From: an uncultured Bacilli bacterium
GTDB taxonomy: Bacteria > Bacillota_I > Bacilli_A > RF39 > UBA660
Direction: 5' to 3'
DNA length: 37,735 bases
Assembly: GCA_944350485.1 (NCBI GenBank)
Contig: CALVPE010000056.1
Location: 1 to 37,735, forward strand
This document shows positions 1 to 37,735 of the stretch, piece after piece. Both the position numbers and the translations under genes were made by a program. Position 1 is the first letter of the stretch. Each line of letters begins with the position of its first letter. Under the pieces are notes generated by a model that saw only the letters and a program-made list of their open reading frames with translations, was not told where the DNA came from and made no database searches.

Positions 1-33
1 AAAATATACTATCTTTTTAATTAATTTTTTATT

Positions 34-1413
34 TTAATATTCACAATTACCTGGTGTTCTTGGATAAGGAATAACATCTCTTATGTTTTCAACTCCAGTT
101 AAATAAATTAATAATCTTTCAAAGCCCATACCAAAACCTGAATGTGGACAACCTCCAAATTTTCTTAAATTTAAATACCAATCTAAACTATCCTGTTCCA
201 TCTTTAATTCTTGCATACGTTTAACAAGTTTATCATAACTTTCTTCTCTTTGAGAACCTCCCATTAATTCACCAGCTCCTGGTACTTCCAAGTCAACAGC
301 AGCAACGGTTTCCATATCAGGATTTAACTTCATATAAAAAGCTTTAATATCCTTTGGCCAGTCGGTAATAAAAACTGGTCCATCAAAGTATTCAGTTATA
401 TATTTTTCATGCTCTTTAGCTATATCTTCTCCATATTCTGGTTCAAATTCCCATTTAACTTTAGCTTCTTTTAAAATACTTATAACATCATGATGTGATA
501 TTCTTGTAAAATGACTATTAATCAATTTATTTAGTTTTTCTAATAAACCTTTTTCAACAAATTTATCAAAAAATTCCATTTCATCTTTAGCATGTTCAAG
601 GACATATTTAACAATAAATTTAAGCATATCTTCCATTATATCCATATCCCCATTTAAATCACAAAAAGCAATTTCTGGTTCAATCATCCAAAATTCACTA
701 GCATGGGTTTTAGTATTAGAGTTTTCAGCCCTAAAAGTTGGTCCAAAAGTATAAACTTTTTTATAAGCCATAGCAAATGTCTCAGCTTCAAGTTGTCCAG
801 ATACTGTTAAGGAAGCCGGTTTATTAAAAAAATCTTTTGAATAATCTACTTGACCAGATTTAGCAATTCGTTCTAAATCAAGAGTTGTTACTTGAAACAT
901 TTGTCCTGCTCCTTCACAATCACTTGCTGTAATTAAAGGAGCATGAAAATAAACATATCCTCTTTCTTGAAAATAAGTATGAATTGCGTGAGCAGCTACA
1001 CTTCTTACTCTAAAAATTGCATTAAATAAGTTTGTTCTTGGTCTTAAATAAGCATTTTCTCTTAAAAACTCTCTAGTATGTCTTTTTGGTTGAATTGGAT
1101 ATTCATCAGGACAATCACTGACTAAAATAATATCTTTAACTTTAATTTCAAAGTCTTGTCCCGCACCTTCAGACTTGATAACAGTTCCTGTAACTTCTAA
1201 ACTAGAACCTATCTTAATTTTTAAAATATCATCAAAATTGCTTAATTTATTATCGTAAACAAGTTGTACAGTTTTAAAACAAGTTCCATCTGAAAAATCA
1301 ATAAAACCAAATTCTTTTTGTTTTCGATGATTTCTAACCCAACCTTGTAAAATTACTTCCTCATCTAAATATTTTTCTAAATCTTCATAAATTTCTCTTA
1401 CATCAATTTTCAT
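34..1413 (-). CDS. asnS: Asparaginyl-tRNA synthetase
   Basis: Class IIb aminoacyl-tRNA synthetase that charges tRNA-Asn in the cytoplasm. The N-terminal OB-fold anticodon-binding domain (about residues 10-110, with GWVRNHR) is followed by the class II catalytic core: motif 2 FRAENSNTKTHASEFW and motif 3 GFGMGFERL near the C-terminus. The AsnRS assignment rather than AspRS rests on overall similarity and on the Asn T-box upstream. The ATG at 1413 is chosen because AAAGGAGG lies just before it; an in-frame ATG at 1440 sits inside the leader hairpin and has no ribosome binding site. The 459 aa length is normal for the family. Expression is probably controlled by uncharged tRNA-Asn through the T-box leader. 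Confidence 0.96.
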   Translation of the reverse strand: MKIDVREIYEDLEKYLDEEVILQGWVRNHRKQKEFGFIDFSDGTCFKTVQLVYDNKLSNFDDILKIKIGSSLEVTGTVIKSEGAGQDFEIKVKDIILVSDCPDEYPIQPKRHTREFLRENAYLRPRTNLFNAIFRVRSVAAHAIHTYFQERGYVYFHAPLITASDCEGAGQMFQVTTLDLERIAKSGQVDYSKDFFNKPASLTVSGQLEAETFAMAYKKVYTFGPTFRAENSNTKTHASEFWMIEPEIAFCDLNGDMDIMEDMLKFIVKYVLEHAKDEMEFFDKFVEKGLLEKLNKLINSHFTRISHHDVISILKEAKVKWEFEPEYGEDIAKEHEKYITEYFDGPVFITDWPKDIKAFYMKLNPDMETVAAVDLEVPGAGELMGGSQREESYDKLVKRMQELKMEQDSLDWYLNLRKFGGCPHSGFGMGFERLLIYLTGVENIRDVIPYPRTPGNCEY

Positions 1414-1429
1414 ATATCCTCCTTTATAA

Positions 1430-1650
1430 ATAAAAAACATTGATCTAAAGAGGCAAATTATTCACGGTACCACTCTTTTTATCAATGTTTGATATCTCTT
1501 TTTGATAACGGTTTTCTAACCGATATTTTCTACTAAATTCAAAAATATACTCCGTGGTGTTATTCTTATATTATTCCTGTTAATTTTCACCAAACATTAA
1601 CTCTCTTTAAGTAACTAAATATAATACTTCTCCACATCAACGATTTAGTT
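1430..1650 (-). promoter_or_regulatory. T-box riboswitch leader of asnS (Asn specifier)
   Basis: The minus-strand transcript contains the T-box core AGAGUGGUACCGUG (plus coordinates about 1462-1475), whose UGGN bulge pairs with the tRNA 3' end. Upstream, Stem I shows an AGUA/GAA loop-E pair. Just after GAAU comes AAC (plus 1559-1561), which fits an Asn specifier codon. The arms AACATTGAT (plus 1481-1489) and ATCAATGTT (plus 1436-1444) can pair, and a T-run follows, giving the terminator immediately before the asnS ribosome binding site. Uncharged tRNA-Asn is expected to favour antitermination. The core box is clear; the Stem I fold was read by eye. Confidence 0.9.
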
Positions 1651-1656
1651 GAATTT

Positions 1657-1686
1657 ATTATATAATTAAACTCTTAATATAGTCAA
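1657..1686 (-). promoter_or_regulatory. Sigma-A-type promoter of asnS
   Basis: Reading the minus strand, TTGACT (plus 1681-1686) and TATAAT (plus 1657-1662) are separated by 18 bases. Transcription would begin near 1650, at the 5' end of the T-box leader. The roughly 170 bases between this and the lemA promoter at 1857 are plain AT-rich sequence with nothing else recognised. Confidence 0.75.
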
Positions 1687-1856
1687 GAATTTTTGAATAT
1701 TTCTTATAAATTTTTTAATAATTATTTTCAATACTTTATATTTCAGAATAATAGTATTAACTAAATTTAAAATATAGTATCTAAAATTAGAATATATAAT
1801 TAAAAAAATATAAATATTAGTTAAAGTTCTTAAAATTAAAATAAATTTAAAAAATG

Positions 1857-1885
1857 TTGTATTAAGCTGATTTATTTTGTATAAT
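1857..1885 (+). promoter_or_regulatory. Sigma-A-type promoter of lemA
   Basis: TTGTAT at 1857-1862 and TATAAT at 1880-1885 have 17-base spacing. The ribosome binding site CAGGAGGA (1891-1898) and the lemA ATG (1904) follow directly, so the leader is short. Confidence 0.7.
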
Positions 1886-1903
1886 TGAATCAGGAGGATA
1901 AAT

Positions 1904-2449
1904 ATGATATGGATTATTGTTGGAATTGTAGTTATTTTATTAATATTTGTGGTAAGTAACTATAATAAATTAGTTTCATTAAGGAATAAAGTTAAAGATC
2001 AATGGTCCCAAATTGATGTTCAATTAAAAAGACGTTTTGATTTAATACCAAACTTAATTGAAACGGTTAAAGGTTATGCTAAACATGAAAGTGAAACTTT
2101 AGAAAAAATTGTTGAAGCTAGAAATAGTTTTGTAACTGCTAAAACTCCTGAAGAGGAAATGAAAGCTAATAGTGAATTAACAAATGTAATTTCTAGATTA
2201 TTTGCTTTAACTGAAGCATATCCTGATTTAAAAGCTAATACTAATTTTACTAAATTACAAGATGAATTAACAGAAACTGAAGATAAAATTTCTTATGCTA
2301 GACAATTTTATAATGATAGTGTCTTACTTTATCAAAATAAGCTTGAAATGTTTCCTTCAAATATCATAGCTAAGATATTTGGATTTAAAGAAGAACCATT
2401 TTTTGAAGCAAATGAAACAGAAAAAGAAAATGTTAAAGTAAAATTTTAG
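1904..2449 (+). CDS. lemA: LemA family membrane-anchored protein
   Basis: Small LemA-family protein with one N-terminal membrane segment (about residues 2-20) and a long helical domain facing outward or into the envelope space. The family hallmark runs through the first 60 residues: LRNKVKDQWSQIDVQLKRR, then DLIPNLIETVKGYAKHE. The 181 aa length is typical. The molecular role of LemA proteins is poorly known; they are often encoded beside DUF2207/YgcG-type membrane proteins, as here. A hairpin with a T-tract directly follows the stop codon, so the downstream gene may be expressed by partial readthrough. Confidence 0.93.
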   Translation: MIWIIVGIVVILLIFVVSNYNKLVSLRNKVKDQWSQIDVQLKRRFDLIPNLIETVKGYAKHESETLEKIVEARNSFVTAKTPEEEMKANSELTNVISRLFALTEAYPDLKANTNFTKLQDELTETEDKISYARQFYNDSVLLYQNKLEMFPSNIIAKIFGFKEEPFFEANETEKENVKVKF

Positions 2450-2481
2450 ACTTATACTTATACATGTTATAAGTCTTTTTT
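2449..2481 (+). terminator. Intergenic hairpin with U-tract (partial terminator or attenuator)
   Basis: GACTTATA (2449-2456) and TATAAGTC (2468-2475) form a perfect 8-bp stem followed by six T. It overlaps the last base of the lemA stop codon and lies just before the ribosome binding site AGGAGA (2482-2487) of the next gene. No separate promoter was seen for that gene, so this may set the lemA/DUF2207 expression ratio. Confidence 0.6.
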
Positions 2482-2497
2482 AGGAGATTAAGTTTAT

Positions 2498-4180
2498 ATG
2501 AAAAAATTAAAATTGTTTATTTTTATTTTCTTCTTATTTATTTCTAGTACTTTGATAGCTAAAGCTAATTCTTTAAATTCTATTGATATTAAAGGTAATC
2601 TTGATAAAAATGGAACTTTACATTTAGAAGAAATTTGGCAAATGAGGACAAACAAAGATACAGAGATCTATAAAGAAGAATACAACTTAGGAAATATGAT
2701 TATTCAAAATTTTAAAGTTCGTGATGAAAAAAGAGAATACACTAAAGTTAATAATTGGGATATAAATGGTAGTTTTAATGATAAAAAATATAAATATGGT
2801 ATTAATTACACTAATAATGGACCTGAACTTTGTTGGGGTATAAGTGAATATGGAAATAAAACTTATACAATTAGTTATGATATTGTTAATGCTGTTTTTA
2901 GCACTGAAGATGCTGATGTTCTTTATCTTAGATTAATAAATGATTTAAATTTTCCACCAAAAAGATTTAATATTCAAATAAGTGGTTTTGAAAGTTTTTT
3001 AGATACTTTAGATGTTTGGGGTTATGGATATAAAGGTTATGCCTATGTAGATTCTGGAAAAATATTTATGTCAAATGAGGAAAATACTTCTTTAAAAAAA
3101 GGTGATTATGGAGTTTTACTAGTTAAATTTCCTAAAGGAACTTTCAATATAAATCAAGATAATACTTATAATAAATATCAAACTTTTAATGATGTTTATA
3201 AAATGGCTGAAAAAGGAACTTTTGATTATAATTATAATAATAAAAATACTTTTTTGGATATTATAGTAATAATTATTTCTTTTTTATCTCAATTTGCAAT
3301 TTTCTTTTTTATATTTTTGGGTGTCTTTAAAAGTAAACAGAAATATAAATTTGGAAAATTGGGAAAAAAAATCGATATCTTCAAAGTTAATCATTTTCGT
3401 GATATTCCATGTGATAAAGATATTTATAAAGCCTATTTTATAGCAAATGCTTATAATTTAAATAAAAAAAATACGGATTTCTTTGGAACAATTTTACTTA
3501 AATGGTTAAATGAAAATAAAATAACTATTAAGAAAATTACTAAAGACAAATTAATTGGAACTAAAGAAGAAACTTGTCTTGATTTAAATAATTTTCAAAG
3601 TGATTTAGAAATTGAAAATAAATTATTTAATATGATGTATGATGCTAGTAAAGATGGTATTTTAGAAGAAAAAGAATTTGAAAAATATTCTAAAAAGAAT
3701 TATAAAAAGATATTTAAATGGTTTGATCAAGTAGAAGAATATGGTCGAGATTTATATATTAGTTTAAACTTAGTTACTAAAGATAAAAGTAAATACTTAA
3801 TACATGATGAATTAAAAGAAGAAGCAATTAAATTAGCTGGTTTAAAGAAATATTTACAAGATTTTTCAATGATTGATACTAAGCAACCTATGGAAGTTAA
3901 ACTTTGGAAAGAATATTTAATGTATGCACAAATTTTTGGAATAGCTAATTATGTTGCTAAACAATTTAAAAAATTATATCCTGAAGTTTTAGTAGAAATG
4001 CAAGCTTATAATTATGATATAGGTGATATTATATTATTAAATAGTTTTTGTCATACAGCTGTTGTTAGTGCATCGTCTGCAAGAAGTGCTGCTTCAAGTT
4101 ATAGCTCTGGTGGCGGTGGTTTTTCGTCAGGTGGTGGTGGCGGTGGCTCCTTTGGTGGTGGCGGAGGAGGTTCACGCTAA
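2498..4180 (+). CDS. DUF2207-type membrane protein with glycine-rich tail
   Basis: Predicted exported membrane protein of the DUF2207 family. It has a signal peptide (residues 1-23, likely cleavage after AKA) and an extracytoplasmic beta-rich domain (about 25-245). A membrane segment spans about residues 252-276, followed by a cytoplasmic helical domain. The last 40 or so residues are Ser then Gly-rich, ending in runs of three to six Gly between Ser and Phe. Such tails are common in this family when it is encoded beside LemA. The function is unknown; envelope homeostasis is a guess from the pairing. The ATG at 2498 is preceded by AGGAGA at 10-base spacing. Length 560 aa. Confidence 0.85.
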   Translation: MKKLKLFIFIFFLFISSTLIAKANSLNSIDIKGNLDKNGTLHLEEIWQMRTNKDTEIYKEEYNLGNMIIQNFKVRDEKREYTKVNNWDINGSFNDKKYKYGINYTNNGPELCWGISEYGNKTYTISYDIVNAVFSTEDADVLYLRLINDLNFPPKRFNIQISGFESFLDTLDVWGYGYKGYAYVDSGKIFMSNEENTSLKKGDYGVLLVKFPKGTFNINQDNTYNKYQTFNDVYKMAEKGTFDYNYNNKNTFLDIIVIIISFLSQFAIFFFIFLGVFKSKQKYKFGKLGKKIDIFKVNHFRDIPCDKDIYKAYFIANAYNLNKKNTDFFGTILLKWLNENKITIKKITKDKLIGTKEETCLDLNNFQSDLEIENKLFNMMYDASKDGILEEKEFEKYSKKNYKKIFKWFDQVEEYGRDLYISLNLVTKDKSKYLIHDELKEEAIKLAGLKKYLQDFSMIDTKQPMEVKLWKEYLMYAQIFGIANYVAKQFKKLYPEVLVEMQAYNYDIGDIILLNSFCHTAVVSASSARSAASSYSSGGGGFSSGGGGGGSFGGGGGGSR

Positions 4181-4200
4181 TTAATTATTTTATTATCAAA

Positions 4201-4238
4201 AAAAGTTATCCACAATTAAATGTGGATAACTTCTTTTT
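4201..4238. terminator. Bidirectional terminator between DUF2207 gene and truA
   Basis: A perfect 10-bp inverted repeat (GTTATCCACA at 4205-4214, TGTGGATAAC at 4221-4230) has T-runs after it on both strands. It lies between the plus-strand DUF2207 gene and the convergent truA. The stem arms are exact TTATCCACA DnaA-box sequences in inverted orientation. The remaining 95 bases to truA hold nothing recognisable. Confidence 0.8.
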
Positions 4239-4331
4239 ACAATTTATATAAAATTTTATGTCCTAATGGAATTATCATAATTTTAAATGAGCTTTCAATT
4301 AAAATATATCTTTAGCTACTGAAATACAAAT

Positions 4332-5060
4332 TTAATACACTACATCAGTTAAATATAAACCCTCAGGATGAGCAGTTCTAAAACCATTACTTCTATTTTT
4401 ACTTTCTAAAATTTTTAAAACTTCGATTGGTTCTTTTTTTTCTAAACCAACTTGAATTAATAAACCAACCATATTTCTAATTTGATATTTAATAAAACCC
4501 GTTCCTCTAAAAGTAAAAGTTAAAAGATCATTTTCTTCTTCTATATCAATACTTTTTATTTCTCTTGTATAACTATTTCTTTTATCTTTATTAGGAGTAA
4601 AAGCTTTAAAATCATGTGTTCCTATTAAGTATCTTGACCCTTCAACCATTTTTAAAATATTCAATTTCTTATTGAACTGATAAACATAATTTCTTAAAAT
4701 AGGATTATATTCACCCATATTTAATTTATATTTATACTCCTTTTCAAGAACCATATATCTAGCATGAAAATCATCTTTAACAATTTTTGTATTTATAACA
4801 TGAATATCATTTGGAAGTAAGCTATTTAAAGCTCTTTTCAATTTATCTTCAGTTATTTGAACATAAATATCAACATGTCCTGTTTGAAAAATTGCATGAA
4901 CCCCCTTATCAGTTCTACCACTTGCAATAATTTTAGTTTCCCTATTATTAATATAACTTAAAGCTTTTTCCATTTCTCCTTGAATAGTTCGATAATCTGG
5001 CTGATATTCAAAACCATTAAAATTTGATCCATCATAAGAAAAAGTTATTAAAAAACGCAT
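4332..5060 (-). CDS. truA: tRNA pseudouridine(38-40) synthase
   Basis: Converts uridines 38-40 in the anticodon stem-loop of many tRNAs to pseudouridine. The catalytic motif GRTDKGVHA is present with the nucleophilic Asp at residue 51. The N-terminal start (RFLITFSYDG) and C-terminal FIKYQIRNMVG are typical of TruA. At 242 aa it is full length. The ribosome binding site GAGGTAAG sits in the end of the preceding ecfT-like gene, only 4 bases upstream, so the two are co-transcribed. The ecfA-ecfA-ecfT-truA order is conserved across Bacilli and supports identification of its degenerate neighbours. Confidence 0.95.
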   Translation of the reverse strand: MRFLITFSYDGSNFNGFEYQPDYRTIQGEMEKALSYINNRETKIIASGRTDKGVHAIFQTGHVDIYVQITEDKLKRALNSLLPNDIHVINTKIVKDDFHARYMVLEKEYKYKLNMGEYNPILRNYVYQFNKKLNILKMVEGSRYLIGTHDFKAFTPNKDKRNSYTREIKSIDIEEENDLLTFTFRGTGFIKYQIRNMVGLLIQVGLEKKEPIEVLKILESKNRSNGFRTAHPEGLYLTDVVY

Positions 5061-5064
5061 ACAC

Positions 5065-5739
5065 TTACCTCACTAATAAACATAATAACAAAATTATAAC
5101 ATGAATTGACAAAAAGAAAACACCAAATCTATCAAATGATTTATTATTATTTTTATTCTTATAAAATCTTAAATATTCAATTTGAATATAATTTTCTAAA
5201 TCATTTTTAGTTAGATAATCTAAATTATCATTAATTAACTTAGCATAATTACTTTTTAAATTAATATTTTCTTCTTCTAAATAATTATCAATCAAAACTT
5301 TATTTCTTTTTTTTAAACTATCTATTTTTCTTTTTCTTAATTCTTTAAAAGTATATTTTTTCTTTTTTCCTTTTAAATATTTTATTTTTTTATTTTTAAT
5401 TTCTTTTAAAATAATAATTATATAATCAAGAACTAATAGTATTTTTAAAGTTAGAAATAAATATTTATTAAAATTAAATTGTAAGATATTAAGATTAGTT
5501 AAATTTAAAAAAAGAAAGGCTATTAATAAAATACCAGAGATATAAGTTAAAAAACTAGTTATTTTATTTTTAGAATGAATATATAAATCATAGATAAATA
5601 GATATATAATTATTGCTAACCAGATATTATTAAGAAAATAACTTGATATAATTAAAAAAATAATAGTTAATAAAAGTAAAGTATTATTTAAATCACTTAA
5701 TTTAAGCTTATCATGTTTGATTTTTAATTTCTTGAACAT
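5065..5739 (-). CDS. Divergent EcfT-like membrane protein
   Basis: Membrane protein occupying the ecfT slot, between an EcfA-type ATPase and truA. Residues about 20-110 hold four hydrophobic segments. A long Lys-rich cytoplasmic stretch (about 112-200) follows, and a last hydrophobic segment ends the protein. True EcfT proteins couple two ATPases to a vitamin-binding S component through two Ala-Arg-X motifs in the cytoplasmic region; I cannot find clear copies here. The call therefore rests on position and topology, not on motifs. The start codon overlaps the upstream gene by 29 bases and has ribosome binding site AGGAAGTG. At 224 aa it is shorter than the usual 260 or so. Confidence 0.5.
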   Translation of the reverse strand: MFKKLKIKHDKLKLSDLNNTLLLLTIIFLIISSYFLNNIWLAIIIYLFIYDLYIHSKNKITSFLTYISGILLIAFLFLNLTNLNILQFNFNKYLFLTLKILLVLDYIIIILKEIKNKKIKYLKGKKKKYTFKELRKRKIDSLKKRNKVLIDNYLEEENINLKSNYAKLINDNLDYLTKNDLENYIQIEYLRFYKNKNNNKSFDRFGVFFLSIHVIILLLCLLVR

Positions 5740-6523
5740 TTTTATACACTTCCTTTATTAAATCTTTAATATCTTTTGTATTTTTTAAAGTTTGATTATA
5801 ATTTTTAGCAATTTGATTGAACTTTATTAAATTAGGATAACTAATACCGTTTTCTTCTAAAAAAGCTAAATTTTTAAAGACCACGGTTGTTTTATCAGCT
5901 ATTACAACCTTATTTTCACTTAATATTATTAAATCATCAGTTAATTCATATAAAATATTTATATCCTTAGTTATGATAATAATTGTTTTTAAATATTCTT
6001 TTTTTAAATCAAAAATAATTTTTTTTAAATAGGTTATATGTTTTTTATCTAAATCTTTAAAAGGTTCATTTAATATTAAAATATCAGGATTAATTATTAA
6101 ATTCAATGCTATTTTAATTAATTTTTTTTCAGAATTAGCCAAGGTATAATTTTCTCTTTCTAAATAATATTCATCTAAACCTACTAAGTTTAAAACTGAA
6201 ATTATTTTGGAATGATATTCTTCTTCAGTCAAATTAGAAACTTTTCTTTGCATTAAGTAAAACTCATCTTTAACTTTTTTAGTAAAAAAAAGATTATTAT
6301 TTAAATTAGCATAAGACATCAAATTATCTTGATAATAAATTAAAGGTCGATTATTAATTAGTATATCTCCTGAATAATTAATTTTTTTGGTTAATAAGGA
6401 GATTATTAAATTTAAATTATCATTGTAAAGGCCAGTTATTCGATTATTTTGAATTTTTAAATTAAAATTTTTTATTTTTATATTATTTAACTTACATGAA
6501 ATATTTAAAAATTTTATTTCCAT
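5711..6523 (-). CDS. Degenerate ECF/ABC ATPase subunit (EcfA2 position)
   Basis: Recognisable as an EcfA-type ABC ATPase by fold, length (270 aa) and position, but most catalytic motifs are lost. The Walker A site (residues about 31-38, GLYNDNLN) lacks Gly-Lys-Ser/Thr. The signature (about 127-134) reads TLANSEKK instead of LSGGQ. Walker B (146-153) reads PDILILNEP with Asn in place of the Mg-binding Asp, though the following Glu remains. The switch His is replaced within ITKD. ATP hydrolysis at these sites is unlikely. It may be a structural pseudo-ATPase paired with the neighbouring subunit, whose gene it overlaps by 10 bases. The open frame is intact, so it is not an obvious pseudogene. 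Confidence 0.75.
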   Translation of the reverse strand: MEIKFLNISCKLNNIKIKNFNLKIQNNRITGLYNDNLNLIISLLTKKINYSGDILINNRPLIYYQDNLMSYANLNNNLFFTKKVKDEFYLMQRKVSNLTEEEYHSKIISVLNLVGLDEYYLERENYTLANSEKKLIKIALNLIINPDILILNEPFKDLDKKHITYLKKIIFDLKKEYLKTIIIITKDINILYELTDDLIILSENKVVIADKTTVVFKNLAFLEENGISYPNLIKFNQIAKNYNQTLKNTKDIKDLIKEVYKNVQEIKNQT

Positions 6524-7317
6524 AAACTCTCCTCTAATTCTTCTAAATTAAAATATATTTTATCTAATAATTCATAGAATTTTAACTTTAAAGATAAATC
6601 TATAATAAATGGTATTTCTAAACCTATTTTTCTTAAATAGTTATCATCTTCAATTATTTCTAATAAAGTTCCAGATTTTTCAATTTGAAAATTATTTAAA
6701 ACCATTATTTGATTGCTATCATAAATAGTATCTAATTTACTAGTGATATTTAAAATTGTTAAACCTTGATTATTTAATTCTTTTAATTTTTTTAACATAA
6801 ATTCTTGATCATAAATATTCATATTGTTAAAAGCATCATCTAAAACCAATAATTTTGGCTCATGAATTAAAGAAATGATAATTTGTAGCATAGCTTTTTT
6901 AGAATTATCTAATTTATTAATATTTGTATCTAAAATATCAGTTATTTGAAAATTATTACTTATTTTAGCAATCATCTTATTGATTTTATGCTCACTAAAT
7001 CCGAGATTTTGTAATGGATAAGCTAATTCATCTTTAACTTTTTTATAAAGAAATCCATGGATATCATTAGAAGCAAGACCAAGATTTGGTAAATATTTTA
7101 AAATATTTTTCTTGTTTAAAGATATTCCATCTAGTTTAAAAATATCTTCTGTAGGAATGATTGCTGAAATTAATTTGATAAGTAAAGTTTTTCCACTCCC
7201 ATTAGGAGCGATTATACTAACATAATCTTTTGTTTCGATTTTTAAAGAAAAATTTTTAAAAAAAATTTGATTATCAACTTGATAATTTAAATTATTAATA
7301 GTTAATAGACTAGCCAT
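6514..7317 (-). CDS. ECF/ABC ATPase subunit with partly degenerate motifs (EcfA1 position)
   Basis: ABC ATPase of the energy-coupling-factor type, first gene of the module ending in truA. Walker A is intact (APNGSGKT, residues 37-44). The Q-loop Gln is not evident. The signature (about 135-141) reads KLDNSKK rather than LSGGQ. Walker B ends LVLDDAF, with Asp where the catalytic Glu is usual, and the switch His is missing (ITSK). ATP binding is plausible; hydrolysis is doubtful. In ECF transporters the two ATPases drive vitamin or metal uptake through EcfT. The ATG at 7317 follows AGGTGATC. The length of 267 aa is normal. Confidence 0.8.
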   Translation of the reverse strand: MASLLTINNLNYQVDNQIFFKNFSLKIETKDYVSIIAPNGSGKTLLIKLISAIIPTEDIFKLDGISLNKKNILKYLPNLGLASNDIHGFLYKKVKDELAYPLQNLGFSEHKINKMIAKISNNFQITDILDTNINKLDNSKKAMLQIIISLIHEPKLLVLDDAFNNMNIYDQEFMLKKLKELNNQGLTILNITSKLDTIYDSNQIMVLNNFQIEKSGTLLEIIEDDNYLRKIGLEIPFIIDLSLKLKFYELLDKIYFNLEELEESLWK

Positions 7318-7354
7318 ATGATCACCTAATTTAATTATAATAGAAAAAGTAAAA

Positions 7355-7383
7355 AAAAAGTAGAGTAATTTACATTAATCTAC
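7355..7383 (-). terminator. Probable terminator after the thioredoxin-like membrane gene
   Basis: On the minus strand GTAGA and TCTAC (plus 7379-7383 and 7361-7365) can pair around a 13-base loop, and nine T follow. The 5-bp stem is short, so confidence is moderate. It sits between the gene ending at 7375 and the ecfA-like gene starting at 7317. Confidence 0.45.
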
Positions 7384-7923
7384 ATATTTATGTAATTCTA
7401 TTTTTATTTCATCATAGTTATTGATAGTTGCAACTATCTTTCCATTTTTAACTTTTAGTAAAGTAGGATTAGTTAATTTTAAATTTTTAACATCATTAGT
7501 TATACTTAAAGTATCACCTTGACAAATTTGATTACGACTATTTCCTAAATCAACTTTATAAAGACTTATTTTTTTAGTTGCGTTATTGTAAGCTTCAGTT
7601 AAACTAGTATATAAACTAGCATTGTCGGCTTTCATATCATAGGCTAAAACAAAATATTCTTCATCTTTTCTATTTAATATGGAACCACAGGTTATCTTTT
7701 CAGTTTGAATTTCAGCCGCATAAGTTATAAAATTTTCTTTGGTAAAAAAATTCCATTCACCAGTTTTTATTTTTGTAAAAGTAAACATTAAGAAAACAAA
7801 AGCAATAACACAAACAGAAATAATTAAACCGTTTCGAACATTACTACTTAAACTACTAGTTTCAAATTCACGCATTCTTTTCTTTTCTTGTTCTAATTTT
7901 TTTTTAATTTCTTTCTTTTTCAT
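7375..7923 (-). CDS. Membrane-anchored protein with thioredoxin-like fold (predicted)
   Basis: Unrecognised 182 aa protein. A highly charged Lys/Glu N-terminus (residues 1-22) precedes one membrane segment (about 31-49). An extracytoplasmic domain of roughly 120 residues follows. Its C-terminal pattern, a Pro followed by a beta strand and a turn (NPTLLKVKNGKIV), resembles the cis-Pro strand of thioredoxin-like proteins, and the preceding EYFVLAYD strand fits. No CXXC motif is present; single Cys residues occur near ITCGS and NQICQG. A redox role is therefore not supported. The ribosome binding site GGTGAT precedes the ATG. Confidence 0.7.
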   Translation of the reverse strand: MKKKEIKKKLEQEKKRMREFETSSLSSNVRNGLIISVCVIAFVFLMFTFTKIKTGEWNFFTKENFITYAAEIQTEKITCGSILNRKDEEYFVLAYDMKADNASLYTSLTEAYNNATKKISLYKVDLGNSRNQICQGDTLSITNDVKNLKLTNPTLLKVKNGKIVATINNYDEIKIELHKYVD

Positions 7924-7944
7924 AATTAATCACCATCTCTTAAA

Positions 7945-7953
7945 ATTATATCA
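7945..7953 (-). promoter_or_regulatory. Extended -10 promoter for the thioredoxin-like gene
   Basis: The minus strand reads TGATATAAT (TATAAT at plus 7945-7950), an extended -10 element. No good -35 is present. The start codon is 22 bases downstream. Confidence 0.5.
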
Positions 7954-7996
7954 TATTTAATTTAAAAAATAAATCTTTTTAACTCTTTTAGACAAT

Positions 7997-8593
7997 TTAA
8001 TAATTTTTTTTAAAAGCATATCTTATCTTTTTAATATAAGATTGATAGGTTTTATAATTAATATTTAAAAAATTTAAAATTTCTTTAGGTGTAAAACCAC
8101 TTATTTTTAAATCACAAACACCTGCTACTTCAAATGGTAAACGACTTAAAAAAGTTCGATATTTTAAATATTCTTCTTCATTATCAAGAAGTTCATAAGG
8201 ATTATCAGCATATTGATCTTCTAAAAGTTCCAAAAAAGTGTAATTTGTATCTTTATAAGTAGTATCATATGAAATAGCTGTATTTAAACTTAGCTTCTTA
8301 TCAGTTACTTGATTTCTAATTTCAGTATTTAATCTATTATTAATACATCGGGTAGCATAAGTATAAAATTTAACATCAAAATTCATATCAAAGTTCCTAA
8401 TAGCATCTAATAAACCTATATTAGCAACTTGAATTAAATCTTCTAATTCATATCCTATTTGCTTAGCTGCTTTTAAAAATTTTTTACATATTGTAATTAT
8501 AAGAGGTTTATATTTTTCAAATAAAATTTCACTGCAATCAGCATTATCTTCAATCATATATAAAATTTCAAAATCATCAACATCTCTATACAT
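7997..8593 (-). CDS. SigH-like sigma-70 family factor
   Basis: Sigma factor that would direct RNA polymerase to a specific promoter set. Region 2 is clear: LFEKYKPLIITICKKFL, then GYELEDLIQVANIGLLDAI and FDVKFYTYATRCINN. These match core binding and -10 recognition helices. Region 4 (about residues 140-195) is weaker, with a helix-turn-helix around GFTPKEILNFLNINYKTY. In Bacillus sigH follows cysS-mrnC-rlmB-yacP, and the same order is kept here without yacP. At 198 aa it is slightly shorter than B. subtilis SigH (218 aa). Whether it controls sporulation or competence in this organism is unknown. It starts 5 bases after rlmB ends. Confidence 0.85.
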   Translation of the reverse strand: MYRDVDDFEILYMIEDNADCSEILFEKYKPLIITICKKFLKAAKQIGYELEDLIQVANIGLLDAIRNFDMNFDVKFYTYATRCINNRLNTEIRNQVTDKKLSLNTAISYDTTYKDTNYTFLELLEDQYADNPYELLDNEEEYLKYRTFLSRLPFEVAGVCDLKISGFTPKEILNFLNINYKTYQSYIKKIRYAFKKNY

Positions 8594-8598
8594 TTTAC

Positions 8599-9297
8599 CT
8601 ACTTTCTAATTAATTCATATATCATAATACCTGCTGCAACAGAGGCATTTAAACTATTTATTTTTCCATTCATGGGGATACTAACTATATAATCACATGA
8701 TTGTTTTACTAAACGACTCATACCAAAACCTTCACTTCCTATAACTAAAGCACTTTTAGAAGGATATTTAATAGTTTGATAATTGTCTCCCTCCATATCG
8801 GTTCCTATAATCCAAAATCCTAAATCTTTTAATTTTAAAATTGTTTGATTTAAATTTGTAACCTGAGCTATCTTAACATTATATAAAGCTCCAACACTAG
8901 TTTTCATAACAGTTTCATTAACTTCAACACTACGATTTTTAGGTAAAATAATTCCATCAATTCCAGCTGCTTCAACTGTTCTAATAATTGCTCCTAGATT
9001 ATGCGGATCTTCTAAATGATCAAGGATAACTAATTTAGAGTTTTCATTTCTTAATAATTCATCAAGTGAAGAATAGTTAAAATCCTCTACTTCCATTATT
9101 ATACCTTGATGATTATTTTTTGCAAGTTTATCCAATTCAAACTTTTCCTTATAAAATACTTTCAATTTTTGTTTTTCTATTAAGGACAAAAGATCTTTTT
9201 CATTAAAATTTTTAGAACAAAATACCTTTTTAATCAATTTTTTATCAGAAAATTTTTTTAAAATTTCTTTACAATTATTACGACCGCTTACTAACAT
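8599..9297 (-). CDS. rlmB: 23S rRNA 2'-O-methyltransferase RlmB
   Basis: SPOUT-class methyltransferase for a ribose in 23S rRNA domain V (G2251 in E. coli). It has an N-terminal substrate-binding domain (about 1-75) and a knotted catalytic domain. SPOUT motifs are visible: DPHNLGAIIRT (motif 1, catalytic Asn and Arg), VIGSEGFGMS (motif 2) and SLNASVAAGI (motif 3). Length 232 aa is typical. The ATG at 9297 has no Shine-Dalgarno sequence. The 14-bp inverted repeat ending at plus 9307 lies just upstream and could affect initiation. It is part of the cysS-to-sigH run. Confidence 0.93.
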   Translation of the reverse strand: MLVSGRNNCKEILKKFSDKKLIKKVFCSKNFNEKDLLSLIEKQKLKVFYKEKFELDKLAKNNHQGIIMEVEDFNYSSLDELLRNENSKLVILDHLEDPHNLGAIIRTVEAAGIDGIILPKNRSVEVNETVMKTSVGALYNVKIAQVTNLNQTILKLKDLGFWIIGTDMEGDNYQTIKYPSKSALVIGSEGFGMSRLVKQSCDYIVSIPMNGKINSLNASVAAGIMIYELIRK

Positions 9298-9306
9298 AAT
9301 TAAAAT

Positions 9307-9344
9307 AAGAAATAATTAAATTAAAATTTGTTTAATTATTTCTT
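9307..9344 (-). repeat. Perfect 14-bp inverted repeat across the mrnC stop codon
   Basis: AAGAAATAATTAAA (9307-9320) and its exact complement (9331-9344) flank a 10-base loop. In the minus-strand transcript the hairpin spans the last codons and stop of mrnC and ends 10 bases before the rlmB start. The T content after it is modest, so it is a weak terminator at best. It could be an RNA processing site or control rlmB translation. Confidence 0.6.
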
Positions 9345-9687
9345 CAATCCTTTCTATTTTATTTTCTAATTTTAAATAACCAAATAAAGTTTCTAAACTG
9401 GTAGCGTTTCGATAAGTTATAATGTCACAACTTTTAGGGTGACTTTTACTTTTAGTGTTTCTAGCTCTTTTTATTATTTCTAATTCTTCAAAAGTAAAAC
9501 TATTTTTATCAAGTAAATCTTTTAAAATTTTAGCTTGACTTTTAGCACTTACATATTCTAAAGACTTTTCTTGTAAATCTTTGACATGGCTTAAACCAGT
9601 TTTGATTAGATATTCTCTTATATAACTTTCATAGATACTATCACCTAAATATGCTAAAGTTAAAGAGTTGATTTCAATTGTTTTCAT
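9316..9687 (-). CDS. mrnC: Mini-ribonuclease 3
   Basis: RNase III-like enzyme without the double-stranded-RNA-binding domain. In Bacilli it matures 23S rRNA ends. The RNase III signature LAYLGDSIYESYIREYL gives catalytic Asp16 and Glu20, and KRARNTKSKSHPKS marks the second conserved patch. Length 123 aa is typical. Its ATG overlaps the stop of the upstream metallopeptidase gene (ATGA), so the two are translationally coupled. The neighbours cysS upstream and rlmB downstream match the Bacillus order. Confidence 0.93.
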   Translation of the reverse strand: MKTIEINSLTLAYLGDSIYESYIREYLIKTGLSHVKDLQEKSLEYVSAKSQAKILKDLLDKNSFTFEELEIIKRARNTKSKSHPKSCDIITYRNATSLETLFGYLKLENKIERIEEIIKQILI

Positions 9688-10373
9688 CGATCATCTCTAT
9701 TTGCAACAATTAAAACTAATCTAAATATTTCAAGTAAAGTTGCAAGAACGCTAGCAACATAGGTCATAGCTGCAGCATTTAACATTTTTTTACTACCTTG
9801 TTGCTCTTTTTTTTCGATTAAAGCTTCCTCTTTTAGAAAGATAGCTGCTCTTTTTGAAGCATTAAATTCAACTGGTAAAGTTATTAATTGAAAGAATAAA
9901 ATCGCAAGTTCTAAGAAAATACCGATCCATGCTAAATTCATAAGTCCAAATAATAAACCTATTAAAATTGCAACATAACCTAATTTTGAAGAAATATTAA
10001 CAACTGGTACAATAGCTGCTCGTAATTTTAAAAAGAAATATCCTTCTTTATCTTGAACAGCATGACCACATTCATGTGCAGCTACACTACTACTAGCAAT
10101 ACTTGTTCCATGATAAATATCTGAAGAAAGACGAACAACTTTTCTAGTTGGATCATAGTGATCTGTTAATTCTCCTCTTGTTTCAACTATATCAACTTTA
10201 TTTAAACCATTACGATCAAGAATTTTTCTTGCTACTTCAAAACCTTGTAAACCAGATTTAGTTTCAATTTTTTTATATTTGCTATATGAAGCTTTAACAA
10301 AAATCTGAGCAATTAAAGTTATTAAAAAACCAATTAAAACTAAAACATATGTTGGATCATAATAATAATACAT
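9684..10373 (-). CDS. Zinc metallopeptidase, YugP family (neutral zinc metallopeptidase)
   Basis: Integral membrane protease-like protein. Segments at about residues 8-28, 120-165 and 205-225 are hydrophobic. The zinc-binding HExxH is present as HECGH (His100, Glu101, His104). Its context, SSVAAHECGHAVQD, is characteristic of the YugP/DUF-type zinc peptidase family, as is LPVEFNASKRA further on. Length 229 aa is typical. The physiological substrate is unknown. It lies 27 bases downstream of cysS and overlaps mrnC by 4 bases, and is an insertion into the usual cysS-mrnC order. Ribosome binding site AGGAGATG. Confidence 0.88.
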   Translation of the reverse strand: MYYYYDPTYVLVLIGFLITLIAQIFVKASYSKYKKIETKSGLQGFEVARKILDRNGLNKVDIVETRGELTDHYDPTRKVVRLSSDIYHGTSIASSSVAAHECGHAVQDKEGYFFLKLRAAIVPVVNISSKLGYVAILIGLLFGLMNLAWIGIFLELAILFFQLITLPVEFNASKRAAIFLKEEALIEKKEQQGSKKMLNAAAMTYVASVLATLLEIFRLVLIVANRDDR

Positions 10374-10400
10374 AAATTCATCTCCTATTATCTATATTAA

Positions 10401-11786
10401 CTATATTTTTTCTATTTTACTACCATCTCTTGTATCTAAAATTCTAAAACCTAGTTGCATTATTTTTTCTCGAACATAATCAGCTTCTTGATAATTTTTC
10501 TCTTTTTTATATTTATTTCGAAGTTCTACTAATTCTAAGATTTCTTTTGGTATTTCTTCTTTTTCTTCGTGTAATAAATTTAAAGATAAAACTTTATCAA
10601 ATTCTTTAATTAAAGCTAGCTTTGTATGATCATTAGTATTACTTTTTAAAACATCATATAATGTTGTTAACGCTAAAGATGTATTTAAATTATTACCAAG
10701 TGCTTCTTTAAAATTGTTATTATACTCATTAAAAGCTTTTTCATCTAAAAAATCTTTTTCATTATTTAAAGAGTTAATACGATTTTTTAATTTTAAATAA
10801 TCATTTTCAGCTTGATCTAAAGCTTCATATGAAAATTCCAAATTCTTTTGATAATGACTACCAAGAACCATATAGCGATAACTTAAAGGATTATAACCTT
10901 TTTCTTGAAGCAAAGATATGGTTAAAAAATCTCCTTTACTTTTACTCATTTTACCAGCTTTATCATTTAAATGTTCAACATGAAACCAATAATGACACCA
11001 AGAATGTCCTAAATAAGCCTCACTTTGGGCAATTTCATTTGTATGATGTGGAAAAATATTATCAACTCCTCCACAATGAATATCCAAATAATCACCTAAA
11101 TAGTTAATAGAAATACCAGAACATTCAATATGCCAACCTGGATAACCTAAACCCCAAGGGGATTCCCATTTTAATTCTTGATCTTGAAATTTTGATTTTG
11201 TAAACCAAAGAACAAAATCATTTTTATTTTTCTTATTCAAGTCTTCTGTAACATCATCACGAACTCCAATCAATAAATCATCAGCCTTATGATTAGTTAA
11301 AACATAATAATCTTTTAATTTAGAAGTATCAAAGTAAACATTTCCATTACTTAAATAAGCATAACCGGTTTCAATTAATTTTGAAATAATTTCAATATAT
11401 TTATCTATTAAAGATGTAGCTGGAACAACTGTATCTGGTTTTTTTATATTTAAAAGATTACAATCTTTAAAGAAAGCATCAGTATAAAACTTAGCAATTT
11501 CTAAAACTGATTTATTTTCTCTTTTAGCTCCTTTTAACATTTTATCTTCACCAGTATCAGCATCACTTGTTAAATGGCCAACATCAGTAATATTCATAAC
11601 TCTATTAACATGATATCCTAAGTAATTTAAAGTTTTTTCTAAAATATCTTCTTCGATATAAGAACGAAGATTACCAATATGAGCAAAATGATAAACCGTA
11701 GGTCCACAAGTATACATTTTAACATTAGATTTATCTTTAGGAATAAAGTTTTCAATCTTTTTTGTTAAAGTATTATATAATTTCAT
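10401..11786 (-). CDS. cysS: Cysteinyl-tRNA synthetase
   Basis: Class Ia synthetase that charges tRNA-Cys. It begins MKLYNTLTKK and carries YTCGPTVYHFAHIGN (HIGH-type motif, here HIGN), the zinc-site segments WHIECSG and HCGGVDNIFPHHTNE, and KMSKSKG (KMSKS). Length 461 aa is normal. The ATG at 11786 is preferred because GGAGG lies 5 bases upstream; the in-frame ATG at 11798 overlaps that site. No T-box is present: the likely promoter puts the transcript start only about 15 bases upstream. It heads the cysS/zinc peptidase/mrnC/rlmB/sigH run. Confidence 0.96.
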   Translation of the reverse strand: MKLYNTLTKKIENFIPKDKSNVKMYTCGPTVYHFAHIGNLRSYIEEDILEKTLNYLGYHVNRVMNITDVGHLTSDADTGEDKMLKGAKRENKSVLEIAKFYTDAFFKDCNLLNIKKPDTVVPATSLIDKYIEIISKLIETGYAYLSNGNVYFDTSKLKDYYVLTNHKADDLLIGVRDDVTEDLNKKNKNDFVLWFTKSKFQDQELKWESPWGLGYPGWHIECSGISINYLGDYLDIHCGGVDNIFPHHTNEIAQSEAYLGHSWCHYWFHVEHLNDKAGKMSKSKGDFLTISLLQEKGYNPLSYRYMVLGSHYQKNLEFSYEALDQAENDYLKLKNRINSLNNEKDFLDEKAFNEYNNNFKEALGNNLNTSLALTTLYDVLKSNTNDHTKLALIKEFDKVLSLNLLHEEKEEIPKEILELVELRNKYKKEKNYQEADYVREKIMQLGFRILDTRDGSKIEKI

Positions 11787-11808
11787 AAATACCTCCATTT
11801 ATAGTCAT

Positions 11809-11847
11809 ATTATATACTTTTTAAGAAAAAATGACAAGTAATTGTCA
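11809..11847 (-). promoter_or_regulatory. cysS promoter overlapping a TGACAA palindrome
   Basis: The minus strand shows TTGTCA (plus 11832-11837), 17 bases, then TATAAT (plus 11809-11814). The -35 hexamer is one arm of the inverted repeat TGACAA-N4-TTGTCA (11832-11847), which could be an operator. The rest of the gap to rpoC (11848-12000) is AT-rich and shows nothing else. Confidence 0.65.
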
Positions 11848-12009
11848 AATATTTCATCAAATTTTCATATTAGTTAACTTTTAATAAAAAAATTAAAGTA
11901 ACTAAATTTTATTTATAAATTTTTACTATCTTTAAAATTAATATATATTATTTAATTTTTTTGTAAAACAATCTTAGTTAAATTTTTAATAAATACTTAT
12001 AAAAAATAA

Positions 12010-12037
12010 AAAAAAAGAAAACTACTTCTAATTTTCT
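12010..12037 (-). terminator. Probable rpoC terminator
   Basis: On the minus strand GAAAA and TTTTC pair around a short loop spanning the end of rpoC, and eight or more T follow. The stem is weak, so this is a tentative call based mainly on the T-run and position. Confidence 0.4.
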
Positions 12038-15000
12038 TCTTCATTATCAAATTGATCTTCTAAAGCTCCTAAAGAGTCATTATCTGTAAAAGCAGATTCT
12101 AAATCAAAATCAACATTTTGATAAGCTTTAATACCTGTTCCAGCTGGGATTAATTTACCAATAATAACATTTTCTTTTAATCCTTGTAAATAATCAACTT
12201 TTCCACGAATAGCAGCATCAGTTAAAATCCTTGTTGTCTCTTGGAAAGAAGCAGCAGATAAGAAGGAATCAGTTCCTAAAGATGCTTTTGTTATACCAAA
12301 TAGAACTGGTACACCAGTAGCTGGTTTTTTACCTTCAAGAATTGTTTTCTTGTTACCATCAGTAAATTCAAAAAAGTTAACAAGAGAACCTGGTAATAAC
12401 AAAGTATCACCACTATCAACAATACGAATTTTAGAAATCATACGTCTAGCAATAATTTCAACGTGTTTATCGCTAATTTCAACACCCTGACTACGATAAG
12501 CATTTTGAACTTCTTTTAAGATATACTCTTGAGTAGTCAAAGGATCGGTTACAACTAATAATTCTTTTGGACTAATAGCTCCTTCTGTTAATTTATCACC
12601 AGGATTAACTATATCACCTTTTTCAACCCGAAGTTTAGCTCCATAGTTAGTAACATGTTCTTTTGTTTCAAGATCATTTTTAACACTAATTTTATATTTT
12701 CCGTGATCTTCAACAATTTTAGATACTTTACCACTAATTTCAGCAATTGTTGCTTTTCCTTTTGGATTACGAGCTTCAAATAATTCTTGAACACGTGGAA
12801 GACCTTGAGTGATATCTTCTCCTCCAGCAACACCACCAGTATGGAAAGTTCTCATAGTAAGCTGAGTTCCTGGTTCCCCAATTGATTGAGCAGCCATAAC
12901 ACCAATAGCTTCTCCAATTTCAACAATATTACCAGTTGCAAGATTACGACCATAACATTTACAACAAACACCATTATGAGTATTACATGTAAGTACTGAT
13001 CGAATTTCAACTTCTGTAATACCAGCATTAATAATTTTTTCAGCAATAACATCCGTAATCAATTCATTACGTTCTACTAAGATATCTCCAGTTTCAGGAT
13101 GAACAACTTGTTTATTAGCATAACGACCAACAATACGATCGTATAATTTTTCAATTACCGAACCATTTTTATCATTTAAGAAAGCACGAACAACAACACC
13201 TTGATCAGTTCCACAATCTTCTTCTTTAACAATAATATCTTGACTTACATCAACTAAACGTCTTGTTAAATAACCAGAATCAGCTGTTTTTAAAGCTGTA
13301 TCAGCTGAACCTTTACGAGCTCCATGTGTTGATAAGAAAAATTCAGATACTGATAAGCCTTCTCTAAATGATGATAATACAGGAATTTCTACTGGTTCAC
13401 CATTTGGTTTAGCCATCAATCCACGCATACCAGCAAGTTGAGTAAAGTTTGAAATATTACCACGAGCTTTTGAATTCATCATCATAAAAATTGGATTATC
13501 AAGATCAGTTTTAGCATAAGTTTCTAGTTCTTTTTGAACTTCATTTTTAGCATTATTCCAAGTTTCGATTACTTTATTAAATCTTTCTTCGTTAGTAATT
13601 AAACCACGAGTATATTGTTTATTAATTGTATTAACTAACTTATTGGCATCTTCAATAATTTTATCCTTGTTTTTACTAGTTGTTACGTCAGCTGCCGAAA
13701 CAGTAATACCAGCAATAGTTGAATATTTAAATCCTAAATCTTTTAATCTATCTAGCATCATACTAGTTTCGGTTGTTTTGTAACGTTTAAAAGTTTGGGC
13801 GATAATGCTTTCAAGTGTTCCTTTAGCAAAAGGTTTAACAAGTGGCATATTTTGGATTGCTTCTTTAATATTAGTTCCACGTTTAATAAAATATTTATTA
13901 GGAGTAATTTTTTGAATATTTTCATCAGTTGGTTCATTTAAATAAGCAAATGAATCTGGTAAAATTTCATTAAAAATTAATTTTCCTGGCGTAGTCACTA
14001 AATATTTATCTTTTTGACTTTCAGTAAACAATTTATATTTAAAGGAATTAACTGGCAAAGCAATTCTTGTATGAAGAGTAATTTCGCGTCTTTCATAAGC
14101 CATGATAGCTTCATTTGAGTTTTTAAAAACCCTTCCTTCTCCTTCAAGTCCAGCTTTTTCCATTGTTAAATAATAATTACCAAGAACCATATCTTGAGAT
14201 GGAGTAACAATTGGACTACCATCTTTTGGATGTAAAATATTATTAGCACCTAACATTAATAAACGACACTCAGCAATTGCTTCTTCAGATAATGGTACAT
14301 GAACAGCCATTTGATCCCCATCAAAGTCAGCATTAAAAGCCGTACAAACAAGTGGATGTAGACGAATGGCTTTTCCACCAATTAGCTTAGGTTCAAAAGC
14401 TTGAATACCAAGTCTATGAAGGGTTGGAGCACGGTTTAACATAACTGGATGTTCTTTTATAACATCTTCAACAATATCCCAAACAACTGGATCTTTGTTT
14501 TCAATTAAGCGTTTAGCTGATTTAATATTAGAAGCTAAATTACGTTTTACTAAACCATTAATAACATGAGGTTTAAATAATTCGAGAGCCATATCTTTAG
14601 GAATACCACATTGATACATTTTTAAATCTGGTCCAACAACAATAACAGAACGACCGGAATAATCAACACGTTTACCAAGTAAATTTTGTCGGAAACGACC
14701 TTGTTTTCCTTTTAACATACTTGAAAGAGATTTTAAAGGACGATTTCCAGCTCCTGTTACACTTCTGCCTCGACGTCCATTATCAAATAGGGAGTCAACA
14801 GCTTCTTGTAACATACGTTTTTCATTTTGAATAATAATTTGTGGAGCATTTAAATCAATTAATTTCTTTAAGCGATTATTACGATTAATAACGCGACGAT
14901 ACAAGTCATTTAAATCACTAGTAGCAAAACGTCCACCATCAAGTTGGATCATTGGACGAAGTTCAGGCGGGATAACTGGGATACAATCCATAATCATCCA

Positions 15001-15672
15001 CTCAGGACGGTTTTCAGATTTATAGAAAGCATCTAACACATCAACACGTTTTAATAAACGAACTTTCTTTTGTCCTTGAGCGGTTTCAAGCTCTTTTTTA
15101 ATTTCATTAATCTCTTTTTCAAGATCAACTTGTTTTAAAAGTTCTTTGATAGCTTCCGCACCCATACCTACTTTAAAACCATTACCATATTTTTCATAGT
15201 AAGCACGATATTCTTTCTCAGATAAAGTTTGTTTATTTTCAAGCGGAGTTACTCCTTTATCAATAACAACATAACTAACAAAATATAAAACCTCTTCCAA
15301 GTCACGTGGTGACATATCAAGAATAAGTCCCATACGGCTAGGTACACCTTTAAAGTACCAAATATGACTGACAGGAGAAGCAAGTTCAATATGACCCATA
15401 CGTTCACGTCTTACCTTACTTCTTGTAACCTCAACACCACAACGATCACAAATGATATTTTTATATCTTACACGTTTATATTTACCACATGCACATTCAA
15501 AATCTTTAGTAGGTCCAAAGATTTTTTCACAGAATAACCCATCTCTTTCAGGTCTTAAAGTACGATAATTAATTGTTTCAGGTTTTTTTACTTCACCATA
15601 ACTCCAAGAACGAATCATTTCAGGGGATGCAATACCTATTTTTAAGGCTTCAAACTTATTAACTTCGATCAT
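12028..15672 (-). CDS. rpoC: DNA-directed RNA polymerase subunit beta'
   Basis: Largest RNA polymerase subunit, holding the catalytic Mg. The N-terminal zinc finger has Cys60, Cys62, Cys75 and Cys78. The active-site loop NADFDGD with three Asp lies near residue 450. The second zinc site uses CGTDQG and [15 protein letters not shown] in the C-terminal third, and the trigger loop segment is near [17 protein letters not shown]. Length 1214 aa is close to the B. subtilis enzyme. The C-terminus is acidic. The ATG at 15672 overlaps the rpoB stop codon (TAATG), so the subunits are translationally coupled. Confidence 0.98.
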
Positions 15673-18600
15673 TAAAATTCCCCTCCTTCATCAAAATCAT
15701 CTTCTAAATCTTCAAGTTCGTCTTCATTGAATTCATCATCTTCATCTTCTTCTTCAAATTCTTCATCACTATCATTAAAATCACTTTCATCTTCTAGTGT
15801 CTCTTTTGGTAATTCAATTTCATCAATATCTAATTTAATATCATCTTTATATTCTTCTTCTTCGATTTGTTTTAAATCTAAAACTTCGTTTTCATCATTA
15901 ATAATTTTTATATCTAATCCAAGAGCTTGGAATTCTTTCATCAATACTCTAAATGATTCAGGTACTCCAGCTTGATTTATATCCTGACCTTTAACAATTG
16001 CTTCATAAACTTTAACACGTCCTAACACATCATCAGATTTAACTGTTAAAATTTCTTGTAAAGTATGAGCAGCTCCATAAGCATATAATGCCCAAACTTC
16101 CATCTCTCCAAATCTTTGACCACCAAATTGAGCTTTTCCACCAAGTGGTTGTTGAGTTACTAAACTGTAAGGTCCAGTTGATCTTGCATGTAATTTATCA
16201 TCAACCATGTGATGTAATTTAATCATATACATAACTCCAACTGAAACACGATTTTCAAATGGTTCTCCAGTACGTCCATTATAAAGTATTGTTTTACCAT
16301 CTTCGTCCATACCAGCTTCAATCATCATTTCCTTAATATCTTCACTCTTTGCTCCATCAAAAACTGGAGTTGCAACATGAACACCCAATTTTTTAGCCGC
16401 ATAACCTAAGTGAAGTTCCAAAATTTGGCCAATATTCATACGGGAAGGTACACCAAGTGGATTTAACATGATATCAACTGGCGTTCCATCTGGTAAAAAT
16501 GGCATATCTTCTTGAGGTAAGATTAAAGAAATTACACCTTTATTACCATGACGTCCAGACATTTTATCTCCAACTTGAATTTTACGTTTCTGGATAATAT
16601 ATATCCTAATTACTTTTGAAACTCCCGCTGGTAATTCATCATTTTCTTTTCTTGAATAAATTTTAACATCATGAACTATTCCGTCTCCTCCATGTGGTAC
16701 ACGAAGTGAGGTATCACGAACTTCACGAGTTTTTTCACCAAAAATTGCATGTAATAATTTTTCTTCTGAAGTAAGTTCAGCCATACCTTTTGGAGTAACT
16801 TTTCCAACTAAGATATCACCTTCTTTAACCTCAGTACCAATCATAACAATACCATTTTCATCAAGATTTTTTCGAGCTTCTTCACTAACATTTGGAATAT
16901 CTCTAGTGATTTCTTCTGGTCCTAATTTTGTATCACGACATTGCATTTGATAATCTTCCATATGTAAAGAAGTATAAACATCGTCTTTAACTAAATTTTC
17001 ATTTAAAATAACAGCATCTTCATAGTTATAACCATTAAAAGTCATAAAAGCAACAACAACATTTTTACCTAAAGCAAGTTCGCCTTTATCAGTACTTTGA
17101 CCATCAGCTATAACTTGACCACGTTTAACAGTATCACCATATCTTACAATTGGTCTATGGTGTTGACATGTACCAGCATTAGAAAGCTCAAAGTTAGCTA
17201 AATAATAAACATCTTGTCCTAAAGCATTTTTAATAACTATCTTTTTAGCATCAACATAATCAACAACGCCATCAGCTTTACTAACAATAACTGCTCCTGA
17301 ATCTTTAGCAGCAATATATTCAACACCAGTTCCAATAAATGGAGCTTCTGATCTTAAAAGTGGTACTGATTGACGTTGCATATTAGCACCCATTAAAGCA
17401 CGAGTAGCATCATCATGTTCCAAGAAAGGAATACAACTAGTTGTAACTGCTACTACTTGTTGTGGAGAAACATCAACATAATCAACATTATCAGATTTAG
17501 CTAAAATATTTTCTCCTTTATAGCGAGCTGTTACTTGATCCGGAATAATTCGATTATTATCATCAGTTTCAATAGTTGCTTGCGAAATAATGAACTCAGC
17601 TTCTTCATCAGCTGTTAAATATTTAACTTCATCAGTTAAAATACGATTTTCAACTTTTCGATAAGGTGTCATAATAAATCCATATTCATCAACTTTAGCA
17701 TAACTTGCAAGAGAGGTAATAAGTCCTATATTTTGTCCCTCTGGAGATTCAATTGGGCAAATTCTTCCATAATGGCTTGCATTAACATCACGTACTTCAA
17801 CCCCAGCACGATCTCTTGATAATCCACCTGGTCCTAAAGCCGATAAACGTCTTTTATTAGTAAGTTCTGCAAGGGGATTAGTTTGATCCATAAACTGAGA
17901 TAATTGACTACTACCAAAAAACTCTTTCATAGCAGCTGTAACTGGTCTAATATTAATTAAAGTTTTTGGTGTTACTTCATCCATTTCTTGAGTTGTCATA
18001 CGTTCACGAATAACTCTTTCCATACGAGCAACTCCAATACGGAATTGATTTTGTAAAAGTTCTCCAACTTGACGAATACGACGATTTCCTAAATGATCAA
18101 TTTCATCAAAATTACCAACACCATGTAATAAATTTAAATAATAAGAAACTGAAGCATAAAAATCTGAAATAGTTAAACGTTTAACATCAATATTATAATC
18201 ATTTCCAATAACAATTAATTTTTCTTTTTTATTTTCAGGATTATAGATTTTAATAATTTGAACTTTATCATTACTATCTAAATCATTATTAATTTTAACT
18301 TCAACAAGGTTATAACCATTATTGAAGATAACTTTTAACTCTTCTAAAATCTCTTTATTAATAACAGTATCTTTAGGATACTTAACTACGCCATCAACAA
18401 CAATATCTTCAGCTAAAGTTTGATTTAATAAACGATCACAAATATTTAATTTACGATTAAATTTATAACGTCCAACCCTAGCCAAATCATATCTAAATTC
18501 ATCAAAAAATCTAGTAATTAATTGATTTTTAGAACTATCAAGAGTAGCAGGTTCTCCTGGTCTTAATTTTTCATAAATTTCAATTAAAGCTTCATCAGTA

Positions 18601-19283
18601 TTTCTAGTTGAGTCTTTACTAATTGTATTTTCTAAATACTCATCTTTTCCAAATAATTTATAAATATCTTCATCACTTGATAAACCAAATGCTCTTAAAA
18701 GTGTAGTCAGAGGTACTTTTCTAGTACGATCAATTCGAACATAAACAACATCTCTAGCATCAGTTTCGAATTCCAACCAAGTACCACGTGTTGGAATAAT
18801 TTGTGATGTTATAACACTACGCCCATTTTTATCAATTTCACGATTAAAATAAACACTAGGGCTTCTTACTAATTGGCTAACAATAACACGCTCAGCACCA
18901 TTAATAATAAACGTTCCACTGTCTGTCATAATAGGCATATCACTTAAAAATATTTCTTGTTCTTTTACTTCCCCAGTTTCATGATTAAATAACCTAACAT
19001 CAACCTTTAAAGGTGCAGAATAGGTTGTTTCACGATCCTTACTTTCTTTAATAGAATATCTAGGTTCATCAAAATGATAATCACCAAATTCTAAAGATAA
19101 AGTACCTGAAAAGTTTTCAACTGGAAATAAATCTTCAAATACTTCTTTAATACCAGTATCAATAAACCACCCATAACTTTTTTTTTGAATTTCTAACAAA
19201 TCTTTTAATTCATAAGTGTTCTTAATTCTTGAAAATGTTCTTCTTTGACGATAATCGCCACAGTTAATAAGCTTATAAGCCAT
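15672..19283 (-). CDS. rpoB: DNA-directed RNA polymerase subunit beta (Asn at E. coli 526 position)
   Basis: Second largest RNA polymerase subunit. The rifampicin pocket is recognisable as [20 protein letters not shown] followed by [13 protein letters not shown]. The residue aligned with E. coli His526 is Asn (residue 476 here, codon AAT, plus 17856-17858); Asp516 and Ser531 equivalents are unchanged. The catalytic-side motif [10 protein letters not shown] and the C-terminal [20 protein letters not shown] are intact. The last 50 residues are a strongly acidic Asp/Glu tail. The ATG at 19283 is chosen over an in-frame GTG nine bases upstream because that GTG lies within the AGGGGTG ribosome binding site. 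Length 1203 aa. Confidence 0.97.
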
Positions 19284-19347
19284 TAATTTCACCCCTATAC
19301 ACTATTTTTTTAACATATTATATTACCTAATACGCCGCCAATTTATA

Positions 19348-19376
19348 TTAATATCATAATTTTCTTCAATAGTCAA
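19348..19376 (-). promoter_or_regulatory. Promoter between rsmC and rpoB
   Basis: Minus-strand TTGACT (plus 19371-19376), a 17-base spacer and TATTAA (plus 19348-19353). The -35 element overlaps the rsmC stop codon. It gives rpoBC its own start besides readthrough from rsmC. The leader between it and rpoB contains a GC-rich GGCGGCG (plus 19333-19339) of unknown meaning. Confidence 0.6.
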
Positions 19377-19963
19377 CAACATTTTAAAGAAATTATGTAA
19401 AAACCTTTACTTTTGTCAATAACCTCAACTTGATAAATTAAACTCATATCTCTAATAAAAGATTTAGCCCCTTGTTCTTTTCTAATAACTAAATAAATTA
19501 AACCATTAGTTTCCAAATGTAACTTGGCTTCTTTTAACAAACTATATAACTTTTCTTTTCCAACTCGAATAGGTGGATTAGTTATAATAAAATTAAATTT
19601 TTTAGAAATATTACTAAAACCGTCACTATTTAAAACTTCTACATTTTCTAATTTATTATCCTTGATATTTAAATTTGTTAAATGTAAAGCTCGATTATTA
19701 ATATCACTCATTGTTACCAAACAATTTTTTAACTTAGCTACAATTATCCCAATGGATCCATAACCACATCCAAGATCTAAAACTTTACCAAAAATATCCT
19801 TAGTTAAAACATTTTTTAACAAAAGATAAGTTCCATAATCAAGTTCCCCTTTACTAAAAACCCCATTATCAGTTTTAAAATTAAATAAAGTATTAAAAAA
19901 ATTAATTTTAAATTCCTTAATTTCACTTTTTAAATTATCATCATTTATGAAATAATGTCCCAT
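19373..19963 (-). CDS. Class I SAM-dependent methyltransferase, RsmC-like (YbxB)
   Basis: Rossmann-fold methyltransferase of the RsmC/YbxB type, related to the enzyme that methylates guanine N2 in 16S rRNA. The SAM-binding motif I is VLDLGCGYGSIG. The catalytic NPPIR (NPP motif for amino-group methylation) follows. Length 196 aa matches YbxB. Its place directly before rpoB-rpoC is the conserved Bacillus position, although rplJ-rplL, normally upstream, are absent here. The ATG at 19963 follows AGGGGTG; the GTG six bases upstream lies in that site and is less likely. The substrate has not been shown. Confidence 0.88.
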   Translation of the reverse strand: MGHYFINDDNLKSEIKEFKINFFNTLFNFKTDNGVFSKGELDYGTYLLLKNVLTKDIFGKVLDLGCGYGSIGIIVAKLKNCLVTMSDINNRALHLTNLNIKDNKLENVEVLNSDGFSNISKKFNFIITNPPIRVGKEKLYSLLKEAKLHLETNGLIYLVIRKEQGAKSFIRDMSLIYQVEVIDKSKGFYIISLKCC

Positions 19964-19983
19964 TTTCACCCCTAAATAAAGTA

Positions 19984-20066
19984 AAAAGAAGTAACTACTT
20001 GAAATTAAAATATAGTTACTCCTTTCTTATCTCGTTATTTTATAATATTTTTATGCTTTTAGCAAG
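19984..20066 (-). promoter_or_regulatory. Promoter plus terminator-like leader (putative attenuator) of rsmC-rpoBC
   Basis: Reading the minus strand, TTGCTA, 17 bases and TAAAAT form a promoter at about plus 20038-20066. Some 10 bases later the transcript has a hairpin: AGTAACTA and TAGTTACT (plus 20013-20020 and 19990-19997) give 8 perfect pairs, extended to about 14 with G-U pairs. A T-rich stretch follows. It lies before the rsmC ribosome binding site. A promoter followed at once by an intrinsic terminator suggests attenuation, though it could be the terminator of the gene ending at 20135. Confidence 0.55.
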
Positions 20067-20134
20067 CTTTTTAATTGTTTTTATTCACATTTTTAATTAT
20101 TTATCTAAATTCATTTTTTTTAATCCTACGATTA

Positions 20135-20437
20135 TTAAATAAAATCAATTAATTCAATATTATTTACATCATAATTTAAAGATTTAATAATTGAATCTAG
20201 TTCATATTCATCAAAGGAAGTTTGAATTTCTTCTTTAGTTTTAAAAAAAAGTCCTACTTGATACATAAATATCTCTTTAATAGTATTTTTTTCGATACCT
20301 ATTTCTAATAAATAATTAATAATTTCTAAAATATTATCTTGATTAGCAACCAAACTATCTTTTATATAGTCATAATTTATCTGAATAATATCTTGAATAT
20401 CTTTATCCGTAAATCCTAATCCCTTTAAAAAATCCAT
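20135..20437 (-). CDS. Small helical protein of unknown function
   Basis: Not recognised. It is 100 aa, acidic and predicted all-helical, with no membrane segment, signal peptide or Cys. The N-terminus (MDFLKGLGFTDKDIQDI) resembles a short helix-turn-helix arrangement but shows no diagnostic motif. The ATG at 20437 is chosen for its GGAGG at 8-base spacing. That ribosome binding site lies within the last codons of the preceding 827 aa gene, so the two are co-transcribed and probably translationally coupled. It is the last of a three-gene run of unknown proteins. Confidence 0.75.
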   Translation of the reverse strand: MDFLKGLGFTDKDIQDIIQINYDYIKDSLVANQDNILEIINYLLEIGIEKNTIKEIFMYQVGLFFKTKEEIQTSFDEYELDSIIKSLNYDVNNIELIDFI

Positions 20438-20438
20438 T

Positions 20439-22922
20439 TTAATTACCTCCTTCAACTAAATTAGTAATTAAATCTTTTACTTTAATATATTCATCTTTTT
20501 TAAGAACACTATTATAGGTTAAAGCAATTATTAAAGCATGTAAAGGTTTTAAATTTTTTAATTTTAAATAATTATAAAGACGAATTACTTTAATTCTTGA
20601 AAAATATAAATCATTTATTTTATATCTTACATCACTTATTTTATAATTTGTATCAAGTTTTGTAATATTTTCATCAATACTAATATCTAAACTTGTATTT
20701 TTAGCAAGTTCTTCTTCAATTTGCACAATGTCACTTCGATCTATAAATTCATATTCATTCTTAAAATATAAATTTTTATATTCTGGAGTTAAAGTTAAAA
20801 TATCAACTTTTGGATTAGTAACTTCCCCAGCTAAAACACCTTGTTTACTTCCATAAATTTTTAAATTATTTTCGGTTGCATAACGAAGTTTCATTAATAC
20901 ATCACTACTAATCATATTTAACTTATAAGGATATTCTTTAATATATGAAAGACCATCAAAATCTTGATGAGTACCTAAAAAACCTTTTTCATGTCCTATA
21001 GCTTCAAGATAATAATCTAAATTTGTTAAAAGATTTTTATTACACAATAGATATTTAACATTATCATTATTTAACGTTAATCCATATGTTTTAACAATCT
21101 CTAGATTTTGTTTTAAAGAATTAGTATCAATTATTAATAATTCACGATAATTATCAAATAAATTAATTAAATTGATGTTATTTTCATTATAAAAAGCAAT
21201 ATTTTTTATAAATACTTCCGAAATACTAGAATTTGTGAATATTAAAGGCATCGTATCAATAATTATAGTTAGTATTTTAGAATAATCATCTTCTTTTATA
21301 ACTAATTCATTTTTTATTATTGAGATAACATTTTCAAGATTTTCTTTGGCATTTAAAAGAGTTTGATAAAGTAAATCACCTTTTTCTTTTAAAATAGACA
21401 AAATCTTATTTTCATCTAATAATTTAAACTTTTCTTCCAAATTATCATTCTTTAAATAAGGATTTTCAATTATTTTTGATTGAATATCAAGATTTATTTC
21501 ATATTTATTTAATAAATCAGGTATTTTATTTAATTCATCAATAGATGGTTCAGGATTTGATGTAGCTAATTCTTCTTTCTTATTATTTAAATTATCTTCA
21601 ATAATATTATTTTTATTAAAAGATGGCAATTCAATTTGATCCAAATTATTTTCTTTTAAATAACTATTTTCTTCTTCAGACTCTATTGCTTCTTTAGAGT
21701 TTTCTAAAGCTGGTTCTATATTCAAATCAGAAAAATTAGTAAAAGTTTGAAAACCATTAGGATTATTTTCAAATTGTTTGTTTTTTATTTCTTCATTTAT
21801 TTTAAAAGTAGGAGAAGCTATCTCTTGTGCTTCTGGAGTAAGTTCATCTAATAAATTTTCTTCTTCTATACTTTCTTTTAAATTTTCTTCTTGAGGAGGT
21901 AATTTAAATTTCTCAAAATCAATTCCATTAATAGCTGTATCTAGTTTTACATCAACTGGTTTTTCTTCCAAAGATTTTAAAGTTTCAGGTTGTAAATCAA
22001 CAGATTCTGAACTTTCATCTTCTACTTTTAAAGATTTTTTTTCATTTTCTAATTTCTCTTCTTCATCTAATTCCTTCAATTTTAAATCAATTTTTTGAAT
22101 AATATCATCTAAATCAACTGTATTATTTAAGTTAGTTTTTAATTCTGATGCTGGTTCTGAATAATTTTCTATATGACCTAGATTTAAACTCGGTAAATCA
22201 TAATCTTTATCAGCAAAGAAATCAATTTTTTCATCTTCTAAATTATCAATTTTAACTTCTTGTAAATTCGGTGTTTCTTCAACTACTTCTTCTTTTGTAT
22301 CTATATTTAAATTTTTATAAACATCACGATTATATTTTAAAATATAGCTAAAAATATCAATTTTTTCTAAACTAGAAATATTTGTAAAATCAAGAACCTC
22401 CACTATATCTTCAATTTGAGTTAAATAATTATTATTTTCTAAATTTGTAATTATCTCTTTAAATTTAATTAAATCATCTTCAAGAGTTGCTAAATTAGTT
22501 TCTGGTAACTTTTCTTTAGTATCTTCTAACTTTTGAATAGTAACTTCTAAATTATCAATTTTTTCTTTAATAGCTTCTATATAACTATTAATAGCTTTCA
22601 CTTGTTCAGAAGTTAATTCTAAGCTAATACCATCTCGAATGCCACGAATAATATACATAATTCCTTGATAATTACAAGTTTTATCATTAAAAATATCCCT
22701 TATACTACTATCAAGCATTTCCATTGTTTTATTAAAATCATCTTGATCTATTTTATCTAAATCTAAAACACTTTCGGTATTTAATAACTCTAAAATATTA
22801 TCAAGATAATCTAAATCGTTTTTATTTGAATCAAGTTCCTTATTTAAATAATTCAAATTTTCTATATTTTTATTAATAGCATCTATTTTAACTTTTAATA
22901 ATTTAATTAACTTTTCTTGCAT
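20439..22922 (-). CDS. Large helical/coiled-coil protein of unknown function
   Basis: Not recognised. It is 827 aa, soluble and strongly acidic. Residues about 1-210 are coiled-coil-like (KIDAINKNIENLNYLNKEL type heptads). Residues about 215-470 are a low-complexity Glu/Asp/Asn/Ser stretch of probably disordered sequence. Residues about 480-827 are an ordered helical domain. The middle region is rich in Glu-Glu runs. The ATG at 22922 has GGAGGG at 4-base spacing, embedded in the last codons of the upstream gene. The layout (coil, disordered linker, folded domain) suggests a scaffold or adaptor; this is inference only. Confidence 0.8.
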   Translation of the reverse strand: MQEKLIKLLKVKIDAINKNIENLNYLNKELDSNKNDLDYLDNILELLNTESVLDLDKIDQDDFNKTMEMLDSSIRDIFNDKTCNYQGIMYIIRGIRDGISLELTSEQVKAINSYIEAIKEKIDNLEVTIQKLEDTKEKLPETNLATLEDDLIKFKEIITNLENNNYLTQIEDIVEVLDFTNISSLEKIDIFSYILKYNRDVYKNLNIDTKEEVVEETPNLQEVKIDNLEDEKIDFFADKDYDLPSLNLGHIENYSEPASELKTNLNNTVDLDDIIQKIDLKLKELDEEEKLENEKKSLKVEDESSESVDLQPETLKSLEEKPVDVKLDTAINGIDFEKFKLPPQEENLKESIEEENLLDELTPEAQEIASPTFKINEEIKNKQFENNPNGFQTFTNFSDLNIEPALENSKEAIESEEENSYLKENNLDQIELPSFNKNNIIEDNLNNKKEELATSNPEPSIDELNKIPDLLNKYEINLDIQSKIIENPYLKNDNLEEKFKLLDENKILSILKEKGDLLYQTLLNAKENLENVISIIKNELVIKEDDYSKILTIIIDTMPLIFTNSSISEVFIKNIAFYNENNINLINLFDNYRELLIIDTNSLKQNLEIVKTYGLTLNNDNVKYLLCNKNLLTNLDYYLEAIGHEKGFLGTHQDFDGLSYIKEYPYKLNMISSDVLMKLRYATENNLKIYGSKQGVLAGEVTNPKVDILTLTPEYKNLYFKNEYEFIDRSDIVQIEEELAKNTSLDISIDENITKLDTNYKISDVRYKINDLYFSRIKVIRLYNYLKLKNLKPLHALIIALTYNSVLKKDEYIKVKDLITNLVEGGN

Positions 22923-22923
22923 A

Positions 22924-24213
22924 TTACCCTCCATTCATATTTAATGTATCTAAATCAATTGTTAAAATTAAATCTTCTATATTTATATCTTTTAACAAAA
23001 TATCTCGTTCATTTATATTTTTAAGATAATCTATTTGCTGAAAATATCTTTTTATATAAGATAAATTATCATAAATAAACTTATTAACATCTTGGTTTTC
23101 TTCTAATACACCTAAAACTAAAACTAAACCTTGTTCTAAAAACATATAAACTGTTTTTACTACAAATTCTTTTTTTAAATAAATAGGTAAATTATCAATA
23201 ATATAATCAGGTAAGATTAAATCACTTGATGATTCTATATCTAATAAATCTTTATAAACACATCCTTTATATTTTGTTAAACATGAATTTAAAAATTCAT
23301 TAATAACTAATTTATTATTTTTCCTTAAAAAAATAAGATTTTTTGCATATTTTTCATTATATATTACCTTTTGTTTTTCAAATTCCTTTTGATAAATTTC
23401 TATTTCTTTTAATTCTTGATAATAATCAATTATATTTTCATATTTATTTTGATTATATAAATTTGCTATTCGATTAATTAAATATTCTTTTTTTTCATCT
23501 AAAGCTTTAAAACCTTTTTTAACAAACAATATTTTAGAATCAATTTCATATTCTTGTTTAATTTTATCTTCATTATTTATCTTATCTCTATACTTTTCTA
23601 AAACTCTCATTACATCAGATAAATATAAATCTTTTGTAAGAATAATATCATTTGTGATCGTATAGTTTCGAACATTGTATTCATTTATTAAAATCAAAAT
23701 ATTTAACTTATCAATTATTGGTATCTCAATTAAATTTAAGAATAATAAAAATTCATCTACATCTTCAATATAAATATTATTTTTTTTTAAAATAATTGAG
23801 TATTTATTTAAAATTTCTAATTTTTCTAATTTTTCTTTTAAACTTTCATATTCTAAATTAATTTTATGACTTAAATTTGATAAATAAGTAAATAATTTTT
23901 CCATATAGGTTATAGCTTTTTTATATTGAGGTAATTCTTTAATATTTATATCATTTGTTTTTAATAAATAGCTAGAACTTAAATAATCATCAACATTATT
24001 GATGGTTGCGTCTTGACTTATTTTAATTGTTCTTATAATAAAATCTTGATCATAAAAATTTAAAATATCATAATAAGAATTTGTTCCTAAATCAATTAAT
24101 TCATTTAAAGTTTCTTGAACATCTCTTAATGATTTAGTTTCTATTCTTATATCTTGAATATCTGAAATTTTTGGTTCTATATAAAGCAGTAATTTTACTA
24201 AACTATCATTCAC
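22924..24213 (-). CDS. Helical protein of unknown function, first of a three-gene run
   Basis: Not recognised. It is 429 aa, predicted all-helical with coiled-coil stretches around residues 95-135 and 240-300, no membrane segment and no Cys-rich site (three scattered Cys residues only). The start is a GTG at 24213, preceded only by a weak AGTGGTG; no in-frame ATG is better placed. The stop codon is adjacent to the start of the 827 aa gene, whose ribosome binding site it contains, so the genes form an operon. Lys, Ile and Asn dominate its composition, in line with the rest of the AT-rich window. Confidence 0.78.
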   Translation of the reverse strand: MNDSLVKLLLYIEPKISDIQDIRIETKSLRDVQETLNELIDLGTNSYYDILNFYDQDFIIRTIKISQDATINNVDDYLSSSYLLKTNDINIKELPQYKKAITYMEKLFTYLSNLSHKINLEYESLKEKLEKLEILNKYSIILKKNNIYIEDVDEFLLFLNLIEIPIIDKLNILILINEYNVRNYTITNDIILTKDLYLSDVMRVLEKYRDKINNEDKIKQEYEIDSKILFVKKGFKALDEKKEYLINRIANLYNQNKYENIIDYYQELKEIEIYQKEFEKQKVIYNEKYAKNLIFLRKNNKLVINEFLNSCLTKYKGCVYKDLLDIESSSDLILPDYIIDNLPIYLKKEFVVKTVYMFLEQGLVLVLGVLEENQDVNKFIYDNLSYIKRYFQQIDYLKNINERDILLKDINIEDLILTIDLDTLNMNGG

Positions 24214-24329
24214 TAGACACCACTATCCCTTATTATAATAATATATTATCATAAGATTTTTTGTAAATCAACATTATTTTATATTTTTTTAAAAGTTAAC
24301 ATATATTATAAAGGAGGTTTAAACTTCTT

Positions 24330-24758
24330 ATGGCAATTATAAGGTATACCGAAAAAGAGTTAGACTTATTAGCAAGGCTTATGAGAGCTGAAGCAGTTGG
24401 TGAAGGTAATTTGGGAATGTTGATGGTTGGAAATGTAGTTGTTAATAGAGCAATATCAAATTGTTTAACTTTCAAAAATATAAATAGTATTTATGGTATT
24501 ATCTATCAGTCTCCAGGAGGATTTGCAGGTATAAAAAGCGAACTTTTCTTTTCAAGTGCTACTACTAATGAAAAAAAATTAGCTAAAAGAGTTTTAAATG
24601 GAGAATATTATTATCCAGCAACTAATTGCTTATGGTTTTATTCTCCAAGTGGAAATAATAATTGTGTTAGTACTTGGTATAATCAACGATTAAGTGGTCG
24701 TTATAAAAATCATTGTTTTTATAAACCAGATCCTGGAGTTTGTCCAGAATTACATTAA
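24330..24758 (+). CDS. SleB/CwlJ-family cell wall hydrolase
   Basis: Peptidoglycan (cortex)-lytic transglycosylase-like domain of the SleB/CwlJ family. The entire 142 aa protein is the catalytic domain: LDLLARLMRAEAVGEGNLG holds the expected catalytic Glu21, followed by VGNVVVNRA and a C-terminal half with LWFYSP. It has no signal peptide or peptidoglycan-binding domain, like CwlJ and unlike SleB. In spore formers these enzymes break down cortex at germination; related proteins also occur in non-sporulating species. GGAGG lies 12 bases before the ATG, slightly far. A terminator shared with the convergent slipin gene follows. Confidence 0.88.
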   Translation: MAIIRYTEKELDLLARLMRAEAVGEGNLGMLMVGNVVVNRAISNCLTFKNINSIYGIIYQSPGGFAGIKSELFFSSATTNEKKLAKRVLNGEYYYPATNCLWFYSPSGNNNCVSTWYNQRLSGRYKNHCFYKPDPGVCPELH

Positions 24759-24759
24759 A

Positions 24760-24798
24760 AAAGGGAGATAATGAATTTTAAATCATTATTATCCCTTT
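24760..24798. terminator. Bidirectional terminator between cell wall hydrolase and slipin genes
   Basis: AAAGGGAGATAATGA and TCATTATTATCCCTTT pair with one small bulge around an AT loop, with an A-run before and T-rich sequence after. It occupies the 42-base gap between two convergent genes. Confidence 0.75.
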
Positions 24799-24800
24799 CT

Positions 24801-25550
24801 TTATTGTCCATTTTTTTTATTATAAGTATCAAATGATTTTAAAACATCAATTGGTAGTGCAAAGATAACTGTATTTGATTGATCACTACTTAAATCATTA
24901 ATAGTTTCTAATGTCCTTAAGTGAACAGCTACAGGATTAGAATTTAATTTTTCAGCTGCAATTGCTAAATTATTACTAGCTTCGATTTCTCCAACTGATT
25001 TGGTAATAACAGCTTGTTTTTCACGTTCAGCTTCTGCGACTCTTGCAATAACACGTTTCATTTCTTCTGGTAGGGAAACATCTTTTAGTTCAACATTTTC
25101 AACTTTAATTCCCCAAGGATCAGTAGCCTTATCAATGATTTCACAAATTTTTTTAGAAATCTTTTCCCTTTCACTTAATAGTTCATCAAGGCTTACTTCA
25201 CCAACTGCATTACGCATAGTTGTTTGAGCAAGTTGACTAACAGCATAATAAAAATTTTCAACTTCAAGAACTGCCATACTAGCATCAAAAATCTTATAGT
25301 AAACAACTGCATTTATTCTAATTGAAACATTGTCTTTAGTAATTGCATCTTGTTCTGGAACATCAACTACTTTGGTTCGAATATCAACTTTTTTAAAAGA
25401 CTGAATAATTGGAAAGACTAATTTCCAACCTGGTTGTAATGTTTTAGTATATTTACCAAAAGAAAATTTAACTCCTCTTTCATATTCATCAATTTGTTTA
25501 ATAGATGCAAGCAAAATAATAACTACTATAATTATAATTGCATATAACAT
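24801..25550 (-). CDS. Slipin (SPFH/band 7 stomatin-like protein)
   Basis: Membrane-anchored SPFH-domain protein thought to organise membrane microdomains. One N-terminal membrane segment (about residues 2-17) is followed by ERGVKFSFGKYTKTLQPGWK and VDIRTKVVDVPEQDAITKDN, the classic slipin SPFH pattern. LKDVSLPEEMKRVIARVAEAEREK leads into the C-terminal helical part. Length 249 aa is typical. Slipins are usually encoded next to an NfeD-type protein; none is adjacent here. The ATG is preceded by AAAGGAG. It is monocistronic, with its own promoter and a terminator. Confidence 0.92.
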   Translation of the reverse strand: MLYAIIIIVVIILLASIKQIDEYERGVKFSFGKYTKTLQPGWKLVFPIIQSFKKVDIRTKVVDVPEQDAITKDNVSIRINAVVYYKIFDASMAVLEVENFYYAVSQLAQTTMRNAVGEVSLDELLSEREKISKKICEIIDKATDPWGIKVENVELKDVSLPEEMKRVIARVAEAEREKQAVITKSVGEIEASNNLAIAAEKLNSNPVAVHLRTLETINDLSSDQSNTVIFALPIDVLKSFDTYNKKNGQ

Positions 25551-25573
25551 AATTTACTCCTTTCTTTGTTATC

Positions 25574-25582
25574 ATTATACCA
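25574..25582 (-). promoter_or_regulatory. Extended -10 promoter of the slipin gene
   Basis: The minus strand reads TGGTATAAT (TATAAT at plus 25574-25579), an extended -10 element; the -35 region is poor. It lies 24 bases before the slipin start. Confidence 0.6.
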
Positions 25583-25642
25583 TATTCTAATAATCTTGTA
25601 TATAGACTGAATACTTTTAAAAAAAATTAACAAAATATTAAT

Positions 25643-25984
25643 ATGAAAACAAAATATAAATTTAATAATAAAGAAATGATTGTTAATATTTATGATACTA
25701 AAATTTTAACAAAAGAAGAAAAAATAAAAAAATGGATGTTTATAATTAATAATTTAATTTTGAAAAATAACTTAAAATTTAAAGGGAAAAGAATACTAAT
25801 TTATGAAAATAATATTTATATGGGTTATTTTTCTTTAACTTTGTTTTTTTTGAAAAAATTGTATTTAGGAAAACATATTGCTAATATTAATGAAAATAAT
25901 TGTTATTTTGAACCAGCTTTCCTGTTAGAGATAAAACCTAGATCAAAAAAAATTGTAGAAAAAGAAATAATTTTATTAAATTAA
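25643..25984 (+). CDS. Small hypothetical protein
   Basis: Not recognised. It is 113 aa, basic (Lys-rich) and mixed alpha/beta in appearance, with a hydrophobic stretch around residues 55-75 (IYMGYFSLTLFFLKKLYL) that might be a single membrane segment or a buried core. No Shine-Dalgarno sequence precedes the ATG, only A-rich sequence, so the start is uncertain. It stands alone between divergent and convergent neighbours. A hairpin follows the stop. Composition matches the neighbouring genes. Confidence 0.6.
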   Translation: MKTKYKFNNKEMIVNIYDTKILTKEEKIKKWMFIINNLILKNNLKFKGKRILIYENNIYMGYFSLTLFFLKKLYLGKHIANINENNCYFEPAFLLEIKPRSKKIVEKEIILLN

Positions 25985-25986
25985 TA

Positions 25987-26016
25987 AAACTAATGCTCTT
26001 TTTAACATTAGTTTAT
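25987..26016. terminator. Bidirectional terminator
   Basis: AAACTAATG (25987-25995) and CATTAGTTT (26006-26014) form a perfect 9-bp stem, with A-rich sequence before and T-rich after. It lies between the small hypothetical gene and the convergent lipoprotein gene. Confidence 0.75.
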
Positions 26017-26023
26017 TATTTAA

Positions 26024-27142
26024 TTATTTCATAACTGAAACAGTTTCAACATTAATTGATCTAGCAATATCTAATAATTCAGAGGAATTCATAACATCAG
26101 AAACCATATAATATTCAATATTATCGCTTACCCAATTTAAAGAATTATCTGAAATAGCGCCGATTGTATCATTTACAAAAGATGGTTCTCCATATGTAGG
26201 TACAATTGTAAATTCTTCTTCTTTACTAACAGTTTCTTCAACTAAAGTAAAACTTTTCTCACCACCAAAAGTTAAAATTACTCTTTCTCCATCCGTTTTA
26301 CTTACTTTTTCTTGCTCTTCTAAAACTGTTCCTGTTGGTAAATATAATGGATAAATAATATCTTCTAAAGTAGCAGTTTCAGTAGTATTAGTATTATTGT
26401 TATTATTATTGTTAGTATTATTATCAGTTTTATTTTCTTCTTTATTAGTTTCATTTTGATTTTTATTATTTTCTTCTTGCCTATTAGTATTGCTATTATT
26501 AGAATTATTATTACTGATATTATTAATGATACTATTTACCTCAAAAAATGCCTCATCAAAAGTCGGATTGTAGTCAATTGCTGAAATAGTAAATATCATT
26601 TCAGCGTCTCCACTTTCATTTAAAACCTCTATTTTTTCAATTGTCAAATCATCTTTAACCGTAACTTTTTGTTTTATTAAACCCTTATTATTAGGATAAT
26701 TTACTTTACTTGTAAAAATATGCCGATCATTTTCTAATTTTTTTTCAGTATTAGAATCATTATTTAAATCATCAATAATGGAATCTAAAATATATATTTG
26801 AGAATTATTGTATGGCCAATCACTTTGAAATTTAAAACTTTTATTTAAACTAGGTGTAAGAACGAATACTCCTTCATCATTTCTTAATATAACTTGTTCA
26901 TGATTATTAGATGTATTGGTTAAAGTTACTTTATATTTATCTTTTTTTAGATGATTTATTACTACATTATAAGTATGTGTCATATTTTTATTTTTTATTT
27001 CTAAATTTCCTTTTATAGTATAGCTATCTAATTTATTAATTTTATTAGTTAGATCTTTAAAAATTGTTTCACTGTTATTTTTAACACACCCTGTTAAAAA
27101 TAATAATCCTATTAAAATAGTAAAAACAAATATTTTTTTCAT
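26024..27142 (-). CDS. YdcC-type LolA-like lipoprotein with C-terminal DUF4367-like domain
   Basis: Lipoprotein with a type II signal peptide, lipobox LTGC (Cys at about residue 19), predicted on the outer face of the membrane. Residues about 25-205 form a LolA/RseB-like beta-rich domain. The segment VFVLTPSLNKSFKFQSDWP closely resembles the B. subtilis YdcC family, which is a sporulation (sigma-E) protein there. An Asn-rich linker (about residues 210-255) follows. The C-terminal domain (about 265-372), from LYLPTGT to SELLDIARSI, looks like DUF4367. The ATG at 27142 is chosen over one 27 bases upstream because AAGGGG precedes it and it starts a proper signal peptide. Confidence 0.82.
   Translation of the reverse strand: MKKIFVFTILIGLLFLTGCVKNNSETIFKDLTNKINKLDSYTIKGNLEIKNKNMTHTYNVVINHLKKDKYKVTLTNTSNNHEQVILRNDEGVFVLTPSLNKSFKFQSDWPYNNSQIYILDSIIDDLNNDSNTEKKLENDRHIFTSKVNYPNNKGLIKQKVTVKDDLTIEKIEVLNESGDAEMIFTISAIDYNPTFDEAFFEVNSIINNISNNNSNNSNTNRQEENNKNQNETNKEENKTDNNTNNNNNNNTNTTETATLEDIIYPLYLPTGTVLEEQEKVSKTDGERVILTFGGEKSFTLVEETVSKEEEFTIVPTYGEPSFVNDTIGAISDNSLNWVSDNIEYYMVSDVMNSSELLDIARSINVETVSVMK
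26380..26530 (-). repeat. Asn-codon (AAT/AAC) microsatellite
   Basis: Two blocks of near-pure trinucleotide repeats (TTA/GTT on the plus strand, 26386-26425 and 26485-26525) encode the Asn-rich linker of the lipoprotein. Slippage would add or remove whole codons and keep the frame, so linker length may vary between strains. Confidence 0.7.
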
Positions 27143-27250
27143 TAAAAACCCCTTTTTCTTTCTTTTCAATTAATTATATTTAACTATTTTTTAAATATTC
27201 ATGAATAATTTTATTTTTTTGGGCTATTATAGTTAGTGATAGGAGGATAT

Positions 27251-27451
27251 ATGCAAACATTACAAAAAATAGCCTTAGTATTTACAATAATTGGAGCAAT
27301 TAACTGGGGTTTAATTGGAATATTTGATTTTAATTTAGTAGCAACAATTTTTGGTGATGGTACTGCTTTTAGCAGAATTATATATGCCATTGTAGGAATT
27401 TGTGGTTTAATAAATATTGGTCTTTTATTCACAGAATATAAAGAACACTAA
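27251..27451 (+). CDS. DUF378 family small membrane protein (YuzA-like)
   Basis: A 66 aa protein with two membrane segments (about residues 5-27 and 40-60). The DUF378 pattern is clear: QKIALVFTIIGAINWGLIG, then FDFNLVATIFG and a second helix ending in a short polar tail. The function of the family is unknown. The ATG at 27251 has AGGAGG at 4-base spacing; an in-frame start 15 bases upstream overlaps that site and is rejected. It is followed by its own terminator, so it is a single-gene unit. Confidence 0.9.
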   Translation: MQTLQKIALVFTIIGAINWGLIGIFDFNLVATIFGDGTAFSRIIYAIVGICGLINIGLLFTEYKEH

Positions 27452-27485
27452 AAAATCATCAGTTTTTTCTGATGATTTTTATTTT
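27452..27485 (+). terminator. Terminator of the DUF378 gene
   Basis: AATCATCAG (27454-27462) and CTGATGATT (27469-27477) form a perfect 9-bp stem followed by a T-rich tract. The A-run before it means it could also serve the convergent transporter gene. Confidence 0.85.
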
Positions 27486-27508
27486 AAAACTTTTATTTTA
27501 TCTTTATA

Positions 27509-28939
27509 TTAAATTACTAAAATAATTGTAAATAATATAAATGCTAAAATAAAGAATGCTAATAAGAACTTCCAAATTACTTTAACCCACTTTGTATAAT
27601 CAACCTTTAAATAACCAATTATAGCAAGTAAGACAATACTAGTTGGAGAAATTAATAAAGCTAAACCTTGCATTGTTTGAGAAATAAAGGCGATAAGTGG
27701 ATAAACACTTGTATCAGTCACAATACTCATAAGATATGGAAGAGTTGATGATACTATATAATAAGCATCAATATTAAAGATACTTGTAATAAACATTGAA
27801 AGTGAAGTTGTAACACTATTAAAGCCATTAGTTATTTCAAGTAATGGTTTTAAAATTGTTAATACAACTGGGTGATTAGAAGTTGTAATCAAAACAACAT
27901 AAGCAACAATAACTAATAAAGCACTTAAAGCGAATTTTTTAGCACCTTCTTTATAGCTTACAAACATATCATCTAATTTAATACGATAAATAAATTTTAA
28001 GACAATAGTTGCCATTAGCATAATTACCATAAATTCAGCACTTGTCCAGTTACCTAAAGATGCTTGTTCTAAAGAAGTTGCACCTAGAATATTAGCCAAT
28101 ATTTTAAAGTCTTTAATATTAACATTTAAAACATTTTGATGGAATGTTTCAAAAATATCGATTTTAAAAGCTCCAGAATAATTTAATGTACTAACAATCA
28201 TCAATAGTAAAACAAAATCAAATATGACAATTGCTGGCCAGCTAGGTTTAACTTTTCCTTTCTTATTTTTAATTTCAACACTTTCAGGAAGTAATTCTTT
28301 ACTAATTTCATCTTTTTTAATATCTTTACTATCTAATTTTTTAATATAACGAATAATACTAAAAATAAGTAAAGCTATACCTAAAACTAAAAGTATAATT
28401 TTAAATAAAATTAAATCTGTGTAATTAGTAGATAAAGTATCAACATAAGTTCCAGCTATACTAGATGCAAATAAAGATCCCGCATAACCAACTGCAATTG
28501 AACCAATCAAAGTCATTGCCACTGTTATTCTATCATAACCTAATAAAATAATGATAGCTGCTAAAAGTGGTAAAACAAAAATTAATTCATAACCAAATCC
28601 ACAGAATGCTACTACTATTGATAATAAAGTAACAATTGTAGTAAAAAAAATTATTTCCTTTCCTTTAAATAGTTTTACAACTTTATCACATACTTTTTTA
28701 AATACACCTGTTTTATTGAAAATAGCATAAAATGCACCTACTATTAAAAGATAAATTGCTGTTTGTCCAAAATAATATAAAGTAATTAATGGATAACTAA
28801 AAATATCAAATAAACCAGCTGGATATCTAACATCAGTTAAAAGTCCACCATTAAAATATGTTATTGGCAAAAGCCAGGTAATTAAAACTGCAAATAAAAT
28901 TGTAATTAATAGTACCTTTAAAGTATTATTTTTCTTCAT
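27509..28939 (-). CDS. YfcC-like transporter (DcuC/AbgT-type ion transporter superfamily)
   Basis: Integral membrane transporter with about 11-12 hydrophobic segments over 476 aa. The N-terminal half resembles YfcC-type carriers: LLPITYFNGG after the first helix, a segment with VAFCGFGYELIFVLPLL, and a following GYDRITVAMTLIGSIAVGYA. The second half repeats the arrangement with TTSNHPVVLTILKPLL and LLISPTSIVLLAIIGYLKVDY. The family includes putative dicarboxylate, amino-acid and acyl-amino-acid carriers, so the substrate is open. The neighbouring amidohydrolase suggests an amide- or acyl-type substrate, as an inference only. Ribosome binding site GGGAGGTC; own promoter. Confidence 0.78.
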   Translation of the reverse strand: MKKNNTLKVLLITILFAVLITWLLPITYFNGGLLTDVRYPAGLFDIFSYPLITLYYFGQTAIYLLIVGAFYAIFNKTGVFKKVCDKVVKLFKGKEIIFFTTIVTLLSIVVAFCGFGYELIFVLPLLAAIIILLGYDRITVAMTLIGSIAVGYAGSLFASSIAGTYVDTLSTNYTDLILFKIILLVLGIALLIFSIIRYIKKLDSKDIKKDEISKELLPESVEIKNKKGKVKPSWPAIVIFDFVLLLMIVSTLNYSGAFKIDIFETFHQNVLNVNIKDFKILANILGATSLEQASLGNWTSAEFMVIMLMATIVLKFIYRIKLDDMFVSYKEGAKKFALSALLVIVAYVVLITTSNHPVVLTILKPLLEITNGFNSVTTSLSMFITSIFNIDAYYIVSSTLPYLMSIVTDTSVYPLIAFISQTMQGLALLISPTSIVLLAIIGYLKVDYTKWVKVIWKFLLAFFILAFILFTIILVI

Positions 28940-28956
28940 AATGACCTCCCAGTATC

Positions 28957-28986
28957 ATTATATAACAAATAATTTATGAAAAGCAA
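28957..28986 (-). promoter_or_regulatory. Promoter of the YfcC-like transporter gene
   Basis: Minus-strand TTGCTT (plus 28981-28986), an 18-base spacer and TATAAT (plus 28957-28962). The gene starts 18 bases after the -10 element, so the leader is short. Confidence 0.65.
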
Positions 28987-29013
28987 TAATTTAACATTAA
29001 TTACACATAATAA

Positions 29014-29039
29014 AAGAGCAATTATTGAAAATTACTCTT
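29014..29039 (-). terminator. Terminator of the amidohydrolase gene
   Basis: On the minus strand AAGAGTAATT and AATTGCTCTT pair with one G-T mismatch around a 6-base loop, then a T-rich tail. It spans the amidohydrolase stop codon, separating this gene from the transporter. Confidence 0.65.
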
Positions 29040-30615
29040 CAATATAATTAGATTTAAATAAAGTTTTTCCTTCTTTAATTGTTTCTAAAATCTGAATATT
29101 TTTTAAATCATCTATTTTAATTTTTAAGGGATTTTTATCAACAATAATTAAATTAGCTAGCTTCCCAACTTTTAAGCTACCTTTTTTATCTTCTTCAAAA
29201 TATTGATAAGCTGCATTGATAGTAACACCTTTAATAGCATCAAGAACGCTTATTTTTTGATCTTCATTTAAAACAACCCCATCTTTAGTTATTCTTGAAA
29301 CTGCACACCAAATTGTTTCAAACATATTAGGTTTAATAACAGGCGAATCTTGATGAAAAGTATATTTTATCTTTTCTTTTAAAGCTGATTTAACCGGACT
29401 GATATTTTTAGCTCTTTCAAAACCAAAATTTTTAATATGAATATCACCCCAATAATAGGTATGGGCAATAAAAAATGATGGTATAATATCTAATTCTTTT
29501 AATTTTTTAATTTGATCTAACCCCAATAACTGAGCATGTATTATGACAGGTCTTATCTGATTATTATTCTTTTCCTTTTCAATTGCTTTAATATATTGTC
29601 TAGCTGCCATGTCACCATTACAATGAGCTAAGATTTGTAAATTATCTCTATAGGCTGTTTCAACCATTTTAAAAACTTCTTCATCAGTTAACGTTCCATA
29701 ACCACAATAATCGAAGCTATCTTTATATGGTTGTCTCATCCAAGCTGTTCTTCCTTGAGGGGAGCCGTCTAAAAAGATTTTATACCCACCTATTTTAAAA
29801 TTATTTTTATATTTTTTGATATGATCTTTAAAAGCATTAAAAAATTTATCTTTGCTATTAATATCAATATAGGACACTAAATCAACTTTTAAAATATCTG
29901 CTTTAAGTAATTGTTGATACAAAGGAATCATTTCTGGATAAGTCATTCCTTCTTGAACAGTTGTAATACCATTAACTAAATAAATATCTTGAGCTTTCTT
30001 GTAAGCATCAATCAAATCAGCAAAAGACGGCATTGGAATTTTCATTTGATAATTAATAAAAGCATTTTCTTCTAAATAACCCGTTGGAATACCATTCACT
30101 TTTCCAATAGTTCCGCCTTCAATATCTTGAGTATTCTCATCAATGTTTAATATTTCTAAACCTTTAGAATTAAAAACTCCCATATGACCTGACCTATGTT
30201 GTAATAAAACAGGATTATTTGGTAATACTTGATCAATTATTTCTTTTGTTGGGTGTTCCTTTTCTATTAAATTGTTATGATCATAATTACAAGCTAATAT
30301 CCACTCCCCATCTTTAATATTATTATCTTTTTTAAATTCTAACAATTTATCCTTAATTTCTTCAAATGTTACACATTCTTCTAAATTAGCTTTCAATAAA
30401 TTATTAGCAACACTTGTAAAATGACTATGAGCATCTATAAAAGCTGGCATCAATGTATGACCTCTTAAATCAACAAGGATAGTATCATCATCAATTTCTT
30501 TGAAAACATCTTTTTTTAATCCAGTTTTTCTAATAATTTTATCTTCTATTAAAATTGCTTCAACTTGACCATTTTCTAAAGTTATAAAATCACCATTATA
30601 AAATATTTTTTTCAT
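29032..30615 (-). CDS. Metal-dependent amidohydrolase, YtcJ family
   Basis: Amidohydrolase-superfamily enzyme of the YtcJ type (Amidohydro_3), expected to hydrolyse C-N bonds with a metal centre in a TIM barrel. The metal-binding HxH is DAHSHF (His63, His65) after LMPAFI. Later landmarks are YKIFLDGSPQGRTA, LQILAHCNGD (metal-ligand His) and FHQDSPV (His and Asp). The C-terminal GSLKVGKLANLIIVDKNP is the usual composite beta-domain end. Length 527 aa is typical. Substrates in the family are largely unknown, often acyl or formamide compounds. GGAG precedes the ATG. It lies upstream of a transporter gene on the same strand. Confidence 0.88.
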   Translation of the reverse strand: MKKIFYNGDFITLENGQVEAILIEDKIIRKTGLKKDVFKEIDDDTILVDLRGHTLMPAFIDAHSHFTSVANNLLKANLEECVTFEEIKDKLLEFKKDNNIKDGEWILACNYDHNNLIEKEHPTKEIIDQVLPNNPVLLQHRSGHMGVFNSKGLEILNIDENTQDIEGGTIGKVNGIPTGYLEENAFINYQMKIPMPSFADLIDAYKKAQDIYLVNGITTVQEGMTYPEMIPLYQQLLKADILKVDLVSYIDINSKDKFFNAFKDHIKKYKNNFKIGGYKIFLDGSPQGRTAWMRQPYKDSFDYCGYGTLTDEEVFKMVETAYRDNLQILAHCNGDMAARQYIKAIEKEKNNNQIRPVIIHAQLLGLDQIKKLKELDIIPSFFIAHTYYWGDIHIKNFGFERAKNISPVKSALKEKIKYTFHQDSPVIKPNMFETIWCAVSRITKDGVVLNEDQKISVLDAIKGVTINAAYQYFEEDKKGSLKVGKLANLIIVDKNPLKIKIDDLKNIQILETIKEGKTLFKSNYIEE

Positions 30616-30755
30616 ATTTTCTCCATTTCTTATATTATTAAATAATTATGTTCTATTTATTATTATATAATAAATAAAGAATTTTATATATTTACTATTT
30701 ATTTTTTTTAATTAATTAAATTTTTTTAAAAATATCAATTATAATTTATATTATT

Positions 30756-31544
30756 TTAAGTATTTTTTACTGGAATAAAATTAGTAACAAATTTATATTT
30801 TTTTCTATTTTCTATATATAAATATCCAAAAAAACTAAAACATATTGCTCCTATAAAATTAACGATTAAATCTTTCATTGTATCATTTATACCAATATCT
30901 AAATATCCACCATCTATAATAATTGGGCCGTCTTTGGTTATAATCTGAGTTTCTTTAATATCATTAATAACAATTGCATTATTATCTTTTTTAGGATCTA
31001 ATTCTACAGTTGAAATTTTGGTTACTATTCGATCTTTTTGCATGTCTAAGTTTAAATATTTATCAGCACCATATTCAAAAAATTCCCATAATACTCCAAT
31101 TGTCATTGAAAAACAAAAAGCAACTATAGCTACAAAAACTGGAGAAAGCTTTATATTTTTACTATTTTCATTTAACAAATCAATTAAGGAAAAACCTACT
31201 CCAGCTGCTAAAAAGCCATTTAAAGTATGTAATATCGTATCCCAATATGGAATATTTCCGTAAAAATTATTTATTTCACCTAATATTTCGGCCGAAAATA
31301 TGAATAAATAAATAATAATTTCTAAAACCGAAGGTATACCTATTTTAAATTTATCTTCTATAAGCACTGGTATTACAAATAATATTAACGATAATAAACA
31401 TAAAAAAGCATTATGCAAATCACCTCTTAATATTTCTAGTACCATACATATAATAACTAATACTCTTAGTATTAAATAAACTAAAAGCGAAGTTTTTTTA
31501 GTTTGTCTATATTTTTCTCTTACCTTTTTAACATGTTTTCCCAT
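30756..31544 (-). CDS. DUF2238 (YjdF)-like membrane protein
   Basis: Membrane protein of 262 aa with about six hydrophobic segments. The stretch around YWDTILHTLNGFLAAGVGFS, the later WEFFEYGADKY and the NDTMKDLIVNFIGA near the C-terminus match the His/Glu/Asp-bearing pattern of the DUF2238/YjdF family. Its function is unknown. Between helices lies a polar loop (about residues 170-215) that is longer than I would expect. The ATG at 31544 has AGGAGTG at 6-base spacing; a GTG nine bases upstream is part of that site. The 134-base gap to the amidohydrolase (30622-30755) is AT-rich and shows nothing. Confidence 0.7.
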   Translation of the reverse strand: MGKHVKKVREKYRQTKKTSLLVYLILRVLVIICMVLEILRGDLHNAFLCLLSLILFVIPVLIEDKFKIGIPSVLEIIIYLFIFSAEILGEINNFYGNIPYWDTILHTLNGFLAAGVGFSLIDLLNENSKNIKLSPVFVAIVAFCFSMTIGVLWEFFEYGADKYLNLDMQKDRIVTKISTVELDPKKDNNAIVINDIKETQIITKDGPIIIDGGYLDIGINDTMKDLIVNFIGAICFSFFGYLYIENRKKYKFVTNFIPVKNT

Positions 31545-31644
31545 ATTTATCACTCCTATTATAAACTCTTAAATTTTTAAAAAAATTTTTATTTTATTTA
31601 TTTTGCAAAATTATGGCAAATTTTTCTTTCTATAATTACTTATA

Positions 31645-31680
31645 ACAACATTGTTTATATTTTTTTCTCGAACCACATGG
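31645..31680 (-). repeat. Distal 36-bp copy of the secA 3' end (candidate att site)
   Basis: Matches 33307-33342 with a single difference (plus strand C at 31669 against T at 33331). On the minus strand it encodes the SEC-C zinc motif tail, followed by Tyr-Lys and a stop rather than the Gly-Lys-stop of SecA. Identity at silent positions points to DNA duplication, not convergent protein sequence. Confidence 0.7.
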
Positions 31681-31682
31681 CC

Positions 31683-31772
31683 CTTTGTATTTGGGATTTT
31701 GGGAGCTTTTGAGAGCACTTGGCGCGTTAATTCGGCACTTGGTTGTACTTGGGAGCACTCCCTAGCACTAGG
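31683..31772. repeat. GC-rich tract of 10-bp-phased direct repeats
   Basis: GCACTTGG-like octamers begin at 31715, 31735, 31745 (GTACTTGG), 31755 (GCACTCCC) and 31765 (GCACTAGG), each a multiple of 10 bases apart. GC content over 31701-31780 is about 52%, against well under 30% nearby. Phasing with the DNA helix turn suggests several copies of one protein bound along one face. Confidence 0.65.
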
Positions 31773-31836
31773 CAAACCTATCAGAACTTATCTAAAAAAT
31801 AACGAATTTTAATAAAATACAATTTTTAAATAATCA

Positions 31837-33024
31837 TTATTTCTTATAATTTTTACTATTTGATAGATTGTTTTTTAAAGTATTATATACTTCTTTCAAA
31901 TGTTCAGTATTAAGTAATGGTAATTCTGTTATGATCTCATGTGCCATTCTTGCTTTATCTTCATCACTGAATTCAACAAATTCATCTGGGTCAGATAAAG
32001 GTTCTTCGCTTCCATCTTCATTACGAATTGTATACTCAAAATCTTTTGGTGAATATCTTTTAGCTGATTCACTTATCGAAACTTGTTGCCCTTTAATAAA
32101 TTCAGAGTTTTCATAACCTCTTTGTGAAATAATTAAACTTTCCGCATCTTTTGCTTTTGGTGTGTGTTTATATCTTCTATACATAGAAAATACAAATTCT
32201 AAATTATATTTTCTTATAAAATTACTGAGTAATATTAAATCTGTTTGAAGTCTTGTATTATGCCCTAATCGTTGAGCCAATTCTTTATCGTAAAAGATCA
32301 TACCACTTGAATGTTCAATAATTCCAATTCTTTCAAATGAAAATCCTTTCATTTCTAATTTTTGAGGGTTAATAACAGGCTTTAATGTTCCATCTAAAAT
32401 TGCCTGTTTAATTGTTGTTTCTCTTTGTAACATTTTTTCTAATACTTTAAATAAATCTTTCTTATCTTTCATCAAAGATCTTACGCTATCTTCTACTGGA
32501 AAAACGCTTTCAAATAGTCTCATAGATGCTTCATCTTTAAAATCTTTCTCATCTAATCCCATCAAATGGAAAAATCTAGTCGGTGAAATAGATACTTTTT
32601 CACTTCGTCCTATGCTACTATCTATAATCCATATTTTATCTCTATATAATCTATCGTATAATTCCATATTATACTCAAGTGATTTAAATATTTTATCAAG
32701 CCTATCTTCCGTAATTCTATATTCAATCTCAGTTAAATCATTTGGTCTTTTAGTAGATAATATTAGTGTTTCATCTGAAATAGTAAAAATCCTTTTTTCG
32801 GAATAGCTATCTAATAAGTCATATATAACATCATAAAGATTATACTGTTCAAATAAATTAGATATTTCTGGATCTGCTAGCAATAACATTAATATAGATT
32901 CAACTTTATTATCTATATTCATTTCCATCAACTGTTCAATATTAGTTTGATATTTATTAATTAAATATTTATCACAAAGTTTTAATAATTGTGCTAGTTC
33001 ATACATTGTTACAATTTTCCCCAT
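31837..33024 (-). CDS. Orphan protein with possible phage-type PBECR4-like nuclease domain
   Basis: Protein of 395 aa, not firmly recognised. Residues 1-150 are helical and acidic. The middle (about 150-290) holds VSISPTRFFHLMGL, then a run with FERIGIIEHSSGMIFYDKEL and LILLSNFIRKYNLEFVFSMYRR. This pattern is reminiscent of phage-barnase-EndoU-ColicinE5-RelE-like (PBECR4) proteins from phages and integrative elements. The C-terminus (about 300-395) is polar and acidic. No signal peptide or membrane segment. The ATG at 33024 follows AGGTG; a TATAAT (plus 33044-33049) lies 20 bases upstream. It is the only gene inside the putative element. Confidence 0.6.
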   Translation of the reverse strand: MGKIVTMYELAQLLKLCDKYLINKYQTNIEQLMEMNIDNKVESILMLLLADPEISNLFEQYNLYDVIYDLLDSYSEKRIFTISDETLILSTKRPNDLTEIEYRITEDRLDKIFKSLEYNMELYDRLYRDKIWIIDSSIGRSEKVSISPTRFFHLMGLDEKDFKDEASMRLFESVFPVEDSVRSLMKDKKDLFKVLEKMLQRETTIKQAILDGTLKPVINPQKLEMKGFSFERIGIIEHSSGMIFYDKELAQRLGHNTRLQTDLILLSNFIRKYNLEFVFSMYRRYKHTPKAKDAESLIISQRGYENSEFIKGQQVSISESAKRYSPKDFEYTIRNEDGSEEPLSDPDEFVEFSDEDKARMAHEIITELPLLNTEHLKEVYNTLKNNLSNSKNYKK

Positions 33025-33258
33025 ATTATCAACACCTATATTAATTATAACACAATTTACTTTTACCAGTTTTATTATTTTTGAGTAATAAATTACAATT
33101 TAGATAATTTTTAGATAAGTTTTGTATTAAATTTGGAACCAATGTTTCAATGTCGTTTTCCCTTTGTTTTATAAGGGTTTTCAAAGATTTAATGACTTAT
33201 CAAAAACTTATTTAAGACAAATGACACGCTTATAATTACTTAAATATTGTAATCATAG
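33025..33258. other. Non-coding right flank of the putative element
   Basis: No open frame of note. It contains TATAAT for the orphan gene, an inverted-repeat copy ATTTTTAGATAAGTT (33107-33121) related to 31785-31800, a small hairpin (CCCTT/AAGGG, around 33150-33175), and two ACTTAT repeats near 33195-33212. Composition differs slightly from neighbouring gaps. Confidence 0.5.
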
Positions 33259-33259
33259 A

Positions 33260-33292
33260 AAAACCCGCAATCCCTTATTTTATGCGGGTTTA
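33260..33292 (-). terminator. secA terminator
   Basis: On the minus strand AAACCCGC and GCGGGTTT (plus 33284-33291 and 33261-33268) pair perfectly around a 15-base loop, followed by a T-run. It is the most GC-rich terminator in the window and lies directly after the secA stop codon. Confidence 0.88.
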
Positions 33293-33297
33293 CGGGT

Positions 33298-35790
33298 TTA
33301 TTTGCCACAACATTGTTTATATTTTTTTCTTGAACCACATGGGCATGGATCGTTACGACCAACTTTATTTTTATTAACTTTTGGTTGTTTAGTTGTCGTA
33401 TTATCATTATCATTTGTAATTTGTTTTTTTACAACTTCTTTGCGCTCAATATTATGTCTTATTTCAGCTTTAATTAAGAAAATTGTTATATCTCGATCAA
33501 TTTTATCAAGCATATCTTCATATAATTCTAATCCTTCCATAGTATAAACTCGTAAAGGATCCTCACCGCCATAACCACGCATCATAACACCTTCTCTTAA
33601 ATGAGATAAAGTATTAATATTTTCAGTCCAATATTTATCAATAACATTTAAACTAATAGCTTTTTCAAATTCATTAGAAATTTCAACCGGCAAATCATGA
33701 AGTTTATCTTCATATTCTTTTACCACCTTATCATAGATAAATTGAATAGCTTCCAAACTTGTTTTTGTTTCTAAATTAGCCTCTTTGATATCTTCTTTTA
33801 ATAAATCATGGTTAACAATATCAACTAAATCTTTTAAAGATTCTCCACTTATCTTATTATCAACATAATGAGTATCGACTAAATACTCAATATAAGCATT
33901 AAAGTTATCTAAAACCGTTTCATGAATCGAATCATTATCCAATATTTCATTACGTCTTTCATAAATATCTTCTCTTTGATTATTCATAACATCATCATAT
34001 TCCAGTAATTGCTTACGCATATCAAAGTTATTTCCCTCAACTTTTGCTTGAGCTGATGATAAAGCATTAGTAAAAGTTTTACTACGAATTGCTTGATCTT
34101 CTTCAAAACCAACAGATTGAAGTAAAGTTTTGATTCGATCGGTTCCAAAACGAACCATTAAGTCATCTTCCATCGAAACAAAGAATTGACTTTCACCAGG
34201 ATCACCTTGACGACCAGAACGACCTCTTAACTGATTATCGATACGACGAGATTCGTGTCTTTCGGTACCAATTACACATAAACCTCCTAAAGCTTTCGTT
34301 TCATCAGTTAATTTAATATCTGTTCCACGACCTGCCATATTAGTCGCAATAGTAACAGCTCCTTTTTCTCCAGCATGCGAAATAATTTCAGCTTCTCTGG
34401 CATGATTTTTAGCATTTAAAACTTCATGTTTTATACCTTTTTTTGATAACATTTCACTAATTAATTCACTTGTTTCAACAGCAATAGTACCAACTAAGAT
34501 TGGCTGTCCTGTTTTATGTTTTTCTTCAATAACCCTAACAATTGCTTTATATTTTCCCTTTCTAGTTGGATAAACTAAATCTGGATAATCAATTCTAGCA
34601 ATTTCTTTATTAGTTGGAATCGTTATAACATACATATTATAAATATTTCGAAATTCTTCTTCTTCCGTTTTAGCTGTTCCTGTCATACCAGATAACTTTT
34701 TATACATTCTAAATAAATTTTGAAAAGTAATAGTTGCAACAGTTTTTGTTTCTTGATTAATTTTTACATTTTCTTTAGCTTCAACAGCTTGATGTAACCC
34801 GTCACTCCATTGACGACCTTTCATAATACGACCAGTAAAAGGATCAACTATTAAAACTTCTCCATCTTGAACAACATAATCAAAATCTTTTTTCATCGAA
34901 TAATTAGCTCTTAAAGCTTGATTAATATAATGAACAAGCTCATTGTTTTTTATATCATATAAGTTATCTAAATGAAAATACTTTTCAGCCTTTTCATTCC
35001 CTAAATCAGTTAAAGTTACTCCTTTAGTTTTCTCATCATAGATATAATCATCTTCAGCTTTTAAACTTTTAGCAAAATGATCTGCATCAGTATATAAATT
35101 AGCACTTCGAAGTTCTCCACCAGAAATAATTAAAGGGGTTCTTGCTTCATCAATTAAAATAGAGTCAACTTCATCAATGATGGCATAACTAAGTCCTCTT
35201 TGAACTCGATTTTCTTTTAGAATTACCATATTATCACGCAAGTAATCAAAACCAAGTTCATTATTAGTTGTATATAAAATATCACAGTTATAAGCCTCTT
35301 GTTTTTCTTTTGGTGATAAATCTCGTTTATTAATGCCAACTGTTAGACCTAAGCCTTCATAAATTGGACCCATCCACTCAGCATTACGAGAAGTTAAATA
35401 CTCATTAACAGTTACAACATGTACTCCTTCGCCTGTTAAAGCATTTAAATAAGCTGGAAAAGTTGTTACTAAAGTTTTTCCTTCACCTGTTTTTAACTCT
35501 GCAATATTACCATTATGAATAGCAATAGCTCCAACTAACTGAACATAAAAGGCTTTTTCACCAAGTTTTCGATAAGCCATTTCCCTTACAGTAGCATAAG
35601 CCTCAACCAAAATATCATCTAATGTTTCACCATTTTTTAATCTCTCTTTAAACTCATCTGTCTTATGACGTAACTCTTCATCACTTAATTTTTGATAAGT
35701 TTCATCTAAAGACATGATATTATCAGCTAATAAATTAAATTTTTTTAATTCTTTATATTCATGATCAAATAACTTTTTTAATATATTCAT
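33298..35790 (-). CDS. secA: Preprotein translocase ATPase SecA
   Basis: Motor ATPase of Sec-dependent protein export at the membrane. Walker A is LKTGEGKTLV, the DEAD-type box is IIDEVDSILIDEARTPL, and TNMAGRGTDIKL and QLRGRSGRQGDPGESQFF are the helicase motif V and VI regions. The C-terminal SEC-C zinc motif is CPCGSRKKYKQCC with all four ligands. Length 830 aa is normal. Ribosome binding site TTAGGAGG. hpf lies directly upstream, as in Bacillus; prfB, the usual next gene, is not found. The last 36 codon-region bases recur at 31645-31680. Confidence 0.98.
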   Translation of the reverse strand: MNILKKLFDHEYKELKKFNLLADNIMSLDETYQKLSDEELRHKTDEFKERLKNGETLDDILVEAYATVREMAYRKLGEKAFYVQLVGAIAIHNGNIAELKTGEGKTLVTTFPAYLNALTGEGVHVVTVNEYLTSRNAEWMGPIYEGLGLTVGINKRDLSPKEKQEAYNCDILYTTNNELGFDYLRDNMVILKENRVQRGLSYAIIDEVDSILIDEARTPLIISGGELRSANLYTDADHFAKSLKAEDDYIYDEKTKGVTLTDLGNEKAEKYFHLDNLYDIKNNELVHYINQALRANYSMKKDFDYVVQDGEVLIVDPFTGRIMKGRQWSDGLHQAVEAKENVKINQETKTVATITFQNLFRMYKKLSGMTGTAKTEEEEFRNIYNMYVITIPTNKEIARIDYPDLVYPTRKGKYKAIVRVIEEKHKTGQPILVGTIAVETSELISEMLSKKGIKHEVLNAKNHAREAEIISHAGEKGAVTIATNMAGRGTDIKLTDETKALGGLCVIGTERHESRRIDNQLRGRSGRQGDPGESQFFVSMEDDLMVRFGTDRIKTLLQSVGFEEDQAIRSKTFTNALSSAQAKVEGNNFDMRKQLLEYDDVMNNQREDIYERRNEILDNDSIHETVLDNFNAYIEYLVDTHYVDNKISGESLKDLVDIVNHDLLKEDIKEANLETKTSLEAIQFIYDKVVKEYEDKLHDLPVEISNEFEKAISLNVIDKYWTENINTLSHLREGVMMRGYGGEDPLRVYTMEGLELYEDMLDKIDRDITIFLIKAEIRHNIERKEVVKKQITNDNDNTTTKQPKVNKNKVGRNDPCPCGSRKKYKQCCGK

Positions 35791-35822
35791 GTTTCCTCCT
35801 AATACCTAATATTCTAACAAAA

Positions 35823-35855
35823 AATAAGCAAAATTGGAATATCTTGCTTATTTAT
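35823..35855 (-). terminator. Terminator after hpf
   Basis: On the minus strand AATAAGCAA and TTGCTTATT (plus 35844-35852 and 35823-35831) form a perfect 9-bp stem followed by T-rich sequence, between hpf and secA. secA may therefore need its own promoter, which I could not identify with confidence in the short gap. Confidence 0.75.
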
Positions 35856-35861
35856 TTCTTA

Positions 35862-36383
35862 TTATTCTTCTTCAATAACCCCATATCCGCCAGCATCACG
35901 TTTATAAACTAAGGCAATTTTTTGAATATCACTATCTTTATACATATAGAAAGTATGACCTAATAATTCCATTTGTAAAATAGCCTCATCAAGACTCATG
36001 GGTTTTATTTCAATTTTCTTTACTTTTACAACTTCCTCATCAGTTGATAAATCAATTATATCATCTATATTAAATTCTTTTATTCCCGTTTTTTCTTTTT
36101 TCTTTAACTTAGTTTTATTCTTTCTTATTTGTCTTTCTAGCTTATTAATAGCTAAATCAACAGCCGAATAAAAATCTTGACTTTCTTCTTCCGCTCTTAA
36201 CATCAAGGTTTTAAGAGGTATATTGATTTCTACTTTTTGAGTATAATTTTGAATTTTAACTAATACTGTTGCTTGAATATTATTATCTAATGTATATTTA
36301 TCAAGTTTAGACAACTTTTCTTTAACATAATCCTTCATAGCACTTGTAATTTCAATTTTGTTTCCTCTCACTAAAACTTCCAT
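35862..36383 (-). CDS. hpf: Ribosome hibernation promoting factor, long form
   Basis: Binds the 30S subunit and dimerises ribosomes into inactive 100S particles in stationary phase. The N-terminal domain (about 1-100) holds the S30AE/HPF fold, from EVLVRGNKIEITSAMKDYVK through the basic segment ending KNKTKLKKKEK. The C-terminal dimerisation domain (about 118-173), with KPMSLDEAILQMELLGHTFY, marks the long form typical of Bacillota. Length 173 aa. The ATG at 36383 follows GGAGATGA. It is preceded by an extended -10 element and separated from secA by a terminator. Confidence 0.95.
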   Translation of the reverse strand: MEVLVRGNKIEITSAMKDYVKEKLSKLDKYTLDNNIQATVLVKIQNYTQKVEINIPLKTLMLRAEEESQDFYSAVDLAINKLERQIRKNKTKLKKKEKTGIKEFNIDDIIDLSTDEEVVKVKKIEIKPMSLDEAILQMELLGHTFYMYKDSDIQKIALVYKRDAGGYGVIEEE

Positions 36384-36408
36384 AGTATCATCTCCTTTAT
36401 ATATTTAT

Positions 36409-36417
36409 ATAATAGCA
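36409..36417 (-). promoter_or_regulatory. Extended -10 promoter of hpf
   Basis: The minus strand reads TGCTATTAT (TATTAT at plus 36409-36414), an extended -10 element just after the cold-shock gene terminator. No convincing -35 is seen. Confidence 0.45.
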
Positions 36418-36429
36418 TAAAAAAAAGAA

Positions 36430-36455
36430 AAAAACTATCATTAACTGATAATTTC
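36430..36455 (-). terminator. Terminator of the cold-shock gene
   Basis: On the minus strand TATCA and TGATA pair (plus 36446-36450 and 36436-36440), the stem extending by weaker pairs, followed by a T-run. The stop codon lies in the loop. Confidence 0.6.
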
Positions 36456-36671
36456 ATTTTCTTTTTTTACTACTGAAACATTTGTTGCTTGATAACCTTT
36501 CGATGTTTCTAAAAGATTGAACTCTACACATTGTCCTTCTTGTAAAGTTTTATAACCATCTTGATTTATAGCCGAATAGTGCACAAAAATGTCCTCATTG
36601 TCAGTAAATTCGATAAAACCATATCCTTTCTCATTGTTAAACCACTTAACACTACCTCTTACCACGTTCAT
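36441..36671 (-). CDS. Cold-shock protein, CspA family
   Basis: Single-stranded nucleic-acid-binding cold-shock domain that acts as an RNA chaperone. RNP1 is KGYGFIEF and RNP2 is DIFVHYSAI; the family N-terminus [13 protein letters not shown] is present. From the ATG at 36671 it has 76 aa, about ten more than typical Csp proteins, mostly as a polar C-terminal extension. GGAG is only a few bases before this ATG. A GTG start four codons in is possible but less likely. The preceding leader from an extended -10 (TGATATTAT, near plus 36728-36736) is about 60 bases. Confidence 0.92.
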
Positions 36672-36862
36672 ATCTCTCCTTATCATAAAATATTTTTCAG
36701 TAGACCTACTATTTTCTTGCGCAAATTAATAATATCAAATCACAAGCAAAATTTTTACTTTTTTTGTTAATAGCTAATTTCTAAGTTAATTTTTGTAAAA
36801 ATATCAGAATTTTGATTAATTTTTTTCAAAAATATTTAAATATTTTACAATTCAGAAATTTT

Positions 36863-36890
36863 TTAACATTATTACATTAATTAGTATAAA
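36863..36890 (+). promoter_or_regulatory. Putative promoter of agrBD
   Basis: TTAACA (36863-36868), a 16-base spacer and TATAAA (36885-36890). Upstream, TAAGTTAAT (36782-36790) fits the degenerate LytTR (AgrA-type) box, and GTTAAT recurs at 36766. Spacing to this box is longer than in staphylococcal promoters, so regulation by an AgrA-like factor is uncertain. Confidence 0.4.
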
Positions 36891-36940
36891 ATGTATTTGG
36901 TGATAGAGAGATGTTTAAAAATTTTGTCGTAGGCGGTTCT

Positions 36941-37504
36941 ATGAACATGATAAAAGATTTAAATAAATATGACAAAATACAATTAGAAGAAATTAAATAT
37001 GGAATCGAAGCAATTTATTTAACTATTTCTAAAATAGTTGTGATTTTAATTATATCAGCTGTTTTAGGATTATTTAAAGAAGCCATTTTATTCCTTTTAA
37101 TATTTAACATATTAAGAGCAACTGCTTTTGGATTGCATGCTTCAAAAAGTATTTGGTGTTGGATTTCATCAAGTATATCATTTATTCTAATACCATATAT
37201 ATGTAAATCATTTACTTTTCCAAATTTAGTTTACTTAATATTACCTATTATATGTTTACTTTGTTTTATAGCTTATGCACCTGCCGATACAATTAAAAGA
37301 CCATTAATTAATAAGAAAAAAAGAAAAATCTATAAAATATTAAGTGTTATAAGTGCTATTTCTTTTATAATATTAATTATATTATTAAAAAATATGATAA
37401 TTAAAAACATGTTAATGTTTGCACTTATACTAGAAACAATTTTAATTTTACCTATAACATATAAAATATTTAAACTATCATATAAAAATTATTTAAATTA
37501 CTAA
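36941..37504 (+). CDS. agrB: AgrB-family autoinducer-processing membrane peptidase
   Basis: Membrane cysteine endopeptidase that cleaves the AgrD precursor and joins the thiolactone ring of the autoinducing peptide. His66 and Cys73 in ATAFGLHASKSIWCW have the seven-residue spacing of the S. aureus catalytic pair (His77, Cys84). The conserved YAPADTIKRP follows, then two further membrane segments. About five to six hydrophobic segments are present over 187 aa. The ATG at 36941 is preferred because AGGCGG precedes it; a start at 36911 (197 aa) lacks spacing to its GAGAG. agrD follows at once. Confidence 0.93.
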   Translation: MNMIKDLNKYDKIQLEEIKYGIEAIYLTISKIVVILIISAVLGLFKEAILFLLIFNILRATAFGLHASKSIWCWISSSISFILIPYICKSFTFPNLVYLILPIICLLCFIAYAPADTIKRPLINKKKRKIYKILSVISAISFIILIILLKNMIIKNMLMFALILETILILPITYKIFKLSYKNYLNY

Positions 37505-37545
37505 TATTAATTATTTTATGTGTTATTAATAGAAAAGGAGGAAAT

Positions 37546-37671
37546 ATGAAAAAATATTTATCTATGCTCCTTGGAGCAGTAGGTCTAATAGTTGCTGGAG
37601 TTGCAACAACAGGTTGTTGGGTTATCGTAATTGATGAACCTAAAATGCCAAAATCTATGTTAAATAAATAA
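37546..37671 (+). CDS. agrD: AgrD-type cyclic autoinducer peptide precursor
   Basis: A 41 aa precursor, too short for routine gene calling. GGAGG lies before the ATG at 37546. The N-terminal amphipathic helix MKKYLSMLLGAVGLIVAG anchors it in the membrane. The core is ATTGCWVIVI with one Cys, followed by the charged tail DEPKMPKSMLNK. The Cys side chain would form the thiolactone. DEPKMP matches the conserved tail of AgrD proteins (DEPKVP in S. aureus). The gap from Cys to Pro is eight residues here and seven in S. aureus AgrD, so the ring could be six residues (CWVIVI) instead of five. Confidence 0.93.
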   Translation: MKKYLSMLLGAVGLIVAGVATTGCWVIVIDEPKMPKSMLNK

Positions 37672-37703
37672 ATTAAACATAATCAATTTTGGATAAAATT
37701 AAA

Positions 37704-37735
37704 ATGTTATTAAAAAAATCAAGATATCGAATATG
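37704..37735 (+). CDS. Possible start of a downstream gene (partial)
   Basis: An ATG at 37704 opens a frame reading MLLKKSRYRI that runs off the window. The upstream TTTGGATAAAA gives only a weak ribosome binding site. In agr loci a histidine kinase (agrC) or response regulator (agrA) is expected next, but ten residues are not enough to assign this one. Confidence 0.2.
   Translation, partial: MLLKKSRYRI

Follow-up and report, generated by a model that had tools for sequence, protein, structure and literature searches.

ECF modules count as transport motors driven by ATP, and they are seen as targets for antibiotics. The Group II motor of Bacilli, EcfA-EcfA'-EcfT, is encoded in the order ecfA1-ecfA2-ecfT-truA. 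The coupling helices of EcfT carry two X-Arg-X anchors, and the engineered hydrolysis-dead module 2EQ forms a stable complex that is closed and has ATP bound (PMC10368641). In Listeria, the PF07456 protein EetB is an S component for FAD export that uses EcfA/EcfA' and is often encoded beside apbE (PMC9973259). ATP bound at the degenerate sites of ABC proteins has been proposed to act as a permanent glue, and Glu-to-Asp sites in such proteins can still hydrolyse slowly (PMC7756269). Among the papers accessible to a literature search, none described degenerate or EcfT-less ECF ATPases. Here we describe a locus with a degenerate ATPase pair in a stretch of 37,735 nucleotides, hereafter the window, from the genome of an uncultured Bacilli bacterium, probably of order RF39 (1.15 Mb, 92% complete), and its counterparts in related genera.

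The window contains ecfA1 and ecfA2 as intact, overlapping frames, followed by a membrane-protein gene and then truA (Table 1). Both frames are kept in 17/17 congeners, and the probability that a random 267-codon frame is free of stops at the composition of the window (25% GC) is ∼4e-10; they are therefore not a product of chance. The earlier note on this DNA had called both frames intact and placed them before an ecfT-like gene and truA, and both statements hold. A gene for a membrane-anchored protein directly upstream of ecfA1 is likewise present in all 17 congeners; its product is 55-67% identical and matches neither a Pfam nor an NCBIfam family above cut-off. It is a possible partner of the ATPase pair. 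This protein is possibly thioredoxin-like, without CxxC; a distant relative follows ecfT in one genome (G021), and a similar protein precedes ecfA1 in another (G131). On the other side, a LemA-like protein and a large membrane protein are encoded divergently beside truA.

Table 1. Genes at the ECF-derived locus and beside it, in window coordinates.
Feature	Position	Strand	Length	Assignment or remark
LemA-like protein	1904-2449	+		
Large membrane protein	2498-4180	+		Gly/Ser-rich tail
truA	4332-5060	-		TIGR00071, E 9e-62; ordinary downstream gene, marks the conserved ecfA1-ecfA2-ecfT-truA locus
Divergent EcfT (putative)	5065-5739	-	224 aa	Profile-profile comparison and position
EcfA2-like ABC ATPase	5711-6523	-	270 aa	Best NCBIfam match TIGR04521
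EcfA1-like ABC ATPase	6514-7317	-	267 aa	Best NCBIfam match TIGR04520
Membrane-anchored protein	7375-7923	-	182 aa	Single likely span; immediately upstream of ecfA1

The EcfA1-like protein matches TIGR04520 (ECF_ATPase_1) with E 5e-36 and 124 bits (cut-off 315), and the EcfA2-like protein matches TIGR04521 (ECF_ATPase_2) with E 7e-26 and 91 bits against a cut-off of 330. Judged by these profile matches, both are clear homologues of EcfA, yet stay below the NCBIfam equivalog threshold. Motif positions were read from a 250-sequence alignment of the family, in which the A-loop aromatic could not be reliably aligned. EcfA1 has an intact Walker A (APNGSGKTL). Its signature is gone (LDNSK at this position), its Walker B (LVLDDAF) retains the Asp and has a second Asp in place of the catalytic Glu, and the switch His is gone (TSKL). 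The congeners agree: Walker A (GK[ST]) and the Walker-B Asp were found in 17/17, the catalytic Glu is lost in 17/17, with a Glu-to-Asp change in 16 of them, and the signature is present in none. The switch His is missing from all 17 in EcfA1 and in EcfA2 alike. The alignment thus bears out the earlier description of EcfA1 as an ATPase that keeps Walker A without signature, catalytic Glu or switch His.

EcfA2 has lost its Walker A (NDN-LNL at this position), and none of the 17 congeners has one. The Walker-B Asp is replaced by Asn (LILNEPF), and the switch His is lost (TKDI). The Glu next to the Walker-B Asn, which the earlier note omitted, is retained. At the signature position the window has LANSEK (LANSE), and 15/17 congeners conserve a recoded LSxSE motif, with the signature Ser in 16/17. 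This conservation indicates that the signature is recoded, not random. Hence the earlier reading of EcfA2 stands for Walker A, Walker B and the switch His, and only in part for the signature. An AF2 model of EcfA2 (pLDDT 88.5) has the EcfA fold with its C-terminal domain, and its best PDB matches are CbiO/EcfA (E about 1e-18). Two complete composite ATP sites (Walker A, signature, catalytic Glu and switch His) were found neither in the window nor in the congeners when the motifs were tabulated.

The 224-aa protein encoded between ecfA2 and truA had no CbiQ match and nothing over the Pfam or NCBIfam cut-offs. The profile of its congeners, compared with intact EcfT of the same family, gave a probability of 93% (E 2.7e-7, 225 columns), and intermediates connect it stepwise with EcfT of other Bacilli in profile-profile comparison. 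The AF2 model (pLDDT 82.5) has an EcfT-like layout, with about five likely membrane helices and predicted coupling helices. In a Foldseek search with this model an EcfT chain ranked first at a non-significant E of 0.67, and identification as EcfT is therefore based on the profile-profile match and on position. These point to a divergent EcfT homologue. An invariant L-R-F motif aligns with the second X-Arg-X anchor; the first anchor is not recognisable. One congener (G016, L004) has an in-frame stop ∼50 codons into ecfT, which is either a nonsense mutation or an assembly error.

A second intact ECF module elsewhere in the genome, which the earlier note had proposed to look for, was not found with CbiQ, PF12822, PF07155 and PF07456. 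At 92% completeness, the genome contains no other EcfT by the CbiQ profile and no S component of the three families, so that of the parts of a functional ECF transporter an EcfT, divergent as it is, was found and an S component of these families was not. Nor were the components of an EetB-type FAD export module found: PF07456 is absent from the whole genus, and a search of two genomes of the genus, including that of the window, did not detect apbE. All results are sequence-based and come largely from metagenome-assembled genomes (MAGs), as which the named public records of this genus of uncultured Bacilli are filed, and calls of absence are conditional on how complete the genomes are and which families were searched. 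Separate small S-A-T operons were seen in two congeners (G007, L073; G015, L072) and in a neighbouring genus (G131, L172), and not in the window's genome. Their ATPases keep Walker A, and that of G007 also an LSGGE signature. These operons were probably acquired independently of the module at truA.

To distinguish constraint from decay, the earlier note had proposed a comparison of substitution rates in relatives, naming frameshifts or a lack of constraint as signs of decay. Codon models gave omega values of 0.073 for ecfA1, 0.073 for ecfA2, 0.065 for ecfT and 0.037 for truA in the pair G007/G009, all rejecting 1. This least diverged pair is the sole unsaturated one; in the others dS is saturated, and only the rejection of omega = 1 was therefore used there. 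That rejection held for all pairs analysed, whether congeneric or from EcfT-less genera. When the loci were scanned in all six frames, ecfA1 and ecfA2 were nowhere split or frameshifted. Constraint on the ATPases is weaker than in S-bearing genera. Since both frames are present in 17/17 congeners and dN/dS is ∼0.07, the loss of catalysis is, on the evidence of these comparisons, not simple decay.

Beyond the 17 congeners, the truA locus was then read in 100 other genera whose ATPase pair could be scored. EcfT is kept at the locus in some form by 57 of these genera, including one whose locus lies at a contig end (G114), and is absent in 43. A shortened, degenerate ecfT is retained in G131, G156 and G024. 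In the 43 EcfT-less genera EcfA1-EcfA2 still stand next to truA, and the gap between ecfA2 and truA is at most 135 bp, which leads to the call that ecfT is missing. A profile of 24 EcfT sequences gave no convincing EcfT elsewhere in their genomes. In six further genera, truA is not preceded by ECF genes. On the truA tree, the presence and absence of EcfT requires ∼13 changes, at least 6 of them on well-supported branches. No new neighbour gene is common to all EcfT-less loci of the family; the commonest upstream gene, a short-chain dehydrogenase, occurs in genera with and without EcfT.

The PF07456 S component was found in 27 of 126 family genomes, 25 of which were scorable, and in none of the 43 EcfT-less genera. 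EcfT is present in 25/25 S-bearing genomes versus 34/77 without S (p 7e-8), and the complete A1 catalytic set in 19/25 versus 5/77 (p 3e-11); both are Fisher tests that ignore shared ancestry. S-bearing genera mostly have intact ATP sites, and most genera without PF07456 have degenerate ATPases. ApbE was detected in 25/27 PF07456-bearing genomes, usually beside the PF07456 gene, and four EcfT-less genomes have ApbE without EetB. Because PF07456 corresponds to EetB and usually lies next to apbE, the ancestral client of the motor in this family was probably FAD export for flavinylation by ApbE. Three S-bearing genomes (G146, L094; G061, L118; G153, L139) have lost the A2 Walker A and the A1 signature with the A1 catalytic set intact, and are apparent single-active-site ECF transporters.

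Among genomes without S, the A1 Walker A is kept and that of A2 lost in 46, and the reverse holds in 5. The A1 signature and the A2 Walker A, which between them form site 2, are lost together, an association that ignores phylogeny; independent-pair tests of motif co-loss were not significant, with too few phylogenetically supported pairs. Site 1, formed by A1 Walker A/B and the A2 signature, keeps the A1 Lys/Gly, the A1 Walker-B Asp and the A2 Ser. By these motif counts, loss of the ATP sites is asymmetric: one composite site retains its ATP-binding residues and the other is erased. A small clade (G071, L165; G097, L164; G109, L163; G116, L151) mirrors the main trend, keeping the A2 Walker A and having lost that of A1, and some lineages, e.g. 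G084 and G023, have neither.

In the EcfT-less genera the A1 Walker A retains its Lys in 41/41 and its Gly in 39/40, and the A2 signature Ser is found in 39/43. Their C-terminal domains are conserved as well, with Pro/Leu/Tyr in 43/43 and Trp in 41/43 for A1 and a Lys in 43/43 for A2. The corresponding motifs, LPF..dLS..L..Y......V..lWK in A1 and P.i..F...DLIKdIYr in A2, persist even in proteins that have shrunk to overall lengths of about 155 and 184 aa. The ratio of C-terminal to nucleotide-binding domain identity is 1.59 and 1.34 in EcfT-less genera versus 1.09 and 1.05 in S-bearing ones. In the window's genus the ratios are 0.85 and 0.80, the nucleotide-binding domains being better kept, which is the opposite of the EcfT-less genera. 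Since different parts are conserved, the function may differ between this genus and the EcfT-less ones, and a single new role for both is not assured.

Lost catalysis, purifying selection on the frames and the lack of a second ECF module together make a role other than ATP-powered transport probable. To this extent the suggestion of the earlier note, that the proteins may have a new role, is supported in outline. We lean, with modest confidence, towards the reading that a former ECF motor lost its part in FAD export and has since been retained as a heterodimer of EcfA1 and EcfA2 that binds ATP without hydrolysing it. This proposal draws on the likeness of the residue pattern to degenerate ABC sites and of the module to 2EQ. 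The ancestral module would have exported FAD to ApbE until the EetB-type system was lost. The site made of A2 Walker A and A1 signature is erased. The site of A1 Walker A/B and the A2 signature Ser/Glu has kept its binding residues and given up those for hydrolysis (Glu to Asp, His to Ser/Asn). ATP may remain bound there and keep the heterodimer closed, with the C-terminal domains providing a constitutive interface. The heterodimer could thus be an ATP-held scaffold, clamp or sensor and not a pump, scaffold or clamp being our best guess. Where EcfT remains, as in the window's genus, it may tether the heterodimer to the membrane. Several observations weigh against this reading: the pair is gone from six genera, constraint falls below that of S-bearing genera, the G071 clade keeps the other Walker A and some lineages neither, G016 has a stop in ecfT, the window's genus and the EcfT-less genera conserve different domains, no new neighbour gene recurs consistently across the family, and a Glu-to-Asp site may still turn over ATP slowly (PMC7756269).

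The main rival, which we consider unlikely, is a slow reductive erosion in which the motor became dispensable after S loss and decays, held by weak side constraints such as harmless folding or the expression of truA through overlapping genes, and is eventually gone. It would account for the gradient, that is, for the graded loss from intact through truncated to absent along many lineages and for the six genera without ECF genes upstream of truA; the overlap of the ecfA genes directly upstream of truA, the constraint relaxed relative to S-bearing genera and the stop in ecfT of G016 agree with it too. It would not account for the strength and specificity of the conservation. Purifying selection acts on the protein at the low omega of the unsaturated pair, neutrality is rejected in all pairs tested, no broken ecfA frame was seen, and the A1 P-loop Lys and the C-terminal motifs are near-invariant in EcfT-less genera despite deep divergence. 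Translational coupling alone is not expected to conserve amino acids.

That the locus still encodes a working, very divergent ECF transporter, for import or export, with an S component that escaped recognition and with slow hydrolysis at the one remaining site, appears improbable. The window's genome lacks a match to the three S-component families, though S components diverge strongly in sequence; the A1 Glu and switch His are lost in every congener, though Glu-to-Asp sites may hydrolyse slowly (PMC7756269). The genus does retain EcfT with its layout and second anchor motif, and G146, G061 and G153 carry S and seem to run with the A1 catalytic set intact and the A2 Walker A lost. Against this reading, the pair persists in 43 genera whose truA locus lacks EcfT, and the 24-sequence profile found none convincing elsewhere in them. 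Mis-assembled or misread frames, or mis-binning, would be conceivable in that all genomes with a name are metagenome-assembled and come from bacteria not in culture. Different samples, however, yielded 17 congeners with this arrangement and these motif changes, and dozens of genera show them too, which in practice refutes such an artefact and leaves it a negligible likelihood.

Under the preferred reading of a retained ATP-binding heterodimer, a large family of gut Bacilli may, more tentatively, have exapted EcfA1/EcfA2 as a pair with its own cellular function, independent of transport. A pair that outlasts the S component, hydrolysis and, repeatedly, EcfT could possibly represent a new class of ABC protein that derives from ECF modules and does not serve transport, a suggestion we put forward with similar reserve. 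If true, this would point to a second function of the EcfA heterodimer, perhaps latent in ordinary ECF modules too. The family would offer a natural series for the stepwise loss of a motor, from two active sites to one, to ATP binding only, to a pair without EcfT, to none. For these genomes, annotation pipelines and metabolic models probably err when they count such genes as vitamin transporters.

Compared with the Group II ECF motor, the window locus shares homology, gene order, the EcfA fold with its C-terminal domain and an EcfT-like subunit, but no S component was found with it, catalytic residues of both sites are lost, and the scores fall far below the equivalog cut-offs. Related genera with intact modules carry a homologue of the EetB of the Listeria exporter EetB-FmnA-EcfA-EcfA', which feeds ApbE (PMC9973259), whereas the window's genus has no EetB and no apbE in the two congeners searched. 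Asymmetric ABC proteins such as CFTR, TM287/288 and the ABCC family (PMC7756269) resemble the pair in a retained ATP-binding site with the Walker-B Glu changed to Asp and an altered signature, and the residue pattern of site 1 fits a degenerate-site ABC heterodimer; these proteins keep a second, hydrolysing site, which is gone in the window pair. The engineered solitary module 2EQ (PMC10368641, PDB 8BMS) is likewise S-less and hydrolysis-dead, but it was made in the laboratory by a double Glu-to-Gln mutation and has both binding sites intact, whereas the window pair is natural and has one site erased.
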